Assembly (NCBI RefSeq): GCF_001426485.1
Contig: NZ_LMET01000001.1
Coordinates: forward strand, 2,720,354-2,784,353
Direction: 5' to 3'
Origin: Aeromicrobium sp. Root472D3
Lineage (GTDB): Bacteria; Actinomycetota; Actinomycetes; Propionibacteriales; Nocardioidaceae
Length of the DNA stretch: 64,000 nucleotides
In this document: piece after piece, positions 1 through 64,000 of the stretch
Layout of the letters: the number at the start of each line of letters is the position of its first letter
Position numbering within the stretch: the first letter of the stretch is position 1
Position numbers and translations under genes: made by a program
Notes under the pieces: generated by a model
The model's database searches: none
What the model saw: the letters and a program-made list of their open reading frames with translations, nothing else
What the model was told of the DNA's origin: nothing

Positions 1-420
1 GTGGACGGGGATCGCCGCGACGACGATCTCGCAGTTGTGGTCCTCGCCGTGGCTCGCGGCGGCCGACAGCAGCGTCGAGGCGACCGACCGGCGCCGGAAG
101 CGCGGCGAGACCTGGATCTCGGTCACCACGAGCACGCGCGTCAGGGTGATCGGCGTCAGCGTGGTGACGTCGCAGACCGTCGCGCCGATGATCTCGCCGT
201 CGACGAGCGCCACGATGATGCGCTTGTCGGGGCGGCCCAGCGCCAGCTCGAGGGCGGACGCCGCCTCCGCGACGCCCGGCTCGCGCCACAGCGCCTGCTG
301 GGTGAACGCCTCGGAGCCCTCGTCCTGGCTCGCACCGACGCACTCGGCCCAGAGCGCCACCAGGGCGCTCGCGTCCTCGCGGTCCGCGTCGCGCAGGACG
401 ATGTGGGGTCGAGCCGACAT
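1..420 (-). CDS. GNAT-family N-acetyltransferase, C-terminus cut off by the window edge
   Basis: The first 140 residues of a protein that begins MSARPHIVLRDADRED and stays open to the window edge. The pattern (start with H-I-V-L-R-D-A, acidic helix, then a strand ending GEIIGATVCDV, followed by LVVTEIQVSPRFRRRSVAS) is that of the GNAT acetyltransferase fold: the last stretch is motif A, which binds acetyl-CoA through the RxxRR-type loop. The substrate cannot be told from the sequence. The ATG at 420 is used because the conserved N-terminal strand starts straight after it. It is divergent from the DUF554 gene, with a 117-bp gap that would hold both promoters. Confidence 0.75.
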   Translation of the reverse strand, partial: MSARPHIVLRDADREDASALVALWAECVGASQDEGSEAFTQQALWREPGVAEAASALELALGRPDKRIIVALVDGEIIGATVCDVTTLTPITLTRVLVVTEIQVSPRFRRRSVASTLLSAAASHGEDHNCEIVVAAIPVH

Positions 421-537
421 GCCGTTCTGCCTCTCGTCCTGGGCGCTCCCGTGACGGGGGCCGAGCTGGATGACACACTACGCGCTGAGCCGGGGCACCG
501 CGTCCGGTTGAATGCTCAACCGGCAGGGAGACCATAC

Positions 538-1287
538 ATGTTCGTCGGGTTCGGGACCGTCACGAACGTCGCGACCGTCCTGGTCGGATCGGGCCTCGGG
601 ATGCTCGTGGGGCACCGGCTGGGCCCCCACGTGCGCACGACCGTCACCTCGGCCCTCGGACTGGTCACGCTGCTCATCGCGGCACAGTCGGCCCTCGCGG
701 TCTCCGACCCCGTCCTGTCGGACGCCGTCGGCGACAGCGCCCCGACCCTGATCGTCCTCGGCGCCCTGGTCGTCGGCGGCATCGTCGGCGCCGCCCTGCG
801 GCTGGAGGAGCGGCTCGAGGGTCTCGGCGGCTGGTTGCAGACCCGCCTGACGCGCGGCGGGACGGACGGCGAGGCCCGCGAGCGGTTCGTCGAGGGATTC
901 GTCATCAGCTCGCTGGTCTTCTGCGTCGGGCCGTTGACGATCCTCGGCTCGCTCGACGAGGGCCTCGGCAACGGCGCCGACCAGCTGCTGCTGAAGTCGA
1001 CGCTCGACGGCTTCGCGGCCCTGGCCTTCGCGGCCTCGTTCGGCATCGGCGTCATGGCGTCGGCGCTGTCGGTCGGGCTGATCCAGGGAACCCTGACGCT
1101 CGTCGGCGTCCTGCTCGGCTCGTTCCTGCCCGACGCCCACCTCGCGGCCCTGACCGCGACGGGCGGGCTGATCCTCGTCGGCGTCGCGATCCGGCTGCTC
1201 GACCTGCGCGCCTTCGCGGTGGCCGACCTGCTGCCGGCCCTCGTGGCGGCACCGATCCTGTGCCAGATCGTCATCGCGACCCGCTGA
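538..1287 (+). CDS. DUF554 family membrane protein
   Basis: A 249-residue protein with about seven hydrophobic segments and the family pattern: an N-terminal MFVGFGTVTNVATVLVGSG, then a central stretch with ERFVEGFVISSLVFCVGPL and ILGSLDEGLGNG. These match the DUF554 (YdfK/YqgA-like) family of inner-membrane proteins, whose transport or other role is not established. The ATG at 538 follows a GGCAGGGAG ribosome site. It stands alone, 131 bp ahead of the liv operon and divergent from the acetyltransferase. The longer reading frame upstream of 538 is antisense to that acetyltransferase and was not used. Confidence 0.85.
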   Translation: MFVGFGTVTNVATVLVGSGLGMLVGHRLGPHVRTTVTSALGLVTLLIAAQSALAVSDPVLSDAVGDSAPTLIVLGALVVGGIVGAALRLEERLEGLGGWLQTRLTRGGTDGEARERFVEGFVISSLVFCVGPLTILGSLDEGLGNGADQLLLKSTLDGFAALAFAASFGIGVMASALSVGLIQGTLTLVGVLLGSFLPDAHLAALTATGGLILVGVAIRLLDLRAFAVADLLPALVAAPILCQIVIATR

Positions 1288-1364
1288 TTCACGACCAGAA
1301 CGACCGAAACCCAACTGTTACCTGATTCGGTTCGTTCGACCCACGAATGACTCCGACATGCGTC

Positions 1365-1370
1365 TATAGT
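1365..1370 (+). promoter_or_regulatory. Candidate -10 box of the livHMGF operon
   Basis: TATAGT lies 48 nt before the livH start in the 131-bp gap after the DUF554 gene. No convincing -35 is seen at the usual distance, so this is a candidate only. Transcripts starting about 7 nt downstream would have a leader of about 40 nt with the AGGAG ribosome site. Confidence 0.4.
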
Positions 1371-1418
1371 CCGAAGTTCACTCAGCACCACCCCTTGAAA
1401 GCCGACAGGAGTACACGC

Positions 1419-2768
1419 GTGCGATTGCGACTCGCGGCCCTACTCGCAGCGGTGGCGGGAGTCCTCATGCTCCTCGCCCCCAGCCCTGCGCTCGCCCAGG
1501 CAACGCCCACCCCCACGGCCCCCGCCGGCTCCGCGCCGGCCGCGGACAACCCGATCGTCCCGGGTGCCAACATCACCGTCACGCTGCTCGACCTCAAGGG
1601 TGGCGAGGGCAAGCCCTCGCCCGTCCCCGGGGTCTCGCTCACGGTGCTGAAGGACAGTCGCTCGGGCGCCGAGGTGGGCACCCAGACCACCGACTCGAAG
1701 GGTCGCGTCAGCATCGGGATCGAGGGCAACGGCACGTACGTCGTCGAGCTCGACCCCAAGACGCTGCCCGAGGGCGTCGAGCTCAGCGGCTCGGGCGAGA
1801 CGGTCAAGACCGTCCAGGTCAAGCTCGCCTCGTCCAACTTCGTGCAGTTCCAGATCGGCGCCGTCGTCGTCGAGGAGGCCTCGCTCGGCAGCAAGATCGT
1901 CGACGGCACCCGCTCGGGCATCATCGCTGGCCTGCTGATCGCGCTCGCCGCGCTCGGCCTGTCGCTGATCTTCGGCACGACCGGCCTGACGAACTTCGCG
2001 CACGGCGAGCTCATCACGTTCGGCGCCATCGCGACGTACGTCTTCAACCGCGGCTTCGGCCTGCCGGTGGTGGTCGCCGGCGTCCTGGCGGTGCTCGCCT
2101 CGGCCGCCTTCGGCTTCCTGCAGGACCGCGGCCTGTGGCGGCCGCTGCGCAACCGCGGCACGGGACTGATCGCCATGATGATCGTCTCGATCGGCCTCGC
2201 GCTGTTCATGCGCAGCATCTACCAGTACGGCTTCGGTGGCTCGACCCGCACGCTGTCGCAGTACGTCGTCCAGGGCCGTGACAGCTACGGCCCGATCGAC
2301 CTGTCGCACAAGGAGATCGCGATCGTGCTGGTCTCGGTCGTGACGCTGCTGGTCACGTGCATCGCCCTGATGCGCACGCGCCTCGGCAAGGCCATGCGCG
2401 CGGTGTCCGACAACCCGGCCCTGTCGGCCTCGTCCGGCATGCGGGTCGACGGCGTCATCTCGGCCGTGTGGGTGCTCGGCACCGCGCTGACGGGCCTGGC
2501 GGGCGTCCTGCTCGCGGTCCAGCAGCAGGTCAACTTCCAGATGGGCTTCAACCTCCTCCTGCTCGTCTTCGCCGGCGTCACCCTCGGTGGCCTCGGGACG
2601 ATCTGGGGAGCACTCATCGGCTCGCTGATCATCGGACTCATGGTCGAGCTCGGACCGGTGTTCGGCGTCCCCGCGTCGATCAAGGAGGTCGGCGCCCTCG
2701 TGGTGCTCATCCTGATCCTCCTCGTCAGGCCGCAAGGCATCCTCGGCAAAGCCCAGCGAATCGGATAG
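1419..2768 (+). CDS. livH: Branched-chain amino acid ABC transporter permease LivH with an N-terminal extracytoplasmic domain
   Basis: A 449-residue protein made of two parts. Residues 1-26 are a signal peptide (basic start, long hydrophobic run ending PALA), followed by a Pro/Thr linker and, at about 45-150, a domain with the look of a Cna-B or carboxypeptidase-regulatory beta-sandwich (ITVTLLDLKGGEGK, VPGVSLTVL, TDSKGRVSIGIEGNGTYVV). From about 166 a complete LivH permease follows (LSLIFGTTGLTNFAHGELI, RTRLGKAMRAVSDNP, GGLGTIWGALIGSLIIG, VLLVRPQGI-like end). LivH is one of two membrane subunits of the Leu/Ile/Val importer and is usually about 290-300 residues. The GTG at 1419 was chosen because the signal peptide starts there and GACAGGAG lies 9-16 nt before it. 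Confidence 0.88.
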   Translation: MRLRLAALLAAVAGVLMLLAPSPALAQATPTPTAPAGSAPAADNPIVPGANITVTLLDLKGGEGKPSPVPGVSLTVLKDSRSGAEVGTQTTDSKGRVSIGIEGNGTYVVELDPKTLPEGVELSGSGETVKTVQVKLASSNFVQFQIGAVVVEEASLGSKIVDGTRSGIIAGLLIALAALGLSLIFGTTGLTNFAHGELITFGAIATYVFNRGFGLPVVVAGVLAVLASAAFGFLQDRGLWRPLRNRGTGLIAMMIVSIGLALFMRSIYQYGFGGSTRTLSQYVVQGRDSYGPIDLSHKEIAIVLVSVVTLLVTCIALMRTRLGKAMRAVSDNPALSASSGMRVDGVISAVWVLGTALTGLAGVLLAVQQQVNFQMGFNLLLLVFAGVTLGGLGTIWGALIGSLIIGLMVELGPVFGVPASIKEVGALVVLILILLVRPQGILGKAQRIG

Positions 2769-2778
2769 GGCGCGCATC

Positions 2779-3774
2779 ATGGACTTCGGAACCATCATCG
2801 ACGCCGCGTTCTCCGCGGCTCTCGGCCCCCAGGCCATCGTCTTCGCCCTCGCGGCGATCGGGCTCAACGTGCACTTCGGCTACACCGGACTGCTCAACTT
2901 CGGTCAGGCCGGCTTCATGTCGATCGCGGCCTTCGGCCTCGCCGTCACGGTCGTGACCTGGGACATGCCCTTCTGGCTCGGCATCGTCGTCGGCATGATC
3001 GCGGCGGTCGTGCTGGCCCTCGTGCTCGGCATCCCGACACTGCGCCTGCGCGCCGACTACCTCGCGATCGTCACGATCGCGACGTCGGAGATCCTGCGCC
3101 TGATCTTCGGCGCGGTCGAGTTCAAGGACACGTTCGGCGGCTCCAACGGGCTCAACGGCTTCGCCGGCACCTACCAGCGGCTCAACCCGTACGGCGACGG
3201 CGTCGACCTCGGCATCGTCTCGTTCAGCCGCAACGACCTCTGGTCGATCACGGTCGGGTGGACGCTCGTCGCGATCAGCTCGCTGCTCGTGTTCGCCCTG
3301 ATGCGCAGCCCCTGGGGCCGCGTGCTCAAGTCGATCCGCGAGGACGAGGACGCCGTGCGGTCGCTCGGCAAGAACGTCTTCGCGTACAAGATGCAGGCGC
3401 TCGTGCTCGGTGGCGTGTTCGGTGGCATCGCCGGCATCTTCCACATCCTGAAGCAGGGCTCGGCGGTGCCGACCGACTTCAACACGACGTTCACGTTCTA
3501 CGCCTACGCGGCGCTGCTGATCGGTGGTGCGGCGCGCGTCCTCGGACCCGTCGTCGGCTCGATGATCTTCTGGTTCCTCATCGCGGGGATCGGCTCGTTC
3601 TTCAGCCAGGCCACCAGCGGCGCCGACCCGCTGCTGCCCGAGTGGCTCATGACCAACACCCAGGCCAGCCTCATCCGGTTCATCCTTCTGGGACTGGGCC
3701 TCATGCTCCTGATGATCTTCCGCCCACAGGGGATCTTCGGAGACCGAAGGGAGATTGCAATCGATGGCCGTTGA
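2779..3774 (+). CDS. livM: Branched-chain amino acid ABC transporter permease LivM
   Basis: A 331-residue polytopic membrane protein, second permease of the importer. Family hallmarks visible are LNVHFGYTGLLNFGQAGFM near the N-terminus, LGIPTLRLRADYLAIVTI, RSPWGRVLKSIREDEDAVRSLG (the cytoplasmic loop that docks the ATPases) and the terminal RPQGIFG. It starts 10 nt after livH with only a weak purine stretch ahead of the ATG, and its end overlaps the livG start by 11 bp, so translation is probably coupled. Confidence 0.93.
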   Translation: MDFGTIIDAAFSAALGPQAIVFALAAIGLNVHFGYTGLLNFGQAGFMSIAAFGLAVTVVTWDMPFWLGIVVGMIAAVVLALVLGIPTLRLRADYLAIVTIATSEILRLIFGAVEFKDTFGGSNGLNGFAGTYQRLNPYGDGVDLGIVSFSRNDLWSITVGWTLVAISSLLVFALMRSPWGRVLKSIREDEDAVRSLGKNVFAYKMQALVLGGVFGGIAGIFHILKQGSAVPTDFNTTFTFYAYAALLIGGAARVLGPVVGSMIFWFLIAGIGSFFSQATSGADPLLPEWLMTNTQASLIRFILLGLGLMLLMIFRPQGIFGDRREIAIDGR

Positions 3775-4677
3775 ACTCAGTGAGGCCCGCGCCGCTCTGG
3801 CGAACGTCTCGAACGAACCAGGTGCCGCCAAGCCCGACCCGATCGTCAAGGGCAGCAACATCACCCGCACGTTCGGCGGCCTGAAGGCCGTCGACGTCGA
3901 GCACATCGAGATCCAGCGCGGTGTCATCACCGCCCTGATCGGTCCCAACGGTGCCGGCAAGACGACCCTGTTCAACCTGCTGACGGGCTTCGACGAGCCC
4001 GACGAGGGCGACTGGGCCTTCAACGGCAAGTCGCTCGCGAAGGTGCCGGCCTACAAGGTCGCCCGTCGCGGCATGGTCCGCACGTTCCAGCTGACCAAGG
4101 TGCTCTCGAAGCTCACGGTCATCGAGAACATGCGGCTCGGCGCGACCGGCCAGCGGGGCGAGAAGTTCTTCTCCGCTGCGTTCAAGTCGCTGTGGAGCTC
4201 GCAGGAGGATGCCAACACCGTCCGTGCCGACGACCTCCTCGCCCGCTTCAAGCTCGACGCCAAGCGCGAGGACTTCGCCGGCTCCCTGTCGGGCGGTCAG
4301 CGCAAGCTGCTCGAGATGGCCCGCGCCCTCATGGTCGACCCCGAGCTGATCATGCTCGACGAGCCCATGGCCGGCGTGAACCCGGCGCTCAAGCAGTCGC
4401 TGCTCGGGCACGTGAAGTCGCTGCGCGACGAGGGCCGCACGGTCCTGTTCGTCGAGCACGACATGGACATGGTCCGCGACATCTCCGACTGGGTCATCGT
4501 GATGGCCCAGGGCCAGATCGTGGCCGAGGGGACGCCGCAGTCCGTCATGGCCGACCAGCGCGTGATCGACGCCTACCTCGGCGCCCACCACGACACCGAC
4601 ATCACCGAGATCGACGTCGCGGACCTCGAGGCCGAGGCGGACGCCGAGCTCGACGCCGAGGCGGAGGAGAACAAGTC

Positions 4678-4681
<4 letters not shown>
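3764..4681 (+). CDS. livG: Branched-chain amino acid ABC transporter ATP-binding protein LivG
   Basis: A 305-residue ATPase subunit of the importer. Walker A is GPNGAGKTT, the Q-loop lies in VRTFQLTKV, the signature is LSGGQRKLLEMARAL, Walker B is LIMLDEPMAGVNP and the H-loop follows in VEHDMDMV. An N-terminal extension of about 28 residues and an acidic tail rich in E, A and D are additions to the usual 255-residue LivG. The ATG at 3764 has GAAGGGAG 11-18 nt upstream and is preferred over the TTG at 3755. Its stop overlaps the livF start (ATGA). Confidence 0.93.
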
Positions 4682-5460
<779 letters not shown>

Positions 5461-5464
5461 CGCC

Positions 5465-5558
5465 GACGAGTCACTGACGCCCGGTGGCGAGTCGCCGGGC
5501 TCCGGTGGCGAGTCACCGGCGCCCGGTGGCGAGTCACCGGCGCCCGATGGCGAGTCAC
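5465..5558 (+). repeat. Array of 21-bp direct repeats, left copy of an inverted pair
   Basis: Four full and one partial units of 21 bp run from just after livF to the stop of the next, oppositely oriented gene. The consensus is GGCGAGTCACCGGCGCCCGG plus one base. Units 3 and 4 (5507-5527, 5528-5548) differ at one base. The reverse complement of the same unit forms the array at 6519-6601, so the two arrays face each other around the DUF559-like gene. The 21-bp period is seven codons, but no translated gene uses it here. Confidence 0.85.
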
Positions 5559-6476
5559 TCACCACCACCGGGCGATCGGCGTCATCCCGAGCAGGGCGCC
5601 GACCTCGTCCTCGAACGAGGTGTCGGAGCCGAATACCTCCTCGCGCCGGGTGACGACGACGCGATACCCGACCGCGCGGATCAGCTCACGCCGGTCGGCG
5701 TCGTGGTCGAGGTCGGCCTCGGCCGTGTGGAACTCGCGCCCGTCGAACTCGACGCCGATCCTGCGGCGCCGGTAGGCCAGGTCGAGGAACCGCGTCACGC
5801 CCGACGCGTCGACCACCTCGAGCTGCGCCGTCGGCTGGGGGAACCCGGCGTCCAGGAGACGGAGCCGGGTCCACGACTCCCCCGGGCTCGCCGACCGCGG
5901 CTCGATGTGGCGGGCGAGCACGCGCGCCTGCCGGATGCCGCGATAGCCCTTGAGCCCGGCGAGGTACTGCCGGACGTCCATGGGTCGCACGAGACCCGCG
6001 GCCGCCATCGCGTCGGCCGAGGAGAGGGCGTACGGCCTCCACTGCGTGCGCAGCAGGTCGGACGTCGTGCGCACGGGCGTCGTCAGCCGCAGTCCGCCGA
6101 GATCGGTGACGTCGTCGTCGTCCAGCAGTGCCTGGCGGCAGTCGACACCCGTGAGCCGTGTCCGGCCCCGTCCGTGCGGCACGACCCAGCGCGGCGTGAA
6201 GCGGTGGCGGTCACCGGGACGATGGGCGTCGACGCCCCACAGCCAGGCGGCGGTCTCGTCGCACACGACCGCATGCTCCGGGACGACGAGGCGGGTGGCC
6301 TGCACGCGCAGCTCACGGGAGTCGTCGGCCCGGGCGTCGGCGTAGACGCCGCCGACGAGCCGCACGAGGTCGCCCGCGCCCAGACGAGCCCGGAACTCGG
6401 CCCGCGACAGGCCCAGCTCGACGTGGTCGCGGTGCAGGAAGGGCTGCCCGCCGTGGAACATCTCGACGTCCGACAT
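5559..6476 (-). CDS. DUF559-type nuclease-like protein (AbiEi-like N-terminus)
   Basis: A 305-residue protein. The C-terminal 80 residues carry the DUF559/Vsr-like endonuclease-fold pattern (FLDLAYRRRRIGVEFDGREFH, then RRELIRAVGYRVVVTRREEVF), where the E and D of VEFDG would be metal ligands. The N-terminal part (LSRAEFRARLGAGDLVRLVGGVY, then VVCDETAAWLWGVD) resembles the winged-helix region and fold of AbiEi-type proteins common in actinobacteria. Activity and target are unknown. The ATG at 6476 was taken because the conserved region starts soon after; ATG 6461 is a possible alternative, and upstream codons run into the repeat array. It is flanked on both sides by inverted repeat arrays and splits livF from livK. 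Confidence 0.7.
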   Translation of the reverse strand: MSDVEMFHGGQPFLHRDHVELGLSRAEFRARLGAGDLVRLVGGVYADARADDSRELRVQATRLVVPEHAVVCDETAAWLWGVDAHRPGDRHRFTPRWVVPHGRGRTRLTGVDCRQALLDDDDVTDLGGLRLTTPVRTTSDLLRTQWRPYALSSADAMAAAGLVRPMDVRQYLAGLKGYRGIRQARVLARHIEPRSASPGESWTRLRLLDAGFPQPTAQLEVVDASGVTRFLDLAYRRRRIGVEFDGREFHTAEADLDHDADRRELIRAVGYRVVVTRREEVFGSDTSFEDEVGALLGMTPIARWW

Positions 6477-6518
6477 GGCGACATCGCAGCGCGTGCGGCG
6501 CCGGGCCGTCCACCCGCT

Positions 6519-6601
6519 CGTCCACAGGTGGCTCGCCAGCGGGCGTGGGTGACTCGTCACCGGGCGTCGGTGACTCGTCGCCTGGCGTGGGTGACTCGTC
6601 G
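6519..6601 (-). repeat. Array of 21-bp direct repeats, right copy of an inverted pair
   Basis: Three full units (6539-6559, 6560-6580, 6581-6601) and a degenerate one before them. On the minus strand each reads close to CGACGAGTCACCGACGCCCG, matching the array at 5465-5558. The array overlaps the 5' side of the DUF559-like gene and lies just before the livK terminator. Confidence 0.8.
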
Positions 6602-6619
6602 GCGGACGGGGACGCGGAA

Positions 6620-6647
6620 GGGCCCCGGTGCCGAAGCACCGGGGCCC
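6620..6647 (-). terminator. Strong hairpin terminator after livK
   Basis: An 11-bp perfect stem (6620-6630 with 6637-6647) and a 6-nt loop CCGAAG, 37 bp beyond the livK stop. There is no clear U-tract, as is usual in high-G+C actinobacteria. It separates livK from the DUF559-like gene on the same strand. Confidence 0.8.
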
Positions 6648-6684
6648 TGGTGACCCTGCTGATCAGATCAGCGTGATCGATCGA

Positions 6685-7977
6685 TCAGATGTTGCCGGCG
6701 ATGTACTTGACCGGGCTGATCTTGTTCTTCGCGTCGTACTCGTAGATGCCGATCGAGGCGGCCGTCGGGCTGCCCGTCTCGCCGAGCTCGATCGGACCCG
6801 AGACACCGTCGTAGTCGATGTCGGTCTTCGGGTCGTCCTTGAGCAGCGCGGCGCACTCCTCGAACGTCGTGCACTTCTCGCCACCCTCGGTGACGCCCGG
6901 CAGCTCCTTGGCGATGGCCTCGCCCGAGTCGCTGTCGGCCACGATGGCGGCCAGCGCCGACGTGATCACGGCGTCGTAGGACTCGGCCGAGTAGGAGTAG
7001 TCCTTCAGGTCGGGGTTGACCGTGGCCAGACGATCCTTGAAGTCCGAGGTCGCCTCGGCACCGGGGATGGTGCCCTTGGTGCCCTCGAGCGTGCCGTCAG
7101 GCAGCGACGCCGCGTCACCCTCGCCGTAGTTGGCCGTGTTGCCGTCGACGAAGTACGTCGGGACGTCCTGCGGGCCGGCTCCGGCCTGGATCAGCTTCGG
7201 GATGATCGTGGTGGTCTCCTCGAACGCGACCAGCACGACGGCGTCGGCCTTGGCGTCCGCGATCTCGGTGATCTGGCTGTCGCCCGGACCGGTCTTCTCG
7301 CTGTAGAGGACGTTGGCGGCGACGGTCGAGCCGGCGGCCTCGAGGTTCTTCGAGATCTCCTTGGCCAGCGTCTCGCCGTACGCGTCCTGGCGAGCCAGGA
7401 TCGCGACGTTCTGGCGTCCGTCCTCGATCAGCAGGTTGGCGAGAACGGCACCCTGGAGGATGTCGGACGGCGCCGTGCGGAAGTACAGGTCGGGCTTGGA
7501 GTAGTCACCCTCGTCGAACGACGTCGACGTGTTGGCGGGCGAGTACTCGATGACGCCGGCCGACATGATCTTGTCGATGACGGTCAGCGACACGCCGGAC
7601 GAGGCGGCACCGACGATGACGTCGGACTTGGCCTTGAGCAGCTTGTCGGTCTCGGCCGGGGCGATGCCCGAGTCGGTGTCGCCGGAGTCGGCCTTGACGC
7701 CCACGACGTCCTTGCCGAGCACGCCGCCGGCGGCGTTGATGTCGTTGATGGCCAGGTCGACGCCCGCGAACTCCGGGGGGCCGAGGAAGGCGAGGCTGCC
7801 GGTCTGCGGAAGGAGCGAGCCGATCGTCAGGGTGCCGTCGCCCTTGGCGGCGGGAGCAGCGGCCGACGAGTCGTCCGAGCCACCATCACTGTCGCTGCCG
7901 CCACCGCAGGCTGCGAGCACGAGAGCGCTGGCAGCTGCCACAGCAGCGAGGCGAATCGTTGTGGTACTGCGTTTCAT
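6685..7977 (-). CDS. livK: Branched-chain amino acid ABC transporter substrate-binding lipoprotein LivK-like
   Basis: A 430-residue exported lipoprotein. It begins MKRSTTTIRL with a hydrophobic signal and the lipobox LVLAAC (Cys24), followed by a Gly/Ser/Asp-rich linker. The mature part has the type I periplasmic-binding-protein fold seen in LivJ/LivK and amide-binding relatives (LTIGSLLPQTGSLAFLGPPE, AGVDLAINDINAAGGVLG, VIVGAASSGVSLTVID, NVAILARQDAYGE). It would deliver Leu/Ile/Val or a related ligand to the LivHMGF complex. The ATG at 7977 has GGAGG 5-9 nt upstream. It is transcribed opposite to livHMGF and separated from it by the DUF559-like gene. Confidence 0.92.
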   Translation of the reverse strand: MKRSTTTIRLAAVAAASALVLAACGGGSDSDGGSDDSSAAAPAAKGDGTLTIGSLLPQTGSLAFLGPPEFAGVDLAINDINAAGGVLGKDVVGVKADSGDTDSGIAPAETDKLLKAKSDVIVGAASSGVSLTVIDKIMSAGVIEYSPANTSTSFDEGDYSKPDLYFRTAPSDILQGAVLANLLIEDGRQNVAILARQDAYGETLAKEISKNLEAAGSTVAANVLYSEKTGPGDSQITEIADAKADAVVLVAFEETTTIIPKLIQAGAGPQDVPTYFVDGNTANYGEGDAASLPDGTLEGTKGTIPGAEATSDFKDRLATVNPDLKDYSYSAESYDAVITSALAAIVADSDSGEAIAKELPGVTEGGEKCTTFEECAALLKDDPKTDIDYDGVSGPIELGETGSPTAASIGIYEYDAKNKISPVKYIAGNI

Positions 7978-8035
7978 CAATCCTCCGGATGGGTAGAAAG
8001 CCCGTGGCCGCGCCAGGGAGCCTGTGATAACCCTG

Positions 8036-8067
8036 AACCTAGTTCTTCCCGGGGTCATTTGGGTCAA
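8036..8067 (-). promoter_or_regulatory. Possible livK promoter
   Basis: In the 158-bp gap before livK a TTGACC (8067-8062) and a TAGGTT (8041-8036) are present on the minus strand. The spacer is 20 nt, longer than the usual 17, so this is a weak prediction. Confidence 0.3.
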
Positions 8068-8135
8068 GGTTGTGTGAGCCGGCGGTTAAGTAGCCAATTT
8101 GTAACCCGCGCCGTGCCACGGCGGCCGGACGACGC

Positions 8136-8771
8136 TCAGTCGGACGGTCCCGCCAGCGACGGGCCGTGGTCGATGACGCCCTGGGCGACCTGGAGCATCG
8201 TCAGGCGCAGGTCCATCGCGGTGCGCTGGATCCAGCGGAACGCCTCCGGCTCGCTGATGTCGAGGGACGCCTGCAGCAGGCCCTTCGCGCGCTCGACGGT
8301 CTTGCGGGTCTCGAGCTGCTCGGCGAGGTCGCCGACCTCCCGCTCGAGCGCCGCGATCTCGGCGAAGCGGCTGCGTGCCATCTCGATCGCGGGGACGAGG
8401 TCGGACTTCGTGAACGGCTTGACGAGGTACGCCATGGCGCCGGACTGACGGGCGCGCTCGACCAGGTCGCGCTGGCTGAACGCCGTCAGCATGACGACCG
8501 GCGCGATGCGCTCCTGCGCGATGAGGGCCGCGGCGGCGATGCCGTCGAGCTTGGGCATCTTGACGTCCATCACGACCAGGTCGGGGCGCAGCTGCGTGAC
8601 CAGGGCGACGGCCTGCTCGCCGTCACCGGCCTGGCCGACGACGTCGTAGCCCTCCTCGGCGAGCATCTCGGCCAGGTCGAGCCGGATCAGCGCCTCGTCC
8701 TCGGCGATCACGACACGCGGGGCGGGTGACGTCTGCGCGGCCGGTGCCGATGGCTCGTGGTGGTCGTTCAC
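8136..8771 (-). CDS. pdtaR: ANTAR-domain response regulator, PdtaR type
   Basis: A 211-residue regulator with an N-terminal receiver domain (VVIAEDEALIRLDLAEML, phospho-acceptor Asp69 in VVMDVKMPKLDG, Lys in AYLVKPF) and a C-terminal ANTAR domain (LEREVGDLAEQLETRK, then VERAKGLLQASLDISEPEAF and IQRTAMDLRLTM). ANTAR proteins bind paired hairpins in mRNA and prevent transcription termination; PdtaR of mycobacteria is activated by the kinase PdtaS. No kinase gene is present nearby. The start is GTG at 8771. Only 32 bp separate it from the divergent tRNA-Leu gene. Confidence 0.9.
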   Translation of the reverse strand: MNDHHEPSAPAAQTSPAPRVVIAEDEALIRLDLAEMLAEEGYDVVGQAGDGEQAVALVTQLRPDLVVMDVKMPKLDGIAAAALIAQERIAPVVMLTAFSQRDLVERARQSGAMAYLVKPFTKSDLVPAIEMARSRFAEIAALEREVGDLAEQLETRKTVERAKGLLQASLDISEPEAFRWIQRTAMDLRLTMLQVAQGVIDHGPSLAGPSD

Positions 8772-8803
8772 ATGAGAAGGTTATACGGCCTCGAACGGGG
8801 CGA

Positions 8804-8886
8804 GCCGAGTTGGCGGAATGGTAGACGCGACGGTCTCAAAAACCGTTGTCCGAGAGGGCGTGCGGGTTCGAGTCCCGCACTCGGCA
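8804..8886 (+). tRNA. tRNA-Leu, anticodon CAA
   Basis: The acceptor arms GCCGAGT (8804-8810) and ACTCGGC (ending 8885) pair fully. The anticodon stem ACGGT/ACCGT encloses the loop CTCAAAA with anticodon CAA. A long variable arm (class II, as in tRNA-Leu) is followed by the T arm with GGTTCGAGTCC. CCA is not encoded. It reads UUG codons, which are rare in this high-G+C genome. Confidence 0.95.
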
Positions 8887-8999
8887 CCCGTGGCGTCGGG
8901 GCCTGCGCGCCCTGCGCGCCGCGACACATGGGTCGCTTGCCTGGCGCCGGGCGCCGACGTCCCGCACACTCGTGGTGGGTGGGAGACCCAAGGGGTCAC

Positions 9000-9296
9000 A
9001 TGGCAGCCGGACGCAGGTCCCGTCGACGCACGCGCTACTTCGTCCTGCGGACCGACGGCAACCCCACCGAGGTGGCCCGCATCTCGCGGCACGGCTCGCC
9101 GTCGTTCTTCGACGCCGCCTCCGGCATGTGGGTGCACGACCCGCTCCTGGGGGCCGAGATCCGGCAGTCGGACGACTGGGAGCCGGTCGCGGAGGCCGAT
9201 CTGCCCGCCGGCATCGTGGGCATCGCGTCCACGACGGCCGGGACCCGCCGTGGTCGTGCGCCGAAGGGGCGGCACGTCCAGGCGGGTCCGGGGTGA
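9000..9296 (+). CDS. Small conserved-looking protein of unknown function
   Basis: A 98-residue soluble protein beginning MAAGRRSRRRTRYFVL. The middle, with EVARISRHGSPSFFDAASG, MWVHDPLLGAEI and DDWEPVAEADLPAG, reads as a compact conserved domain, while both ends are basic and probably disordered. I do not recognise a named family. The ATG at 9000 is preceded by AAGGGG at 5 nt and marks the start of the plausible coding part; upstream codons overlap the tRNA. It converges on pyk with 7 bp between the stop codons. Confidence 0.55.
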   Translation: MAAGRRSRRRTRYFVLRTDGNPTEVARISRHGSPSFFDAASGMWVHDPLLGAEIRQSDDWEPVAEADLPAGIVGIASTTAGTRRGRAPKGRHVQAGPG

Positions 9297-9303
9297 GCGG
9301 GGA

Positions 9304-10761
9304 TCAGGCCTCGCGCTGCGGCTCGGTGTAGGCCGGCACGACGCCGTTGATCGCGTCGCCCATGTTGTGGATGCGCAGCGCGTTGGTCGAGCCGGGGATG
9401 CCCGGGGGGCTCCCGGCGACGATGACGACCTGCTGGCCCTCGGTGCAGCGCTCGATCTCGAGCAGCGCGCGGTCGACCTGGAGCACCATGTCGTCGGTGT
9501 GCTTGACCTCGGGCACCGTGAACGTCTCGATGCCCCAGCTCAGCGCCAGCTGGTTGCGCACGAGCGGGTCGGGCGTGAACGCGACGACCGGCACGCGTGA
9601 GCGGTAGCGCGTCATGCGCCGGGCGGAGTCGCCGCTGGTCGTGAAGGCGACGACGTAGCGTGCGTCGACCGACTCGGCGACCTCGGACGCGGCGCGGCAG
9701 ATGATGCCGCTCTTGGTGCGCGCCTTCCACGTGAACGCGGCCATGCGCGGCAGGCCGTGGTCCTCGGTGGACTCCACGATGCGGGCCATCGTGTGGACCG
9801 TGTGGATCGGGTACTCCCCCACGCTGGTCTCGCCCGACAGCATGACGGCGTCGGCGCCGTCGAGCACGGCGTTCGCGACGTCGGAGGCCTCGGCGCGGGT
9901 GGGCCGCGGCGCCGAGATCATCGACTCCAGCATCTGCGTCGCGACGATGACGGGCTTGGCGTTGCGGCGGGCCTTCTCGACGATGAGCTTCTGGACGATC
10001 GGGACGTCCTCGAGGGGCAGCTCGACGCCGAGGTCGCCGCGCGCGACCATGACGCCGTCGAAGGCGTCCATGATGCCGTCGAGGTTCTCGACGGCCTGCG
10101 GCTTCTCGATCTTGGCGATGACGGGACGGACGATGCCCTCCTCGTCCATGATCTTGCGGACGTCGTCGTAGTCGTCGGCCGAGCGGACGAACGACAGGGC
10201 GATGAAGTCGACGCCGAGGTGCAGCGCGAAGCGCAGGTCGTCGATGTCCTTCTCGCTCATGGCGGGGACGCTGACCATGACGCCGGGCAGGTTGATGCCC
10301 TTGTTGTTGCTGATCGTGCCGGTCGTCTCGACCAGGCACGTCACGTCGGTCGAGGTGACCTCGGTCGCCCGGAAGCGCATGCGACCGTCGTCGATCAGGA
10401 TCTCGTCACCGGGGCTGACGTCGCCCGGCAGACCCTTGTACGTCGTGGAGCAGCGGTGCTGGTTGCCCTGGATGTCGTCGATCGTGATGGTGAAGGTCGC
10501 ACCGGCCTCGAGGTGGACGGGACCCTCGGCGAAGCGTCCGAGACGGATCTTGGGACCCTGCAGGTCGGCCAGCGTGGCGATGGCCTTGCCCGTCGTGTCG
10601 GCGGCCTCGCGGACCCACGCGTAGTTCTGCTCGTGGTCGGACTGGTCGCCGTGGCTCATGTTGAGGCGGGCGACGTCCATGCCGGCCTCGGCGAGCTTGA
10701 GGATCTTGTAGGCGCTTCCGACGGCGGGACCCAGGGTGCAGACGATCTTGGCTCTTCTCAC
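9304..10761 (-). CDS. pyk: Pyruvate kinase
   Basis: A 485-residue enzyme that makes pyruvate and ATP from phosphoenolpyruvate and ADP, the last step of glycolysis. Visible marks are KIVCTLGPAVG at the N-terminus, ARLNMSHGD (phosphate and K+ binding), the catalytic signature VIAKIEKPQAVENLD with its Lys, ARGDLGVELP, and VIVATQMLESM. The C-terminal allosteric domain is present. The GTG at 10761 gives the usual N-terminus (MRRAKIVCTLGP) and lies 7 nt after a TACTGT box, suggesting a leaderless message; a GTG at 10770 would add three residues. Confidence 0.95.
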   Translation of the reverse strand: MRRAKIVCTLGPAVGSAYKILKLAEAGMDVARLNMSHGDQSDHEQNYAWVREAADTTGKAIATLADLQGPKIRLGRFAEGPVHLEAGATFTITIDDIQGNQHRCSTTYKGLPGDVSPGDEILIDDGRMRFRATEVTSTDVTCLVETTGTISNNKGINLPGVMVSVPAMSEKDIDDLRFALHLGVDFIALSFVRSADDYDDVRKIMDEEGIVRPVIAKIEKPQAVENLDGIMDAFDGVMVARGDLGVELPLEDVPIVQKLIVEKARRNAKPVIVATQMLESMISAPRPTRAEASDVANAVLDGADAVMLSGETSVGEYPIHTVHTMARIVESTEDHGLPRMAAFTWKARTKSGIICRAASEVAESVDARYVVAFTTSGDSARRMTRYRSRVPVVAFTPDPLVRNQLALSWGIETFTVPEVKHTDDMVLQVDRALLEIERCTEGQQVVIVAGSPPGIPGSTNALRIHNMGDAINGVVPAYTEPQREA

Positions 10762-10768
10762 GTCCCCC

Positions 10769-10774
10769 ACAGTA
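10769..10774 (-). promoter_or_regulatory. Candidate -10 box giving a leaderless pyk transcript
   Basis: TACTGT on the minus strand ends 7 nt before the GTG at 10761, the spacing at which transcription would start at or next to the start codon. No matching -35 is visible. Confidence 0.35.
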
Positions 10775-10864
10775 GTCAGCGGGAGCGGTTACCCGCGAGT
10801 CATTTTTGTCGTTTCACACAACAAATTCAGGTGAACGTCTTCCACCGCGGTCCCGGGGTCGACC

Positions 10865-10900
10865 GCGTCCGCCCGCGGGACGTCTCCCGTGGGCGGACGC
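10865..10900 (-). terminator. Hairpin terminator after gltD
   Basis: A 16-bp stem (10865-10880 with 10885-10900, one G-U pair) closes a 4-nt loop CGTC, 40 bp beyond the gltD stop. No U-tract. The rest of the 178-bp gap to pyk holds no gene and the pyk promoter region. Confidence 0.8.
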
Positions 10901-10939
10901 AGGTCTCCGGGGCCGCGATGAACCACGGCCGGAGGTGCC

Positions 10940-12406
10940 TCAGACGGTGAGCGGACGTGCCGTCGGCGCGATCGGCCGGGGCAGCGTGGTCGATCCCGTC
11001 AGGTAGGCGTCGACACCGGCCGCGGCGGAGCGGCCCTCGGCGATCGCCCACACGATGAGCGACTGACCACGACCCGCGTCTCCTGCGACGAACACGCCGT
11101 CGACGCTCGACATGTACGCCTTGTCGCGCTTGACGTTGCCGCGCTCGTCGAGCTCGACGCCCAGCTGCTCGACGAGGCCCTCGGTCTGCGGCCCCGTGAA
11201 GCCCATCGCGAACAGCACGAGCTGAGCCGGCAGGTCCTTCTCGGTGCCGGGCACCTCGGTCAGCTTGCCGTCGACGAACTCGACCTCGACCAGGCGGAGC
11301 GCCGAGACGTGACCGTCGTCGTCGCCCACGAACTCCTTGGTCGAGACCGAGTAGACGCGGTCGCCGGCCTCCTCGTGCGCCGACGACACGCGGTACGTCA
11401 TGGGGTACGTGGGCCACGGCTGGTGGCCGGGACGCTCGGTGCCCGGGTTGGGCATGATCTCGAGCTGCGTGATCGAGCGCGCGCCCTGACGCACCGAGGT
11501 GCCGAGGCAGTCGGCACCCGTGTCACCGCCGCCGATGATGACGACGTCCTTGTCGGTGGCCAGGATCTGCCACTCGACCTCTTCGCCGAGCGCGGCGCGG
11601 TTGGCCTGCGGCAGGAACTCCATGGCCTGGTGGATGCCGGACAGCTCGCGTCCCGGCGCGGGCAGGTCGCGGCGCACCGTCGAGCCGACGGCGAGGACCA
11701 CCGCGTCGTAGCGGTCGCGCAGCTGCGAGCCCGTCAGCGTGTCGCCGACCTGGACGCCCGTGCGGAACACCGTGCCCTCGCGCTCCATCTGGTCGATGCG
11801 ACGCTCGACCTGGATCTTCTCCATCTTGAACTCGGGGATGCCGTAGCGCAGCAGGCCACCCGGCTTGTCGTCACGCTCGTACACCGCGACGGTGTGACCG
11901 GCACGCGTCAGCTGCTGGGCCGCCGCGAGACCGGCCGGTCCCGATCCGACGACCGCGACGGTCTTGCCGGTCAGCCACTCGGGCGGCTCGGGACGGACCC
12001 GACGGTCGTCCCACGCCTTGTCGATGATCGAGACCTCGACGTTCTTGATCGTCACGGCGTCGCGGTTGATGCCGACGACGCACGCCGTCTCGCAGGGGGC
12101 CGGGCACAGGCGACCCGTGAACTCCGGGAAGTTGTTGGTCGCGTGCAGGCGGTCGAGCGCCTCGTCCCAGTCGTCGCGCCAGACCAGGTCGTTCCACTCG
12201 GGGATCAGGTTGCCCAGCGGGCAGCCGTTGTGGCAGAACGGGATGCCGCAGTCCATGCAGCGTCCGGCCTGCTCGGTGATGATCGGCAGCAACGCGCGGC
12301 CGGGCCCACCGGGGTAGACCTCGTTCCAGTCGTTGACGCGCTCCTCGACGGGACGCCGCTCGGCGACCTGGCGGGGGGTGTTGATGAAACCTCTGGGATC
12401 AGCCAC
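10940..12406 (-). CDS. gltD: Glutamate synthase small (beta) subunit
   Basis: A 488-residue FAD protein that passes electrons from NADPH to the large subunit for making glutamate from glutamine and 2-oxoglutarate. The N-terminal part binds 4Fe-4S clusters ([17 protein letters not shown], then [12 protein letters not shown]). Next come the FAD dinucleotide fold ([17 protein letters not shown]), the NADPH fold ([15 protein letters not shown]) and the C-terminal FAD motif ([19 protein letters not shown]). The GTG start lies inside the end of gltB (8-bp overlap), so the two are translated together. Confidence 0.95.
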
Positions 12407-15400
12407 GAGCGGCCACCTCCATCATGCGAGCTGTGGTGTCTTCTTCGGACAGGCCTTCGGCCTCTGCGGCGTCACGCGCCTCGAGGACCAGCCGGTAGTT
12501 GACCGGCATGATCTCGGTGAACCGGGCGAGCGACTGCTCCCAGTGGGCGAGCAGCTGCTCGGCCACGACGGAGCCGGTCTCCTCGTGGTGCTGACGGACC
12601 AGCGAGCGGAGCTCGTCGGCCGTCTGCTCGGGGACGGGTCGCAGCTCGACCATGTCGAGGTTGACCAGCGACTCGTCCAGGTCGAGGACGTAGGCCGATC
12701 CGCCGCTCATGCCAGCGGCGACGTTGCGACCCGTGGGGCCGAGGATCACGACCCGGCCTCCCGTCATGTACTCGAGCGCGTGGTCGCCCACGCCCTCGAC
12801 GACCGCGCTGGCGCCGGAGTTGCGGACGCAGAAGCGCTCGCCGACCCGTCCGCGCAGGAAGATCTGGCCCGTCGTCGCGCCGAAGCCGATGACGTTGCCG
12901 GCCACGATCTGCGCCTCGGCCGTGAACTGGGCGTCGCGCGGCGGCCGGACGACGATGCGCCCGCCCGACAGGCCCTTGCCGACGTAGTCGTTGCCGTCGC
13001 CCTCGAGGCGCAGCGTGATGCCCTTCGGCACGAAGGCGCCGAACGACTGACCGGCCGAGCCCAGGAACGTCAGGTCGATCGTGTTCTCGGGCAGGCCCTC
13101 GCCGCGGTAGCGCTTGGTCACCTCGTGGCCCAGCATCGTGCCGACCGTGCGGTTGACGTTGCGGATCTCGACCTGCGCGCGCACCGGGTCGCCGTTGCTC
13201 AGGGCGTCGGCGCTGAGCGCGATGAGCTCGTTGTCGAGGGCCCGGTCGAGGCTGTGGTCCTGCGTCGTCGTGTTGTGCAGCGAGGCGCCCTCGGGCAGCT
13301 CGGGGACGTGCAGGATCGGCGACAGGTCGAGCCCGTCGGCCTTCCAATGGTCGACGGCCTTGGCGGGGTCGATGACCTCGGCGTGGCCGACGGCCTCCTC
13401 GATCGAGCGGAAGCCCAGGCTCGCGAGGTACTCGCGCACCTCCTCGGCGATGTACGTGAAGAAGTTGACGACGTACTCGGCCTTGCCGGAGTACTTCTCG
13501 CGCAGCGTCTTGTTCTGGGTCGCGACGCCCACGGGGCACGTGTCGAGGTGGCACACGCGCATCATGATGCAGCCGCTGACGACCAGGGGCGCCGTCGCGA
13601 AGCCGAACTCCTCGGCACCGAGCAGCGCCGCGATGATGACGTCGCGCCCGGTCTTGAGCTGTCCGTCGGCCTGGACGACGATCCGGTCGCGCAGGCCGTT
13701 GAGCAGCAGCGTCTGCTGGGTCTCGGCCAGGCCCAGCTCCCACGGTCCGCCGGCGTGCTTGAGCGACGTCAGCGGCGAGGCACCGGTGCCGCCGTCGTGG
13801 CCCGAGATCAGGACGACGTCGGCCTTGGCCTTCGAGACACCGGCCGCGACCGTGCCGACGCCGACCTCCGACACGAGCTTGACGTGCACGCGCGCGGACG
13901 GGTTGGCGTTCTTGAGGTCGTGGATCAGCTGCTTGAGGTCCTCGATCGAGTAGATGTCGTGGTGCGGCGGCGGGCTGATGAGTCCCACGCCCGGCGTCGA
14001 GTGCCGGGTCTTGGCGACCCACGGGTACACCTTCGGGCCGGGCAGCTGCCCACCCTCGCCGGGCTTGGCGCCCTGCGCCATCTTGATCTGGATGTCGTCG
14101 GCGTTGGTGAGGTACTCCGACGTCACGCCGAAGCGTCCCGACGCGACCTGCTTGATCGCCGAGCGACGCTCGGGGTCGTACAGGCGCTCGGGGTCCTCGC
14201 CGCCCTCGCCGGTGTTCGACTTGCCGCCGAGGCGGTTCATCGCGATCGCGAGGGTCTCGTGGGCCTCCTGGCTGATCGAGCCGTACGACATCGCGCCGGT
14301 GCTGAAGCGCTTGACGATCTCGGAGACCGGCTCGACCTCGTCGATCGAGATGGCCGGGCGCAGACCCTCCTTGAGGCCGAACAGCCCGCGCAGCGTCATG
14401 AGGCGCTCGGACTGGTCGTCGATGCGCGACGTGTACTGCTTGAAGATCTCGTACGAGCCCGTGCGGGTCGAGTGCTGCAGGCGGAACACCGTCTCGGGGT
14501 CGAACAGGTGCTCGGGGCCCTCGCGGCGCCACTGGTATTCGCCGCCGACCTCGAGGTGACGGCGCGGGCCCGCGATGCCGCTCGACGGGTACGCGCGCAG
14601 GTGCCGCGAGCGGACCTCCTCGGCGAGCACGTCGAGACCGACGCCGCCCAGCTTGGACGACGTGCCGGTGAAGTAGGCGTCGACGACGTCGTGCGACAGG
14701 CCGACGGCCTCGAAGATCTGGGCCCCGGTGTACGACGCGACGGTCGAGACACCGATCTTGCTCATGACCTTCAGGACGCCCTTGCCGAGGCCGTACCGGA
14801 CGTTGCGCAGCGCCTGCGCGGGCCGGACGCCCTCGACGAACACCTTCTCGCGGGCGAGGTCCTCGGCCGACTCGAGCACGAGGTACGGGTTGACCGCGGT
14901 GGCGCCGTAGCCGATCAGCAGGGCCACGTGGTGCACCTCGCGGACGTCACCGGCCTCGATGATGAGCCCGGCCTGGCTGCGCAGCTTCTCGCGCACCATG
15001 TGGTGGTGCACGGCGCCGGTCAGCAGCAGCGACGGGATCGGGGCGAGGTCGGAGTTGGAGTGACGGTCCGACAGCACGATGATGCGGGCACCGTCGGCGA
15101 TCGCCCGCGACACCTCGGCGCAGATCTCGTCGAGCTTGGCGCGCAGCGCCTCTCCCCCGCCGTCGACCTCGTAGAGGCCGCGGACGACGTGCACCGAGAA
15201 GCCCGGCATGTCGCCGTCCTTGTTCATGTGCCGGATCTTGGCGAGCTCGTCGTTGTCGAGCACGGGGAACGGCAGCTGCAGCATGCGGCACGAGGCCGGG
15301 CTCGGGGCGAGCAGGTTGCGCTCGGGGCCGATCGTGCCGGCCAGCGACGTCACGACCTCCTCGCGGATCGCGTCGAGCGGCGGGTTGGTGACCTGCGCGA

Positions 15401-16943
15401 ACAGCTGGGAGAAGTAGTCGAACAGCTGGCGCGGGCGCTCCGACAGCGCCGCGATGGGCGTGTCGGTGCCCATCGAGCCGATCGCCTCGGCACCCGAGCG
15501 TGCCATGGGGGCGATCAGGATGCGCAGCTCCTCCTCGGTGTAGCCGAAGACCTGCTGACGACGTGTGACCGACGCGTGCGTGTGGACGATGTGCTCGAGG
15601 TCGGGAAGGTCCTCGAACCGCACGAGGCCCGAGTAGAGCCACTCGTCGTAGGGCTGCTCGGACGCCAGCGCGTTCTTGATCTCGTGGTCCTCGACGATGC
15701 GGTGCTCGTCGAGGTCGAGCAGGAACATCTTGCCGGGCTCGACGCGACCCTTGCGGACGATCGTCTGCGGGTCGAGGTCGAGCACGCCGGACTCGGACGC
15801 GAGGACGACCAGTCCGTCGTCGGTGACCCAGTAGCGTCCGGGGCGCAGGCCGTTGCGGTCGAGGACCGCGCCGATCTGGGTGCCGTCGGTGAAGCACACC
15901 GCGGCGGGCCCGTCCCACGGCTCCATGACCGAGGAGTGGAACTCGTAGAACGCCCGGCGGGCGGGGTCCATGTCGGCGTTGTTCTCCCACGCCTCGGGGA
16001 TCATCATCATGACGGCGTGCGGCAGCGAGCGTCCGCCCAGGTGCAGCAGCTCGAGGACCTCGTCGAACGAGGCGGTGTCGCTGCCGTGGGGGTCGCAGAT
16101 CGGGAACAGCCGCTGCAGGTCGCCCGGGATCAGGTCGCTCTCGAGCAGCGACTCGCGGGCGCGCATCCAGTTGCGGTTGCCGCGCGCGGTGTTGATCTCG
16201 CCGTTGTGCGCGACGAAGCGGAACGGGTGGGCCAGGGGCCAGCTCGGGAACGTGTTGGTCGAGAAGCGGCTGTGGACGATCGCGAGCGCCGACTCCATGC
16301 GCTCGTCGCTCAGGTCGGGGAAGAAGCCCTCGAGCTGGTCGGTCGTCAGCATGCCCTTGTAGACCAGGGTGCGGCTCGACAGCGACGGGAAGTACACCTC
16401 GAGCTCGTGCTCGGCACGCTTGCGCAGGGCGAAGGCGACGCGGTCGAGCTCGATGCCGGTGCGCGAGCCGTCCGCGGCGGCGACGAACATCAGCGCGAAC
16501 GACGGCATCGCGCCGCGCGACATCGACCCGAGGATCTCGGGGTTGACCGGCACGTCGCGCCAGCCGAGGACCGTCAGGCCCTCCTCGACGGCCATGGCCT
16601 CGACCGAGGCGCGCGCCTCGGTGGCCGCGTCGGCGTCGACCGGCAGGAACGCCATGCCGCACGCGTACGCGCCGGCGTCGGGCAGGTCGATCCCGGCGAC
16701 TCCCCGCAGGAAGCGGTCGGGCGTCTGCATCAGGATGCCGGCGCCGTCGCCCGTGTCGGGCTCTCCGCCGACAGCGCCGCGGTGGTCGAGGTTGCGCAGC
16801 GCCGTGAGGCCCTTGACCACGATGTCGTTGGTGGGGACGCCCGTGAGCGTCGCCACGAACGCGACACCGCAGGCGTCGTGCTCGTTGGCCGGGTCGTACA
16901 GACCTTGGGCGGCGGGAACTGATGAGAACGGCTGAGCACGCAT
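12399..16943 (-). CDS. gltB: Glutamate synthase large (alpha) subunit
   Basis: A 1514-residue enzyme, normal length for the family. Residues 1-24 form a propeptide before the catalytic Cys25 ([10 protein letters not shown]), which becomes the N-terminal nucleophile of the glutaminase domain (about 25-430). The central and FMN-binding synthase domains follow, with [12 protein letters not shown] and the 3Fe-4S cluster cysteines in [13 protein letters not shown]. The C-terminal GXGXG beta-helix ([31 protein letters not shown]) closes the protein. Ammonia made at Cys25 travels to the FMN site. It starts 117 bp from the universal stress protein gene and forms an operon with gltD. Confidence 0.96.
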
Positions 16944-17029
16944 GCTGGAGCCCCTTCTGCGTCATCGGTGGTCACGAAATTCTCGCACCGGGGACGACGT
17001 TGGCCTCGGACAGCGGTCCAAGGCTACAC

Positions 17030-17050
17030 GCCCCGCGCGGCTCGCGGGGC
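17030..17050 (-). terminator. Hairpin after the first universal stress protein gene
   Basis: GCCCCGCG (17030-17037) pairs with CGCGGGGC (17043-17050) around a 5-nt loop, 10 bp beyond the stop of the upstream gene on this strand. The remaining stretch to gltB would hold the gltBD promoter; I see no clear -35/-10 pair there. Confidence 0.55.
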
Positions 17051-17060
17051 GGGGCCGGTC

Positions 17061-17495
17061 TCAGACGGTCTTGACGATGTACACGTCGCACGGCGCGTGC
17101 TGCGCGACGTCGCTGGCGACGCTGCCCAGGATGCGCCCGATGCCCTGCACGCGGCGGTTGCCCACGACGATCAGGTCGGCCCCGAGGCGCTTGGCCTCCT
17201 CGACGAGCGCCTCGGCAGGCTTGCCCTGGATGGGGCTGCTCTCGACGTGCGGCACGACCGTGCCGAGCGAGCCGGCGACCTCGGCGGCGATCGCCTCGGC
17301 GGCCTCGCCGGGCGTCAGGGAGCGGGTGTCGTCGAAGGGGCGCCCGGGCTCGGCCTGCGACCCGTGGCTGCGGGGGTCGACGGCCGTGAGGACGTGCAGC
17401 GCGGCGCCCGTACTGGAGGCCAGCTGGGCCGCGACGGTGGCGGCCTTGCGGGAGCTGTCGCTCCCGTCGACTCCGACGAGAATGATCTTGGGCAT
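17061..17495 (-). CDS. Universal stress protein, copy A
   Basis: A 144-residue single-domain UspA protein. It has the start IILVGVDGSDSSRKAA (nucleotide-binding Asp and Ser), the middle QGKPAEALVEEAKRLGADLIVVGNRR and the ATP-binding loop GNRRVQGIGRILGSVASDV, matching the G-x2-G-x9-G-S/T rule. It probably binds ATP and acts in stress or dormancy, with an unknown partner. The last 40 residues are nearly identical to those of the next gene, so the two arose by tandem duplication. The ATG follows AGGAGAA. Confidence 0.9.
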   Translation of the reverse strand: MPKIILVGVDGSDSSRKAATVAAQLASSTGAALHVLTAVDPRSHGSQAEPGRPFDDTRSLTPGEAAEAIAAEVAGSLGTVVPHVESSPIQGKPAEALVEEAKRLGADLIVVGNRRVQGIGRILGSVASDVAQHAPCDVYIVKTV

Positions 17496-17562
17496 GTGGT
17501 TCTCCTGACGGTCGACCCTCAGCGTAGCGAGATCGACGGCCGGGCGGAGCGCGCCGCCGTGG

Positions 17563-17979
17563 TCAGACGGTCTTGACGATGTAGACGTCGCACGGAGCGT
17601 GCTGCGCGACGTCGCTGGCCACGCTGCCGAGCAGCCGGCCGATGCCCTGCACCCGGCGGTTGCCGACGACGATCAGGTCGGCGCCGATGTCGGTCGCCAC
17701 CTGCACGAGGGCGTCGGCCGGCTTGCCGTGCGCCGGGCTCGCCTGCACGTTCGGCGCGGTGCCCTCGAGGGCGTCGGCGATCTCGGTCGCGATCGCCTCG
17801 GCCCGCGACTGGATGCGCACGTCGCCGACGTACTGCCCCTCGGCGGGCCGGTCGCGGTCCTCGGCGGCCATCATGACGTGCAGCGTCGCGCCGGTCGATG
17901 CGGCCAGCGAGGCGGCGGTCTCGGCGGCCCGGCGCGAGCTGTCGCTGCCGTCGACGCCGACCAGGATGATCTGGGGCAT
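17563..17979 (-). CDS. Universal stress protein, copy B
   Basis: A 138-residue UspA-type protein, paralogue of the gene downstream. It keeps QIILVGVDGSDSSRRAAE at the start and the same ATP-binding loop GNRRVQGIGRLLGSVASDV at the end; the middle (AEDRDRPAEGQYVGDVRIQ) has diverged. The ATG at 17979 has GGAGAA 4-9 nt upstream and gives the usual family start; the frame is open for eight more codons. The two copies are 67 bp apart and could be one transcript. Confidence 0.9.
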   Translation of the reverse strand: MPQIILVGVDGSDSSRRAAETAASLAASTGATLHVMMAAEDRDRPAEGQYVGDVRIQSRAEAIATEIADALEGTAPNVQASPAHGKPADALVQVATDIGADLIVVGNRRVQGIGRLLGSVASDVAQHAPCDVYIVKTV

Positions 17980-18061
17980 GGGTTCTCCGTTCCGTCGAGA
18001 CACAGAGTAACTGCCGGTTACGTTTTCGTCACCGTCGTCTGCGTCACCGTGCGGACGCCCG

Positions 18062-18793
18062 TCAGCCGAGCGACGAGCCGACGGCCTCGCCCACCAAATA
18101 CGTCAGACCCGCGGCGGCGCCGCCCAGCACGAGCTGTCGGACGCCGCCGAACCACCAGCTGCGGGACGTCACGCGCGTCACGACGGCGCCGCACGCGAAC
18201 AGGCCGATCAACGACAGGACGATCGCGGGCGACGGGGTCTCGACGCCCACGAGGTACGAGAGCAGCGGGATCACCGCACCGAGGGCGAAGGCGAAGAACG
18301 ACGACACCGCCGCGAGCATCGGCGAGGCGAGGTCGTCGGGGTCGACGTTGAACTCCTCGCGGGCGTGGACCCGGACGGCCTGCTCGGGATCGACGTGGAT
18401 CTCGCGCGCCATCTCGCGGGCCGTCGACTCGTCGATGCCCTTGGCGACGAACATCGCCGCGAGCTCGGCCTCCTCGGCCGGCTCGTTCGTCAGGATCTCG
18501 TGACGCTCGACGTCGACCTGCCGGAGGGCGAACTCGCGCTGGCTGGCGACCGACGTGTACTCCCCCGCCGCCATCGAGAACGCGCCGGCGGCGAGGCCCG
18601 CGAGGCCCGCCAGCACGACCGGTCCGGTGTCGGAGGCCTGGCTGCCACCGACGACGCCCATCATCAGGGCGAAGTTCGACACCAGGCCGTCCATGGCACC
18701 GAAGACGGCGGGCCGCAGCCAGCCGCCCGTGACGTCGGGGTGCTCGTGGTCGATCCCGGCCGGGTCGGGCAGCGGTTCCTGGACGTCGGTCAT
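18062..18793 (-). CDS. VIT1/CCC1-family metal (Fe2+/Mn2+) transporter
   Basis: A 243-residue membrane protein with five hydrophobic segments. The first has the family signature DGLVSNFALMMGVVGG, followed by AGAFSMAAGEYTSVASQREF. The long soluble insertion (EILTNEPAEEAELAAMFVAKG to VHAREEFNVDPDDL) is the metal-binding helical region rich in Glu. VIT1/CCC1 proteins export or store iron and manganese by proton exchange. The ATG at 18793 is 6 nt from a TACCTT box, suggesting a leaderless message. It is divergent from threonine aldolase. Confidence 0.85.
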   Translation of the reverse strand: MTDVQEPLPDPAGIDHEHPDVTGGWLRPAVFGAMDGLVSNFALMMGVVGGSQASDTGPVVLAGLAGLAAGAFSMAAGEYTSVASQREFALRQVDVERHEILTNEPAEEAELAAMFVAKGIDESTAREMAREIHVDPEQAVRVHAREEFNVDPDDLASPMLAAVSSFFAFALGAVIPLLSYLVGVETPSPAIVLSLIGLFACGAVVTRVTSRSWWFGGVRQLVLGGAAAGLTYLVGEAVGSSLG

Positions 18794-18799
18794 ACCGCG

Positions 18800-18805
18800 A
18801 AGGTA
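18800..18805 (-). promoter_or_regulatory. Candidate -10 box for a leaderless VIT1 transcript
   Basis: TACCTT on the minus strand ends 6 nt before the ATG. No clear -35 is seen, and no ribosome site precedes the ATG, which supports leaderless translation. Confidence 0.35.
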
Positions 18806-18879
18806 CGACGGTCCGGCCGATCCGTCACGCGAGGTGAGGCTGGCCGAGGGCCCCACGGCCGTGGTGTCAGGGTGGGGTC

Positions 18880-19938
18880 GTGACGATCGACGAGCAGGCC
18901 CGCGGATTCGCCAGCGACAACTACGCGGGGGCGCACCCCGAGGTGCTGGCGGCGATCGCCGCCGCCAACGTCGGCCACCAGGTCGCCTACGGCGAGGACG
19001 CCTGGACCGCACGGCTCCTCGAGACGATGCGCGACCTGTTCGGCGGGCAGACCGAGGTCTTCCCGGTCTTCAACGGCACGGGCGCCAACGTCACGGCGCT
19101 GACGAGCGTCATGCCGCGGTGGGGCGCCGTCGTCGCCGCGTCGACCGCGCACATCAACACCGACGAGGGCGGGGCGCCCGAGCGCGTCAGCGGGCTGAAG
19201 CTGCTGACCGTCGAGACCCCGGACGGCAAGCTCACGCCCGGCCTCGTCGACCGGGAGGCGTGGGGCTGGGGCAACGAGCACCGTGCCCAGCCGCTGGCCG
19301 TCAGCATCACGCAGACGACCGAGCTCGGCACCCTCTACACGGTCGACGAGATCCGGGCCATCGCCGATCACGCGCACGCCCGCGGCATGACGCTGCACAT
19401 GGACGGGGCGCGCATCGCGAACGCCGCGGCGGCGCTCGGCGTCCCGCTGCGCGACTTCACGGTCGACGCGGGTGTCGACATCCTGAGCTTCGGCGCGACC
19501 AAGAACGGTGCGCTGTACGGCGAGGCCGTCGTCGTCCTCGACCCGTCCGTCGCCGAGGGGCTGCCGTACCTGCGCAAGCTGTCGATGCAGCTCGCGTCGA
19601 AGATGCGGTTCGTCAGCGCCCAGCTCCTGGCCCTGCTCGACGACGACCTGTACCTGCGCTCGGCGGGGCACGCCAACGCGATGGCGGCCCGCCTGCGCGC
19701 CGCGCTCGAGTCGGCGGTCGCCGGCGGCGTCGACGGGCTGACGTTCAGCCAGCCGACGCAGGCCAACGCCGTGTTCGCGGTGCTCGACAACGCCGTCGCC
19801 GACCGCATCCGCGAGCGCGTGCGGTTCTACGACTGGGACCGCGCCGCCGGGGAGGTCCGGTGGATGACGGCGTTCGACACGACCGTGGACGACGTCGACG
19901 CCTTCGCGGCGATCATCGTCGAGGAGCTCACCCGCTGA
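18880..19938 (+). CDS. ltaE: Low-specificity threonine aldolase
   Basis: A 352-residue PLP enzyme of the beta-eliminating lyase family that splits threonine into glycine and acetaldehyde. Marks are the start DEQARGFASDNYAGAHPEVL, GEDAWTARLLETMRDLFG, VFPVFNGTGANVTAL, the Asp-binding stretch LHMDGARIANAAAALG, and SFGATKNGAL with the PLP lysine Lys208. It starts at GTG 18880 after GGTGGGG. Its last 11 bp overlap the end of lgt on the other strand. Confidence 0.92.
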   Translation: MTIDEQARGFASDNYAGAHPEVLAAIAAANVGHQVAYGEDAWTARLLETMRDLFGGQTEVFPVFNGTGANVTALTSVMPRWGAVVAASTAHINTDEGGAPERVSGLKLLTVETPDGKLTPGLVDREAWGWGNEHRAQPLAVSITQTTELGTLYTVDEIRAIADHAHARGMTLHMDGARIANAAAALGVPLRDFTVDAGVDILSFGATKNGALYGEAVVVLDPSVAEGLPYLRKLSMQLASKMRFVSAQLLALLDDDLYLRSAGHANAMAARLRAALESAVAGGVDGLTFSQPTQANAVFAVLDNAVADRIRERVRFYDWDRAAGEVRWMTAFDTTVDDVDAFAAIIVEELTR

Positions 19939-20884
19939 TCGGTGGGCGTCGGTCGCCGTCGGTGCGGACGGCGTCCCCGTCGGCGTCGGCGTCGGCGTCG
20001 GTCGGCTCGGCGTCGTCGACCGCGTCCACGTCGTCGCGGTGCCGCGTGGGGTCCACACCGTCGGCGTCGGACGTCACCGCGTCGGGGTCGTGGGGCACGC
20101 GGTTGCGGGTCGCCACGAAGTACGCGAGTGCCAGCAGGAACACGATGATCGAGGTCCACACGTTCAGCCGGAACGGTCCGATGTGGTTGACGGTGTCGAT
20201 GCGCAGCGACTCGATCCATCCGCGGCCGGCGGTGTAGAACATCGCGTACAGCGCGAACGCGCGCCCACCCGTGAGGCGGACCTTGCGGTCGATCGCGATG
20301 ATCAGCGCCGCGGCGGCGAGGTTCCAGACGAGCTCGTACAGGAACGTCGGGTGGAAGGTCTCGAACTGCGTGTAGCCGGGCGGGCGGTTCTCGGGCGAGA
20401 TCTCCAGGCCCCACGGCAGATCGGTGGGCTTGCCGAACAGCTCCTGGTTGAAGTAGTTGCCGAGACGGCCGATCGCCTGGGCGACGAGCAGGCCCGGTGC
20501 GAGGGCGTCGGCGACCTTCGAGAACGACGCACCGTAGCGCCGGCACCCGATGTACGCGCCCAGCGCGCCGCCGAGCACGGCTCCCCAGATGCCGAGACCG
20601 CCCTTCCAGATGAACAGGACGTCGATGACCTGGCGCCCCTCGCCGAAGTACAGCTCGGGATCGGTCACGACGTGGTAGATCCGGGCCCCGACGATGCCGA
20701 ACGGGATCGCCCAGATCGCGATGTCGCCGATCAGGCCGGCCCGGCCGCCTCGCGCCTGGTAGCGGCGCTCGCCGATCCAGATCGCGACGAGCGCGCCGAT
20801 GATGATGCCGAGGGCGTAGGCCCGCAGCGGCAGCGGGCCCAGGTGCCACACGCCCTGCGACGGGCTCGGGATGTACTCGAGCAT
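19928..20884 (-). CDS. lgt: Prolipoprotein diacylglyceryl transferase
   Basis: A 318-residue membrane enzyme that moves diacylglycerol from phosphatidylglycerol to the lipobox cysteine of prolipoproteins. Seven hydrophobic segments and the Lgt signature GRLGNYFNQELFGKPTDLPW are present, with VGARIYHVVTDP and YELVWNL. After the last segment comes an extra tail of about 55 residues rich in Asp and Ala (DADADADGD). The gene follows trpA by 2 bp on the same strand, the usual trp-lgt order of actinobacteria, so it is probably the last gene of that transcript. Confidence 0.95.
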   Translation of the reverse strand: MLEYIPSPSQGVWHLGPLPLRAYALGIIIGALVAIWIGERRYQARGGRAGLIGDIAIWAIPFGIVGARIYHVVTDPELYFGEGRQVIDVLFIWKGGLGIWGAVLGGALGAYIGCRRYGASFSKVADALAPGLLVAQAIGRLGNYFNQELFGKPTDLPWGLEISPENRPPGYTQFETFHPTFLYELVWNLAAAALIIAIDRKVRLTGGRAFALYAMFYTAGRGWIESLRIDTVNHIGPFRLNVWTSIIVFLLALAYFVATRNRVPHDPDAVTSDADGVDPTRHRDDVDAVDDAEPTDADADADGDAVRTDGDRRPPISG

Positions 20885-20886
20885 GG

Positions 20887-21690
20887 TCAGCTCCTCTCGA
20901 CGCCTGCGCGCAGATCGGCTGCCAGCGCGCGGACGGCTTCGATCCCGGCATCCTCGTCGGGTGCGTCCAGCAGACAGCGTACGAGGGCCGACCCCACGAT
21001 GACGGCGTCGGCGTACGCGGCGATCTCGTGCGCCTGCGTGCCGTTCGACACACCCAGGCCGACGCCGACGGGCTTGTCGCTGACCGACCGCACCCGCGCC
21101 ACGAGGGCCTCGCCCAGCGAGCTGGTCTGCTCGCGGGCGCCGGTGACGCCCATGACGGCCGTCGCGTAGACGAAACCGCTGGCGGCCTCGACGGTCATCG
21201 ACAGCCGCTCGTCGGTCGACGACGGGGCGACCAGGAAGATGCGGTCGAGCTCGTGCGACCGCGAGGCGTCGACCCACTCGCCGGCCTCGTCGGGGATCAG
21301 GTCGGGGGTGATGAGACCCGCGCCGCCCGCCGCCGCGAGATCGGCGGAGAACCGCTCGACGCCGTAGCGCTCGACGGGGTTCCAGTACGTCATGACGACG
21401 GTCGGCACGCCGGTCGCGGCGGTCGCCGCGACGACGTCGAAGACGTCGGACGTCCGCGCGCCGGCCGCGAGCGCCTGCTCGGCCGCGGCCTGGATGACCG
21501 GTCCGTCCATGACGGGATCGCTGTAGGGCAGACCGATCTCGACGAGGTCGACCCCACCCTCGACCATCGCCTGGATCGCCCGGATCGACAGCTCCTTGGT
21601 CGGGAACCCGGCCGGCAGGTAGCCGACCAGTGCGGCGCGATTCTCGGCGCGGGTGCGCTCGAACAGCTCGTCGATCGCGGACCCGCTCAC
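20887..21690 (-). CDS. trpA: Tryptophan synthase alpha subunit
   Basis: A 267-residue TIM-barrel enzyme that cleaves indole-3-glycerol phosphate to indole, which is channelled to TrpB. The catalytic pair is visible as Glu in [17 protein letters not shown] and the downstream Asp in the same stretch; the phosphate loop is seen in [11 protein letters not shown]. The GTG start shares a GTGA overlap with the trpB stop, so the subunits are made together. Confidence 0.95.
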
Positions 21691-22943
21691 TCCTCGACCC
21701 CCTGCTCGAGCACCACGGGCTCGTCGATGAGGCCGAAGTACTCCGCCGCCGTGTGGACGTCCTTGTCGCCGCGGCCCGACAGGTTGACCAGGATCGTCGA
21801 GTCGGGCCCGAGCTCCTCGGCCAGTCGCAGCGCACCGGCCAGCGCGTGGGCCGACTCGATGGCCGGGATGATGCCCTCGGTCTTGCACAGCAGGTCGAAG
21901 GCCGACATCGCCTCGGCATCGGTCGCCGGGACGTACGACGCACGCCCCGTGTCGGCCAGGAACGAGTGCTCCGGCCCCACGCCCGGGTAGTCGAGACCGG
22001 CCGAGATCGAGTGCGACTCGAGGGTCTGCCCGTCGTCGTCCTGCAGCAGGAACGACCGGGCACCGTGCAGCACGCCGACGTCGCCGCCCGTGATCGTCGC
22101 GGCATGGCGACCCGACTGCACGCCGTCGCCGCCGGCCTCGATGCCGACCAGCCGGACGTCCGCGTCGTCGATGAACGCCGTGAACAGGCCGATCGCGTTG
22201 GAGCCGCCGCCGACGCACGCGACGGCCGCGTCGGGCAGCCGGCCGTCGAGCGTCAGGCACTGCGCCCGCGCCTCGTCGCCGATGCCGCGCGTCAGGTCGC
22301 GGACCATCGACGGGAACGGGTGCGGCCCGGCCGCCGTGCCGAACAGGTACGACGTCGTGTCGACGCTCGCGACCCAGTCGCGCAGCGCCTCGTTGATCGC
22401 GTCCTTCAGGGTGCGGCTGCCGCTCGTGACCGACACGACCTCGGCGCCCAGCATCTTCATGCGGGCGACGTTGAGCGCCTGGCGCTCGGTGTCGACCTCG
22501 CCCATGTAGACGGTGCACTCGAGGTCGAGGTACGCGCACGCCGTCGCGGACGCGACGCCGTGCTGACCAGCGCCCGTCTCGGCGATCGCACGCGGCTTGC
22601 CGATGCGCTTGGCCAGCAGGGCCTGGCCGATGACGTTGCGGATCTTGTGGGCGCCGGTGTGGTTGAGGTCCTCCCGCTTGAGCAGGATGCGCGCGCCGGC
22701 GGCCTCCGAGAAACGGTGCGCCTCGTACAGGGGGCTCGGGACGTTGGCGTACTCGCGCAGCATGCGGTCGAGCTCGGCGGTGAAGGCCGGATCGGCCTTG
22801 GCCTCGGTCCAGGCGCGGTCGAGCTCGTCGAGGGGTGCGATCAGCGCCTCGGGCATGAACCGGCCGCCGAAGCGGCCGAAGTGTCCCGAGCCGTCGGGCT
22901 GCGAGTAGGCGGGTCGTGCGGGGGCGGGCTGTACGTCGGTCAT
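21687..22943 (-). CDS. trpB: Tryptophan synthase beta subunit
   Basis: A 418-residue PLP enzyme that joins indole and serine into tryptophan. The PLP lysine is in [15 protein letters not shown], the catalytic Glu in [11 protein letters not shown], and the phosphate loop in [12 protein letters not shown]. The ATG at 22943 has GAGAAG upstream; the ATG at 22955 has no ribosome site and would add four residues. It follows trpC with an 82-bp gap that holds a hairpin, so part of the expression may be controlled there. Confidence 0.95.
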
Positions 22944-22999
22944 GGCTTCTCTCATCGATCAGATCGGTGGCCCCGGAGGGCAGGAGTGCAGGCGAGGGC

Positions 23000-23023
23000 G
23001 CGCCACCGCGTGAGCGGTGGCGC
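23000..23023 (-). terminator. Hairpin between trpC and trpB
   Basis: A perfect 10-bp stem (23000-23009 with 23014-23023) and a GTGA loop begins 2 bp after the trpC stop. There is no U-tract. It could end some trpC transcripts or protect the 3' end of a processed message; a full block would leave trpBA needing its own promoter, which I cannot place in the remaining 56 bp. Confidence 0.5.
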
Positions 23024-23025
23024 CA

Positions 23026-23832
23026 CTACCACCGATGCTGCAGAGCGGGGTGAGCACCGGCGGCGACCAGGTCGGCCACCGAGGCGCGGGGGTCGTCGCC
23101 GCGCACGAGCGTCTCGCCGACGAGGACGACGTGGGCGCCGGCCTTGGCGTAGTCGATGACGTCGCGGGGTCCGCGGACGCCGGAGGCCGCGACCTTGACG
23201 GCGGTGCCGGGGATCAGCGGCGACAGGCGCTCGAAGGTCGTGCGGTCGACCTCGAGGGTCTTGAGGTTGCGGGCGTTGACGCCGATCAGGTCGGCGCCCG
23301 CGTCGGCGGCCCGGGCGACCTCCTCGGCGTCGTTGACCTCGACCAACGGCGTCAGCCCGATCGACCGGGCCCGCTCGATGAGGCTCTCGAGCGCGATCTG
23401 CTCGAGGGCCGCGACGATCAGCAGCGCCATGTCGGCGCCCGCGGCCCGGGCCTCCCAGAGCTGGTACGAGGTCGTGATGAAGTCCTTGCGGAGCAGGGGC
23501 ACGTCGACCGTGCCGCGCACGGCCCGCAGGTCGGCCAGGGTGCCGCCGAAGCGACGCTCCTCGGTCAGGACGCTGATCGCGGCGGCACCGCCGGCGGCGT
23601 AGTCGGCGGCCAGGGCCGCGGGATCCTTGATCGAGGCGAGTCGGCCCTCGCTGGGGCTCGACCGCTTGACCTCGGCGATGACCGAGACGCCGTCGGACCG
23701 GAAGGCGGGCATGGGGTCGAGCGCCGGGTGCTGGCGGGAGGCGCGCTCCTTGAGGTCGTCGAGGGACGTCGTGGCCATGCGGGCCTCGAGGTCCTCGGCC
23801 ACGCCGACGAGGATGTCGTCGAGTACGGACAT
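23026..23832 (-). CDS. trpC: Indole-3-glycerol phosphate synthase
   Basis: A 268-residue TIM barrel that makes indole-3-glycerol phosphate from CdRP. The catalytic Lys is in [46 protein letters not shown] and [11 protein letters not shown] are the other family blocks. The ATG at 23832 has GAGGAG upstream. No trpF follows it, which fits a bifunctional PriA at 34137-34862 doing that step. Confidence 0.95.
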
Positions 23833-23924
23833 GGCTCCTCCTCTGCAGTGGTGACGCGCCTGTCGTCCTAGGGTATCCCGCGCACGGCGCCGTGTTTCCC
23901 GGGGTTACCCCATGGCGCCCTCAC

Positions 23925-23930
23925 TATGCT
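23925..23930 (+). promoter_or_regulatory. Candidate -10 box for a leaderless small membrane-protein gene
   Basis: TATGCT ends 6 nt before the ATG at 23937. No ribosome site precedes that ATG. No clear -35. Confidence 0.35.
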
Positions 23931-23936
23931 CGGCGC

Positions 23937-24209
23937 ATGTCAGGTCCCTCCGAGCAGACGGTGCTCAACCGCAAGGCCGTGTACAGCGTCCTGTGCGGGC
24001 TCCTCGCGTTCGCGCTGATCTACCTGTCCCCGTTCGTGGGGCTGCTGGTCGGGCTGCCGGCCGTGACCAGCGCGATCCACGCCCGCCGGGAGATCGCCGC
24101 CTCGAAGGGGTACGAGACCGGCGACACCGTCGCGTTCACGGGTCTGCTCGTCGGCGGGGGCGCGATCGTCACGGTCGTGCTGTCGTGGGCCATGCCGCTG
24201 GTGCGGTGA
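23937..24209 (+). CDS. Small DUF4190-like membrane protein
   Basis: A 90-residue protein with two long hydrophobic segments around a short cytoplasmic loop with HARREIAASKGYETGD. This loop plus AFTGLLVGGGAIVTVVL is the pattern of DUF4190 and related two-span proteins (the loop of the larger protein at 24647-25162 has a similar ARKEI motif). Function unknown. It is the only plus-strand gene inside the trp region and converges on the DUF2752 gene. The ATG at 23937 was chosen because it lies 6 nt after a TATGCT box. Confidence 0.65.
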   Translation: MSGPSEQTVLNRKAVYSVLCGLLAFALIYLSPFVGLLVGLPAVTSAIHARREIAASKGYETGDTVAFTGLLVGGGAIVTVVLSWAMPLVR

Positions 24210-24221
24210 TCCCCGCGCCCC

Positions 24222-24650
24222 TCACGGAGCGAGCCACGACCCCCAGGGCGTCACGCGCAGCACGCCGAAGACGACCAGCCCCGCGAGTACCGCGAGGCCT
24301 CCTCGCGTGCCGACCGCGACGAGCTGCGCGGCGTGGTCGCCCCGCACGCGGCGCACGACCCACACGCACCACAGCACGACGGCCGCCGCGACCATCACGA
24401 CCGCGACGGCGTTGCTGCCGAGGGCACCCACCACGTCGCCGCGCGTCAGGTCGTTGACGGCGCGCAGGCCGCCGCACCCGGGGCACGGCAGGCCGGTCAG
24501 CCGCTGGAACGGGCAGAAGCCGTACGTGCCCGAGTCGTGCGGGTCGCGCAGGTGCAGCACGGCGGCCGCAGCCAGTCCGAGGCCCGCCGCCAGGGCGGGT
24601 GCCCGCAGCGCGCGGGCCGTCGACGTCGCGAGGACGTCGGGGTGGGTCAC
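24222..24650 (-). CDS. DUF2752 family membrane protein
   Basis: A 142-residue protein with three hydrophobic segments and the DUF2752 signature FCPFQRLTGLPCPGCGGLRA followed by DLTRGDVVGALGSN. The paired cysteines (CPGCG) suggest a metal or thiol function, but the role is unknown. In many actinobacteria this gene sits upstream of trpC, as here. Its GTG start overlaps the stop of the gene before it (GTGA). Confidence 0.85.
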   Translation of the reverse strand: MTHPDVLATSTARALRAPALAAGLGLAAAAVLHLRDPHDSGTYGFCPFQRLTGLPCPGCGGLRAVNDLTRGDVVGALGSNAVAVVMVAAAVVLWCVWVVRRVRGDHAAQLVAVGTRGGLAVLAGLVVFGVLRVTPWGSWLAP

Positions 24651-25162
24651 GAGACCGACACGGCCACGACCAGCACGATGACGGCGGCCCAGATCACGGT
24701 GCCGATGATGCCGGTCGCCAGACCGGCGATCGCCATGCCGCGACCCTCGATGGCACCGTGCGGGGCGGCGTCGATCTCCTTGCGCGCCATGACCGACAGG
24801 ACGATGGCGGCGGGCCCGATCAGCACGCCGAGGTAGCAGAACATGATCGAGACGATGCCGAAGACCAGGCCCAGGACGGCCTTGGTGGAGTTCTGCGGAC
24901 GCGGCGGGTAGCCGTAGCCCTGCTGGGGGTAGCCGTAGCCCTGCTGCTGCGGCGGCGGACCGAAACCGTGCTCGGGCGTCTGGCCGTACGCGGGCGGTGC
25001 CTGGCCGTAGGACGGCGGCGGAGGCGGAGCCTGACCGTAGGCGGGCGGCGGCGGTGCCTGGCCCCAGCCCTGCGTCGGTCCCGGGGCCGGCTCGGTCGGC
25101 CGCTCGCCGGAGGGCTCGGGGTCCTCACCCGGGTAGCGCGGGTACTGCGGCTGGTCGCTCAC
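24647..25162 (-). CDS. DUF4190 membrane protein with a Pro/Tyr/Gly-rich N-terminal tail
   Basis: A 171-residue protein. Residues 1-90 are a disordered tail with short repeats (YGQAPP three times, QGYGYP twice); two membrane spans follow (AVLGLVFGIVSIMFCYLGVL and AIAGLATGIIGTVIWAAVIV) around an ARKEID loop. The tail resembles those of septal or envelope proteins in actinobacteria, but the function is unknown. The start is GTG at 25162, and the stop overlaps the DUF2752 start. Confidence 0.75.
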   Translation of the reverse strand: MSDQPQYPRYPGEDPEPSGERPTEPAPGPTQGWGQAPPPPAYGQAPPPPPSYGQAPPAYGQTPEHGFGPPPQQQGYGYPQQGYGYPPRPQNSTKAVLGLVFGIVSIMFCYLGVLIGPAAIVLSVMARKEIDAAPHGAIEGRGMAIAGLATGIIGTVIWAAVIVLVVAVSVS

Positions 25163-25174
25163 CCCGGTGCCGGC

Positions 25175-25372
25175 TCAGTGCTCGCTGGCGCGCTCGGCAC
25201 CCATGCCGGCGGCCGACATGATGCGGGCGACGACGCCGGCTGCGAGCGCGATGACGGTGCCGATCGTGAACAGGACCCAGTTGGGATCGGGGATCAGCGC
25301 GATGCCACCGATCGTGATGCCGACGAGGCACATGATTACTCCGGTCCAGGCGGCGGGCGACGATCCGTGCAT
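25175..25372 (-). CDS. HGxxPAAW family small membrane protein
   Basis: A 65-residue protein that begins MHGSSPAAWTGVIMC, the signature of the HGxxPAAW family found beside trp genes in actinobacteria. Two membrane spans follow (VGITIGGIALI and TIGTVIALAAGVVARIM). The role is unknown. The ATG at 25372 has GAGGAGAG 11-18 nt upstream; the frame is open further back but without family similarity. It is 12 bp ahead of the DUF4190 gene. Confidence 0.85.
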   Translation of the reverse strand: MHGSSPAAWTGVIMCLVGITIGGIALIPDPNWVLFTIGTVIALAAGVVARIMSAAGMGAERASEH

Positions 25373-25476
25373 GGGTGAGACTCTCCTCGTGGTGGCTGGA
25401 ACTGAGCCCAGACTACTGGGTGACGGCGGTGCCGGCTCACGCACCCGGCGCCGGCCGGGCCGGTGTCGCGCCCCGG

Positions 25477-26202
25477 TCAGACGGCCTCGGTCGCGATGAC
25501 CTCGTCGGCCTCCGCCACGACCGTGACCAGCGTGCGACGGCTGGAGCGCGAACGACGGTCGATCAGGTCGAGGACGCCCTGGTACGTGTAGGCCTTCTTG
25601 ATGCCGATGACGATCATGACCGTCGCGAACAGGATCGAGACGTCGAGCCAGATCGAGTACCGGCGGACGCAGGCACGGCAGTAGGCGCCCTCGAGGGTCA
25701 GTCGCTCCAGGTCGGTCAGCGCCGACCGTCCGACGAGCTGGGCCGGGCCCGTCAGTCCCGACTTGGTCAGGAACCGGTCACTCGCCGTCGGGTACTCGTC
25801 GCGCAGCGCCGAGACCACGTTCTCGGGCAGCGGGCGGTTGCCCACGATGCTCATCTCGCCGCGCAGCACGTGCACGAGCTGCGGGATCTCGGTGATGCCG
25901 CAGCGCTCCAGCAGACGGCCGATGCCGGTGTACAGCGGCGAGTCGGGCGCGATGTTCAGGAAGCGCACGTCGTTCTGGATCGGGACGGTCGATCGGTTGA
26001 CGAGGGCCTCGGCGTTCTTGACCATCGTGCGGAACTTGACGATGCGCAGGACGTCGTCGTTCGAGACGCGACGCATGGAGCGGTAGAGCACGGGCCGGCC
26101 GCTGAGCACCAGGACGGCCAGTGCCGCGAGGGTCAGGACGGGGACCCAGATCACCGCGGCGAGGCCGGTGATCACGATGTCGAGAGCGCGCTTCTTGGTC
26201 AT
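25477..26202 (-). CDS. Sugar transferase (polyprenyl-phosphate phosphoglycosyl transferase-like), Asp of the catalytic dyad replaced
   Basis: A 241-residue protein of the bacterial sugar-transferase (monotopic PGT, WcaJ/PglC) family, which moves a sugar phosphate to undecaprenyl phosphate to start a glycan. Present are the N-terminal re-entrant segment (KKRALDIVITGLAAVI), KFRTM at 56-60, and MSIVGNRPLPENV. The usual L-D-E-L-P-Q block reads ITEIPQL, so the nucleophilic Asp is Thr104 while Glu105 is kept. A further hydrophobic segment follows near 185-200. The start shares an ATGA overlap with the gene upstream. It is the last gene of a three-gene glycan module. Confidence 0.82.
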   Translation of the reverse strand: MTKKRALDIVITGLAAVIWVPVLTLAALAVLVLSGRPVLYRSMRRVSNDDVLRIVKFRTMVKNAEALVNRSTVPIQNDVRFLNIAPDSPLYTGIGRLLERCGITEIPQLVHVLRGEMSIVGNRPLPENVVSALRDEYPTASDRFLTKSGLTGPAQLVGRSALTDLERLTLEGAYCRACVRRYSIWLDVSILFATVMIVIGIKKAYTYQGVLDLIDRRSRSSRRTLVTVVAEADEVIATEAV

Positions 26203-26930
26203 GGGAGGGAGTTCCTATCGTCAGCGGACAGGTGAAGCTCGAGCGACGGATCGGGAGTGGACGCTCGCGGTGGTCGAACCGTGGTGAGGAGGAGTCGTGC
26301 GCCGTGCATGACCAGCCACAGACGAGCATCGATGCCGCTGATGCGCGTCCGCGAGGACCGGCCAAGAATGTCGACCGCGGCGGCGAGGCCGCGGTAGGTG
26401 GTGTGCAGCCCCGGCACGCGTCGGCGCGCGGGGCCGTCCACGAGACGCCCCGGGTACACGACCGAGAACGTCGCGCGCGGCGACGTGCGGGCCACGACGG
26501 AGGCGAGTCGCTGCTCGACCAGGCACTTCCAGCCGCCGTAGTGACGGCGGTCGGGCCCCGGGGCCAACGCGATGACCGACGACACGAGCACGACGCCCAC
26601 GGGTCGGCCGGACGTCGCGACGAGCAGGCGCTCGATCGCGTCGAGGTCGCGGCGGACGTGCGCGGACAGCTCGGCGTCGTCGTGAGCGTCGTCCGGGTGG
26701 ACCGGGCCGAGCGCGCACACCACGAGGCGGACGGGCCCGTCGCCGGCCCCCAGCAGGTCGACGTCCTGGTCGACGCGCAGCACGGTCACGTCACCACCCG
26801 AGAGAGCGGCGTGGTCGTCGGCGTGCCGGGCCAGGACGTGCACGGAGTCGCCGTTGGCCAGCGCGCGCTCGACGACGGCGGCGCCCGCCCGCGTGCGGGG
26901 ACCTGTCACGATCGTCGTCGCACCGCTCAT
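26199..26930 (-). CDS. NAD(P)-dependent sugar epimerase/dehydratase-like protein
   Basis: A 243-residue protein with an N-terminal Rossmann-like stretch (TTIVTGPRTRAGAAVVERAL), VVLVSSVIAL in the place of the SDR Ser strand, and HYGGWKCLVEQRL giving the YxxxK catalytic pair. It therefore fits the extended SDR family acting on nucleotide sugars or lipid-linked sugars, but it is short and the glycine motif is atypical (TGPRTRAG rather than TGxxGxxG). It is linked to both neighbours by ATGA overlaps, so its substrate is probably part of the same glycan pathway. Confidence 0.65.
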   Translation of the reverse strand: MSGATTIVTGPRTRAGAAVVERALANGDSVHVLARHADDHAALSGGDVTVLRVDQDVDLLGAGDGPVRLVVCALGPVHPDDAHDDAELSAHVRRDLDAIERLLVATSGRPVGVVLVSSVIALAPGPDRRHYGGWKCLVEQRLASVVARTSPRATFSVVYPGRLVDGPARRRVPGLHTTYRGLAAAVDILGRSSRTRISGIDARLWLVMHGARLLLTTVRPPRASTPDPSLELHLSADDRNSLP

Positions 26931-28126
26931 CGGGCACCCTCCACGGTCAACCGCAGCACCCGCTCGAACCGGTCGGCACAGACCTGCATCGCGAACTCGC
27001 CCTCGGCGAGCTCGCGGGCGGCCTCGCCGACCTGGTCGCGACGGGCGGGGTCGCCGAGGAGCTCCGCGGCCCAGGCGCCGGCGGCCGGGATGTCGAGCTC
27101 GGACGGCGCGAACACGCCGCCGCCCGTGCGGTTGACGAGGTCGGCGGCGACGTTCTCGCACGGCATGAGCCCCAGCACGGGCCGACCCGCGCACAGGTAC
27201 GACAGGGTCTTGGACGGCACCGAGAACGCGCCCGCCTGCTGGTCGAGCAGGACGACCAGGACGTCGCCGGTGGCGAGCACCTCGGACAGGCGCTCGTACG
27301 GCTGGAACGGCAGCAGCGTGATCGGCACGGCGCGGCGCTCGGCCTCGGCGCGCAGCAGGCCGACGGCGGGGCCCTCGTTGACGACGACCAGCCGCACGTC
27401 GCGTCCGGCGCGGCGCACCTCGGCGGCCAGCGACACCAGCAGCGCCGGGTCGTGCTTGAGGCCCAGCGTGCCCGAGTAGAGCAGGGTCAGGGTGTCGTCG
27501 AGCTCGTTCTCGACGGCCCAGTCGTTCTTGCGGTCGAGCGGGACGATCTCGTCCAGGGGTGCCCAGTTGGGGATCACGGTGACCTTGTCGGCGGTGCCCC
27601 AGCGCCGGTGCACCGGCACGAACGACTCGGCGATCACGACGACCGCCGCCGCGCGGTGCGAGCACCAGCGCTCGGCGACCTCGAACGCGCGGGCCACGAG
27701 GCCGAACGACCGCGAGAGCTTGCCGCCGGCGAACGACCGGATCGCGACGGAGTAGACGTCCTGGTGCCACAGCACCCAAGGCGTGCGGGTCAGCATCATG
27801 GCGGCGGCGAACACGACCAGCGTCGGCACCTGGACGTTCGACATGAGGGCGACGTCGGGCCGGACCGTGCGCACGTGGCGGACGAGCTCGACGCCGAGAC
27901 GGAGCTCCTGGAACAGCCGCCGCACGAAGCTGGACTTGTCGAAGACGATGTCGTCGCCGACCGTCTGGAACGTCAGCGTCTCGCCGGGCCCGGCGGTCAG
28001 GCGTCCCTTGCCCGAGACGTACGCGCCGCAGGAGGAGTACACGACGTCCTCGCCGCGGCGGGAGAGCTCCCGGCTGAGCTGCACCTGGAAGGGGTGGCCG
28101 CTGAAGTCGTGCACGAGGATCTTCAT
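26927..28126 (-). CDS. Glycosyltransferase family 4, WbuB-like
   Basis: A 399-residue GT-B enzyme. The N-terminal half starts MKILVHDFSGHPFQVQLSREL; the donor half has VIPNWAPLDEIVP, LLYSGTLGLKHDPALLVSLA, and PSKTLSYLCAGRPVLGLMP with the nucleotide-sugar-binding region. Enzymes of this type add a sugar (often N-acetylfucosamine or mannose) to a lipid-linked glycan on the cytoplasmic side. It is the first gene of the module, 84 bp downstream of the trp-associated membrane protein. Confidence 0.85.
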   Translation of the reverse strand: MKILVHDFSGHPFQVQLSRELSRRGEDVVYSSCGAYVSGKGRLTAGPGETLTFQTVGDDIVFDKSSFVRRLFQELRLGVELVRHVRTVRPDVALMSNVQVPTLVVFAAAMMLTRTPWVLWHQDVYSVAIRSFAGGKLSRSFGLVARAFEVAERWCSHRAAAVVVIAESFVPVHRRWGTADKVTVIPNWAPLDEIVPLDRKNDWAVENELDDTLTLLYSGTLGLKHDPALLVSLAAEVRRAGRDVRLVVVNEGPAVGLLRAEAERRAVPITLLPFQPYERLSEVLATGDVLVVLLDQQAGAFSVPSKTLSYLCAGRPVLGLMPCENVAADLVNRTGGGVFAPSELDIPAAGAWAAELLGDPARRDQVGEAARELAEGEFAMQVCADRFERVLRLTVEGAR

Positions 28127-28210
28127 GCCACGGTTCCCTTCTCCACGGTGTGGTGCGTCACACCTAGGAGAACGAGCGTCGTGCGGGTCTGTTACGCCCG
28201 CGCACGGCGT

Positions 28211-28789
28211 CTAGGCCGTCGGATCGTCCCCGCGGTCCATGGCCTTCCACATGTCGCCGTCGCTGGCGCCCCGCTCCGGACGGCGCGCGGACGGCGCGTC
28301 GTAGCGGCTGCTCATGGTGGGCCAGCGCCCGGCGAAGCGCACCATCGCGACGCCCAGCACGACCGCGACCGCGAAGGCGGCGATCGCCACCAGGTACCAC
28401 GGGCCGTACGAGATGTCGCCGAGCGACGACGGGCCCGTGTACGCGGGCGACTTCTCGGCCGCCGACCGCACCGCGTCGTCGAGCGTCGAGCTGCCCGCCC
28501 GGGGCACCAGGGCGATCGCCCCGGCCGACACGACGACCGTCAGCGCGCCCACGACCCGGCGCATGCGGGGCCCCGCGGCCAGGATCGCCAGGCCCGCGGT
28601 GACGACGACGACCGCGAGCGCCGAGACGAGCGGCTGCGCGTCGGTGCCGCTGACCGCGACGTCCGCCGAGGCGAGCCCCTCGGCCCTGACCTGCGCCTCG
28701 GCCCACGTGCGTCCGGCGGCGTAGAACGCCAGGCCACCGACGGCGAGCGTCGCGAGCACGACGGGCGCGTACAGCCGGCGCGGACTCAC
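28211..28789 (-). CDS. Trp-associated membrane protein (TIGR02234 type)
   Basis: A 192-residue protein with four hydrophobic segments and the family's end signature [17 protein letters not shown] followed by [13 protein letters not shown]. It is known only from its constant position next to trpE in actinobacteria, with no proven role. The GTG at 28789 shares a GTGA overlap with hisI. In relatives trpE usually lies directly before it; here hisI does, and trpE is not in the window. Confidence 0.88.
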
Positions 28790-29151
28790 AGCAGCCGGTC
28801 CGCGTCGAAGCACGTCGTGTCGCCGGTGTGGCACGCGCCGCCGGTCTGGTCGACCTTCACGAGCAGCGTGTCGCCGTCGCAGTCGAGGCGCACCTCGCGG
28901 ACGTGCTGCACGTGGCCCGACGTCTCGCCCTTGACCCAGTACTCCTGGCGGCTGCGGCTCCAGTAGGTGCCGCGGCCCGTCGTGAGGGTGCGGTGCAGCG
29001 CCTCGTCGTCCATCCAGCCGACCATCAGGACGTCGTGCGTCGTCGCGTCCTGCACGACGGCCGGGACGAGGCCGTCCGCATCGCGCTTGAGCCGTGCGGC
29101 GACGGCGGGATCGAGGGAGGTCACGCCTCCCAGTGTCTCAGGCGTCGTCAT
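28786..29151 (-). CDS. hisI: Phosphoribosyl-AMP cyclohydrolase
   Basis: A 121-residue enzyme for step three of histidine synthesis, opening the ring of phosphoribosyl-AMP. The Zn and Mg ligands lie in [19 protein letters not shown] and [10 protein letters not shown], with [20 protein letters not shown] and [18 protein letters not shown] as other family blocks. The HisE half found in enterobacteria is absent, as usual in actinobacteria. The ATG at 29151 overlaps the stop of the ABC exporter gene (ATGA). Confidence 0.95.
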
Positions 29152-30986
29152 GCCGGCCCGCCCGCCCGGGTCGTGAGCGAGGCCTGGGCGACCCAGCTGG
29201 CGTGCAGCCGCTCGTAGACGCCGCCCCCGTCGACCAGCTGCGCGTGGTCGCCGTCCTCGACGAGGCGGCCCGCGTCGAACACGAGGATGCGGTCGGCGTT
29301 CTCGGCCGTCGACAACCGGTGCGCGATCGTGACGCTCGAGCGCCCCAGCAGCAGCTTGTCGAGCGCGCGGGTGGCGCGCAGCTCGGTCTGCGGGTCGACC
29401 GCGCTGGTCGCCTCGTCGAGCACGATCAGGTCGGGATCGGCCAGCGCCGAGCGCACCAGCGCCACGAGCTGCCGCTCCCCCGCCGACAGCGACTCGCCGC
29501 GCTGGCCGACCTGGGAGTCGAGCCCCCGCGGCAGGCTCGCGAACCAGTCGTCGAGCTCGAGGTCGGACACCACCGCGAGCAGCTGCTCGTCGGTCGCGTC
29601 GTGCCGGCCGTACAGCAGGTTGTCGCGCAGCGTCGCGTCGAACAGGAAGCCCTCCTGCGGCACCATCAGCACGTGTCGCCGCAGGTCGGCGAACGAGACC
29701 GTCGCGATGTCGGCGGCTGCCTGCGGGTCGGTGCCGAGGCGGACGGCGCCCTCGGTCGGGTCCATCAGCCGCGTCAGCAGCTTGGCGAACGTCGTCTTGC
29801 CCGACCCCGTCTCGCCCACGACGGCGATGCGCTGGCGCGGTGCCAGCACGACGTCGACGTCGCTGAGCACCGGCGGGCCGCCCGGGTACGCGAACGTCAC
29901 GCCGTCGAAGCGTGCGCCGAGCGACCCCTCCGGCAGCGAGACCCCCGCGGCACCCGGGTCGACGACGTCGGCGGGCGTGTCGAGCAGGTCGATGACCCGG
30001 CGCCACGACGCGATGGCGTTCTGGGCGTCGGTCAGCACCTGCGTGGCCGTCTGCACCGGGCCCACGAACAGCCCGACCAGGAAGGCGAAGGCGATGACGG
30101 TGCCCATCGACAGGTCGCCGGCGACCCCCAGCACGACGCCGAACGCCAGCACGGCACCGTTGGCCAGTCCCCCGGCGACGCCGGACGACGCGAACGTCAC
30201 GGCGACGAGCTTCTGCGCCGACACGTTCGCGTCGAGGTTGCCCTTGATGCCCTCGTCGACCCGCTGCTGCGTGCGCCCCTCGATCGCGTAGGCACGCACG
30301 ACCGACGCGCCGACGACGGGCTCGGCGATCACGGCGATCATCTCGCCGACGGTGCGGCGGACGATGTCGTACGCGTCGCTCAGGCGGCTCGCGAACCACT
30401 TGAGGCTGATCGCCAGCGGCAGGAAGCACACGATCACGACGATCGTCAGCTGCCACGAGTAGTAGGCCATGATGACCGTCGCGACGACGATCTGCCCCAG
30501 GCTCACCACGATCTGGATGCCCGTGAACTGCAGGAACTGCGAGACCTGGTCGATGTCGGACGTCACCCGCGAGACCAGCACGCCCCGACGCTCGGAGTTC
30601 TGCGTCAGCATCGACAGGTCGTGGACGTGACGGAACGCGTCGACCCGCATCTGGGCCAGCCCCGTCTCGCTGGCCTTGAACAGGCGGATGCGCATCCAGT
30701 ACGCGACGCCGGCCGTCAGCAGGATCAGCACCGAGGCGATCACGAGGAACGTGCCGATGTCGCTCAGCCGCGTGTCGCCGCCGTCGCCGAGGCCCGCGTC
30801 GACGGTGCGCTGGATCAGGACCGGCACGACCGAGCCGCCGACCGTGCTGAGCACCGCCAGCAGGATCGTGAACCCGAGGCCCTCCTTGATCGCCGGCGAC
30901 AGGGCGAGGCCGCGCCGGATGATCTGCGTGCCGGTCTGCCGGCTCGGCGTGATCTCGGGGAGGTCGTTCTCGACTGCCTGAGTCAT
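29148..30986 (-). CDS. ABC exporter half-transporter, subunit with Glu Walker B and altered signature
   Basis: A 612-residue protein with six membrane spans followed by a nucleotide-binding domain. Walker A is [10 protein letters not shown], Walker B with catalytic Glu is [12 protein letters not shown], and the signature is SLSAGERQL instead of LSGGQ. Together with the next gene this makes a heterodimer with one good ATP site (this Walker B plus the partner's LSGGQ) and one degenerate site, like TM287/288 or BmrCD. The substrate is unknown. It overlaps both neighbours by ATGA and is embedded in the his/trp transcript. Confidence 0.88.
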
Positions 30987-32771
30987 GACATCTCCTCCCG
31001 TGCCTGGTCGTACGCGTTGACGAGGTTGCGGTAGTCGGCGGACGCCTCGACCAGCTCGTCGTGGGTCCCGCGGGCCGCGATGGCTCCCTCGTCGAGGAAG
31101 ACGACCTCGTCGGCCAGCGCGATCGTGGCCTTGCGGTAGGCGACGACCAGGACCGTCGGGCCCTCCCCGTCGGCCGTGCTGGCCGCCAAGGCCTTGAGGA
31201 TGCGCTGCTCGACCTCGGGGTCGACGGCGCTCGTGGCGTCGTCCATCACGAGCAGGCGCGGTCGCCGCACCAGCGCACGCGCCAGCGACAGGCGCTGCCG
31301 CTGCCCGCCCGACAGCGTCGTGCCGCGCTCGCCGAGCTCGGAGTCGAGCCCCCGCGGCAGCGACGCGACGAAGTCGGCGGCCTGCACCGTGCGCAACGCC
31401 TCCCAGACCTCGTCGTCGGAGTGGTCGCCGCCGAGCGTCACGTTGGCGCGGACGCTGTCGTCGAACAGGAACGTGCCCTGCGGGACGACCGCGATCGCCG
31501 AGGCCAGCTCGTCGTGCGTGAGATCGCGGATGTCGACGCCGTCCACGCCGATCGTGCCGCCCTGCGGGTCGACCAGACGCGTGAGCAGCGACGTCAGCGT
31601 GCTCTTGCCGCTGCCCGTCGCGCCGACGACGGCCACGACACGGCCCGGCTCGACGTCGAGGTCGATGTGCCGCAGGACGTCCTGGTCCGCGTCGTCGAAG
31701 CGGAACGTCACGTCGCGCACGGCCAGCGCCACCGCGCCGCGTCCGGGCAGCGTCTGCGGGCCGTAGGGCATCGAGCCGCGCTCGGCGAGCACCGACTCGA
31801 CCCGCTCCCAGCTGACGACGCTGCGCGGCAGCTCGCCCAGCACCCAGCCGATCGCGCGCACGGGGAACGCGACGACCGTGAACAGGTACGCGACGGACAC
31901 GACGTCGCCGGGATCAGCCGCGCCGCTCGCGACCCGCCCCACGCCCAGCACGACGACCGCGAGGATGCCGATGTTCGGGAGCGCCTCGAGCAGCGGGTCG
32001 AAGATGCTGCGGATGCGTCCGACCGCGATGTTGGCGTCGCGCAGCTCGTGCGAGACGTCGCGGAAGCGATCGGTCTCGTCGGTCTCGCGGCCCAGCGACT
32101 TGATGACGAGGGCGCCGTCGAACGACTCGTGCGCCACTGCGCTGACCGATCCGCGCAGCGACTGGGCGTGCGCGACCTTGGGCGACAGCCAGCGCTGGTA
32201 GAACACGTTGATCACGAACAGCGCCGGGAACACGACGAGCCCGACGAGCGTCAGCACGAGGTCGGCGCGCACCATCTCGACGATCGCCGCGACCAGCATC
32301 GCGATGACGCCGATCGCCATCGGCAGCGGCATGAAGACCGCCCAGGCGCCCTCGACGTCGGCGTTGGCGTTCGACAGCAGCTGCCCCGTGGGGTGCTTGT
32401 GGTGCCACGACATCGGCAGGGTCAGGTACTGGCGCGTCACGCGGCGCCGGTACTCCGCGACGAGGCGGTAGTAGACGATGCCACCGATCAGTCGTCGCGC
32501 GACGATGCCCAGGGCCCGCAGGATCGCGACGGCCATGAACAGGGCGATCGCGGTGACCAGGGCGCCCTCGGTGACGTCGCCGGCCTCGAACGACGGCCGG
32601 ATGACGTGGTCGGTGGCCCAGCCCAGCACGCGGGCGTCCGCGACGGTCATGAAGCCGAACAGCACGCTGCCGACGACCGACACCCAGAACAGGAAACGCT
32701 GCTCCTTGATGCCTCGTCCGAGCAGGCTGAAGCCCCGCCTCGTGATGCGGTCGGTGCGGGCGTCGCCCAGG

Positions 32772-32782
<11 letters not shown>
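30983..32782 (-). CDS. ABC exporter half-transporter, subunit with Asp Walker B and LSGGQ
   Basis: A 599-residue partner of the gene downstream. Six membrane spans (starting [19 protein letters not shown]) are followed by Walker [10 protein letters not shown], the normal signature TLSGGQRQR and Walker [13 protein letters not shown], where the catalytic Glu is Asp. This is the degenerate-site half of a heterodimer. The GTG start lies inside the end of hisF (11-bp overlap), so it is translated with the histidine genes although its task is probably unrelated. Confidence 0.88.
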
Positions 32783-33533
<751 letters not shown>

Positions 33534-33576
33534 CGGACGAGCCTACCGGCCTGCCCCCGCGGTGCCCGCCCCTGCT

Positions 33577-34134
33577 CTAGTAGTCGCGGTGCCGGCGCTC
33601 GCGGACCTCGCGAGCCTCCCGCTCGCGGACGAGCTTCTCCTCGATCTGCTCGATCTGCTGATCGCGGCGGAGCCACGTCGAGAAGTACCCGATGCCGATC
33701 CCGAGCGACGGGAAGACCGGCCAGAAGAAGGACGGGCCACCGCCCGCGACGCTCGTCGCGCCCCAGATCGCGACGCACAGGGTCGTGACGAAGATCCATC
33801 CGTTGCGCGCGTCGCGCAGGTCGCGCCGGTACTGCTGCACGGCGTCCCGGGCGAGGTCGGACGTGCCGACGGGTGAGGGGGCGGTGCGGCGGACCGCCCG
33901 ACCCGACGTGGGCACGAGGTCGCGCATCGGCGGCACCAGGTCGCCCACGGTGCGCGCCTGCAGCACGGCATCGCGACGGGTGTCGAACTCGTCGCGGGTC
34001 AGCCGGCCGTCGACGAACGCGTCTCGCACGACGTCGACAGCACGGTCACGGTCCGCGTCGGACGCCCGGAGGTGCGCGACGGTCGGGTCGCGCGGATCGG
34101 CGGAGAACGAGCCCCACACGTCCGCGCCAGGCAC
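33577..34134 (-). CDS. DUF1707 / 2TM-domain membrane protein
   Basis: A 185-residue protein. The N-terminal 60 residues carry the DUF1707 pattern (LRASDADRDRAVDVVRDAFVDGRLTRDEFDTR), a short helical domain found at the start of many actinobacterial membrane proteins. Two membrane spans (GWIFVTTLCVAIWGATSV and FFWPVFPSLGIGIGYF) and a charged coiled tail (QIEQIEEKLVREREAREV) follow. Function unknown; a role as a regulator or scaffold is speculation. The GTG at 34134 starts 2 bp after the hisA stop. Confidence 0.75.
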   Translation of the reverse strand: MPGADVWGSFSADPRDPTVAHLRASDADRDRAVDVVRDAFVDGRLTRDEFDTRRDAVLQARTVGDLVPPMRDLVPTSGRAVRRTAPSPVGTSDLARDAVQQYRRDLRDARNGWIFVTTLCVAIWGATSVAGGGPSFFWPVFPSLGIGIGYFSTWLRRDQQIEQIEEKLVREREAREVRERRHRDY

Positions 34135-34136
34135 GG

Positions 34137-34862
34137 TCAGGCCTCGGCGACGGCCGACAGCGCCTCGGGCAGCGTGAAGGCGCCCGCGTACAGGGCCTTC
34201 CCGACGATCGCGCCCTCGACGCCGACCGACGTCAGGGTCGCGATGTCGCGCAGGTCCTGCAGGCTCGAGACCCCGCCGGACGCGACGACGGGCTTGTCGG
34301 TCTGCTCGCACACGCGCCGCAGCAGGTCGAGGTTCGGGCCCGTGAGGGTGCCGTCCTTCGTGACGTCGGTGACGACGTACCGCGCGCAGCCGTCGCGCTC
34401 CAGGCGGGCCAGGACGTCGAACAGGTCGCCGCCCTCCTCGGTCCAGCCGCGCGCCGCGAGCGTCGTGCCGCGCACGTCCAGCCCGACGGCGATCTGGTCG
34501 CCGTGCTGGCCGACGACCTTGGCGCACCACTCGGGGTTCTCGAGCGCCGCCGTGCCGAGGTTGACGCGCGTGCACCCGGTGGCCAGCGCGGCCTCGAGGG
34601 AGGCGTCGTCGCGGATGCCGCCCGACAGCTCGACCTTGACGTCGAGCCGTCCGACGACCTCGGCGAGGAGCTCGCGGTTCGAGCCCTTGCCGAAGGCCGC
34701 GTCGAGGTCGACGAGGTGGATCCACTCGGCACCGTCGGTCTGCCACTGCAGGGCCGCGTCGAGGGGGGAACCGTAGGACGTCTCGCTGCCGAGGGCGCCT
34801 TGGACGAGGCGCACGGCCTGTCCGTCGGCGACGTCGACGGCGGGGAGGAGTTCGAGGGTCAC
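34137..34862 (-). CDS. priA: Phosphoribosyl isomerase A (HisA/TrpF bifunctional type)
   Basis: A 241-residue TIM barrel beginning [18 protein letters not shown], with the acid catalyst Asp11-equivalent, [16 protein letters not shown] and [15 protein letters not shown] carrying the second Asp. In actinobacteria this protein isomerises both ProFAR (histidine) and PRA (tryptophan), replacing trpF. The absence of trpF between trpC and trpB here agrees with that. Start is GTG at 34862. Confidence 0.92.
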
Positions 34863-35002
34863 GCCGCGATGCTATCGGCCGTCGGCACCCGCCACGGCGA
34901 CCGGTGGGAGACAAGGTGTCGATTCGGTGAAGCGAGCCGTGGGCGGCGACTCGGCGGGATACCGTTCGGTGCCATCTCACGACCCTCCCGAGGAGAGCTC
35001 CC

Positions 35003-35584
35003 ATGCGCACCAGCGCCCGCGTCGCCGCGACGCTCCTGACCACCACCGTCGTCATCGGCGGGACCGCCACGTCGGCCTTCGCCCAGGCCGCGACGGTCAA
35101 GGACCGGTCCGCCGACGTCATCTCGTACGCCGACCTGAACGACGAGCAGGGCACCGTGCTCGGCAAGGCCGACAGCGTCGCCTCGGGCGCCGACATCCGC
35201 AGCCTCAAGGTCGACCACGGCAAGAAGAAGGTCACCGTGACCCTCAAGTTCGCCGACCTCAAGAGCACGACCGCGATCTCGGTCGGCTTCCGGCCCAACA
35301 GCAAGAGCCGACCCGACCGCGTCCTGGTCAACACGGGTCGCAAGTCCGGCGAGGTCTACAGCATCAACGGCAAGGTCCGCTGCGCCGCCCCGCTCAAGAC
35401 CAAGCTCGGCAAGGGCGGCTACGTCAAGGCCACGATCAAGCGCTCGTGCCTCGGCACCCCCAAGAAGCTCAAGGTCACGGCGTTCGCCGTCCGCTACACC
35501 GACGGCGGCGTGGCCCTCGTCGACTCGCTGTCCAAGGGCGACCCGCGCGGCACGACCTACACGAAGTCGCTGAAGGCCTCGTGA
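35003..35584 (+). CDS. Secreted protein of unknown function, copy A
   Basis: A 193-residue protein with a signal peptide (RVAATLLTTTVVIGGTATSAFAQA, cleavage likely after AFA). The mature part is Lys/Asp/Ser-rich and probably all beta: VKDRSADVISYADLND, IRSLKVDHGKKKVTVTLKF, and two cysteines in KVRCAAPLKTKLG and IKRSCLGTPKKLKV that could form a disulphide. No catalytic motif is seen. The GAGGAGAGC ribosome site precedes ATG 35003. The following gene is a relative with 1-bp overlap. Confidence 0.75.
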   Translation: MRTSARVAATLLTTTVVIGGTATSAFAQAATVKDRSADVISYADLNDEQGTVLGKADSVASGADIRSLKVDHGKKKVTVTLKFADLKSTTAISVGFRPNSKSRPDRVLVNTGRKSGEVYSINGKVRCAAPLKTKLGKGGYVKATIKRSCLGTPKKLKVTAFAVRYTDGGVALVDSLSKGDPRGTTYTKSLKAS

Positions 35585-36174
35585 TGCGCGCCGTCACGCG
35601 TCTCGTCGCGTCCACCGCGGTCGCGGCCGGACTCGTCCTGTCGGCCGGCGCCACGGCGCACGCCGACGTCACCAACGTCAAGGACAAGGCCAGCGACGTC
35701 GGGTTCGTCCCGGACGTCAGCGGTGACGCCTACGACGTCCTCGGCTACCAGGCCAGCATCGACTCCGGCGTCGACCTGCGCGGCATGCGCGTCAACCACG
35801 GCGACAAGACCGTCACGCTGCGTCTGAAGTTCGCCCAGCTCGGTCCCGACACGAACATCTCGATGCAGTTCCGCAGCAACGGACGGCGCGAGGTCACGCA
35901 CTACCTGTTCAGCGTGTCGAAGCGGCGCGCCATCGTGCTCGACCCCGAGGCGTCCGACACCTGCTCGGTCCCCCTCAAGACCCGCACGGGCCGCAAGGGG
36001 GTCCTGAGCGCCACGATCAAGCGTTCGTGCCTCGGCAACCCCGAGCGCATCAAGGTCTCGGGCGGAGCCTTCGCGGGCGATCTGGCCTCCGAGCACGGAT
36101 CGGTCCACGCCGACCCGATCTCGAACACCAAGGTCCAGGGGCCGTCCTGGACGAAGTGGCTGAAGTCGGGCTGA
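35584..36174 (+). CDS. Secreted protein of unknown function, copy B
   Basis: A 196-residue relative of the gene upstream. Signal peptide (RLVASTAVAAGLVLSAGATAHA) and the same architecture: VTNVKDKASDVGFVPDVSGD, LRGMRVNHGDKTVTLRLKF, TCSVPLKTRTGRKG and IKRSCLGNPERIKV. The two conserved cysteines align with copy A. Its ATG shares TGATG with the copy A stop, so both are made from one message. Together they look like a surface or exported pair, perhaps a heterodimer; this is inference. Confidence 0.75.
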   Translation: MRAVTRLVASTAVAAGLVLSAGATAHADVTNVKDKASDVGFVPDVSGDAYDVLGYQASIDSGVDLRGMRVNHGDKTVTLRLKFAQLGPDTNISMQFRSNGRREVTHYLFSVSKRRAIVLDPEASDTCSVPLKTRTGRKGVLSATIKRSCLGNPERIKVSGGAFAGDLASEHGSVHADPISNTKVQGPSWTKWLKSG

Positions 36175-36192
36175 CCACCGCCCCCACCTCGA

Positions 36193-36244
36193 GGAGGTGG
36201 ATTCGCAACCTCATTCGACCTCGGACGGTTGCGGATCCACCTCC
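36193..36244. terminator. Bidirectional hairpin between the secreted pair and hisH
   Basis: An 18-bp stem (36193-36210 with 36227-36244, one mismatch) around a 16-nt loop lies between the convergent ends of the secreted-protein gene and hisH. It can serve both strands. Confidence 0.8.
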
Positions 36245-36259
36245 CCGTGCGTCGTACGA

Positions 36260-36895
36260 CTAGAGGGTCGCGAGCCAGTTCTGCAGCAGCAGCATGCCGG
36301 CGTCGCCCGACTTCTCGGGGTGGAACTGCGTCGCCCACAGCGGACCGTCCTCGACCGCCGCGACGAACCGGTCGCCGCCGTACTCGGTCCAGGTCACCCG
36401 GGCCTCCGGCATGGCCGGCGGACGCGACAGCACCCAGTCGCGCAGACCGTACGAGTGCACGAAGTAGAACCGCTCGTCCGCGATGCCCGCGAACATCCGC
36501 GACCCGTCGCCGGGTGCGACGGTGTTCCAGCCCATGTGCGGCACGATCGGCGCCTGGAGCCGCTCGATCACGCCGGGCCACTCCGAGCAGCCCTCGGTGC
36601 GCACGCCGTGCTCGATGCCCTCGGCGAACAGGATCTGCATGCCGACGCAGATGCCCAGCACCGGGCGTCCCGCGATGAGGCGACGCTCGATGATGCGCAC
36701 GCCGTCGACCTCGCGCAGCCCGCGCATGCACGCCTCGAACGCACCGACCCCGGGCACCAGCAGGCCGTCGGCCTCGGCCGCGACCGCCGGATCACTGGTC
36801 AGGACGGCCTCGGCACCCGCCCGCTCGACCGCGCGCACGGCCGATCGGAGGTTGCCCGAGCCGTAGTCGAGCACCGCGACGCTGGGCAGCGTCAC
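36260..36895 (-). CDS. hisH: Imidazole glycerol phosphate synthase glutaminase subunit
   Basis: A 211-residue class I glutaminase. The nucleophile Cys is in [15 protein letters not shown], His and Glu are in [12 protein letters not shown], and the N-terminal strand is [15 protein letters not shown]. It feeds ammonia to HisF. The GTG start overlaps the hisB stop (GTGA). It is the last gene of the hisDCBH run and ends 15 bp before the shared terminator. Confidence 0.95.
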
Positions 36896-37491
36896 AGAGC
36901 GCCCTTGGTGCTCGGGATGCCCGTCTCGCGGGGATCGAGCGCGATCGCCTGCCGGAGCGCGCGCGCCACGGCCTTGAACTGCGCCTCGGCGATGTGGTGC
37001 GGGTCGCGACCGTCGATCAGGCGCACGTGCATCGTCATCGCGGCGTGGTGCGCGATCGACTCGAGCACGTGGGCCGTCAGCGAGCCGGAGTACTGGCCGC
37101 CGATGATCGCGGTGATCTGCCGGTCGGGCTCGCCCGAGTGCACGAAGTACGGACGACCGGAGACGTCGACGACGGCCTGGGCGATCGACTCGTCGAGCGG
37201 GACGATCGCGTCGCCGTACCGGGTGATGCCGACCTTGTCGCCGAGGGCCTCGCGCAGCGCCTGGCCCAGGCAGATCGCGGTGTCCTCGACCGTGTGGTGC
37301 GCGTCGATGTGCAGGTCGCCCTCGGTGCGCACCGTCAGGTCGATCAGCGAGTGCCGCGAGAACGCCGTCAGCATGTGGTCGTAGAAGCCGACGCCGGTGG
37401 AGATGTCGTGGGCGCCCGAGCCGTCGAGGTCGACCTCGACGACGACGTGCGACTCGGAGGTGCGGCGCTCGATGCGGGACGTGCGGCTCAT
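36892..37491 (-). CDS. hisB: Imidazoleglycerol-phosphate dehydratase
   Basis: A 199-residue monofunctional HisB that removes water from imidazole glycerol phosphate. Manganese ligands lie in [19 protein letters not shown] and [14 protein letters not shown] and [16 protein letters not shown]. The phosphatase domain of enterobacterial HisB is absent, as usual in actinobacteria. The start has an ATGA overlap with hisC. Confidence 0.96.
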
Positions 37492-38564
37492 CGGGTGGCC
37501 TCCTGGAGGGCGGATCGGAACGCGAGCATCTCGTCGGGCGTGCCGATCGAGACGCGCAGCCATCCTAGGGGGCCGACCTCGCGGATCAGGACGCCCCGGT
37601 CGAGGACGCCCTGCCACACCGCGTGCCGGTCGTCGAAGCGCCCGAACAGCACGAAGTTGGCGTCGGACTCGGCGACCTCGAAGCCCTGCTCGCGCAGCCA
37701 CGCGGACGTCTCGTCGCGGGTCGCGCGCAGGGCGTCGACCTGCGCCAGCAGCTCGGGCTCGTGGCGCAGGGCGGCCGTCGCGGCGGCCTGGCTGACCGCC
37801 GACAGGTGGTACGGCAGGCGGACGATGCGCAGGGCGTCGACGATCGCGGCATCGGCGGCGACGTAGCCGAGCCGCCCGCCGGCCAGCGCGAACGCCTTGC
37901 TCATGGTGCGGGTGACCAGCAGCCGCGGGAACTCGTCGAGCAGCTCGAGGGCGCTGGGGGTGCCGTCGCGACGGAACTCGGCGTACGCCTCGTCGACCAC
38001 CACGACGCCGGGCGCGGCCTCGAGGATCGCACGGGTGTGCGCCGGGTCGAGGGCCGTGCCGGTGGGGTTGTTGGGCGACGTCAGGATCACGACGTCGGGG
38101 CGCTCGCTCGCGATCAGCGCCAGCGCGGCGTCGAGGTCGAGGCCGAAGTCGTCGCGTCGACGGCCCGCCACCCAGCGCGTGTGCGTGTTGCGGGCGTACT
38201 CGGGGTACATCGAGTACGTCGGCGCGAACGACACCGCGGTGCGTCCCGGACCGCCGAAGGCCTGCAGCACCTGCTGCATGATCTCGTTCGAGCCGTTCGC
38301 CGCCCACACCCTGCCGGCCGTCAGCCCGTGGCCGAGGTAGCCCGCCAACGACGTGCGCAGCTCGAGGGCCTCGCGGTCCGGGTAGCGGTTGAGGGTCAGC
38401 GCGGCCCGGTGCACCGAGTCGGCGATGTCGCGCGCCGTCTCCTCGCTGGGGCCGTACGGGTTCTCGTTGGTGTTGAGCTGCACCGGGACGTCGAGCTGCG
38501 GGGCTCCGTAGGGCTCCTCGTCGCGCAGCTCGTCGCGGATCGGCACCCAGTCGGGCACGGGCAT
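37488..38564 (-). CDS. hisC: Histidinol-phosphate aminotransferase
   Basis: A 358-residue class II aminotransferase. PLP-binding Lys lies in [38 protein letters not shown] and [10 protein letters not shown] are the other marks. It converts imidazole acetol phosphate to histidinol phosphate with glutamate. The ATG at 38564 shares TGATG with the hisD stop, which sets the start. Confidence 0.95.
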
Positions 38565-39895
38565 CAGCGTGACGTCCTGACCGACACCGCGGCACCGTGC
38601 GACGGGAGGTTCTCGGCCTCGGCGAGGGTCACGACGTGGTCGCCGACCTCGCGCAGGGCCTGCTCGGAGTACGTCACGACGTGCATGTTCTTGCAGAACG
38701 CCCGCACCGACAGACCGGACGAGTGGCACGCGCAGCCGGCCGTGGGCAGCACGTGGTTGGAGCCGGCCGCGTAGTCGCCGAGGGACACCGGGGTGAACGA
38801 CCCGACGAAGATCGCGCCGGCGTTGACGATGCGCGCCGCGACCGCCGAGGAGTCGGCCGTCTGCACCTCGAGGTGCTCGGCGGCGTAGCCGTTCGCCACG
38901 TCGACGGCCTGGTCCACGTCGCGCACCAGCACCGTCGCGGACTGGGGGCCGTCGAGCGCCGTGCGCACCCGATCGGCGTGCCGGGTCGTGCCGAGCTGGG
39001 TCGCGAGCTCGGCGTCGACGGCGTCGGCCAGCGACTCGCTGTCGGTGATCAGCACGCTGGCGGCCATGGGGTCGTGCTCGGCCTGGCTGATCAGGTCGGC
39101 CGCCACGAACGCCGGGTCGGCCGTGGCGTCGGCGATCACGGCGATCTCGGTCGGACCGGCCTCGGAGTCGATGCTGACGGTCCCCTGCAGGTGACGCTTG
39201 GCCGCCGCGACGTAGATGTTGCCCGGGCCCGTGATCAGGTTCACCGGGCGGCAGTCGACCGTGCCGTCCTCGGAGGCCGCGCCGTACGCGAACATCGCGA
39301 GGGCCTGGGCGCCGCCGGCGGCGTACACCTCGTCGATGCCCAGCAGCGCGCACGCCGCGAGGATCGACGGGTGCGGCAGGCCGCCGAACTCGGCCTGCGG
39401 CGGGCTCGCGAGCGCGATGCCGGGCACCCCCGCGACCTGGGCCGGCACGGCGTTCATCACGACGGTGCTGAGCAGCGGTGCGAGGCCGCCGGGAACGTAC
39501 AGGCCGACGCGCTGCATCGGCACGATCCGCCGCTCGACCGTCGCGCCGGGGGCGACGTCGGACGTCAGGCTGTGCTCGAGCTCGGCCTGCGACGTCTGGC
39601 GCAGACGGCGGACGGACTCCTCGAGCGCCGCCCTGATGGCGGGGTCGAGGGTGGCCAGGGCGTCGGCGAGCGCCGCCGCCGGGACCCGCAGCTGCGCGGG
39701 GCGCACGCCGTCGAACTTCTCCCCCGCGTCGAGCACCGCGACCGACCCGCGCGCCCGCACGTCGTCGCAGATCGGACGGACGGCGGCCAGGGCGTGCTCG
39801 ACGTCGACCGCGGCACGCGGCACGGCAGCGGTGTAGACCACGGCGGCCTCGTCGGGCGCGGGGGCGAGCGAACGAAGATCGAGACGTCTCATCAC
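38564..39895 (-). CDS. hisD: Histidinol dehydrogenase
   Basis: A 443-residue Zn enzyme that oxidises histidinol to histidine in two NAD+ steps. Marks are [56 protein letters not shown] (Zn ligand and catalytic His) and the end [16 protein letters not shown]. The GTG at 39895 and ATG at 39892 are adjacent; the GTG was chosen because a TAGACT box lies 7 nt before it. First gene of the hisDCBH transcript. Confidence 0.94.
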
Positions 39896-39902
39896 ACCGG
39901 CA

Positions 39903-39908
39903 AGTCTA
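39903..39908 (-). promoter_or_regulatory. Candidate -10 box for leaderless hisD
   Basis: TAGACT on the minus strand, 7 nt before the hisD GTG. No obvious -35. There is no ribosome site in the 7 nt left, which supports leaderless translation. Confidence 0.4.
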
Positions 39909-39917
39909 CGGACGCAC

Positions 39918-39923
39918 TACGGT
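39918..39923 (+). promoter_or_regulatory. Candidate -10 box for leaderless ybaK
   Basis: TACGGT, 6 nt before the GTG of the YbaK-type gene. With the hisD box it makes a 34-bp divergent control region. Confidence 0.35.
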
Positions 39924-39929
39924 GGTGCC

Positions 39930-40421
39930 GTGGCAGCCAACCCCAAGCCCACCGACTCGACCCCCGCGTTCGTCGCACTGCACCGCGCCGGCGTGCCGTT
40001 CACGTCGCACTCGTACGTGCACGACCCGCGGGCCGACTCGTTCGGCATGGAGGCCGCCGCAGCGCTCGACGCCGATCCGGGGCGCGTCTTCAAGACGCTC
40101 ATGGCGGTCGTCGACGGCGAGCTGTGCGTCGGGGTCGTCCCCGTCATGGGATCGCTCGACCTCAAGTCGCTCGCGGACGCCCTGGGCGGCAAGCGCGCCC
40201 AGATGGCCGATGCCGGGCAGGCCCAGCGGGCCACCGGCTACGTCATCGGCGGCATCTCGCCGATCGGTCAGAAGAAGGCGCACCGCACGGTCGTCGACCG
40301 CAGCGCGGCGCAGTGGCCGACGATCTTCGTGTCGGGCGGACGCCGGGGGCTCGAGGCCGAGATCGCGCCCGACGACCTGGTGCGCGTCACCCGTGCTGTC
40401 GTGGCTCGAATCGCTCGCTGA
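39930..40421 (+). CDS. ybaK: Cys-tRNA(Pro)/Cys-tRNA(Cys) deacylase, YbaK/EbsC type
   Basis: A 163-residue single-domain editing enzyme that hydrolyses Cys wrongly attached to tRNA-Pro. The family pattern is present: SYVHDPRADSFGMEAA, ADPGRVFKTLMAVVDGELCV with the key Lys, DLKSLADALGGKRAQMAD, ATGYVIGGISPIGQKK and TIFVSGGRRGLEAEI. Start is GTG at 39930. Its 3' end overlaps the next minus-strand gene by 35 bp. Confidence 0.92.
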   Translation: MAANPKPTDSTPAFVALHRAGVPFTSHSYVHDPRADSFGMEAAAALDADPGRVFKTLMAVVDGELCVGVVPVMGSLDLKSLADALGGKRAQMADAGQAQRATGYVIGGISPIGQKKAHRTVVDRSAAQWPTIFVSGGRRGLEAEIAPDDLVRVTRAVVARIAR

Positions 40422-40971
40422 CCTCGGCTCCTGCCCCGCGACCGCCCGGGCGCGCGTCGCGACGGCCGTCCGACCACGTCGCGCCGATGACGCCCACGAG
40501 GCCGAAGATCGGCCACACCAGGAACGGTGCGACGTTGTCGACCGCCAACCGGGCCGGCACGCGGTCGCCGTCGGCCACCCCGGCGACCGTGGAGGGATCG
40601 GGCGGGCCGAGCTCGACCCCGACGCGCCACGCGACGACCGCGGCGACGGCGCTGAGCACCGCGACGAGCGGCACCGCGAGCCACCCCAGGTCGGGCAGCA
40701 GGCGGGCGGTGACCCATCCGGACACCACCGACGCGATGACACCGACCAGGACGAACACAACGACTACCGAGAACTGGCCGCGGGCCGCGGCCTCGGTCAG
40801 CACGAGGCCTCCGTCGCGTCCCTCCCACTCGGCCGGCTGCGCGAGCCACAGCCACACCAGCCCGCCGACCAGACCCGTCAGCAGCGTGCCCAGCAGGACG
40901 ATCGCGAGGCGGCGGACGGGGACCGTGGAGCGGGTGTCGGACGTCGTGGGGGTGGCGCTCAGGTCAGGCAA
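40387..40971 (-). CDS. Four-span membrane protein of unknown function
   Basis: A protein of about 194 residues with four hydrophobic segments (RLAIVLLGTLLTGLVGGLVW, FSVVVVFVLVGVIASVV, WLAVPLVAVLSAVAAVVAW, FLVWPIFGLVGVIGATW). The loop after the first segment reads QPAEWEGRDGGLVLTEAAA and the third loop GVELGPPDPSTVAGVADGD; they look like a DUF2567-type protein, but I am not certain. The likely start is TTG at 40971, inside the end of dnaE (13-bp overlap); no in-frame ATG or GTG lies nearer the first span. Coupled to dnaE. Confidence 0.6.
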   Translation of the reverse strand: MPDLSATPTTSDTRSTVPVRRLAIVLLGTLLTGLVGGLVWLWLAQPAEWEGRDGGLVLTEAAARGQFSVVVVFVLVGVIASVVSGWVTARLLPDLGWLAVPLVAVLSAVAAVVAWRVGVELGPPDPSTVAGVADGDRVPARLAVDNVAPFLVWPIFGLVGVIGATWSDGRRDARPGGRGAGAEVSERFEPRQHG

Positions 40972-43900
40972 TGGGGTCCCAGCAGCTCTTTGAGATCGGC
41001 GATGAGTGAGGACGACTGTGCCACACGCAGGCTGTCGTCGAGGCGCATGACCTTGGTGGTGCCGTTGCCGATGAGGCGCAGGTGCACCTCGGACATGCCC
41101 GGGTGCGCCGACAGCACCTGCTTGAAGGTGCCGATCGTGTCGCTCGTGCAGCGGGCGACCGGCAGGCTGACGACCATGGGGCGGTCGGGTCCGCCCGATC
41201 CCATCGCGGGCATCGTGACCTCGAGCGCGTTGAGCTCGACACCGTCGTCCTTGCGCCGCACGCGCCCCTTGACCACGACGATCGTGTCGGGGACCAGCAC
41301 CGGCATGGCCAGCTGGTAGGCCCCCGGGAACACCATGACCTCGATGCCGCCCTCGAGGTCCTCGATCGTCACCGAGGCCCAGCTGTCGCCCTTCTTGCTC
41401 ATGCGTCGCTGGACGCCCGTGATGAGACCGCAGATGCGCACCGTGCTGCCGTCGGGCAGGTCGGTGTTGGTCAGCAGCTCGCCGACCGTGCAGTCGCTGC
41501 TGGCCCGCAGCACGTGCTCGAGGCCCTGCAGCGGGTGGTCGGACACGTAGAGGCCCAGCATGTCGCGCTCGAAGGCCAGCAGCTGGGTCTTCTCCCACTC
41601 GGGCATGTGCTCGGGCACCTCGACGCGCCCGCCCGTGAAGACGTCGTCGCCGAGGCCGCCGAACAGCGAGTCCTGGCCGATCGCGGCCTGGCGCTTGAGG
41701 TCGATGTAGAGGTCGACCCCCTCCTCGGCGACGGTCGTCAGTGCCCGGCGGCGGTGACCCATCGAGTCGAAGGCGCCGGCCTTGATCAGCGAGTCGAGGA
41801 CGCGCTTGTTGCACACCAGCGTCGGGACCTTGTCGAGGAAGTCGTTGAAGTCGGCGTACGGTCCCCCGGCCCGGCCCTCGACGATGCCCGCGACGACGTT
41901 CTCGCCGATGTTGCGGATGGCCCCGAGGCCGAAGCGGATGTCGGCGCCGACCGACGCGAAGTTCGAGACCGACTCGTTGACGTCGGGCGGCAGCACCTTG
42001 ATGCCCATGCGCCGGCACTCGTTGAGGTAGATCGCGGACTTGTCCTTGTCGACGCGCGTGCTGGTGAGCAGCGCCGCCATGTACTCGGCCGGGTAGTTGG
42101 CCTTGAGGTACGCCGTCCAGTACGAGATGACGCCGTACGCCGCCGAGTGCGCCTTGTTGAATGCGTAGTCCGAGAACGGCAGCAGGATGTCCCACAGCGT
42201 CGTGATGGCCTTCTGCGAGTAGCCGCGGTCGAGCATGCCCTGCTGGAAGCCCGCGTACTGCTTGTCGAGCTCGGACTTCTTCTTCTTGCCCATCGCGCGC
42301 CGCAGGTTGTCGGCCTGTCCGAGGGAGAAGCCCGCCAGCACCTGGGCGATCTCCATGACCTGCTCCTGGTACACGATCAGGCCGTACGTCTCGCCCAGGA
42401 CGGTCTCGAGCGGCTTCTCGAGCTCGGGGTGGATCGGGTCGATCGGCTCGCGGCCGTTCTTGCGGCGCGCGTACTTGTTGTGCGAGTCGGCGCCCATCGG
42501 GCCCGGACGGTACAGCGCGCCGACGGCCGAGATGTCCTCGAACTTGTCGGGCTTCATGCTGCGCAGCAGGGCGCGCATGGGGCCGCCGTCGAGCTGGAAC
42601 ACGCCGAGGGTGTCGCCGCGCGCCAGCAGGTCGTAGGTCGCCTGGTCCTCGAAATCGAGGTCCTCCAGCACGAGGTCGATGTCGCGGTTGCGCTTGATGT
42701 TGACCAGCGCGTCGTCGAGGACCGTCAGGTTGCGCAGGCCCAGGAAGTCCATCTTGACCAGCCCGAGCGCCTCGCACATCGGGTAGTCGAACTGCGTGAT
42801 GATCGCGCCGTCCTGCTCGCGCTTCATGATCGGCACGATGTCGATCAGCGGATCGCTCGACATGATGACGCCGGCGGCGTGCACGCCCCACTGGCGGATC
42901 TGCCCCTCGAGGCCCAGCGCGGTCTGGTAGATCTTGCGGACGTCGGCGTCGTCGTCGTGCAGCTTGCGGAAGTCGCCGCCGTCGCCGTACCGCTTGTCGT
43001 CCTTGTCGAACAGGCCCTTGAGCGTGACGCCCTTGCCCATGATGTCGGCGGGCAGCGCCTTGGTGATGCGCTCGCCGTGCGAGAACGGGTAGTCCATGAC
43101 GCGGGCGGCGTCCTTGATCGCGGCCTTGGACTTGAGCCGTCCGAACGTCGCGATCATCGCGACGCGCTCCTCGCCGTACTTGTTGCTGACGTAGCGGATG
43201 ACCTCGCTGCGACGACGCTCGTCGAAGTCGATGTCGAAGTCGGGCATCGACGGGCGCTCGGGGTTGAGGAAGCGCTCGAAGATCAGGCCGTGCGTCAGGG
43301 GGCACAGGTCGGTGATGCGCAGCGCGTAGGCCGCGATCGAGCCGGCACCCGAGCCGCGGCCGGGGCCGACGCGGATGCCGTTGTCCTTGGCCCAGTTGAT
43401 GAAGTCGGCGACCACGAGGTAGTAGCCGCAGTAGCCCTTGGTGCGGACGACGTCGAGCTCCATCTCGGTGCGGGCGCGCACCTCGTCGGTGATGCCGGCG
43501 GGATAGCGGCTCTCGATGCCCTTCCAGACCTCCTTGGTGAACCAGGAGTCCTCGGTCTCGCCCTCGGGGACGTCGAAGCGCGCCATGTAGCCACCGTTGG
43601 ACTCGGTGAACTCGACGTTGCAGCGCTCGGCAATCAGCAGCGTGTTGTCGCACGCCTCCTTGAGGTCGAAGCGGTCCTCCCACAGGTCGCGCATCTCGGC
43701 GGCCGACTTGATGTAGAAGTCGTTGGAGTCGAACTTGAACCGGTTGGGATCGGTCAGGGTGCTGCCCGACTGGACGCACAGCAGCGCCGAGTGGGCCTCG
43801 GCGTCCTCGGGGCTGGTGTAGTGCGAGTCGTTGGTGGCGATCGCCGGCAGCCCGAGATCGGCCTTGAGGCGCAGCAGCCCGTCGCGCACGACCCGCTCGA

Positions 43901-44492
43901 TCTCGAGGCCGTGGTCCATCAGCTCGAGGAAGAAGTTCTCCTTGCCGAAGATGTCCTGGAACTCGGCGGCCGAGGCACGGGCCTTCTCGTAGTTGCCGAT
44001 GCGCAGCCACGTCTGGATCTCGCCGGACGGGCAGCCCGTCGTCGCGATGAGCCCCTTGCCGTAGCGCTGCAGCAGGTCGCGGTCGGCGCGCGGCTTGCGG
44101 TACTGGCCCTCGAGGCTCGCGTACGAGCCGATGCGGAACAGGTTGTGCATGCCCTCGGTCGTCTCGGAGAGCAGCGTCATGTGCGTGTACGCACCGCGCC
44201 CCGCGACGTCGGCGTCCTTGGCGCCCTTGTTCCACTGCACGGCCTTCTTCTCCGTGCGCGGGATGTTGGGCGTCAGGTAGGCCTCCATGCCGATGATCGG
44301 CTTGACACCGTGGGCCTTGGCCTTGCTGTAGAAGTCGTAGGCGCCGTGCAGGTTGCCGTGGTCGGTCATCGCGATGGCCGGCATCTCGAGCTCGGCGGTG
44401 CGCTCGAACAGTCCGTCGAGCAGGGCCGCCCCGTCGAGCATCGAGTACTCCGTGTGCACGTGCAGGTGCACGAATGACGAGTCGCTCGACAT
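40959..44492 (-). CDS. dnaE: DNA polymerase III alpha subunit
   Basis: A 1177-residue replicative polymerase. The N-terminal PHP domain starts SFVHLHVHTEYSMLDGA, the catalytic Asp triad is seen in MPDFDIDFDERRR, the fingers in AYGVISYWTAYLKANYP, and the C-terminal OB domain in VRICGLITGVQRRMSKKGDS. This is the DnaE1 type. The ATG at 44492 has GGAGG 9-13 nt upstream and begins at the conserved PHP strand; codons further upstream do not resemble the family. Confidence 0.96.
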   Translation of the reverse strand: MSSDSSFVHLHVHTEYSMLDGAALLDGLFERTAELEMPAIAMTDHGNLHGAYDFYSKAKAHGVKPIIGMEAYLTPNIPRTEKKAVQWNKGAKDADVAGRGAYTHMTLLSETTEGMHNLFRIGSYASLEGQYRKPRADRDLLQRYGKGLIATTGCPSGEIQTWLRIGNYEKARASAAEFQDIFGKENFFLELMDHGLEIERVVRDGLLRLKADLGLPAIATNDSHYTSPEDAEAHSALLCVQSGSTLTDPNRFKFDSNDFYIKSAAEMRDLWEDRFDLKEACDNTLLIAERCNVEFTESNGGYMARFDVPEGETEDSWFTKEVWKGIESRYPAGITDEVRARTEMELDVVRTKGYCGYYLVVADFINWAKDNGIRVGPGRGSGAGSIAAYALRITDLCPLTHGLIFERFLNPERPSMPDFDIDFDERRRSEVIRYVSNKYGEERVAMIATFGRLKSKAAIKDAARVMDYPFSHGERITKALPADIMGKGVTLKGLFDKDDKRYGDGGDFRKLHDDDADVRKIYQTALGLEGQIRQWGVHAAGVIMSSDPLIDIVPIMKREQDGAIITQFDYPMCEALGLVKMDFLGLRNLTVLDDALVNIKRNRDIDLVLEDLDFEDQATYDLLARGDTLGVFQLDGGPMRALLRSMKPDKFEDISAVGALYRPGPMGADSHNKYARRKNGREPIDPIHPELEKPLETVLGETYGLIVYQEQVMEIAQVLAGFSLGQADNLRRAMGKKKKSELDKQYAGFQQGMLDRGYSQKAITTLWDILLPFSDYAFNKAHSAAYGVISYWTAYLKANYPAEYMAALLTSTRVDKDKSAIYLNECRRMGIKVLPPDVNESVSNFASVGADIRFGLGAIRNIGENVVAGIVEGRAGGPYADFNDFLDKVPTLVCNKRVLDSLIKAGAFDSMGHRRRALTTVAEEGVDLYIDLKRQAAIGQDSLFGGLGDDVFTGGRVEVPEHMPEWEKTQLLAFERDMLGLYVSDHPLQGLEHVLRASSDCTVGELLTNTDLPDGSTVRICGLITGVQRRMSKKGDSWASVTIEDLEGGIEVMVFPGAYQLAMPVLVPDTIVVVKGRVRRKDDGVELNALEVTMPAMGSGGPDRPMVVSLPVARCTSDTIGTFKQVLSAHPGMSEVHLRLIGNGTTKVMRLDDSLRVAQSSSLIADLKELLGPHCLT

Positions 44493-44655
44493 CGAGAGAT
44501 GGCCTCCGGGGCTGAGATCTGACCAGACGGACGTGCGGTCTGGGACGGGTCGGGGGAAGGTCTCCAGAGTAGTCGAGGGCCCTGACGAGAATCCGCACCC
44601 CGCCGCTTCCGTCCCGCCCTCCGAACGAAAAGTTGTCGGCACCCATACTGGGGTC

Positions 44656-45063
44656 ATGACTGGGCACCCCGACCGCGAGAAGCAGACGTACGCGAGCGTC
44701 GACGACTACCTGGCCGCCGCGACGTACGACGTCGAGCCGCGGCTGGCCGAGATGCGCCGCGTCATCACCGAGACGCTGCCGGACGCCGAGGAGACGATCG
44801 GCCACAACATGCCGACGTACCGGCAGCACGGGCTCGTCGTGGTGCAGTTCGCCGGGCAGGCCGAGCACACGTCGCTCAACTTCTTCCCGACCGCCGGGGC
44901 GTTCGCCCGCTTCGAGGCCGAGCTCGAGCCGTACTCGACCTCGAAGTCGGCGATCAGGTTCTCGCTCGACGAGCCGCTGCCGCTCGAGCTGATCGCCGAC
45001 GTGACGGCCTTCCGCCTCGCCGAGGCCGCCGAGTTCGCGGCACGCAAGCGCTCGGGCGGCTGA
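44656..45063 (+). CDS. DUF1801 (YdhG-like) protein
   Basis: A 135-residue small soluble protein of the DUF1801 fold (VDDYLAAATYDVEPRLAEMRRVI, ETLPDAEETIGHNMPTYRQHG, SLNFFPTAGAFARFEAEL, KSAIRFSLDEPLPLELIADV). Some members, such as Fra/YdhG of Bacillus, act as iron chaperones; this cannot be decided here. The ATG at 44656 is 6 nt after CATACT, again a leaderless-type start. It is divergent from dnaE and converges on the ABC-2 genes with a 9-bp gap. Confidence 0.7.
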   Translation: MTGHPDREKQTYASVDDYLAAATYDVEPRLAEMRRVITETLPDAEETIGHNMPTYRQHGLVVVQFAGQAEHTSLNFFPTAGAFARFEAELEPYSTSKSAIRFSLDEPLPLELIADVTAFRLAEAAEFAARKRSGG

Positions 45064-45072
45064 TCGGCGCCG

Positions 45073-45879
45073 TCAGCGGCTGCTGGCGATGCGGTACTGG
45101 CGCACCGACAGGGGCACGAAGACCACGAGGATGATCGCGACCCAGATGACGGTGTAGACGGCGGGGTGCTGCATGGCCCACGCGTCGGACTGCGGCGGCC
45201 GGCCGCCCGTGTTGCCGAACAGCTCGCGCGAGGCCTGGGTGACGGTCGAGACCGGGTTCCACTCGGCGAACGTCCGGACCACGCCCGGCAGCGTGTCGAG
45301 CGGCACGAAGGCGTTGGACACGAACGTCAGCGGGAAGATCACGATGAACGAGGCGTTGTTGATGACCTCGACGCTCGGGACCAGCAGGCCGACCCACGCC
45401 ATGATCCAGCTGATCGCGTAGGCGAACAGCAGCAGGAGCAGGAAGCCCGCGAGCGCGTCGACGACGCCCTCGCGCATGCGCCAGCCGACCAGCAGGCCCG
45501 TCAGCGCCATGATGATCAGCGACAGGACGTTGTAGACGATGTCGGACGTCGTGCGACCCACCAGGACCGCCGAGCGCGACATCGGCAGCGACCGGAACCG
45601 GTCGATGATGCCCTTCTGCATGTCCTCGGCCAGCCCCGCGCCGGTGAACGTCGCGCCGAACACGACGGTCTGGGCGAAGATGCCGCCGATCAGGAACTCG
45701 CGGTAGTTGACGCCGTCGCCGGGGTCGATCGCGCCGCCGAACACGTACGCGAACAGCAGCACGAACATGATCGGCGAGATCAGCACGAACACGAGGATCT
45801 CGGGGACGCGGACGATCTTGATGAGGTTGCGCTTGGCCACGACCCATCCGTCGGTCGCGTGGCGGGTCAGGGTCGTCAT
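45073..45879 (-). CDS. ABC-2 type transporter permease (drug-resistance exporter)
   Basis: A 268-residue permease with six hydrophobic segments: KRNLIKIVRVPEILVFVLI, VNYREFLIGGIFAQTVVFG, MQKGIIDRFRSLPMSRSAVL, and EWNPVSTVTQASRELFGNT near the end. This is the DrrB/ABC-2 family, which exports drugs or lipids with the ATPase encoded just upstream. The start has an ATGA overlap with it. The substrate is unknown. Confidence 0.9.
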   Translation of the reverse strand: MTTLTRHATDGWVVAKRNLIKIVRVPEILVFVLISPIMFVLLFAYVFGGAIDPGDGVNYREFLIGGIFAQTVVFGATFTGAGLAEDMQKGIIDRFRSLPMSRSAVLVGRTTSDIVYNVLSLIIMALTGLLVGWRMREGVVDALAGFLLLLLFAYAISWIMAWVGLLVPSVEVINNASFIVIFPLTFVSNAFVPLDTLPGVVRTFAEWNPVSTVTQASRELFGNTGGRPPQSDAWAMQHPAVYTVIWVAIILVVFVPLSVRQYRIASSR

Positions 45880-46865
45880 GCCGGCACCTCCGTGCCCTCG
45901 TCGGTGGATGTGTCGTCGGGCGCGGTCTCGGCCGCCCGCCCGGTGAGGCTCAGGAACACGTCGTCGAGCGTCGGGCGTCGCAGGCCGACGTCGAGGACGT
46001 CGATGCGCTGGGCGTCGAGCTCGTCGAGCACGGCGCGCAGCTGGGGCACTCCCCCGTCCACGGCCGCCGTCAGCTCGCGCTCGTTGTCGCCGGTCTGCAC
46101 CTCGCCGATCGCGACGCGGGCCAGGATGCGGGAGGCGGCGTCGCGCTGCCTCCCGTCGGTCAGCACGATCTCGATGCGCTCGCCGCCGGTCTGCGACTTG
46201 AGCTCGTCGGCCGTGCCGCGCGCGATCGCGCGCCCGTGGTCGATCACGACGATGTCGTCGGCCAGCAGATCGGCCTCCTCGAGGTACTGCGTCGTCAGCA
46301 GCAGCGTCGAGCCCGATGCGACGAGGTCGCGGATGACGCCCCACATCTGCTGGCGGCTGCGGACGTCGAGGCCCGTCGTGGGCTCGTCGAGGATCAGCAC
46401 GGGCGGCTCGGCGACCAGCGCGCCGGCCAGGTCGAGGCGGCGGCGCATGCCGCCGGAGTACGTCTTGGACGGACGGTCACCCGCGTCGTCGAGACCGAAG
46501 CGCTCGAGCAGGTCGCGGGCGCGCTGGGACGCCGCGGCCTTGGGCATACCGTAGAGGCGGCCGACCATCTGCAGGTTCTCGAACCCCGTCAGGTGCTCGT
46601 CGACGGCCGCGTACTGGCCCGACAGGCCGATGCGCGCCCGGACGCCGTCGGGATCCTTGGCGACGTCGATGCCGGCGACCTCGGCGGTGCCGGACGTCGC
46701 CTTGAGCAGCGTCGCGAGGATGCGCACCGCGGTGGTCTTGCCGGCACCGTTGGGGCCCAGCAGGCCCATCACCGTGCCCTCGGGCACGGTCAGGTCGAGG
46801 CCCGACAGCGCCTCGACGTCCTTGTACGTCTTCACCAGTCCGGTCGCCCGGATCATGTCGGTCAT
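45876..46865 (-). CDS. ABC transporter ATP-binding protein, DrrA type
   Basis: A 329-residue ATPase. Walker A is GPNGAGKTTAV, the signature is YSGGMRRRLDLAGAL, Walker B is VLILDEPTTGLD and the switch region is LLLTTQYLEEADLLADDI, with QYL before EEAD as in daunorubicin-type exporters. The C-terminal DUF4162-like part (LDVGLRRPTLDDVFLSLTG) is present. The ATG at 46865 has GGAGAGG 8 nt upstream, so it is preferred to the longer frame. Operon with the permease. Confidence 0.92.
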   Translation of the reverse strand: MTDMIRATGLVKTYKDVEALSGLDLTVPEGTVMGLLGPNGAGKTTAVRILATLLKATSGTAEVAGIDVAKDPDGVRARIGLSGQYAAVDEHLTGFENLQMVGRLYGMPKAAASQRARDLLERFGLDDAGDRPSKTYSGGMRRRLDLAGALVAEPPVLILDEPTTGLDVRSRQQMWGVIRDLVASGSTLLLTTQYLEEADLLADDIVVIDHGRAIARGTADELKSQTGGERIEIVLTDGRQRDAASRILARVAIGEVQTGDNERELTAAVDGGVPQLRAVLDELDAQRIDVLDVGLRRPTLDDVFLSLTGRAAETAPDDTSTDEGTEVPA

Positions 46866-46972
46866 CTCTCGAAGCCTCTCCGTATTCCTATCAGGAACAT
46901 CAGGGGACATCATGCCGCATCACGCGGACAGAAACCCAGCCTTTCGACCGGACGAACCCGTTCCCGCCCTTC

Positions 46973-47120
46973 GTTCGCCAGGGAGCGAAGCTGGGGGTAC
47001 CTCCCGCGAGCGCAGCGAGTGGGGGCCCGTGAGGGCGAAGCCCGAGGCGAAGCACCCGATCGGGCTTGCGTGAGCCGCCTCGCTTCGCTCACGGTCGGCC
47101 GCAGGCGGCCTCCCTGGCGA
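46973..47120. repeat. MITE-like repeat, copy 1 (with an inserted 39-bp element)
   Basis: First of three related units between the DrrA-type and aminotransferase genes, a 590-bp stretch without genes. It starts TTCGCCAGGGA and ends TCCCTGGCGA, giving 10-bp terminal inverted repeats. It equals copies 2 and 3 apart from a 39-bp block (46991-47029) in its left half and some substitutions. The inner part has further inverted repeats, so the whole unit could fold into a long hairpin. Confidence 0.85.
46991..47029 (+). repeat. 39-bp dispersed repeat, copy 1
   Basis: Identical to 48736-48774 except for one base (T for C at position 7). It sits inside repeat copy 1 in place of the GCAGCGACC stretch of the other copies and contains its own inverted repeat (GGTACCTCCCGC and GGGGGCCC ends). 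Confidence 0.85.
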
Positions 47121-47170
47121 CCGAGTGGTTCCGTTCGCCAAGGAGCGCAGCGCGCCGTGACCACCCCCTC

Positions 47171-47286
47171 GTTCGCCAGGGAGCGCAGCGACCGTGAGGG
47201 CGGAGCCCGAGGCGAACCACAGCGTGAGGGCTTGCGTCGGCCGCCTCGCTTCGCTCACGGTCGGCCGCAGGCGGCCTTCCTGGCGA
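47171..47286. repeat. MITE-like repeat, copy 2
   Basis: A 116-bp unit with the same terminal inverted repeats; it differs from copy 3 at four positions by my reading. A degenerate fragment (47134-47160, reading TTCGCCAAGGAGCGCAGCG) precedes it. Confidence 0.88.
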
Positions 47287-47298
47287 CCGAGTGGTTCC

Positions 47299-47414
47299 GT
47301 TCGCCAGGGAGCGCAGCGACCGTGAGGGCGAAGCCCGAGGCGAACCACAGCGTGAGGGCTTGCGTGAGCCGCCTCGCTTCGCTCACGGTCGGCCGCAGGC
47401 GGCCTCCCTGGCGA
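47299..47414. repeat. MITE-like repeat, copy 3
   Basis: A 116-bp unit, offset 128 bp from copy 2, so the two form a direct tandem with a 12-bp spacer (CCGAGTGGTTCC) that also follows copy 1. Confidence 0.88.
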
Positions 47415-47430
47415 CCGGTCGCCAGGGAGG
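47403..47430. repeat. 28-bp perfect palindrome
   Basis: CCTCCCTGGCGACC followed by its exact reverse complement, made from the end of repeat copy 3 joined to an inverted 14-bp start of the same repeat. It lies 26 bp beyond the stop of the aminotransferase and could end its transcription. Confidence 0.8.
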
Positions 47431-47455
47431 GGGGCCGTGGGCCCTCGAGGGCGGG

Positions 47456-48679
47456 TCAGACCTGGCGGTAGCTGCTCAAGAAGTTGCCCAGACGCTGGAT
47501 CGCCTCGGCGAGGTCGCGCGCCCACGGCAGCGTCACGATGCGCAGGTGGTCGGGATCGGGCCAGTTGAAGCCCGTCCCCTGCGTCAGCAGGATCTTCTCC
47601 TGCAGCAGCAGGTCGAGCACGAGCTGCTGGTCGTCCTTGATGGGGTACACCTCGGGGTCGAGCCGCGGGAAGGTGTACAGCGCGCCGCGCGGCGCGACGA
47701 CGCTGACGCCGGGGATCTTGCGCAGCTCGGCGACCGCCGTGTCGCGCTGCTCGAGCAGCCGTCCGCCCGGCAGGATCAGCTCCTTGATCGACTGGTACCC
47801 GCCGAGTGCGACCTGGATCGCGTTCTGCGCCGGCACGTTGGGGCACAGCCGCATCGACGCGAGCAGAGTGATGCCCTCGAGGTAGTCCTGCGCGCGCTGC
47901 AGAGGCCCCGTCACGACGAGCCAGCCGGCCCGGTAGCCGCACACCCGGTACGCCTTCGACAGGCCGTTGAACGTCAGCGTCAGGACGTCGGGGGCCACGC
48001 TCGCCATCGGGATGTGCACGGCGTCGTCGTACAGGATCTTGTCGTAGATCTCGTCGGCCATCAGCACGAGGTCGTGCCGGCGCGCGAGATCGGCAATGCC
48101 CGCCAGCGTCTCGCGCGAGTAGACCGCGCCGGTCGGGTTGTTGGGGTTGATGACGACGATGACCTTGGTGCGGTCGGTGATCTTCGACTCGAGGTCGGCC
48201 AGGTCGGGGTTCCAGTCGTTGTCCTCGTCGCAGCGGTAGTGCACCGGCACACCGCCCGCGAGGTTCGTCACGGCCGTCCACAGCGGGTAGTCGGGGACGG
48301 GGATCAGCACCTCGTCGCCGTTGTCGAGCAGCGCCTGCAGGGCGATCGAGATCAGCTCGGAGACACCGTTGCCGATCCAGACGTCGTCGACGTCGATCTC
48401 GGGGAAGCCGTCCTGCAGCTGGTAGTTGTGCACCACGGCGCGGCGCGCCGACTGGATGCCGCGCGAGTCGGAGTAGCCCGCCGAGTCGGGCAGCGCCGCG
48501 ATGACGTCCTGCAGGATCTCGGCCGGGGCGTCGAAGCCGAACGGCTGGGGGTTGCCGATGTTGAGCTTGAGGATGCGGTGTCCCTCGGCCTCGAGGGCTG
48601 CAGCTCGCGCGCTGACGGGTCCGCGGATGTCGTACAGGACATCCCTGAGCTTCTCGGACTGGCGCACGACGGAGGACAT
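47456..48679 (-). CDS. alaA: Pyridoxal-phosphate aminotransferase, AlaA type
   Basis: A 407-residue class I aminotransferase. Marks are LKLNIGNPQPFGFDAP, IGNGVSELISIALQALL, VPVPDYPLWTAVTNL-like donor region, INPNNPTGAVYSRETL and the PLP lysine in TFNGLSKAYRVCGYRAG. The sequence fits alanine-pyruvate transaminases of the AlaA/YfbQ kind, though aspartate or tyrosine use is possible. The ATG at 48679 lacks a strong ribosome site; the preceding codons run into the 39-bp repeat and look non-coding. Confidence 0.88.
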   Translation of the reverse strand: MSSVVRQSEKLRDVLYDIRGPVSARAAALEAEGHRILKLNIGNPQPFGFDAPAEILQDVIAALPDSAGYSDSRGIQSARRAVVHNYQLQDGFPEIDVDDVWIGNGVSELISIALQALLDNGDEVLIPVPDYPLWTAVTNLAGGVPVHYRCDEDNDWNPDLADLESKITDRTKVIVVINPNNPTGAVYSRETLAGIADLARRHDLVLMADEIYDKILYDDAVHIPMASVAPDVLTLTFNGLSKAYRVCGYRAGWLVVTGPLQRAQDYLEGITLLASMRLCPNVPAQNAIQVALGGYQSIKELILPGGRLLEQRDTAVAELRKIPGVSVVAPRGALYTFPRLDPEVYPIKDDQQLVLDLLLQEKILLTQGTGFNWPDPDHLRIVTLPWARDLAEAIQRLGNFLSSYRQV

Positions 48680-48735
48680 GCGCCCATCATTCCACCCGGC
48701 GGCCCGCTGCCCCGCGAGTGGTGCATCCCCGTCCC

Positions 48736-48774
48736 CTGGGGGCACCTCCCGCGAGCGCAGCGAGTGGGGGCCCG
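48736..48774 (+). repeat. 39-bp dispersed repeat, copy 2
   Basis: Second copy of the element at 46991-47029, 57 bp upstream of the aminotransferase start and 77 bp beyond the rluD stop. The rest of the 171-bp gap holds a weak hairpin (CACCTC/GAGGTG near 48815-48840) that may terminate rluD. Confidence 0.85.
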
Positions 48775-48850
48775 GTGCGGTGTGGTCGGACACGCCGTCC
48801 CGAAAAGTCCACTCCGCACCTCTCGCGGACGAGGTGGGCGCGGGGGTGGG

Positions 48851-49837
48851 TCAGCGCGGGAGCGGGTTGTCGTCGATCGTGCGGACGATCTCGAGCGCGT
48901 GCACCAGGTCGTCCGGGTACTGCGACTCGAACTCGACGTACTCGCCCGTGCGCGGGTGGACGAAGCCCAGCTTGTGCGCGTGCAGCCACTGCCGGTCGAG
49001 GTCGACGCGCTTGGCCAGCGTCGGGTCGGCGCCGTACATCAGGTCGCCGACGCACGGGTGGTGGATCGCGCTCATGTGGACGCGGATCTGGTGGGTGCGC
49101 CCCGTCTCGAGCTTGATCGTCAGCAGGCTCGCGAAGCGGTGCGCCTCGAGCGTGTCGTAGTGCGTGATGCTGTCGCGGCCGCCGTCCTTGACCGTGAACT
49201 TGAAGTCGTGCTTGGGGTGACGGGCGATCGGGGCGTCGATCGTGCCGGTGTGCGGATCGGGGTGGCCCTGCACGAGCGCGTGGTAGGTCTTGTCGACCGA
49301 GCGGTCGCGGAACGCCTGCTTGAGCACGGTGTAGGCGTGCTCGGACTTGGCGACCGCCATGAGCCCGCTCGTGCCGACGTCGAGACGGTGGACGATGCCC
49401 TGGCGCTCGGGCGCCCCCGACGTCGAGATGCGGATGCCGACGCCCGCGAGGTGGTCGAGCACGGTCGGCCCCGACCAGCCGACGCTGGGGTGCGCCGCGA
49501 CGCCGACGGGCTTGTCGACGACCACGATGTCGTCGTCCTGGAACACCAGGCGCATGCCCTCGACCTCGGTCGCCACGACGACCGCGCGGCGCGGCGCCGG
49601 GATCGAGGCCTCGAGCACCGAGCCGGCCGACACGCGGTCGGACTTGGCGGGCGCCTGGCCGTCGAGCGACACGTGGCCCTCGGCGACGAGCTCGCTGGCA
49701 CGGGTGCGCGACAGGCCCAGCAGGCGTGCGAGGGCGCTGTCGACCCGCTCGCCCTCGAGCCCCTCCGGCACCTGGATGACCCGGTGCTCGAGATCGACCT
49801 GCTCGAGGTCGGTGTGCGTGCCGTTGTCGGCGGTCAT
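48851..49837 (-). CDS. rluD: 23S rRNA pseudouridine synthase, RluD type
   Basis: A 328-residue enzyme with an N-terminal S4 RNA-binding domain ([22 protein letters not shown]) and the RluA-family catalytic domain with the Asp in [35 protein letters not shown] and GDLMYGAD complete the pattern. RluD modifies helix 69 of 23S rRNA. The start overlaps the lspA stop (ATGA), the usual lspA-rluD order. Confidence 0.93.
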
Positions 49838-50397
49838 GACTTCTCCTCGCGGGTGCCGTCGATGCGCACGCCCCGCCACGCGCGCCAGACGATGATGATG
49901 GCCGCGAACGTCAGCGCGATGTCGGCGACGTTGCCCACGAAGACCCCGTAGTCGATGAAGTCGACGACGTGGCCCTTGAGCGGCGACGGCTCGCGGAAGA
50001 TGCGGTCCATGAGGTTGCCGAGCGCCCCCGAGAGCAGCAGCCCCAGGCCGACGGCCCAGCCGCGGTCGCGCAGCCGGGGCGCGACGCGGACGACGCCGAT
50101 GCACACCGCGATCGCGATGATGCTGAGCACCAGCGTGAACCCGGCTCCCGTGCTGAGCGCGGCGCCGGGGTTGCGCAGGAACGTCAGCGACAGGACGCCC
50201 GGGATGATCTCGATCGACTCACGGCCCTGCAGCCTCTCGACGGCCACGACCTTGGTGACCTGGTCGAGGACGAGCGACACGACGGCGACGACGGCGAACA
50301 GCCGTACGTACGTCCTCGTGGTCGCGCCGTGGTCGTCGCCAGGGCTCAGCGACGCTCCTCGCGCTGCTTGCATGTCATCCGAAGAGGAGTCACTCAT
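49834..50397 (-). CDS. lspA: Lipoprotein signal peptidase (signal peptidase II)
   Basis: A membrane aspartyl protease that cuts signal peptides of diacylated lipoproteins, acting after Lgt. Four spans are seen; [31 protein letters not shown] and [11 protein letters not shown] carry the conserved residues, with the two catalytic Asp in GNLMDRI and NVADIAL. The start is uncertain: ATG 50397 (beginning MSDSSSDD, 187 residues) and ATG 50373 (beginning MQAARGAS) are both possible. Codons before 50379 come from the adjacent island, so the original start was probably within or just after the old dksA end. Confidence 0.9.
50356..50378. repeat. Direct repeat at the left end of the island (attachment-site candidate)
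   Basis: A 23-bp sequence identical to 51967-51989. On the minus strand it reads as a copy of the last codons of the traR/dksA gene (M-T-C-K-Q-R-E-E) and runs on, after the repeat, through R-R and a TGA, so it still looks like the original gene end. Confidence 0.88.
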
Positions 50398-50516
50398 GCG
50401 CGGCACCCCATTCGCTCGACATATCGCATCCATAGTCCCACGAGGTAGTCATACGCAATCCGGTCGGTCCGCCAGACAGCCCGACCATCGGGCCCATGCG
50501 GATCAACTGCCCGTTG

Positions 50517-50990
50517 CTACACCCCGAAGGCCGATCCGCAGAGTAGGCAGTGCAGCCGAGCCGGATGGTCCGCGGGGATCTTGACTGGTTCGAAACTGTG
50601 GCAGGGCGAAGCGACGATCATCATGTCGTTCGGCTCGACCAGGGGCTCGGACTCGTCCGGCAGAATATCGTTGCCACGCTCGTATGTCATGCCCTTGACG
50701 CCCCGGAACATGGACTCAAGCCCGTCCTCGACGATGCCCATGACGTGAGGCATCGCCATCTGCTGCGCTACTTCGAGTTGTTCCGTGGTGTACCAAGAGT
50801 CCAGGCCTGCTGGTTCGCCGCACAGCGGGCAGTAGTACGTCTCGGCCGCGCCGAAGTTCTCAGCAACTTCGTTCGCAGGGCCGTCATGCCACTTGAACTG
50901 CTGCTCGCAATGAGGACATTCTCGACGAATAAAACCGTCGGCGTCCTGTGGAATTTGAACAGAGACTTCGATCTCGAACTCATCGTCCAC
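50517..50990 (-). CDS. Small zinc-ribbon protein, partner of the TIR-like gene
   Basis: A protein of about 157 residues. Cys25/Cys28 (ECPHC) and Cys54/Cys57 (YYCPLCGE) form one zinc ribbon; ASPCHSFEPVK and LHCLLCGSAFGV near the end could form a second metal site. The middle is Glu/Met-rich and helical. No enzyme motif. The GTG at 50990 follows AGAGGAG at 7 nt and overlaps the TIR gene by 11 bp, so it is co-translated. Probably a regulator, sensor or nucleic-acid-binding partner; the family is not one I recognise. Confidence 0.7.
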   Translation of the reverse strand: MDDEFEIEVSVQIPQDADGFIRRECPHCEQQFKWHDGPANEVAENFGAAETYYCPLCGEPAGLDSWYTTEQLEVAQQMAMPHVMGIVEDGLESMFRGVKGMTYERGNDILPDESEPLVEPNDMMIVASPCHSFEPVKIPADHPARLHCLLCGSAFGV

Positions 50991-51879
50991 TGACAAACTC
51001 CTCTTGAGCAATCTCTACGCCATCCGCCGTTCTGCCTCGCAACATCACAGTGAAGTAGGCCGGAGTAGAGGACGCGAACGACATGAACCTCGCGGCCGAG
51101 ACCGACTTACCCGGGGGCAACTTGGGAACTGGGAAGCCTTCTTCGCGCCACTCGCGAGTGCCCTCGCGATCATAAGGCAGCTCGAAATCGAGCTCGTACA
51201 CGTCTCCCGGTCCATGATTGGTGATCGTCATCCGCTCACTGCTCTTGCCGGCCTTGCTCAAAGAGATTGACATTCGGGGTTGCCCCGAGGTCTGCGAGGA
51301 GGGGAGCTTGCGGCCCATCGGGAGTCCGCCCCCCGGCTGCGGGGGCGGCGTGAGGTCACCGTCAGAGTGCCAGTCGGTGCCGTCGAGCACGACCGAACAT
51401 CCAGCCGTCTTCAAGCGAGTCGCCAAGTCTTGGCGCTTCTCCACTGAGTTGTTCAAACGGACAACGTGGCGCCCGTGTATGTCGCTGAAGCTACGGATCT
51501 GCCCCAGTTCGACGATGATCGTCCGATCCTCATCCCGTGCCAGCGCCATCCCTGCTTCGAACAGCACGTTCGGCCGGGGCTGCATCTGAGGTTGCGTATC
51601 TGGGTCGTCCGGGGAAGTCAGAGACTCGTGAAGATGCGCTACGTCATCCGGAGTCTGAAGGACCACGACGGCTTGAGCCTGACCGAACGCGACATTGAGA
51701 ACTTCGCCGATGTACGGGGAACCCTTCCCCGTCATCGCGATTGCGCGGGCCCATTCGATCGGCTCGAGCCCGATAGACCGCAAGAATGCGAACACACCGC
51801 GGCGAGCGGCATCGTTACGTCCGTGAATTACGAAAACTTTGCGCGGATCCACTTCGGACGCCGAACTGTCGACCGTCAT
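50980..51879 (-). CDS. TIR-like (PF10137-type) protein with a C-terminal beta-rich domain
   Basis: A 299-residue protein. Residues 14-175 match the TIR-like nucleotide-binding domain: KVFVIHGRNDAARRGVFAFL, LEPIEWARAI, VVVLQTPDDVAHLHESL, PRPNVLFEAGMALARD (Glu108 is in the place of the catalytic Glu) and TIIVELGQIRSFSDIHGRH. TIR domains of this type (CBASS Cap12, Pycsar effectors) destroy NAD+ during phage infection. The last 110 residues (SISLSKAGKSSERMTITNHG, YELDFELPYD) look like an Ig-like or CARDB-type beta sandwich rather than STING. The ATG follows AGGAGAA. First gene of the island. Confidence 0.82.
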   Translation of the reverse strand: MTVDSSASEVDPRKVFVIHGRNDAARRGVFAFLRSIGLEPIEWARAIAMTGKGSPYIGEVLNVAFGQAQAVVVLQTPDDVAHLHESLTSPDDPDTQPQMQPRPNVLFEAGMALARDEDRTIIVELGQIRSFSDIHGRHVVRLNNSVEKRQDLATRLKTAGCSVVLDGTDWHSDGDLTPPPQPGGGLPMGRKLPSSQTSGQPRMSISLSKAGKSSERMTITNHGPGDVYELDFELPYDREGTREWREEGFPVPKLPPGKSVSAARFMSFASSTPAYFTVMLRGRTADGVEIAQEEFVSGR

Positions 51880-51891
51880 GCTTCTCCTGAA

Positions 51892-51914
51892 CTCTCCGTG
51901 CGTTTACCGGAGAG
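51892..51914. promoter_or_regulatory. Palindromic site upstream of the TIR-like gene
   Basis: CTCTCCG and CGGAGAG (7-bp inverted repeat, 9-bp spacer) lie 13-35 bp before the TIR ATG. A GATACT on the minus strand just beyond it could be a -10 box. Possible operator or leader hairpin. Confidence 0.35.
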
Positions 51915-51956
51915 TATCGGAGGCCTCGGACAATCAGTCTGTAATGAGCGACGAGT

Positions 51957-52358
51957 TCATCGTCTTTCCTCGCGCTGCTTGCATGTCATGCACAGTGTCG
52001 CACGCGGGAACGCGATCAAACGATTCTTGCCGATCGCCTCGCCGCAGACCTCGCACTGGCCGTAGGTGCCCTTCTCGAGCCGGTCGAGCGCCTTCTCGGT
52101 CTGCAGCAGCAGCTCGCTCTGGTTGGCGCGCAGCGACATCTCGGCATCGCGCTCGAGGCCCTTGGAGCCGACGTCGGCCTGGTCGTTGCCGGCACCGTCG
52201 ACACCGTCGCGCAGCAGGTCCTGCAGCTCGCGGGCCGAGGCGTCGAGCTCGACGCGCAGCCGGGCGAGATCGCCCTCCAGCTCGGTGCGGACCTCCTTGG
52301 CCTCGGCTGCGGTCCAGGGGGTCTCGTCCGCTCGCACGGCGAGCTTGGTGTTTGGCAT
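51957..52358 (-). CDS. TraR/DksA-type zinc-finger protein
   Basis: A 133-residue protein with an N-terminal coiled-coil region (AKEVRTELEGDLARLRVELD) and a C-terminal zinc finger CEVCGEAIGKNRLIAFP then CMTC. Such proteins bind RNA polymerase in its secondary channel or act on ppGpp-dependent transcription; the DksA loop acidic pair is not clearly kept, so the exact role is uncertain. The last codons (GAG GAA AGA CGA TGA) are supplied by the island; the copy at 50356 ends GAG GAG CGT CGC TGA. The start is 6 nt after a good promoter. Confidence 0.88.
   Translation of the reverse strand: MPNTKLAVRADETPWTAAEAKEVRTELEGDLARLRVELDASARELQDLLRDGVDGAGNDQADVGSKGLERDAEMSLRANQSELLLQTEKALDRLEKGTYGQCEVCGEAIGKNRLIAFPRATLCMTCKQREERR
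51967..51989. repeat. Direct repeat at the right end of the island (attachment-site candidate)
   Basis: Second copy of the 23-bp repeat, within the 3' end of traR/dksA. Distance between copies is 1611 bp. It contains GCATG/CATGC-like inverted bases near its middle, as att sites often do. Confidence 0.88.
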
Positions 52359-52364
52359 GCACGA

Positions 52365-52393
52365 AGGTTAGACCCCCGTCAGGACAATGCCAA
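52365..52393 (-). promoter_or_regulatory. Promoter of traR/dksA
   Basis: On the minus strand TTGGCA (52393-52388), a 17-nt spacer and TAACCT (52370-52365). Six nt follow before the ATG, so the message is probably leaderless. This is the best -35/-10 match in the leaderless group. Confidence 0.65.
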
Positions 52394-52427
52394 CTCGCAC
52401 CGCCGCAGGCTCCGCGCCGCCCACCCG

Positions 52428-52433
52428 TAGAAT
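52428..52433 (+). promoter_or_regulatory. -10 box for leaderless ileS
   Basis: TAGAAT, 7 nt before the GTG of ileS. Only 82 bp separate the divergent starts. No T-box sequence is present here, unlike many actinobacterial ileS leaders. Confidence 0.5.
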
Positions 52434-52440
52434 TGAGGGT

Positions 52441-55400
52441 GTGACTTCGCACGCGTCTGACACCCCGTCCTACCGGCCGGTTCCGGCCCACGTCGACCTC
52501 CCGGTCCTGGAGCGCGAGATCCTCGATCTGTGGGCCGACCAGGGCACCTTCGCGGCGACGCTCGACACCCCCGCCGACGCTCCGCGCTGGACGTTCTACG
52601 AGGGTCCCCCGACGGCCAACGGCACCCCCGGCACCCACCACGTCGAGGCCCGCGTCTTCAAGGACGTCTTCCCGCGGTTCAAGACGATGCAGGGCTACCA
52701 CGTCGACCGCAAGGCCGGCTGGGACTGCCACGGCCTGCCCGTCGAGATCGCGGTCGAGAAGGAGCTGGGCTTCAACGGCAAGCCCGACATCGAGGCCTAC
52801 GGCATCGCCGAGTTCAACGCGAAGTGCCGTGAGGCCGTCGTCCGCAACGTCGATCTCTTCGAGGAGATGACCGACCGGATGGGCTACTGGGTCGACATGG
52901 AGCACCCCTACCGGACGATGGAGCCGGCCTACGTCGAGAGCGTCTGGTGGGCGCTGTCGACGATCTTCAAGAAGGGGCTGCTGACCGAGGACTACCGCGT
53001 CGCCCCCTACTGCCCGCGCTGCGGCACGACGCTGTCCGACCACGAGCTCGCGCAGGGCTACGAGACGATCACCGACCCGTCGGTCTACGTCCGCTTCCCC
53101 CTCACGTCCGGCCCGCTGGCCGGACGCGCGTCGATGCTGGTGTGGACGACGACGCCCTGGACCCTCGTGTCGAACACGGCCGTCGCGGTCAACCCCGCGT
53201 TCACCTACGTGCTGGCCACCGGCGGCGACGAGACGCTGCTGGTCGCCGAGTCGCTGGTCGAGAAGGCGCTGGGCGAGGGCTGGACGACGACGGGCGAGAC
53301 GTTCTCGGGCGCCGAGATGGAGCGGTGGACGTACCAGCGTCCGTTCGAGCTCATCGAGTTCCCGAGCCCCGCGCACTTCGTGGTGCTGGCCGACTACGTC
53401 ACGGCCGACGACGGCACGGGACTGGTGCACCAGTCCCCCGCGTTCGGTGCCGACGACATGATCGTGTGCAAGGGATACGACCTGCCGGTCGTCAACCCGA
53501 TCCGTCCCGACGGGCACTTCGAGGACGACGTCCCGCTCGTCGGCGGGCAGTTCTTCAAGGCCGCCGACCGGGTGCTCGCCGACGACCTCGCGTCCCGGGG
53601 GCTGATGTTCGCCGAGCTGGCCTACGAGCACGCGTACCCGCACTGCTGGCGCTGCCACACGCCGCTCATGTACTACGCGCTGCCCGCCTGGTACATCCGC
53701 ACGACGGCCGTCAAGGACCGCCTGCTGGCCGAGAACGCCGACACCAACTGGTTCCCCGGCACGATCAAGAACGGCCGCTACGGCGACTGGCTGACCAACA
53801 ACATCGACTGGTCGCTGTCGCGCAGCCGCTACTGGGGCACGCCCCTGCCGATCTGGCGCAACGACGCCGATCCGTCCCGCCTCGTGTGCGTCGAGTCGCT
53901 GGCCGAGCTGTCGGGCCTCACGGGACGCGACCTGTCCGACCTCGACCCGCACCGTCCCTACATCGACGACGTCACGTTCGAGATCGAGGGCGAGGCGGGC
54001 ACGTACCGCCGGGTCCCCGACGTCATCGACGCCTGGTTCGACTCGGGCTCGATGCCGTTCGCGCAGTGGGGCTACCCGCACGCCGAGGGCTCGCAGGAGA
54101 AGTTCGAGCAGGCGTACCCCGCGCAGTACATCGCCGAGGCGATCGACCAGACGCGCGGCTGGTTCTACTCGCTGATGGCCGTCGGCACCCTGGTCTTCGA
54201 CCAGAGCTCGTACGAGAACGTCGTCTGCCTGGGCCACATCCTGGCCGAGGACGGCAAGAAGATGAGCAAGCACCTCGGCAACATCCTGCTGCCGATGCCG
54301 CTGATGGACGAGCACGGCGCCGACGCCCTGCGCTGGTTCATGGCGTGCTCGGGCTCGCCGTGGGCCCCGCGCCGCATCGGCAACACCGCGCTGTCGGAGA
54401 TCGTCCGCAAGGTGCTGCTGACGTACTGGAACACGACGGCCTTCCACGTCCTCTACGCCCGCACGGAGGGGTGGACCCCCACGTCCGGCAGCGTCCCGCC
54501 GGTCGCCGAGCGCGAGGTGCTCGACCAGTGGCTGCTGTCCGAGCTGCACACCCTCACGCGCGACGTCACCGCGGCGCTCGAGCAGTTCGACACCCAGACC
54601 GCCGGCACGCGGATCGCCGGATTCGTCGACGACATGTCGAACTGGTACGTCCGCCGCTCGCGCCGCCGCTTCTGGCGCGGTGACGCCGCGGCGTTCGCGA
54701 CGCTGCACGAGACGCTCGACGTCCTGACCCGCCTCATGGCACCCCTCACGCCGTTCATCGCCGAGCGCGTCTGGCAGGACGTCATCGTGCCCGTGACGCC
54801 CGACGCCCCCGCCTCGGTGCACCTCGCGACGTGGCCCGTCGCCGACGAGTCGCTGATCGTCGACGGCCTCGGCGCCCGCGTCGACCTCGCGCGCCGCGTC
54901 ACCGAGCTGGGACGCGCGGCCCGCGCCGAGGCCAAGGTGCGCACGCGTCAGCCCCTGCGACGTGCGCTGCTGGCCTCGGCCAGCTTCCACCGGCTCGAGG
55001 CCGACCTGCGGGCCGATATCGCCGAGGAGCTCAACGTCCGCGAGCTGCAACCGTTCGGCGAGGGCGGCGAGGACCTCGTCGAGTACTCGCTGAAGGGCAA
55101 CTTCCGCAACCTCGGCAAGCGATTCGGCAAGGGGACGCCCGCCGTCGCCGCCGCGATCGCCGCGCACGACGACCCGGCGGCCGTCGCGCACGCGCTCCTG
55201 GGCGGCACGACGGCGTCCGTCGAGGTCGACGGCCGGTCCGTCGAGCTCACCGCCGACGACGTCGTCGTCTCGGAGCGTCCGCGCGAGGGCTGGTCGGTCG
55301 TCAACGACCAGGGCGAGACCGTCGCCCTCGACCTCGAGCTCGACGACGAGCTCCGGCTCGCGGGCTCGGCCCGCGAGGCGATCCGCGTCATCCAGGAGGC

Positions 55401-55599
55401 CCGCAAGTCGTCGGGGCTCGAGATCAGCGACCGCATCGCGGTGACGTGGACGGCCGACGGCGGCATGGCCGATGCGCTGCGCACCCACGCGTCCCTCATC
55501 GCCGACGAGGTGCTGGCCACGTCGATCACCGAGACGTCCGACGCGTCGGCCTTCTCCGACGACGAGCTGGGCTTCGCCTTCACCGTCACCAAGGTCTAG
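52441..55599 (+). CDS. ileS: Isoleucyl-tRNA synthetase, long (class 2, eukaryote-like) type
   Basis: A 1052-residue class I synthetase. The ATP site is FYEGPPTANGTPGTHH, the form of the HIGH motif usual in actinobacterial IleS, and KMSKHLGN at its other end. The editing domain contains LVWTTTPWTLVSNTAVAV, and GWDCHGLPVEIAVEKELGF and WFDSGSMPFAQWG are further marks. The tail (residues 980-1052) has the added domain of this class. The GTG at 52441 was chosen over the frame opening at 52387 because a TAGAAT box lies 7 nt before it. Confidence 0.95.
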   Translation: MTSHASDTPSYRPVPAHVDLPVLEREILDLWADQGTFAATLDTPADAPRWTFYEGPPTANGTPGTHHVEARVFKDVFPRFKTMQGYHVDRKAGWDCHGLPVEIAVEKELGFNGKPDIEAYGIAEFNAKCREAVVRNVDLFEEMTDRMGYWVDMEHPYRTMEPAYVESVWWALSTIFKKGLLTEDYRVAPYCPRCGTTLSDHELAQGYETITDPSVYVRFPLTSGPLAGRASMLVWTTTPWTLVSNTAVAVNPAFTYVLATGGDETLLVAESLVEKALGEGWTTTGETFSGAEMERWTYQRPFELIEFPSPAHFVVLADYVTADDGTGLVHQSPAFGADDMIVCKGYDLPVVNPIRPDGHFEDDVPLVGGQFFKAADRVLADDLASRGLMFAELAYEHAYPHCWRCHTPLMYYALPAWYIRTTAVKDRLLAENADTNWFPGTIKNGRYGDWLTNNIDWSLSRSRYWGTPLPIWRNDADPSRLVCVESLAELSGLTGRDLSDLDPHRPYIDDVTFEIEGEAGTYRRVPDVIDAWFDSGSMPFAQWGYPHAEGSQEKFEQAYPAQYIAEAIDQTRGWFYSLMAVGTLVFDQSSYENVVCLGHILAEDGKKMSKHLGNILLPMPLMDEHGADALRWFMACSGSPWAPRRIGNTALSEIVRKVLLTYWNTTAFHVLYARTEGWTPTSGSVPPVAEREVLDQWLLSELHTLTRDVTAALEQFDTQTAGTRIAGFVDDMSNWYVRRSRRRFWRGDAAAFATLHETLDVLTRLMAPLTPFIAERVWQDVIVPVTPDAPASVHLATWPVADESLIVDGLGARVDLARRVTELGRAARAEAKVRTRQPLRRALLASASFHRLEADLRADIAEELNVRELQPFGEGGEDLVEYSLKGNFRNLGKRFGKGTPAVAAAIAAHDDPAAVAHALLGGTTASVEVDGRSVELTADDVVVSERPREGWSVVNDQGETVALDLELDDELRLAGSAREAIRVIQEARKSSGLEISDRIAVTWTADGGMADALRTHASLIADEVLATSITETSDASAFSDDELGFAFTVTKV

Positions 55600-55620
55600 G
55601 CGCACGACGCACGGACGCAG

Positions 55621-55650
55621 AACGGCCCGCCTCCGAGGAGGCGGGCCGTT
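55621..55650. terminator. Bidirectional terminator between ileS and wag31
   Basis: A perfect 13-bp stem (55621-55633 with 55638-55650) and a CGAG loop, 22 bp after ileS and 17 bp after the wag31 stop on the other strand. It serves both convergent genes. Confidence 0.9.
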
Positions 55651-55667
55651 CGGGTGGTGCGGTGTGG

Positions 55668-56477
55668 CTAGAGGTTCTCGTCGTCGCCGAGCAGCGAGCG
55701 GAGACGGCGCGGGGCCGCGTCTGCCGGTGCCTGGACGGGCGTCGAGGCCGTGGTGCTCTCGTTGGCCGCGAGCTGGTCGAGCTGGCTCTGGAAGTAGTTC
55801 TTGAGCCGGGCGCGGTACTCACGCTCGTACGCCCGCAGGTGCTCGACCTCGCGCTGGATCTCGTAGCGATCGCGCTCGATCGTCGCGACGGCGGCCGTGC
55901 GACGCTCGTTGGTCTCCTCGTCGAGCTTCTGCGCGCGGATGCGGGCGTCGGTCTCAAGGCGGTCGGCCTTGCCACGGGCCTCGTTGGTGATGCGCTCAGC
56001 CTTCGCACGCGCCTCGCCGACCATGCGGTCGGCCTCTTCCTTGGCCGCGTCCATGAGCTGGTCGGCGTTGGTCGAGGCGATCTCGAGCAGACGGGCGGCC
56101 GCCGAGGAGGCGTCGCCCATCGACGGACGAGGCGTCGCGACCGGCGCCGGAGCCGCGGCGACCGGCGCGGGGGCCGGCTCGGGCTCGGGAGCCTTGACGG
56201 GCTCGGGCTCGGGGGCCTTGGCCAGCTCCTGCACCGCAGGGGTCGGCGCAGACTGCGCGGCGGGGGTCGACGACGAGAGGGCCGGGATCAGTCCGGTCGG
56301 CTCGCCGGTCGATGCGGCAGCTACCTTGGCGCGAAGTTCTTCGTTCTCGACCGTCAGACGCTCGAGCTCGGCCTCGACCTCGTCGAGGAACTGGTCAACT
56401 TCGCCCATGTCATAGCCTTCGCGAAGACGGACTGGCGTAAAACGCTTGTTACGCACGTCCTCTGGCGTCAGTGGCAT
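55668..56477 (-). CDS. wag31: DivIVA/Wag31 polar growth protein
   Basis: A 269-residue coiled-coil protein. The N-terminal DivIVA domain (LTPEDVRNKRFTPVRLREGYDMGEVDQFLDEV) binds curved membrane; a Pro/Ala/Glu linker (about 85-140) and a long coiled coil (RLLEIASTNADQLMDAAKEEAD) follow. It marks poles and septa and recruits the wall-building machinery in actinobacteria. The ATG at 56477 has GAGGTG 5 nt upstream; the frame extends back without similarity. Confidence 0.94.
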   Translation of the reverse strand: MPLTPEDVRNKRFTPVRLREGYDMGEVDQFLDEVEAELERLTVENEELRAKVAAASTGEPTGLIPALSSSTPAAQSAPTPAVQELAKAPEPEPVKAPEPEPAPAPVAAAPAPVATPRPSMGDASSAAARLLEIASTNADQLMDAAKEEADRMVGEARAKAERITNEARGKADRLETDARIRAQKLDEETNERRTAAVATIERDRYEIQREVEHLRAYEREYRARLKNYFQSQLDQLAANESTTASTPVQAPADAAPRRLRSLLGDDENL

Positions 56478-56571
56478 GAGTACACCTCGGGTTTCGGGGT
56501 AGTCCTGGGGACTCGGAGACTCCACCGTACTCGGTGGGCGTTCACTTCTGCCACAGGCGTACCGACCTCGG

Positions 56572-56862
56572 TCAGAAGAACGTGAGCTCGACGATGCGCT
56601 GCAGGATGTAGATGCCGATGATCAGGATCATGGGCGACAGGTCGAGCATCACCGAGCCGAGGCGCAGCGGGGGGATGACGTTGCGGACGGCGCGCAGCGG
56701 CGGGTCGGTCACGGAGTACAGACCCTCGCACAGCACCGCCACGACGCCGCGGGGACGCCAGTTGCGCGCCAGCATCTGCACCCAGTCGAGCACGAACCGG
56801 GCGATCAGCAGCAGCAGCGCGATCCACAGGACGAAGAGCAGGATGTTGCCGACTGTGGCCAT
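56572..56862 (-). CDS. yggT: YggT family membrane protein
   Basis: A 96-residue protein with two membrane spans (VGNILLFVLWIALLLLIARFVL and LSPMILIIGIYILQRIVEL) and the family motif TDPPLRAVRNVIPPLRLGSV. In actinobacteria it sits between sepF and wag31 and probably helps organise the division site. 3 bp downstream of sepF. Confidence 0.9.
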   Translation of the reverse strand: MATVGNILLFVLWIALLLLIARFVLDWVQMLARNWRPRGVVAVLCEGLYSVTDPPLRAVRNVIPPLRLGSVMLDLSPMILIIGIYILQRIVELTFF

Positions 56863-56865
56863 CCG

Positions 56866-57375
56866 TCAGCTCTGGTTGAAGAAGCCGCCGGCAGCGATGC
56901 GCTGCTTGTCCTCGTCGGTGACCGAGATGTTCTCGGGCGACAGCAGGAACACCTTGGCGGTGACGCGGTTGATCGATCCGTGCACCGCAAAGACCAGGCC
57001 CGCGGCGAAGTCGACGAGGCGCTTGGCGTCGTCGTCGTCGATCTCGGAGAGGTTCATGATGACGGGCACGCCGGCGCGGTACTGCTCGCCGACCGTGCGG
57101 GCGTCGTTGTAGGTGCGCGGCGTCACGGTCTCGATGCGCGCGAGGTCGGACGCCGTGGAGGCGCGACGCTCAGGACGCTCGACCCGCTCGGGACGACGGC
57201 GCTCGTCGATGCTGGAGACCGTGGAGGGCCGCACGACGGCGGGAGCGGCCTGACGCGCGGGCGCCTGCTGCCGGGCCGGGGCCTCGTCGGGCTCGAGCTC
57301 GTCGAACTCGTCGTCGAAGTCGGCCTGTTCGACGAGTCCGAGGTACTCGCCGACCTTCCGCATTGCGCCAGCCAT
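56866..57375 (-). CDS. sepF: Cell division protein SepF
   Basis: A 169-residue protein. The amphipathic N-terminus with AMRKVGEYLGLVE anchors it to the membrane; an acidic Arg/Pro linker follows, then the SepF domain (RTYNDARTVGEQYRAGVPVIMNLSEIDDDDAKRLVDF split over residues 85-120, then GLVFAVHGSINRVTAKVFLLSP). It binds FtsZ and organises the Z ring in species without FtsA. The ATG follows GGAG. Confidence 0.94.
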   Translation of the reverse strand: MAGAMRKVGEYLGLVEQADFDDEFDELEPDEAPARQQAPARQAAPAVVRPSTVSSIDERRRPERVERPERRASTASDLARIETVTPRTYNDARTVGEQYRAGVPVIMNLSEIDDDDAKRLVDFAAGLVFAVHGSINRVTAKVFLLSPENISVTDEDKQRIAAGGFFNQS

Positions 57376-57416
57376 GATTTCTCCGTGGGTCCGTGTCGGT
57401 TGTGACAGTGCTGAGA

Positions 57417-58124
57417 TTACCCGGTGACGGCACGCTCGCCGAGCACCGAACGCCCGATCCGCAGGTGTGTCGCGCCGGCGGCGACGGCGGCCTCGAGGTC
57501 GCCGCTCATGCCGGCCGACACGATCGACGCGTCGGGGTGGTCGCGGCGCAGCTCGGCCGACAGCCGCACCAGGTGGTCGAAGTGCGGCCGGGGGTCCTCG
57601 CCGAGCGGCGCGACGGTCATGAGGCCGCCGAGCTCGAGGCCCGGTGCGCCGGCGATCGCGTCGGCGACGACGCCGATGCCGTCGGGCAGGACACCGGCCC
57701 GCCCGGCGTCGGTGGCCTGGAAGTCGACCTGCACGAGGCACGTCAGCGTCCGGCCCGCCGCCTCGGCACCCCGCGACAGCGAGTTGACGAGCTTGACGCG
57801 GTCGACGCTGTGCACGAGGTCGGCGTAGCGGGCCACGGCACCGGCCTTGTTGGTCTGCAGCCCGCCGAGGAAGTGCCAGCGCAGGGGCGCGGCGACCTGC
57901 TCGGCCTTGTCGCCGGCCTCGGGGTGCCGGTTCTCGCCGACGTCGACGACGCCCAGCTCGGCCAGGATCTCGACGTCGGAGGCGGGATAGGTCTTGGTGA
58001 CCACGACGAGCGTGATCTCGTCGCGCGAGCGACCGGCGGCGGCGCACGCCTCGACGATGCGCTGCTCGGTCTCGGCCAGTGACGCCGTCAGCTCGGCGCG
58101 ACGGTCGTCGACGTCGGCGCTCAC
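57417..58124 (-). CDS. yggS: PLP homeostasis protein, YggS/PROSC type
   Basis: A 235-residue TIM barrel that binds PLP. The PLP lysine is in LVVVTKTYPASDVEIL, with GENRHPEAGDKAEQV, WHFLGGLQTNKAG, and SAGMSGDLEAAVAAGATHLR at the phosphate site. The protein handles free PLP and is not an enzyme. Start is GTG with a GTGA overlap to pgeF. Confidence 0.93.
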   Translation of the reverse strand: MSADVDDRRAELTASLAETEQRIVEACAAAGRSRDEITLVVVTKTYPASDVEILAELGVVDVGENRHPEAGDKAEQVAAPLRWHFLGGLQTNKAGAVARYADLVHSVDRVKLVNSLSRGAEAAGRTLTCLVQVDFQATDAGRAGVLPDGIGVVADAIAGAPGLELGGLMTVAPLGEDPRPHFDHLVRLSAELRRDHPDASIVSAGMSGDLEAAVAAGATHLRIGRSVLGERAVTG

Positions 58125-58834
58125 CGGACCACCGCCACGGCGCCGAAGCGGCCGGAGTCCTGGCCCTGCCGGCGGTACGAGAACCACCGGTCGTGCTCGA
58201 TCGTGCACTCGTCGGCCCCGAGGTCGGTCGCATCGACGTCGTCGGCGGCCAGCTGCGCCAGCACGCCCGCGCCGACGTCGATCGACGCGGTGCCCCACGA
58301 CGTGTTGGCGCGGGCCTGCGGGACGACCTCGGCGACGGCGTCGGCCATGGCGGCAGGCAGCTCGTAGCACCGTCCGCAGGCGCGCGGGCCGACCCAGGCC
58401 CGCAGGCGGGACGTGCCGCGGGCGCGCATCGCGCGCACGGCGGCCGGGACGACCCCCTTGACGAGCCCCTCCCGTCCGCAGTGCACCACGGCCGCGACCC
58501 CCTGGCCGGCCAGCACGACCGGCGTGCAGTCGGCGACCCGCACCAGCACGGCGGTGCCCGGGCGGTCGGTCAGCAGCGCGTCGGCCACCGGCACGTCGCC
58601 GTCGGCGACGGCATCGGCCCACACGACGTCGTTGCCGTGCACCTGGGTCATGCGCACGAGCCGGTCGGCGCCGACGGCCCCGCCGACGAGCGCGAGGTTG
58701 TCGGCGACCCGCGCGGGGTCGTCACCGTTGGACGTGCCGAGGTTGAGCGAGCCCCACGATCCCTCGCTCGTGCCACCGCTGCGGTCGGTGAACGCGAACG
58801 AGACGTCGCCGTGGCTGCCCTCGAACCAGATCAC
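58121..58834 (-). CDS. pgeF: Peptidoglycan editing factor / polyphenol oxidase family (PgeF, YfiH/LACC1)
   Basis: A 237-residue protein. Marks are the start FAFTDRSGGTSEGSWGSLNL, TQVHGNDVVWAD, ADCTPVVLAG and AAVVHCGREGLVKGVV carrying the Zn ligands His and Cys. In enterobacteria PgeF removes D-Ala-D-Ser-type errors in peptidoglycan precursors; human LACC1 acts on purines. The position beside ftsZ and murC suggests the first. Start is GTG at 58834. Confidence 0.9.
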   Translation of the reverse strand: MIWFEGSHGDVSFAFTDRSGGTSEGSWGSLNLGTSNGDDPARVADNLALVGGAVGADRLVRMTQVHGNDVVWADAVADGDVPVADALLTDRPGTAVLVRVADCTPVVLAGQGVAAVVHCGREGLVKGVVPAAVRAMRARGTSRLRAWVGPRACGRCYELPAAMADAVAEVVPQARANTSWGTASIDVGAGVLAQLAADDVDATDLGADECTIEHDRWFSYRRQGQDSGRFGAVAVVR

Positions 58835-58854
58835 CCGTCGCGTCCCCGATCCGC

Positions 58855-60048
58855 TCAGCGCAGGAAGTCGGGCACGTCGAGGTCGTCGCCGTAGTCGGCC
58901 GGCAGCGGCTCGGGCGGCGACGTGCGGCGGCCCGCACCGTCGCGCGGGGGCAGGCTCGGGCGTCCGCCGTCGAGGTACGGGTCGGGCGGCAGGTAGCTCT
59001 CGGCCGTCGGCGGCGAGGCGGCCGCCGGCGGGGCGACCGGCGGATCGGACGGGGCGGGGTTCTCCTTGAGCAGCGCGGGCTTGGTGGCGTCGCGCAGCAT
59101 CGGCTCTCCCCCGTCGAAGCCGGCCGCGATGACGGTGACCCGCACCTCGTCGCCCAGGGCGTCGTCGATGACCGCACCGAAGATGATGTTGGCGTCGGGG
59201 TGCACGGCGTCGGCGACCAGGCCGGCGGCCTCGTTGATCTCGAACAGGCCGAGGTCGGAGCCACCGGCGATCGACAGCAGGACGCCGCGGGCGCCCTCGA
59301 TCGACGCCTCGAGCAGGGGGCTGGAGACGGCGCTCTCGGCGGCGACGGCCGCCCGGTGCTCACCGCGGGCCGAGCCGATGCCCATCAGGGCGGAGCCGGC
59401 GTCGGACATGACCGACTTGACGTCAGCGAAGTCGAGGTTGATCAGGCCCGGCGTCGTGATGAGGTCGGTGATGCCCGAGACGCCCTGGTGCAGGACCTGG
59501 TCGGCCTGGCGGAACGAGTCGAGCAGGCTGACGTTGGGGTCGCTGATCGACAGGAGCCGGTCGTTGGGGATCACGATCAGCGTGTCGACCTCGTCGCGCA
59601 GCGCCTGGATGCCGGCGTCGGCCTGGCCCGAGCGGTTGCGACCCTCGAACTTGAACGGACGCGTCACGACGCCGATCGTCAGGGCGCCCAGCGAGCGGGC
59701 GATGCGGGCCACGACGGGCGCGCCGCCGGTGCCGGTGCCGCCGCCCTCGCCGGCCGTCACGAAGACCATGTCGGCGCCCTTGATGGCGGCCTCGATCTCC
59801 TCGGCGTGGTCCTCGGCGGCCTGCTTGCCGATCTCGGGGTTGGCGCCGGCGCCGAGCCCGCGCGTCGAGTCGCGACCGACGTCGAGCTTGACGTCGGCGT
59901 CGCTCATGAGCAGGGCCTGGGCATCGGTGTTGATCGCGATGAACTCGACACCCTTGAGCCCCACCTCGATCATCCGGTTGACGGCGTTGACTCCGCCGCC
60001 GCCGATGCCGACGACCTTGATCACGGCGAGGTAGTTCTGGACCGCCAT
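58855..60048 (-). CDS. ftsZ: Cell division protein FtsZ
   Basis: A 397-residue tubulin-like GTPase. The N-terminus starts [19 protein letters not shown], the GTP tubulin signature is [13 protein letters not shown], and the synergy loop is [21 protein letters not shown] proline-rich linker (about 320-385) leads to the C-terminal tail [10 protein letters not shown], which binds SepF and others. It forms the Z ring. Upstream lies a 183-bp control region. Confidence 0.97.
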
Positions 60049-60130
60049 CGTGTGTCCCTTCCGAGGATGTTGCGCAGTGTGGACGAGCTCGGTCTGAGAC
60101 TCGTGGAGAACGTTCTCGATCGGCAGGCGG

Positions 60131-60170
60131 TAAACCTTAACCCTGAGGTAAAGAGTTATAGTTATGTCAA
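60131..60170 (-). promoter_or_regulatory. ftsZ control region with -35 TTGACA and an inverted repeat
   Basis: On the minus strand TTGACA (60170-60165) is followed by an A/T-rich stretch with TATAAC and by an imperfect palindrome (TTACC-TCAGG-GTTAAGG at about 60131-60150). I recall a similar TTGACATAACTATAA element ahead of ftsZ in other actinobacteria, but that is from memory. The position of the -10 is not clear. Confidence 0.6.
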
Positions 60171-60231
60171 CCTGCGACCTACCGAGAACGGTACGCGGAC
60201 GTCGCGGTCCGGCGGCTCCGACACGCCGCGA

Positions 60232-60957
60232 CTACGGCGTCGTGGTGGGCTGGTCGGGGGCGCTCACGTCGTAGCGCGACGCCTCGAGCCGCAGCAGCGG
60301 CGTCAGCACCTGCAGCTTGCGCCGTCCGTCGGCGCTGCTCCCCCACACGACCGTGCGGCCCTTGCTCAGCGTGAGCTCGATCGAGTCCTTGCTGCCGGCC
60401 GACACGGACTCGATCTCCTGGCGCAGCGCCGGGTCGCGCTCGCCGATCTGCACCACGACGGCGGCGACCGCCTCGGACGTCTGCAGGCGGTTGCGCGGCT
60501 CGCTGACGTCGATCGTCGCCTCGAGCAGCCCGTCGGGCGGTGAGCCGTACGAGCGGAAGGCGATGCCGTTGCGGTCGACCCCTCGCACCTCGCCGTCGAC
60601 GCGCGTCCACATCACGGACCTGCGCTCGACGATCGTGATCGACACGGTGTGCGGCCACGACCGCCCCACGTCGACGGTGTCGACGCGGTCGAGCGCCGAC
60701 ACGCGCTGCTCGATCGCCTCGACGTCGACGCGCGCCAGGGGACGCCCCACCGGCACCTGCGCCGCCCGCAGCACCTGCGACTGCTTGAGCGTCGTGCGGC
60801 CCGCGACCTCGACGTCGCGCACCGACAGGACGCTCGAGAACCACACCAGCCACACCAGCGCGCCGAGCGCGACGACGCCCAGCACCGCGAGGACGATGCG
60901 CAGCCAGCGGCGTCGACGCTCCGACCGGCTGCGCTCGAAGAACCGGTCGGCCGTCAT
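60232..60957 (-). CDS. ftsQ: Cell division protein FtsQ
   Basis: A 241-residue protein with a short basic cytoplasmic tail (RFFERSRSERRRRW), one span (LRIVLAVLGVVALGALVWLVWF), a POTRA domain (LSVRDVEVAGRTTLKQSQVL) and a beta domain ending before DVSAPDQP. It joins the FtsB/FtsL complex in the divisome. The start overlaps the murC stop (ATGA). Confidence 0.92.
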   Translation of the reverse strand: MTADRFFERSRSERRRRWLRIVLAVLGVVALGALVWLVWFSSVLSVRDVEVAGRTTLKQSQVLRAAQVPVGRPLARVDVEAIEQRVSALDRVDTVDVGRSWPHTVSITIVERRSVMWTRVDGEVRGVDRNGIAFRSYGSPPDGLLEATIDVSEPRNRLQTSEAVAAVVVQIGERDPALRQEIESVSAGSKDSIELTLSKGRTVVWGSSADGRRKLQVLTPLLRLEASRYDVSAPDQPTTTP

Positions 60958-62348
60958 GCCAGCGCCTCGAGGACCGCGGGGCCGACCGTCGTGATGTCAC
61001 CCGCCCCGAGCGTCAGCAGCAGGTCGCCGGGCCGCAGCTCGGGCAGCAGGACGTCGGCCAGCCCGGGGACCGGGCCGCCCAGGGTCGCGACGGGGCCGAC
61101 GACGGCGTCGGCCACCAGCGCGGCGGTGACGGCCGGGTCGGGGTCCTCGCGCGCGAGGTAGATGTCGGCGACGACGACGCGGTCGGCGGCCGACAGGGCC
61201 GCGCCCATCTCGGCGCCGTACAGCCGCGTGCGGCTCACGAGGTGGGGCTGGTACGCCACGACCAGCCGGTCGGTGCCGGCGACGGCACGTGCCGCGGCAA
61301 GGTCGGCGGCGATCTCGGTCGGGTGGTGCGCGTAGGAGTCGTACACGCGGACGCCGCCGGCCTCGCCCAGCGACTGCATGCGGCGGTTGGCCCCCGTGTA
61401 GGCCCCGAGCCCCGCGATGAGCAGGTCGACGTTCTGGTCGAGCAGCAGCCCCGTGCCGAGCGCCAGCAACGCGTCGAGCGCGTAGTGCGCGCCCGGGACG
61501 GCCAGCTCGACCGGACCGAGGTCGACCCCCCGCAACGAGGCCGTGAACGTCGTCCGGGTGCCGTCGACCCGCAGGTGCTGCCCCATCAGGTCGGCGTCCT
61601 CGGCGAATCCCGCCGTCACGACCTCGAGTCCCGCGGCGCGGGCGACGTCGGCGAGGTGCCCCGCCCCGGGGTCGTCGGCGCTCAGCACGACGAAGCGTCC
61701 GACCCGTCCGACGAACTCGTCGAATGCCGCGGCGTAGGCCTCGACCGTGCCGTAGTTGTCGAGGTGGTCGGCGTCGACGTTGGTCACGACGGCCCCCTCG
61801 GGCCGGTAGACCAGGAAGGCGCCGTCGCTCTCGTCGGCCTCGGCGACCAGCAGGTCGCCCGATCCGAGCCGGGCGTTGGCCCCGAGGCTCGCGACCTCGG
61901 CGCCGATCGCGTAGGACGGCTCGGCGCCGGCCGCGATCAGCGCGCACGTCAGCATCGCCGTCGTGGTGGTCTTGCCGTGGGTGCCGGCGACGGCGATCGT
62001 GCGCCGACCCTCCATGACCGACCGCAGCCCCGCCGAGCGCGGCCACAGCCGCAGGCCGCGACGCTGCGCCTCGACGATCTCGGGGTTGTCGTCGCGCACC
62101 GCGGTCGACGCGATGACGGTGTCGACGCCGTCGAGCTGCGACGGGTCGTGGCCGACGTGGCACACGATGCCCTCGGCACGCAGGGCCCGCACGACCGCGG
62201 AGTCGAAGGCGTCGCTGCCGCTGACGGTGACGCCCTGCTGCGCCATGAGCCGCGCGATCGCGGACAGACCGGCCCCGCCGATGCCGATGAAGTGCACGTG
62301 CCCCAGCTCGCCGACAGGCGGGATGACGGAGGGGACCTCGATCCTCAC
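60954..62348 (-). CDS. murC: UDP-N-acetylmuramate-L-alanine ligase
   Basis: A 464-residue Mur ligase that adds L-Ala to UDP-MurNAc. The N-terminal domain starts VHFIGIGGAGLSAIARLM, the ATP loop is VAGTHGKTTTTAML, the Mg-binding stretch is LVAEADESDGAFLVY, and the C-terminal domain has YDSYAHHPTEIAADL. Start is GTG with a GTGA overlap to murG. Confidence 0.96.
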   Translation of the reverse strand: MRIEVPSVIPPVGELGHVHFIGIGGAGLSAIARLMAQQGVTVSGSDAFDSAVVRALRAEGIVCHVGHDPSQLDGVDTVIASTAVRDDNPEIVEAQRRGLRLWPRSAGLRSVMEGRRTIAVAGTHGKTTTTAMLTCALIAAGAEPSYAIGAEVASLGANARLGSGDLLVAEADESDGAFLVYRPEGAVVTNVDADHLDNYGTVEAYAAAFDEFVGRVGRFVVLSADDPGAGHLADVARAAGLEVVTAGFAEDADLMGQHLRVDGTRTTFTASLRGVDLGPVELAVPGAHYALDALLALGTGLLLDQNVDLLIAGLGAYTGANRRMQSLGEAGGVRVYDSYAHHPTEIAADLAAARAVAGTDRLVVAYQPHLVSRTRLYGAEMGAALSAADRVVVADIYLAREDPDPAVTAALVADAVVGPVATLGGPVPGLADVLLPELRPGDLLLTLGAGDITTVGPAVLEALA

Positions 62349-63424
62349 GCCTTCTCCCCCGCCGCCTCGCGGATCATCGCCGCGAGCTTCTCGTCGGCGT
62401 CGCGCGCGACGATGCCCGCGGCGGCCTCCGACATCGCGGCGAGACGCCCCTCGTGCGAGACCAGCGGGATCACGACGTTGTCGATCCAGGTGGGCGTCAG
62501 CGCGGCGTCGTCGATCAGCAGCGCTCCCCCGGCCTGCACGACGGGGTGCGCGTTATGGGCCTGCTCGCCGTTGCCGATCGGCAGCGGCACGAACGCGGCC
62601 GGCAGCCCGGTGGCCGCGACCTCGGTGACGGTGTTGGCGCCGGCGCGGCACACGATCAGGTCGGCGGCGGCGTACGCGAGGTCCATGCGGTCGATGAACG
62701 GCACGACGACGTAGGGCGGGTCGCCCGGACGCGGGTTGACCACGACCTCCTCGGGTCGGCCGGCCGCGTGCAGCACCTGGACGCCCGCCGCCGCGAGGTC
62801 GCGGGCCGCTGCCGAGACGGCGTGGTTGATGCGCCGGGCGCCCTGCGAGCCGCCCGTGACGAGCAGCGTCGGGCGGTCGGCGTCGAGGCCGAAGAACTGC
62901 CGTGCCTCGTCGCGGGCGGCGGCCCGGTCGAGCCGGGAGATCTCGCGACGGATCGGCAGGCCGACGAACCGGGCGTGCGGCAGGTCGGTGTCGGGGAAGC
63001 TCGTCGCGACGTGCGGGGTGAACCGCGCGCCCAGCTTGTTGGCGATGCCCGGGATCGCGTTGCCCTCGTGCACCACCAGGGGGATGCGCCGGCGACGTGC
63101 CACCAGGTAGGCCGGCACCGACACGTAGCCGCCGAAGCCGACGATGACGTCGGGACGCACGCGGTCGACGACGTCGCCCGTCGCGCGGACCGCGGCCCTC
63201 AGCCGTCCGGGCACCTGCACCATGGCCTTGCCGGGGCGGCGCGGCAGCGGCACGGGCGGCACGAGCTCGAGCGGGTAGCCGGCCTGCGGGATCAGGGTGA
63301 CCTCGAGCCCGCGCGGGGTGCCGAGGCACGTGATGTCGACGCCCGCGTCGGCCAGCACGGCCGCGGTCGCGAGCAGGGGGGAGGTGTGTCCGGCGGTTCC
63401 ACCACCGGCGAGGAGCACGCGCAC
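62345..63424 (-). CDS. murG: UDP-GlcNAc:lipid I GlcNAc transferase MurG
   Basis: A 359-residue GT-B enzyme that makes lipid II. The N-terminal G loop GGGTAGHTSPLLATA, the region IVGFGGYVSVPAYLVARR and the donor-site stretch TGGSQGARRINHAVS are seen; ICRAGANTVTEVAATGLP closes the site. Start is GTG at 63424, 3 bp after the ftsW stop. Confidence 0.96.
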   Translation of the reverse strand: MRVLLAGGGTAGHTSPLLATAAVLADAGVDITCLGTPRGLEVTLIPQAGYPLELVPPVPLPRRPGKAMVQVPGRLRAAVRATGDVVDRVRPDVIVGFGGYVSVPAYLVARRRRIPLVVHEGNAIPGIANKLGARFTPHVATSFPDTDLPHARFVGLPIRREISRLDRAAARDEARQFFGLDADRPTLLVTGGSQGARRINHAVSAAARDLAAAGVQVLHAAGRPEEVVVNPRPGDPPYVVVPFIDRMDLAYAAADLIVCRAGANTVTEVAATGLPAAFVPLPIGNGEQAHNAHPVVQAGGALLIDDAALTPTWIDNVVIPLVSHEGRLAAMSEAAAGIVARDADEKLAAMIREAAGEKA

Positions 63425-63427
63425 GCG

Positions 63428-64000
63428 TCATCGCCTCCCTGCGACGCGGACGGGGTGCGGGGCCGCGGCGCGCTTGCGGTTGGCGCGTCCGGCCGCGAGG
63501 GCCCGCTTGGCGCCCGGCTCGGTCGTGGCGCAGTTCAGCAGGATGCCCAGGGACACGAGGGTCACGAGCAGGCTCGAGCCGCCGTACGAGATGAGCGGCA
63601 GCGGGATGCCGATGACCGGCAGCATCCCGAGCACCATGCCGATGTTGATGATGGCCTGGATCAGCAGCCAGATCGTGATGCCGGACGCGGCGTAGCGGAC
63701 GAACGGCTCCCGCGTGCGCATCGCGATGCGCATGCCGGCGAAGCCCAGCACGATGAACAGCACCAGGACGACGAGCGTGCCGAGCAGGCCGAGCTCCTCG
63801 CCGATCACGGCGAGGATGAAGTCGGTGTGGGCCTCGGGCAGCGACCCCCACTTCTGCCGGCTCCCGCCGAGCCCGACGCCCCAGAAGCCGCCGCGGGCCA
63901 GGGCCATCATGCCCTTGATGGCCTGGTAGCCGGCACTGTCGGGATCGGCCTGCGGGTTGGTGAAGTTCAGCAGGCGCTCGACGCGGTGCGGCGAGTTGGC
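63428..64000 (-). CDS. ftsW: FtsW, peptidoglycan polymerase of division, N-terminus cut by the window edge
   Basis: The last 190 residues of a SEDS-family polymerase. The visible part starts in the extracellular loop with YQAIKGMMALARGG, then GLGGSRQKWGSLPEAHTDF with the catalytic Asp-bearing region, IGEELGLLGTLVVLVLF, IPLPLISYGGSSLLVTLVSLG at the end of the last span and a basic tail. It makes glycan strands with a class B PBP. It lies upstream of murG on the same strand. Confidence 0.94.
   Translation of the reverse strand, partial: ANSPHRVERLLNFTNPQADPDSAGYQAIKGMMALARGGFWGVGLGGSRQKWGSLPEAHTDFILAVIGEELGLLGTLVVLVLFIVLGFAGMRIAMRTREPFVRYAASGITIWLLIQAIINIGMVLGMLPVIGIPLPLISYGGSSLLVTLVSLGILLNCATTEPGAKRALAAGRANRKRAAAPHPVRVAGRR

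Follow-up and report, generated by a model that had tools for sequence, protein, structure and literature searches.

The window analyzed here, a stretch of 64,000 nucleotides from the genome that we designate G000, carries a traR/dksA gene (dksA below) and lspA, which are separated by an insert bounded by a 23-bp direct repeat (Table 1). The two copies of this repeat are identical at every position, and the same peptide is read from both on the minus strand. Repeat finding between 49500 and 53000 places the 23-bp sequence first among the direct-repeat families listed, and in a longer register of 33 nt the copies match at 88%. Its length alone does not make the repeat unique, since the eight longest exact repeats of the window (25-62 nt) are found at other places, either inside a cluster near 47 kb or between this cluster and 48.7 kb; the weight therefore rests on position and on comparative data. 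In the G000 genome, a search allowing up to two mismatches finds the repeat at the two insert ends and nowhere else. The cluster near 47 kb comprises intergenic repeats of 128 and 166 bp at 47027-47417, with matches of 90-96%, and a 31-bp exact repeat close to it links 46999 and 48744.

Table 1. Features at the dksA-lspA locus of the window
Feature	Position	Strand	Basis
lspA (signal peptidase II)	49834..50433	-	PF01252 4.3e-30; ORF list; relatives
attR-like repeat copy (23 bp) on the lspA side; contains native lspA start codon	50356..50378	-	repeat finding; relatives; computed
Insert, 1,588 bp, 60.1% G+C	50379..51966	.	computed; missing from G006 and other native loci of the genus
Zinc-ribbon protein, 157 aa from GTG	50517..50990	-	PDC-M14A 6.5e-19; conserved motifs
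TIR-domain protein, 299 aa	50980..51879	-	PF10137 5e-26; PDC-S35 8.6e-19; model
Foreign dksA 3' end, AAGACGATGA	51957..51966	-	motif AAGRMGATGA also in G010 and G032
traR/dksA (zf-dskA_traR, 133 aa)	51957..52358	-	PF01258 2.2e-12
attL-like repeat copy (23 bp) on the dksA side	51967..51989	-	repeat finding; computed identity

The interior of the insert is poorer in G+C than the window as a whole (70.8%), and none of 625 sliding windows of the same length has a lower value. An earlier note on this DNA had described the identical 23-base ends, had counted 33, 35 and 50 G+C in three samples of 60 bases, and had proposed an insert of lowered G+C that holds two genes and no integrase. The identity and all three counts proved exact when recomputed, the G+C of the insert is the lowest that the window reaches over such a length, and the ORF list and family searches likewise show two genes inside it, each with a match to a family, but no integrase.

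The junction of dksA and lspA

The native start codon of lspA is the ATG at 50373-50371 (minus strand), which lies within the left repeat copy, and the lspA frame in G000 is open upstream of 50373 as far as an insert-borne ATG at 50433. Because the left copy includes this start codon, the repeat represents the overlap of two genes and not the end of dksA alone. In most native loci of the genus, the alignment of the lspA frame reaches into the dksA end. Where the shared stretch begins, the codon is ATG in 21 of the 43 native loci, GTG in 13 and CTG in nine, and thus an ATG overlap is certain for about half of them; lspA seems to start downstream in some others (G033, G048 and G026). Twenty-three of the 43 share an identical 27-mer, TGCAAGCAGCGCGAGGAGCGTCGCTGA. 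Dual coding accounts both for the conservation of this junction and for the need of an insert to duplicate the overlap. Beyond the genus, dksA directly precedes lspA, with no insert, in all 59 genomes that could be paired from the dksA and lspA matches listed, the largest raw distance being 89 bases in a case where the lspA alignment starts late. This agrees with the earlier proposal that the insert splits a conserved gene pair. The native dksA ends of G001, G015, G016 and G023 (L046-L049) contain AT-rich codons (AGGAAAGA...), unlike the other loci of the genus that were read.

On the coding strand, the dksA side of the G000 insert reads ATGACATGCAAGCAGCGCGAGGA (23 bp) followed by AAGACGATGA, which is foreign, and the lspA side reads the same 23 bp followed by GCGTCGCTGAGCCC, which is native, as in the closest relative, G006. 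With foreign bases after one copy and native bases after the other, the crossover is placed within the 23 bp. The native dksA ending of relatives, GCGTCGCTGA or a close variant, follows the left copy in G000. The right copy had been taken in the earlier note for the original dksA end; this assignment is reversed by the comparison, since the left copy is the native junction and the last 10 bases on the right are foreign. These 10 bases leave the end of the dksA protein (ERR-stop) unchanged. The motif AAGRMGATGA stands immediately after the core in three of the five filled genomes known to us from the genus (G000, G010 and G032) and in none of the 43 native junctions, nor does it occur there in the other family-genome matches listed. 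An exact scan of the genome contigs for TGCAAGCAGCGCGAGGAAAG returned four loci, two of them inserts and two of them native endings that continue GCGCTGA.

The repeat and foreign ending together read AGGAAAGACGATGA in G000, with similar sequences in G010 and G032, and this segment may combine a Shine-Dalgarno-like stretch with an ATGA stop/start overlap. The reading frames that follow ATGA extend for only 8 to 10 codons and differ among the three genomes, so the feature may be a by-product. Ahead of lspA, the motif CGTGTGGGAGACTCG is found in G010, G012, G025 and G033 and, with one change, in G032; it may serve as a promoter for lspA.

Empty and filled sites in the genus

The genus set consists of 49 genomes, in 48 of which dksA was found at a strong score; the remaining one (G038, 58% complete) gave a weak match and is not among the 48 junctions read. 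All 48 loci could be assigned, 43 as native and five as filled (G000, G010, G012, G025 and G032), with the sequence of G034, G037 and one G035 contig running out 25-40 bases past the dksA stop and native as far as it goes. No gene lies between dksA and lspA in G033, where lspA begins after a short spacer. One-copy relatives free of an insert, whose existence the earlier note had made a check on its reading, are represented by G006 for G000 and by G020 and G022, the sisters of filled G010, and the second such check, other genes at the same place, is borne out in four other genomes of the genus.

G010 (Aeromicrobium ginsengisoli JCM 14732) has the identical 23-bp repeat in the identical place, with unrelated cargo. 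Its foreign end is AAGAAGATGA, and 1,592 bp separate the repeat starts. Three genes occupy the interval, encoding proteins of 122 aa (no match), 133 aa (below cut-off) and 225 aa (DUF4304, with no match in plasmids). In G032 (Aeromicrobium sp. YM.16), the ending is AAGGCGATGA, the cargo is a DUF6578 gene, and the lspA-side repeat copy has decayed. G012 and G025, whose cargo proteins were assigned by their match to the G032 protein, carry DUF6578 genes that are 58% and 53% identical to it; native-type sequence follows both of their repeat copies, the foreign ending is absent, and the lspA-side copy of G025 carries a mismatch. DUF6578 is thus present in three of the 49 genomes, each time at the dksA-lspA site. 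Across the cargo of G000, G010 and G032, the Pfam cut-off is reached only by the TIR, DUF4304 and DUF6578 domains, and the four cargo proteins of G010 and G032 have no PADLOC match.

A tree built from dksA plus lspA pairs G000 with G006 (support 0.86) and groups G010 with G022 and G020 (0.75 and 0.87), which makes the insertions in G000 and G010 separate events. By our count, three or four insertions took place in the genus: one each in G000, G010 and G012/G025, plus one in G032 that may be the same event as in G012/G025. Across eight 50-bp windows on the dksA side, G010 matches empty G020 at 48-50 of 50 positions and empty G022 at 45-50, and the window touching the repeat matches both at 50 of 50 on either side. 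Import with long homologous flanks was accordingly rejected for G010, whose flanks match those of its empty sisters up to the repeat. For G000, the windows adjoining the repeat match G006 at 48 of 50 positions on the dksA side and 50 of 50 on the lspA side. As near-equal scores are reached with other genomes (on the dksA side, 49 of 50 with G024 and 48 of 50 with several others; on the lspA side, 49 of 50 with three genomes other than G006), these windows hardly discriminate, and the flank evidence is weaker than for G010. Farther from the repeat, G006 is usually, though not always, the best flank match. Taken from comparison of these loci, insertion at a recurrent site is strongly supported.

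A TIR-domain protein and a zinc-ribbon partner

The G000 cargo encodes representatives of two separate PADLOC candidate families, PDC-S35 and PDC-M14A. In the TIR-domain protein, PF10137 (CAP12/PycTIR TIR) spans residues 14-143 at 91.5 bits, against a curated cut-off of 24.7. A stretch reading NVLFEAG is conserved, together with its glutamate, a residue with a catalytic role. The C-terminal part is predicted, at low confidence, to be beta-rich. Comparison of the modeled structure (mean pLDDT 62) gave no match at E 0.001 or better, and sequence searches found no solved structural relative. The protein fails the CBASS Cap12 model (NCBIfam NF050171), at 13.7 bits against an equivalog cut-off of 450, and neither the ORF list nor the family search places a cyclase gene beside the effector within the insert. 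The GTG start of the zinc-ribbon gene overlaps the TIR stop codon, with the ORF list offering an alternative product of 164 aa from a TTG at 51011. Its conserved motifs, CPxC, CPxCG, PCH and CLxCG, suggest that the protein binds zinc.

The two genes are adjacent in each of five other loci checked (L058 and plasmids L060-L063), and they form a conserved pair that is present on actinobacterial plasmids as well. Among 72,556 plasmid records, the TIR protein is found in 10 and the zinc-ribbon protein in nine, with seven records common to both. Of the 294 genomes of the family, three have the zinc-ribbon protein, one of these occurrences being partial. G118 (L064, G118:C1:3058000-3068500), which belongs to a different genus of that family, has the pair approximately 2.5 kb from a tyrosine-integrase gene; the direct repeats found around the pair there belong to one 19-nt family that does not flank the pair. 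A fragment in G048 (L065, about 4844-5056) resembles the C-terminal half of the zinc-ribbon protein and is 51-53% identical to it. Five viral contigs (L070-L074) encode TIR domains 47-54% identical to that of G000, the match ending before the C-terminal part of the G000 protein and L073 running off its stretch; the zinc-ribbon protein has no phage match. From the TIR family and the PADLOC candidate models, the effector and its zinc-ribbon partner are probably an antiphage pair, and the best matches of a literature search do not contain the two family names and give no report of such a TIR/zinc-ribbon defense pair in their titles and abstract openings.

Candidate enzymes and the origin of the inserts

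No integrase-bearing sister element, such as the earlier note had proposed to seek beside the same repeat in larger islands, emerged from searches for second copies of the site. A pattern for the dksA ending matched in 248 of 294 family genomes, and beyond the filled sites a second copy was present only in G035 and G274. Both were rejected as sister elements: the former comprises two contigs of an assembly with 6% contamination, and the copies in the latter lie near opposite ends of a single contig and were taken for an overlap artefact. A looser pattern applied to 391 genomes of the order, a set that overlaps the family set and in which 262 matched, added no further genome with two copies. 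This test covers matching genomes only, and decayed copies escape it, as filled G025 and G032, which show one copy each, illustrate. In viral contigs, neither an exact 20-mer search nor the pattern CK[QR]REERR-stop gave a match, and BLAST with the 33-nt sequence gave one weak, unrelated match in plasmids and none in phages.

Matches to the tyrosine-recombinase and resolvase families number 6 and 3, respectively, in G000, where all PF00589 matches lie outside the insert, 11 and 1 in G010, 4 and 3 in G032 (71% complete), and 2 and 0 in both G012 and G025. XerC and XerD probably account for two of the tyrosine hits in each genome, both of high score. The family and order searches placed no second exact dksA-ending pattern beside any recombinase of the filled genomes. 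Three neighboring tyrosine-recombinase genes in G010 (L066, G010:C1:504500-514500), encoding 323, 490 and 427 aa, lie approximately 76 kb from its filled dksA site and resemble a recombinase trio. No tie between these genes and the site was found. The best inverted pairing within the core is 6 of 9 positions for the empty junction and 6 of 12 for the inserted type, values that carry no control.

We consider it probable that a recombinase acting in trans inserted the two-gene cargo site-specifically in the dksA/lspA overlap, giving a CIME-like element that lacks an integrase. The cargo module would enter the chromosome by recombination within the 23 bp, by way of a presumed circular intermediate that brings an identical 23 bp and, directly behind it, a dksA ending of its own. 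In this way dksA would gain a new 3' end that specifies the same protein, lspA would keep its native 5' end, and other cargo would enter the same site in related species. The enzyme would come from a plasmid, a phage or an integrative element, one absent from the G000 genome or since lost from it, and the length of the shared core suggests that it would most likely be a tyrosine integrase. Since the overlap forces surviving inserts to keep both ends, selection instead of an enzyme could be responsible for part of the duplication. That consideration lends itself to a rather unlikely alternative, in which illegitimate or plasmid (Campbell-type) insertion at short homology dispenses with a dedicated recombinase and the overlap is kept through survival of both genes. 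Such an origin would suit a dual-coding overlap as strongly conserved as the shared 27-mer, searches that gave neither a site-tied recombinase nor a recombinase-site signature, and the native-type sequence after both copies in G012 and G025. Chance joins would, however, hardly place unrelated cargo within identical 23-bp limits on two occasions or produce the same non-native AAGRMGATGA in three genomes, and the genomes outside the genus are uniformly without an insert, though many of those listed share the overlap sequence.

The grouping of G012, G025 and G032, whose DUF6578 lineages branch next to each other with the gene always at this site, could also reflect one old insertion in the genus, followed by replacement of cargo through homologous recombination and by precise losses; the sharing of CGTGTGGGAGACTCG among three filled genomes and insert-free G033, with one change in G032, points the same way. 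We regard this history as very unlikely: empty sisters exist for both G000 and G010, exact loss would have to occur independently many times, and no imported flank is visible in G010. Scarcely credible is a non-autonomous transposon with a 23-bp target duplication. The conserved foreign ending directly beside the repeat speaks for one, but the ends of G000 and G010 have no terminal inverted repeats worth the name (the best end match in G000 was reached by 133 of 5000 random pairs, and G010 has none), no transposase match lies inside the insert, and the target is the same every time, as judged from searches elsewhere with the sequences of the repeat and of the dksA ending. The likely mechanism is site-specific recombination, with the enzyme supplied in trans.

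Islands moved by tyrosine integrases are known at the 3' ends of tRNA or protein genes, where the incoming DNA replaces the gene end synonymously. The dksA-lspA inserts share the synonymous 3'-end replacement and a recurrent site with varied cargo, and they differ in that an integrase was seen at none of the five filled sites. Cis-mobilizable elements (CIMEs) are described as decayed integrative elements that have kept attL and attR (PMC5704250). Like them, the inserts have direct repeats of att-like character at the 3' end of a gene (exact over 23 bp in G000 and G010, with one copy in the empty sisters) and foreign cargo that lacks integration or transfer genes. Unlike them, they have no parent integrative element sharing their att site in the second-copy searches, occupy a two-gene overlap in which a 5' end must also be kept, and measure only about 0.5-1.6 kb. 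The G000 TIR protein resembles the TIR effectors of Pycsar and CBASS through its PF10137 match, and differs from them in its N-terminal TIR domain with a predicted beta-rich C-terminal part, in its zinc-ribbon partner and in the lack of a cyclase in the insert. Phage satellites and hitcher elements are likewise small islands that depend on helpers (PMC10803314, PMC11389934), and the insert differs from them in that no satellite genes were seen in it. Literature searches on dksA as an integration site and Aeromicrobium islands, and on CIMEs and integrase-less islands, yielded no report of the dksA-lspA site in the titles and abstract openings of their best matches.

We offer as a tentative possibility that very small cassettes without an integrase use the overlap as a dedicated landing site. 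They would bring a surrogate dksA ending (giving the Shine-Dalgarno-like stretch and ATGA restart) and, at the other end, an lspA start region that has a promoter of its own, and one as yet undescribed helper recombinase would move them. If so, a near-frozen dual-coding junction across many hosts would be the protein-gene counterpart of the tRNA-gene attachment site. The inserts raise the question of which recombinase moves elements that encode none. The dksA/lspA overlap adds an attachment site at which two overlapping genes must both survive integration, and the surrogate gene ends show how an element can solve this problem. For the genus, it constitutes a hotspot whose small cargo genes, including the candidate TIR and zinc-ribbon defense pair that plasmids also carry, can be looked for by a simple junction search.
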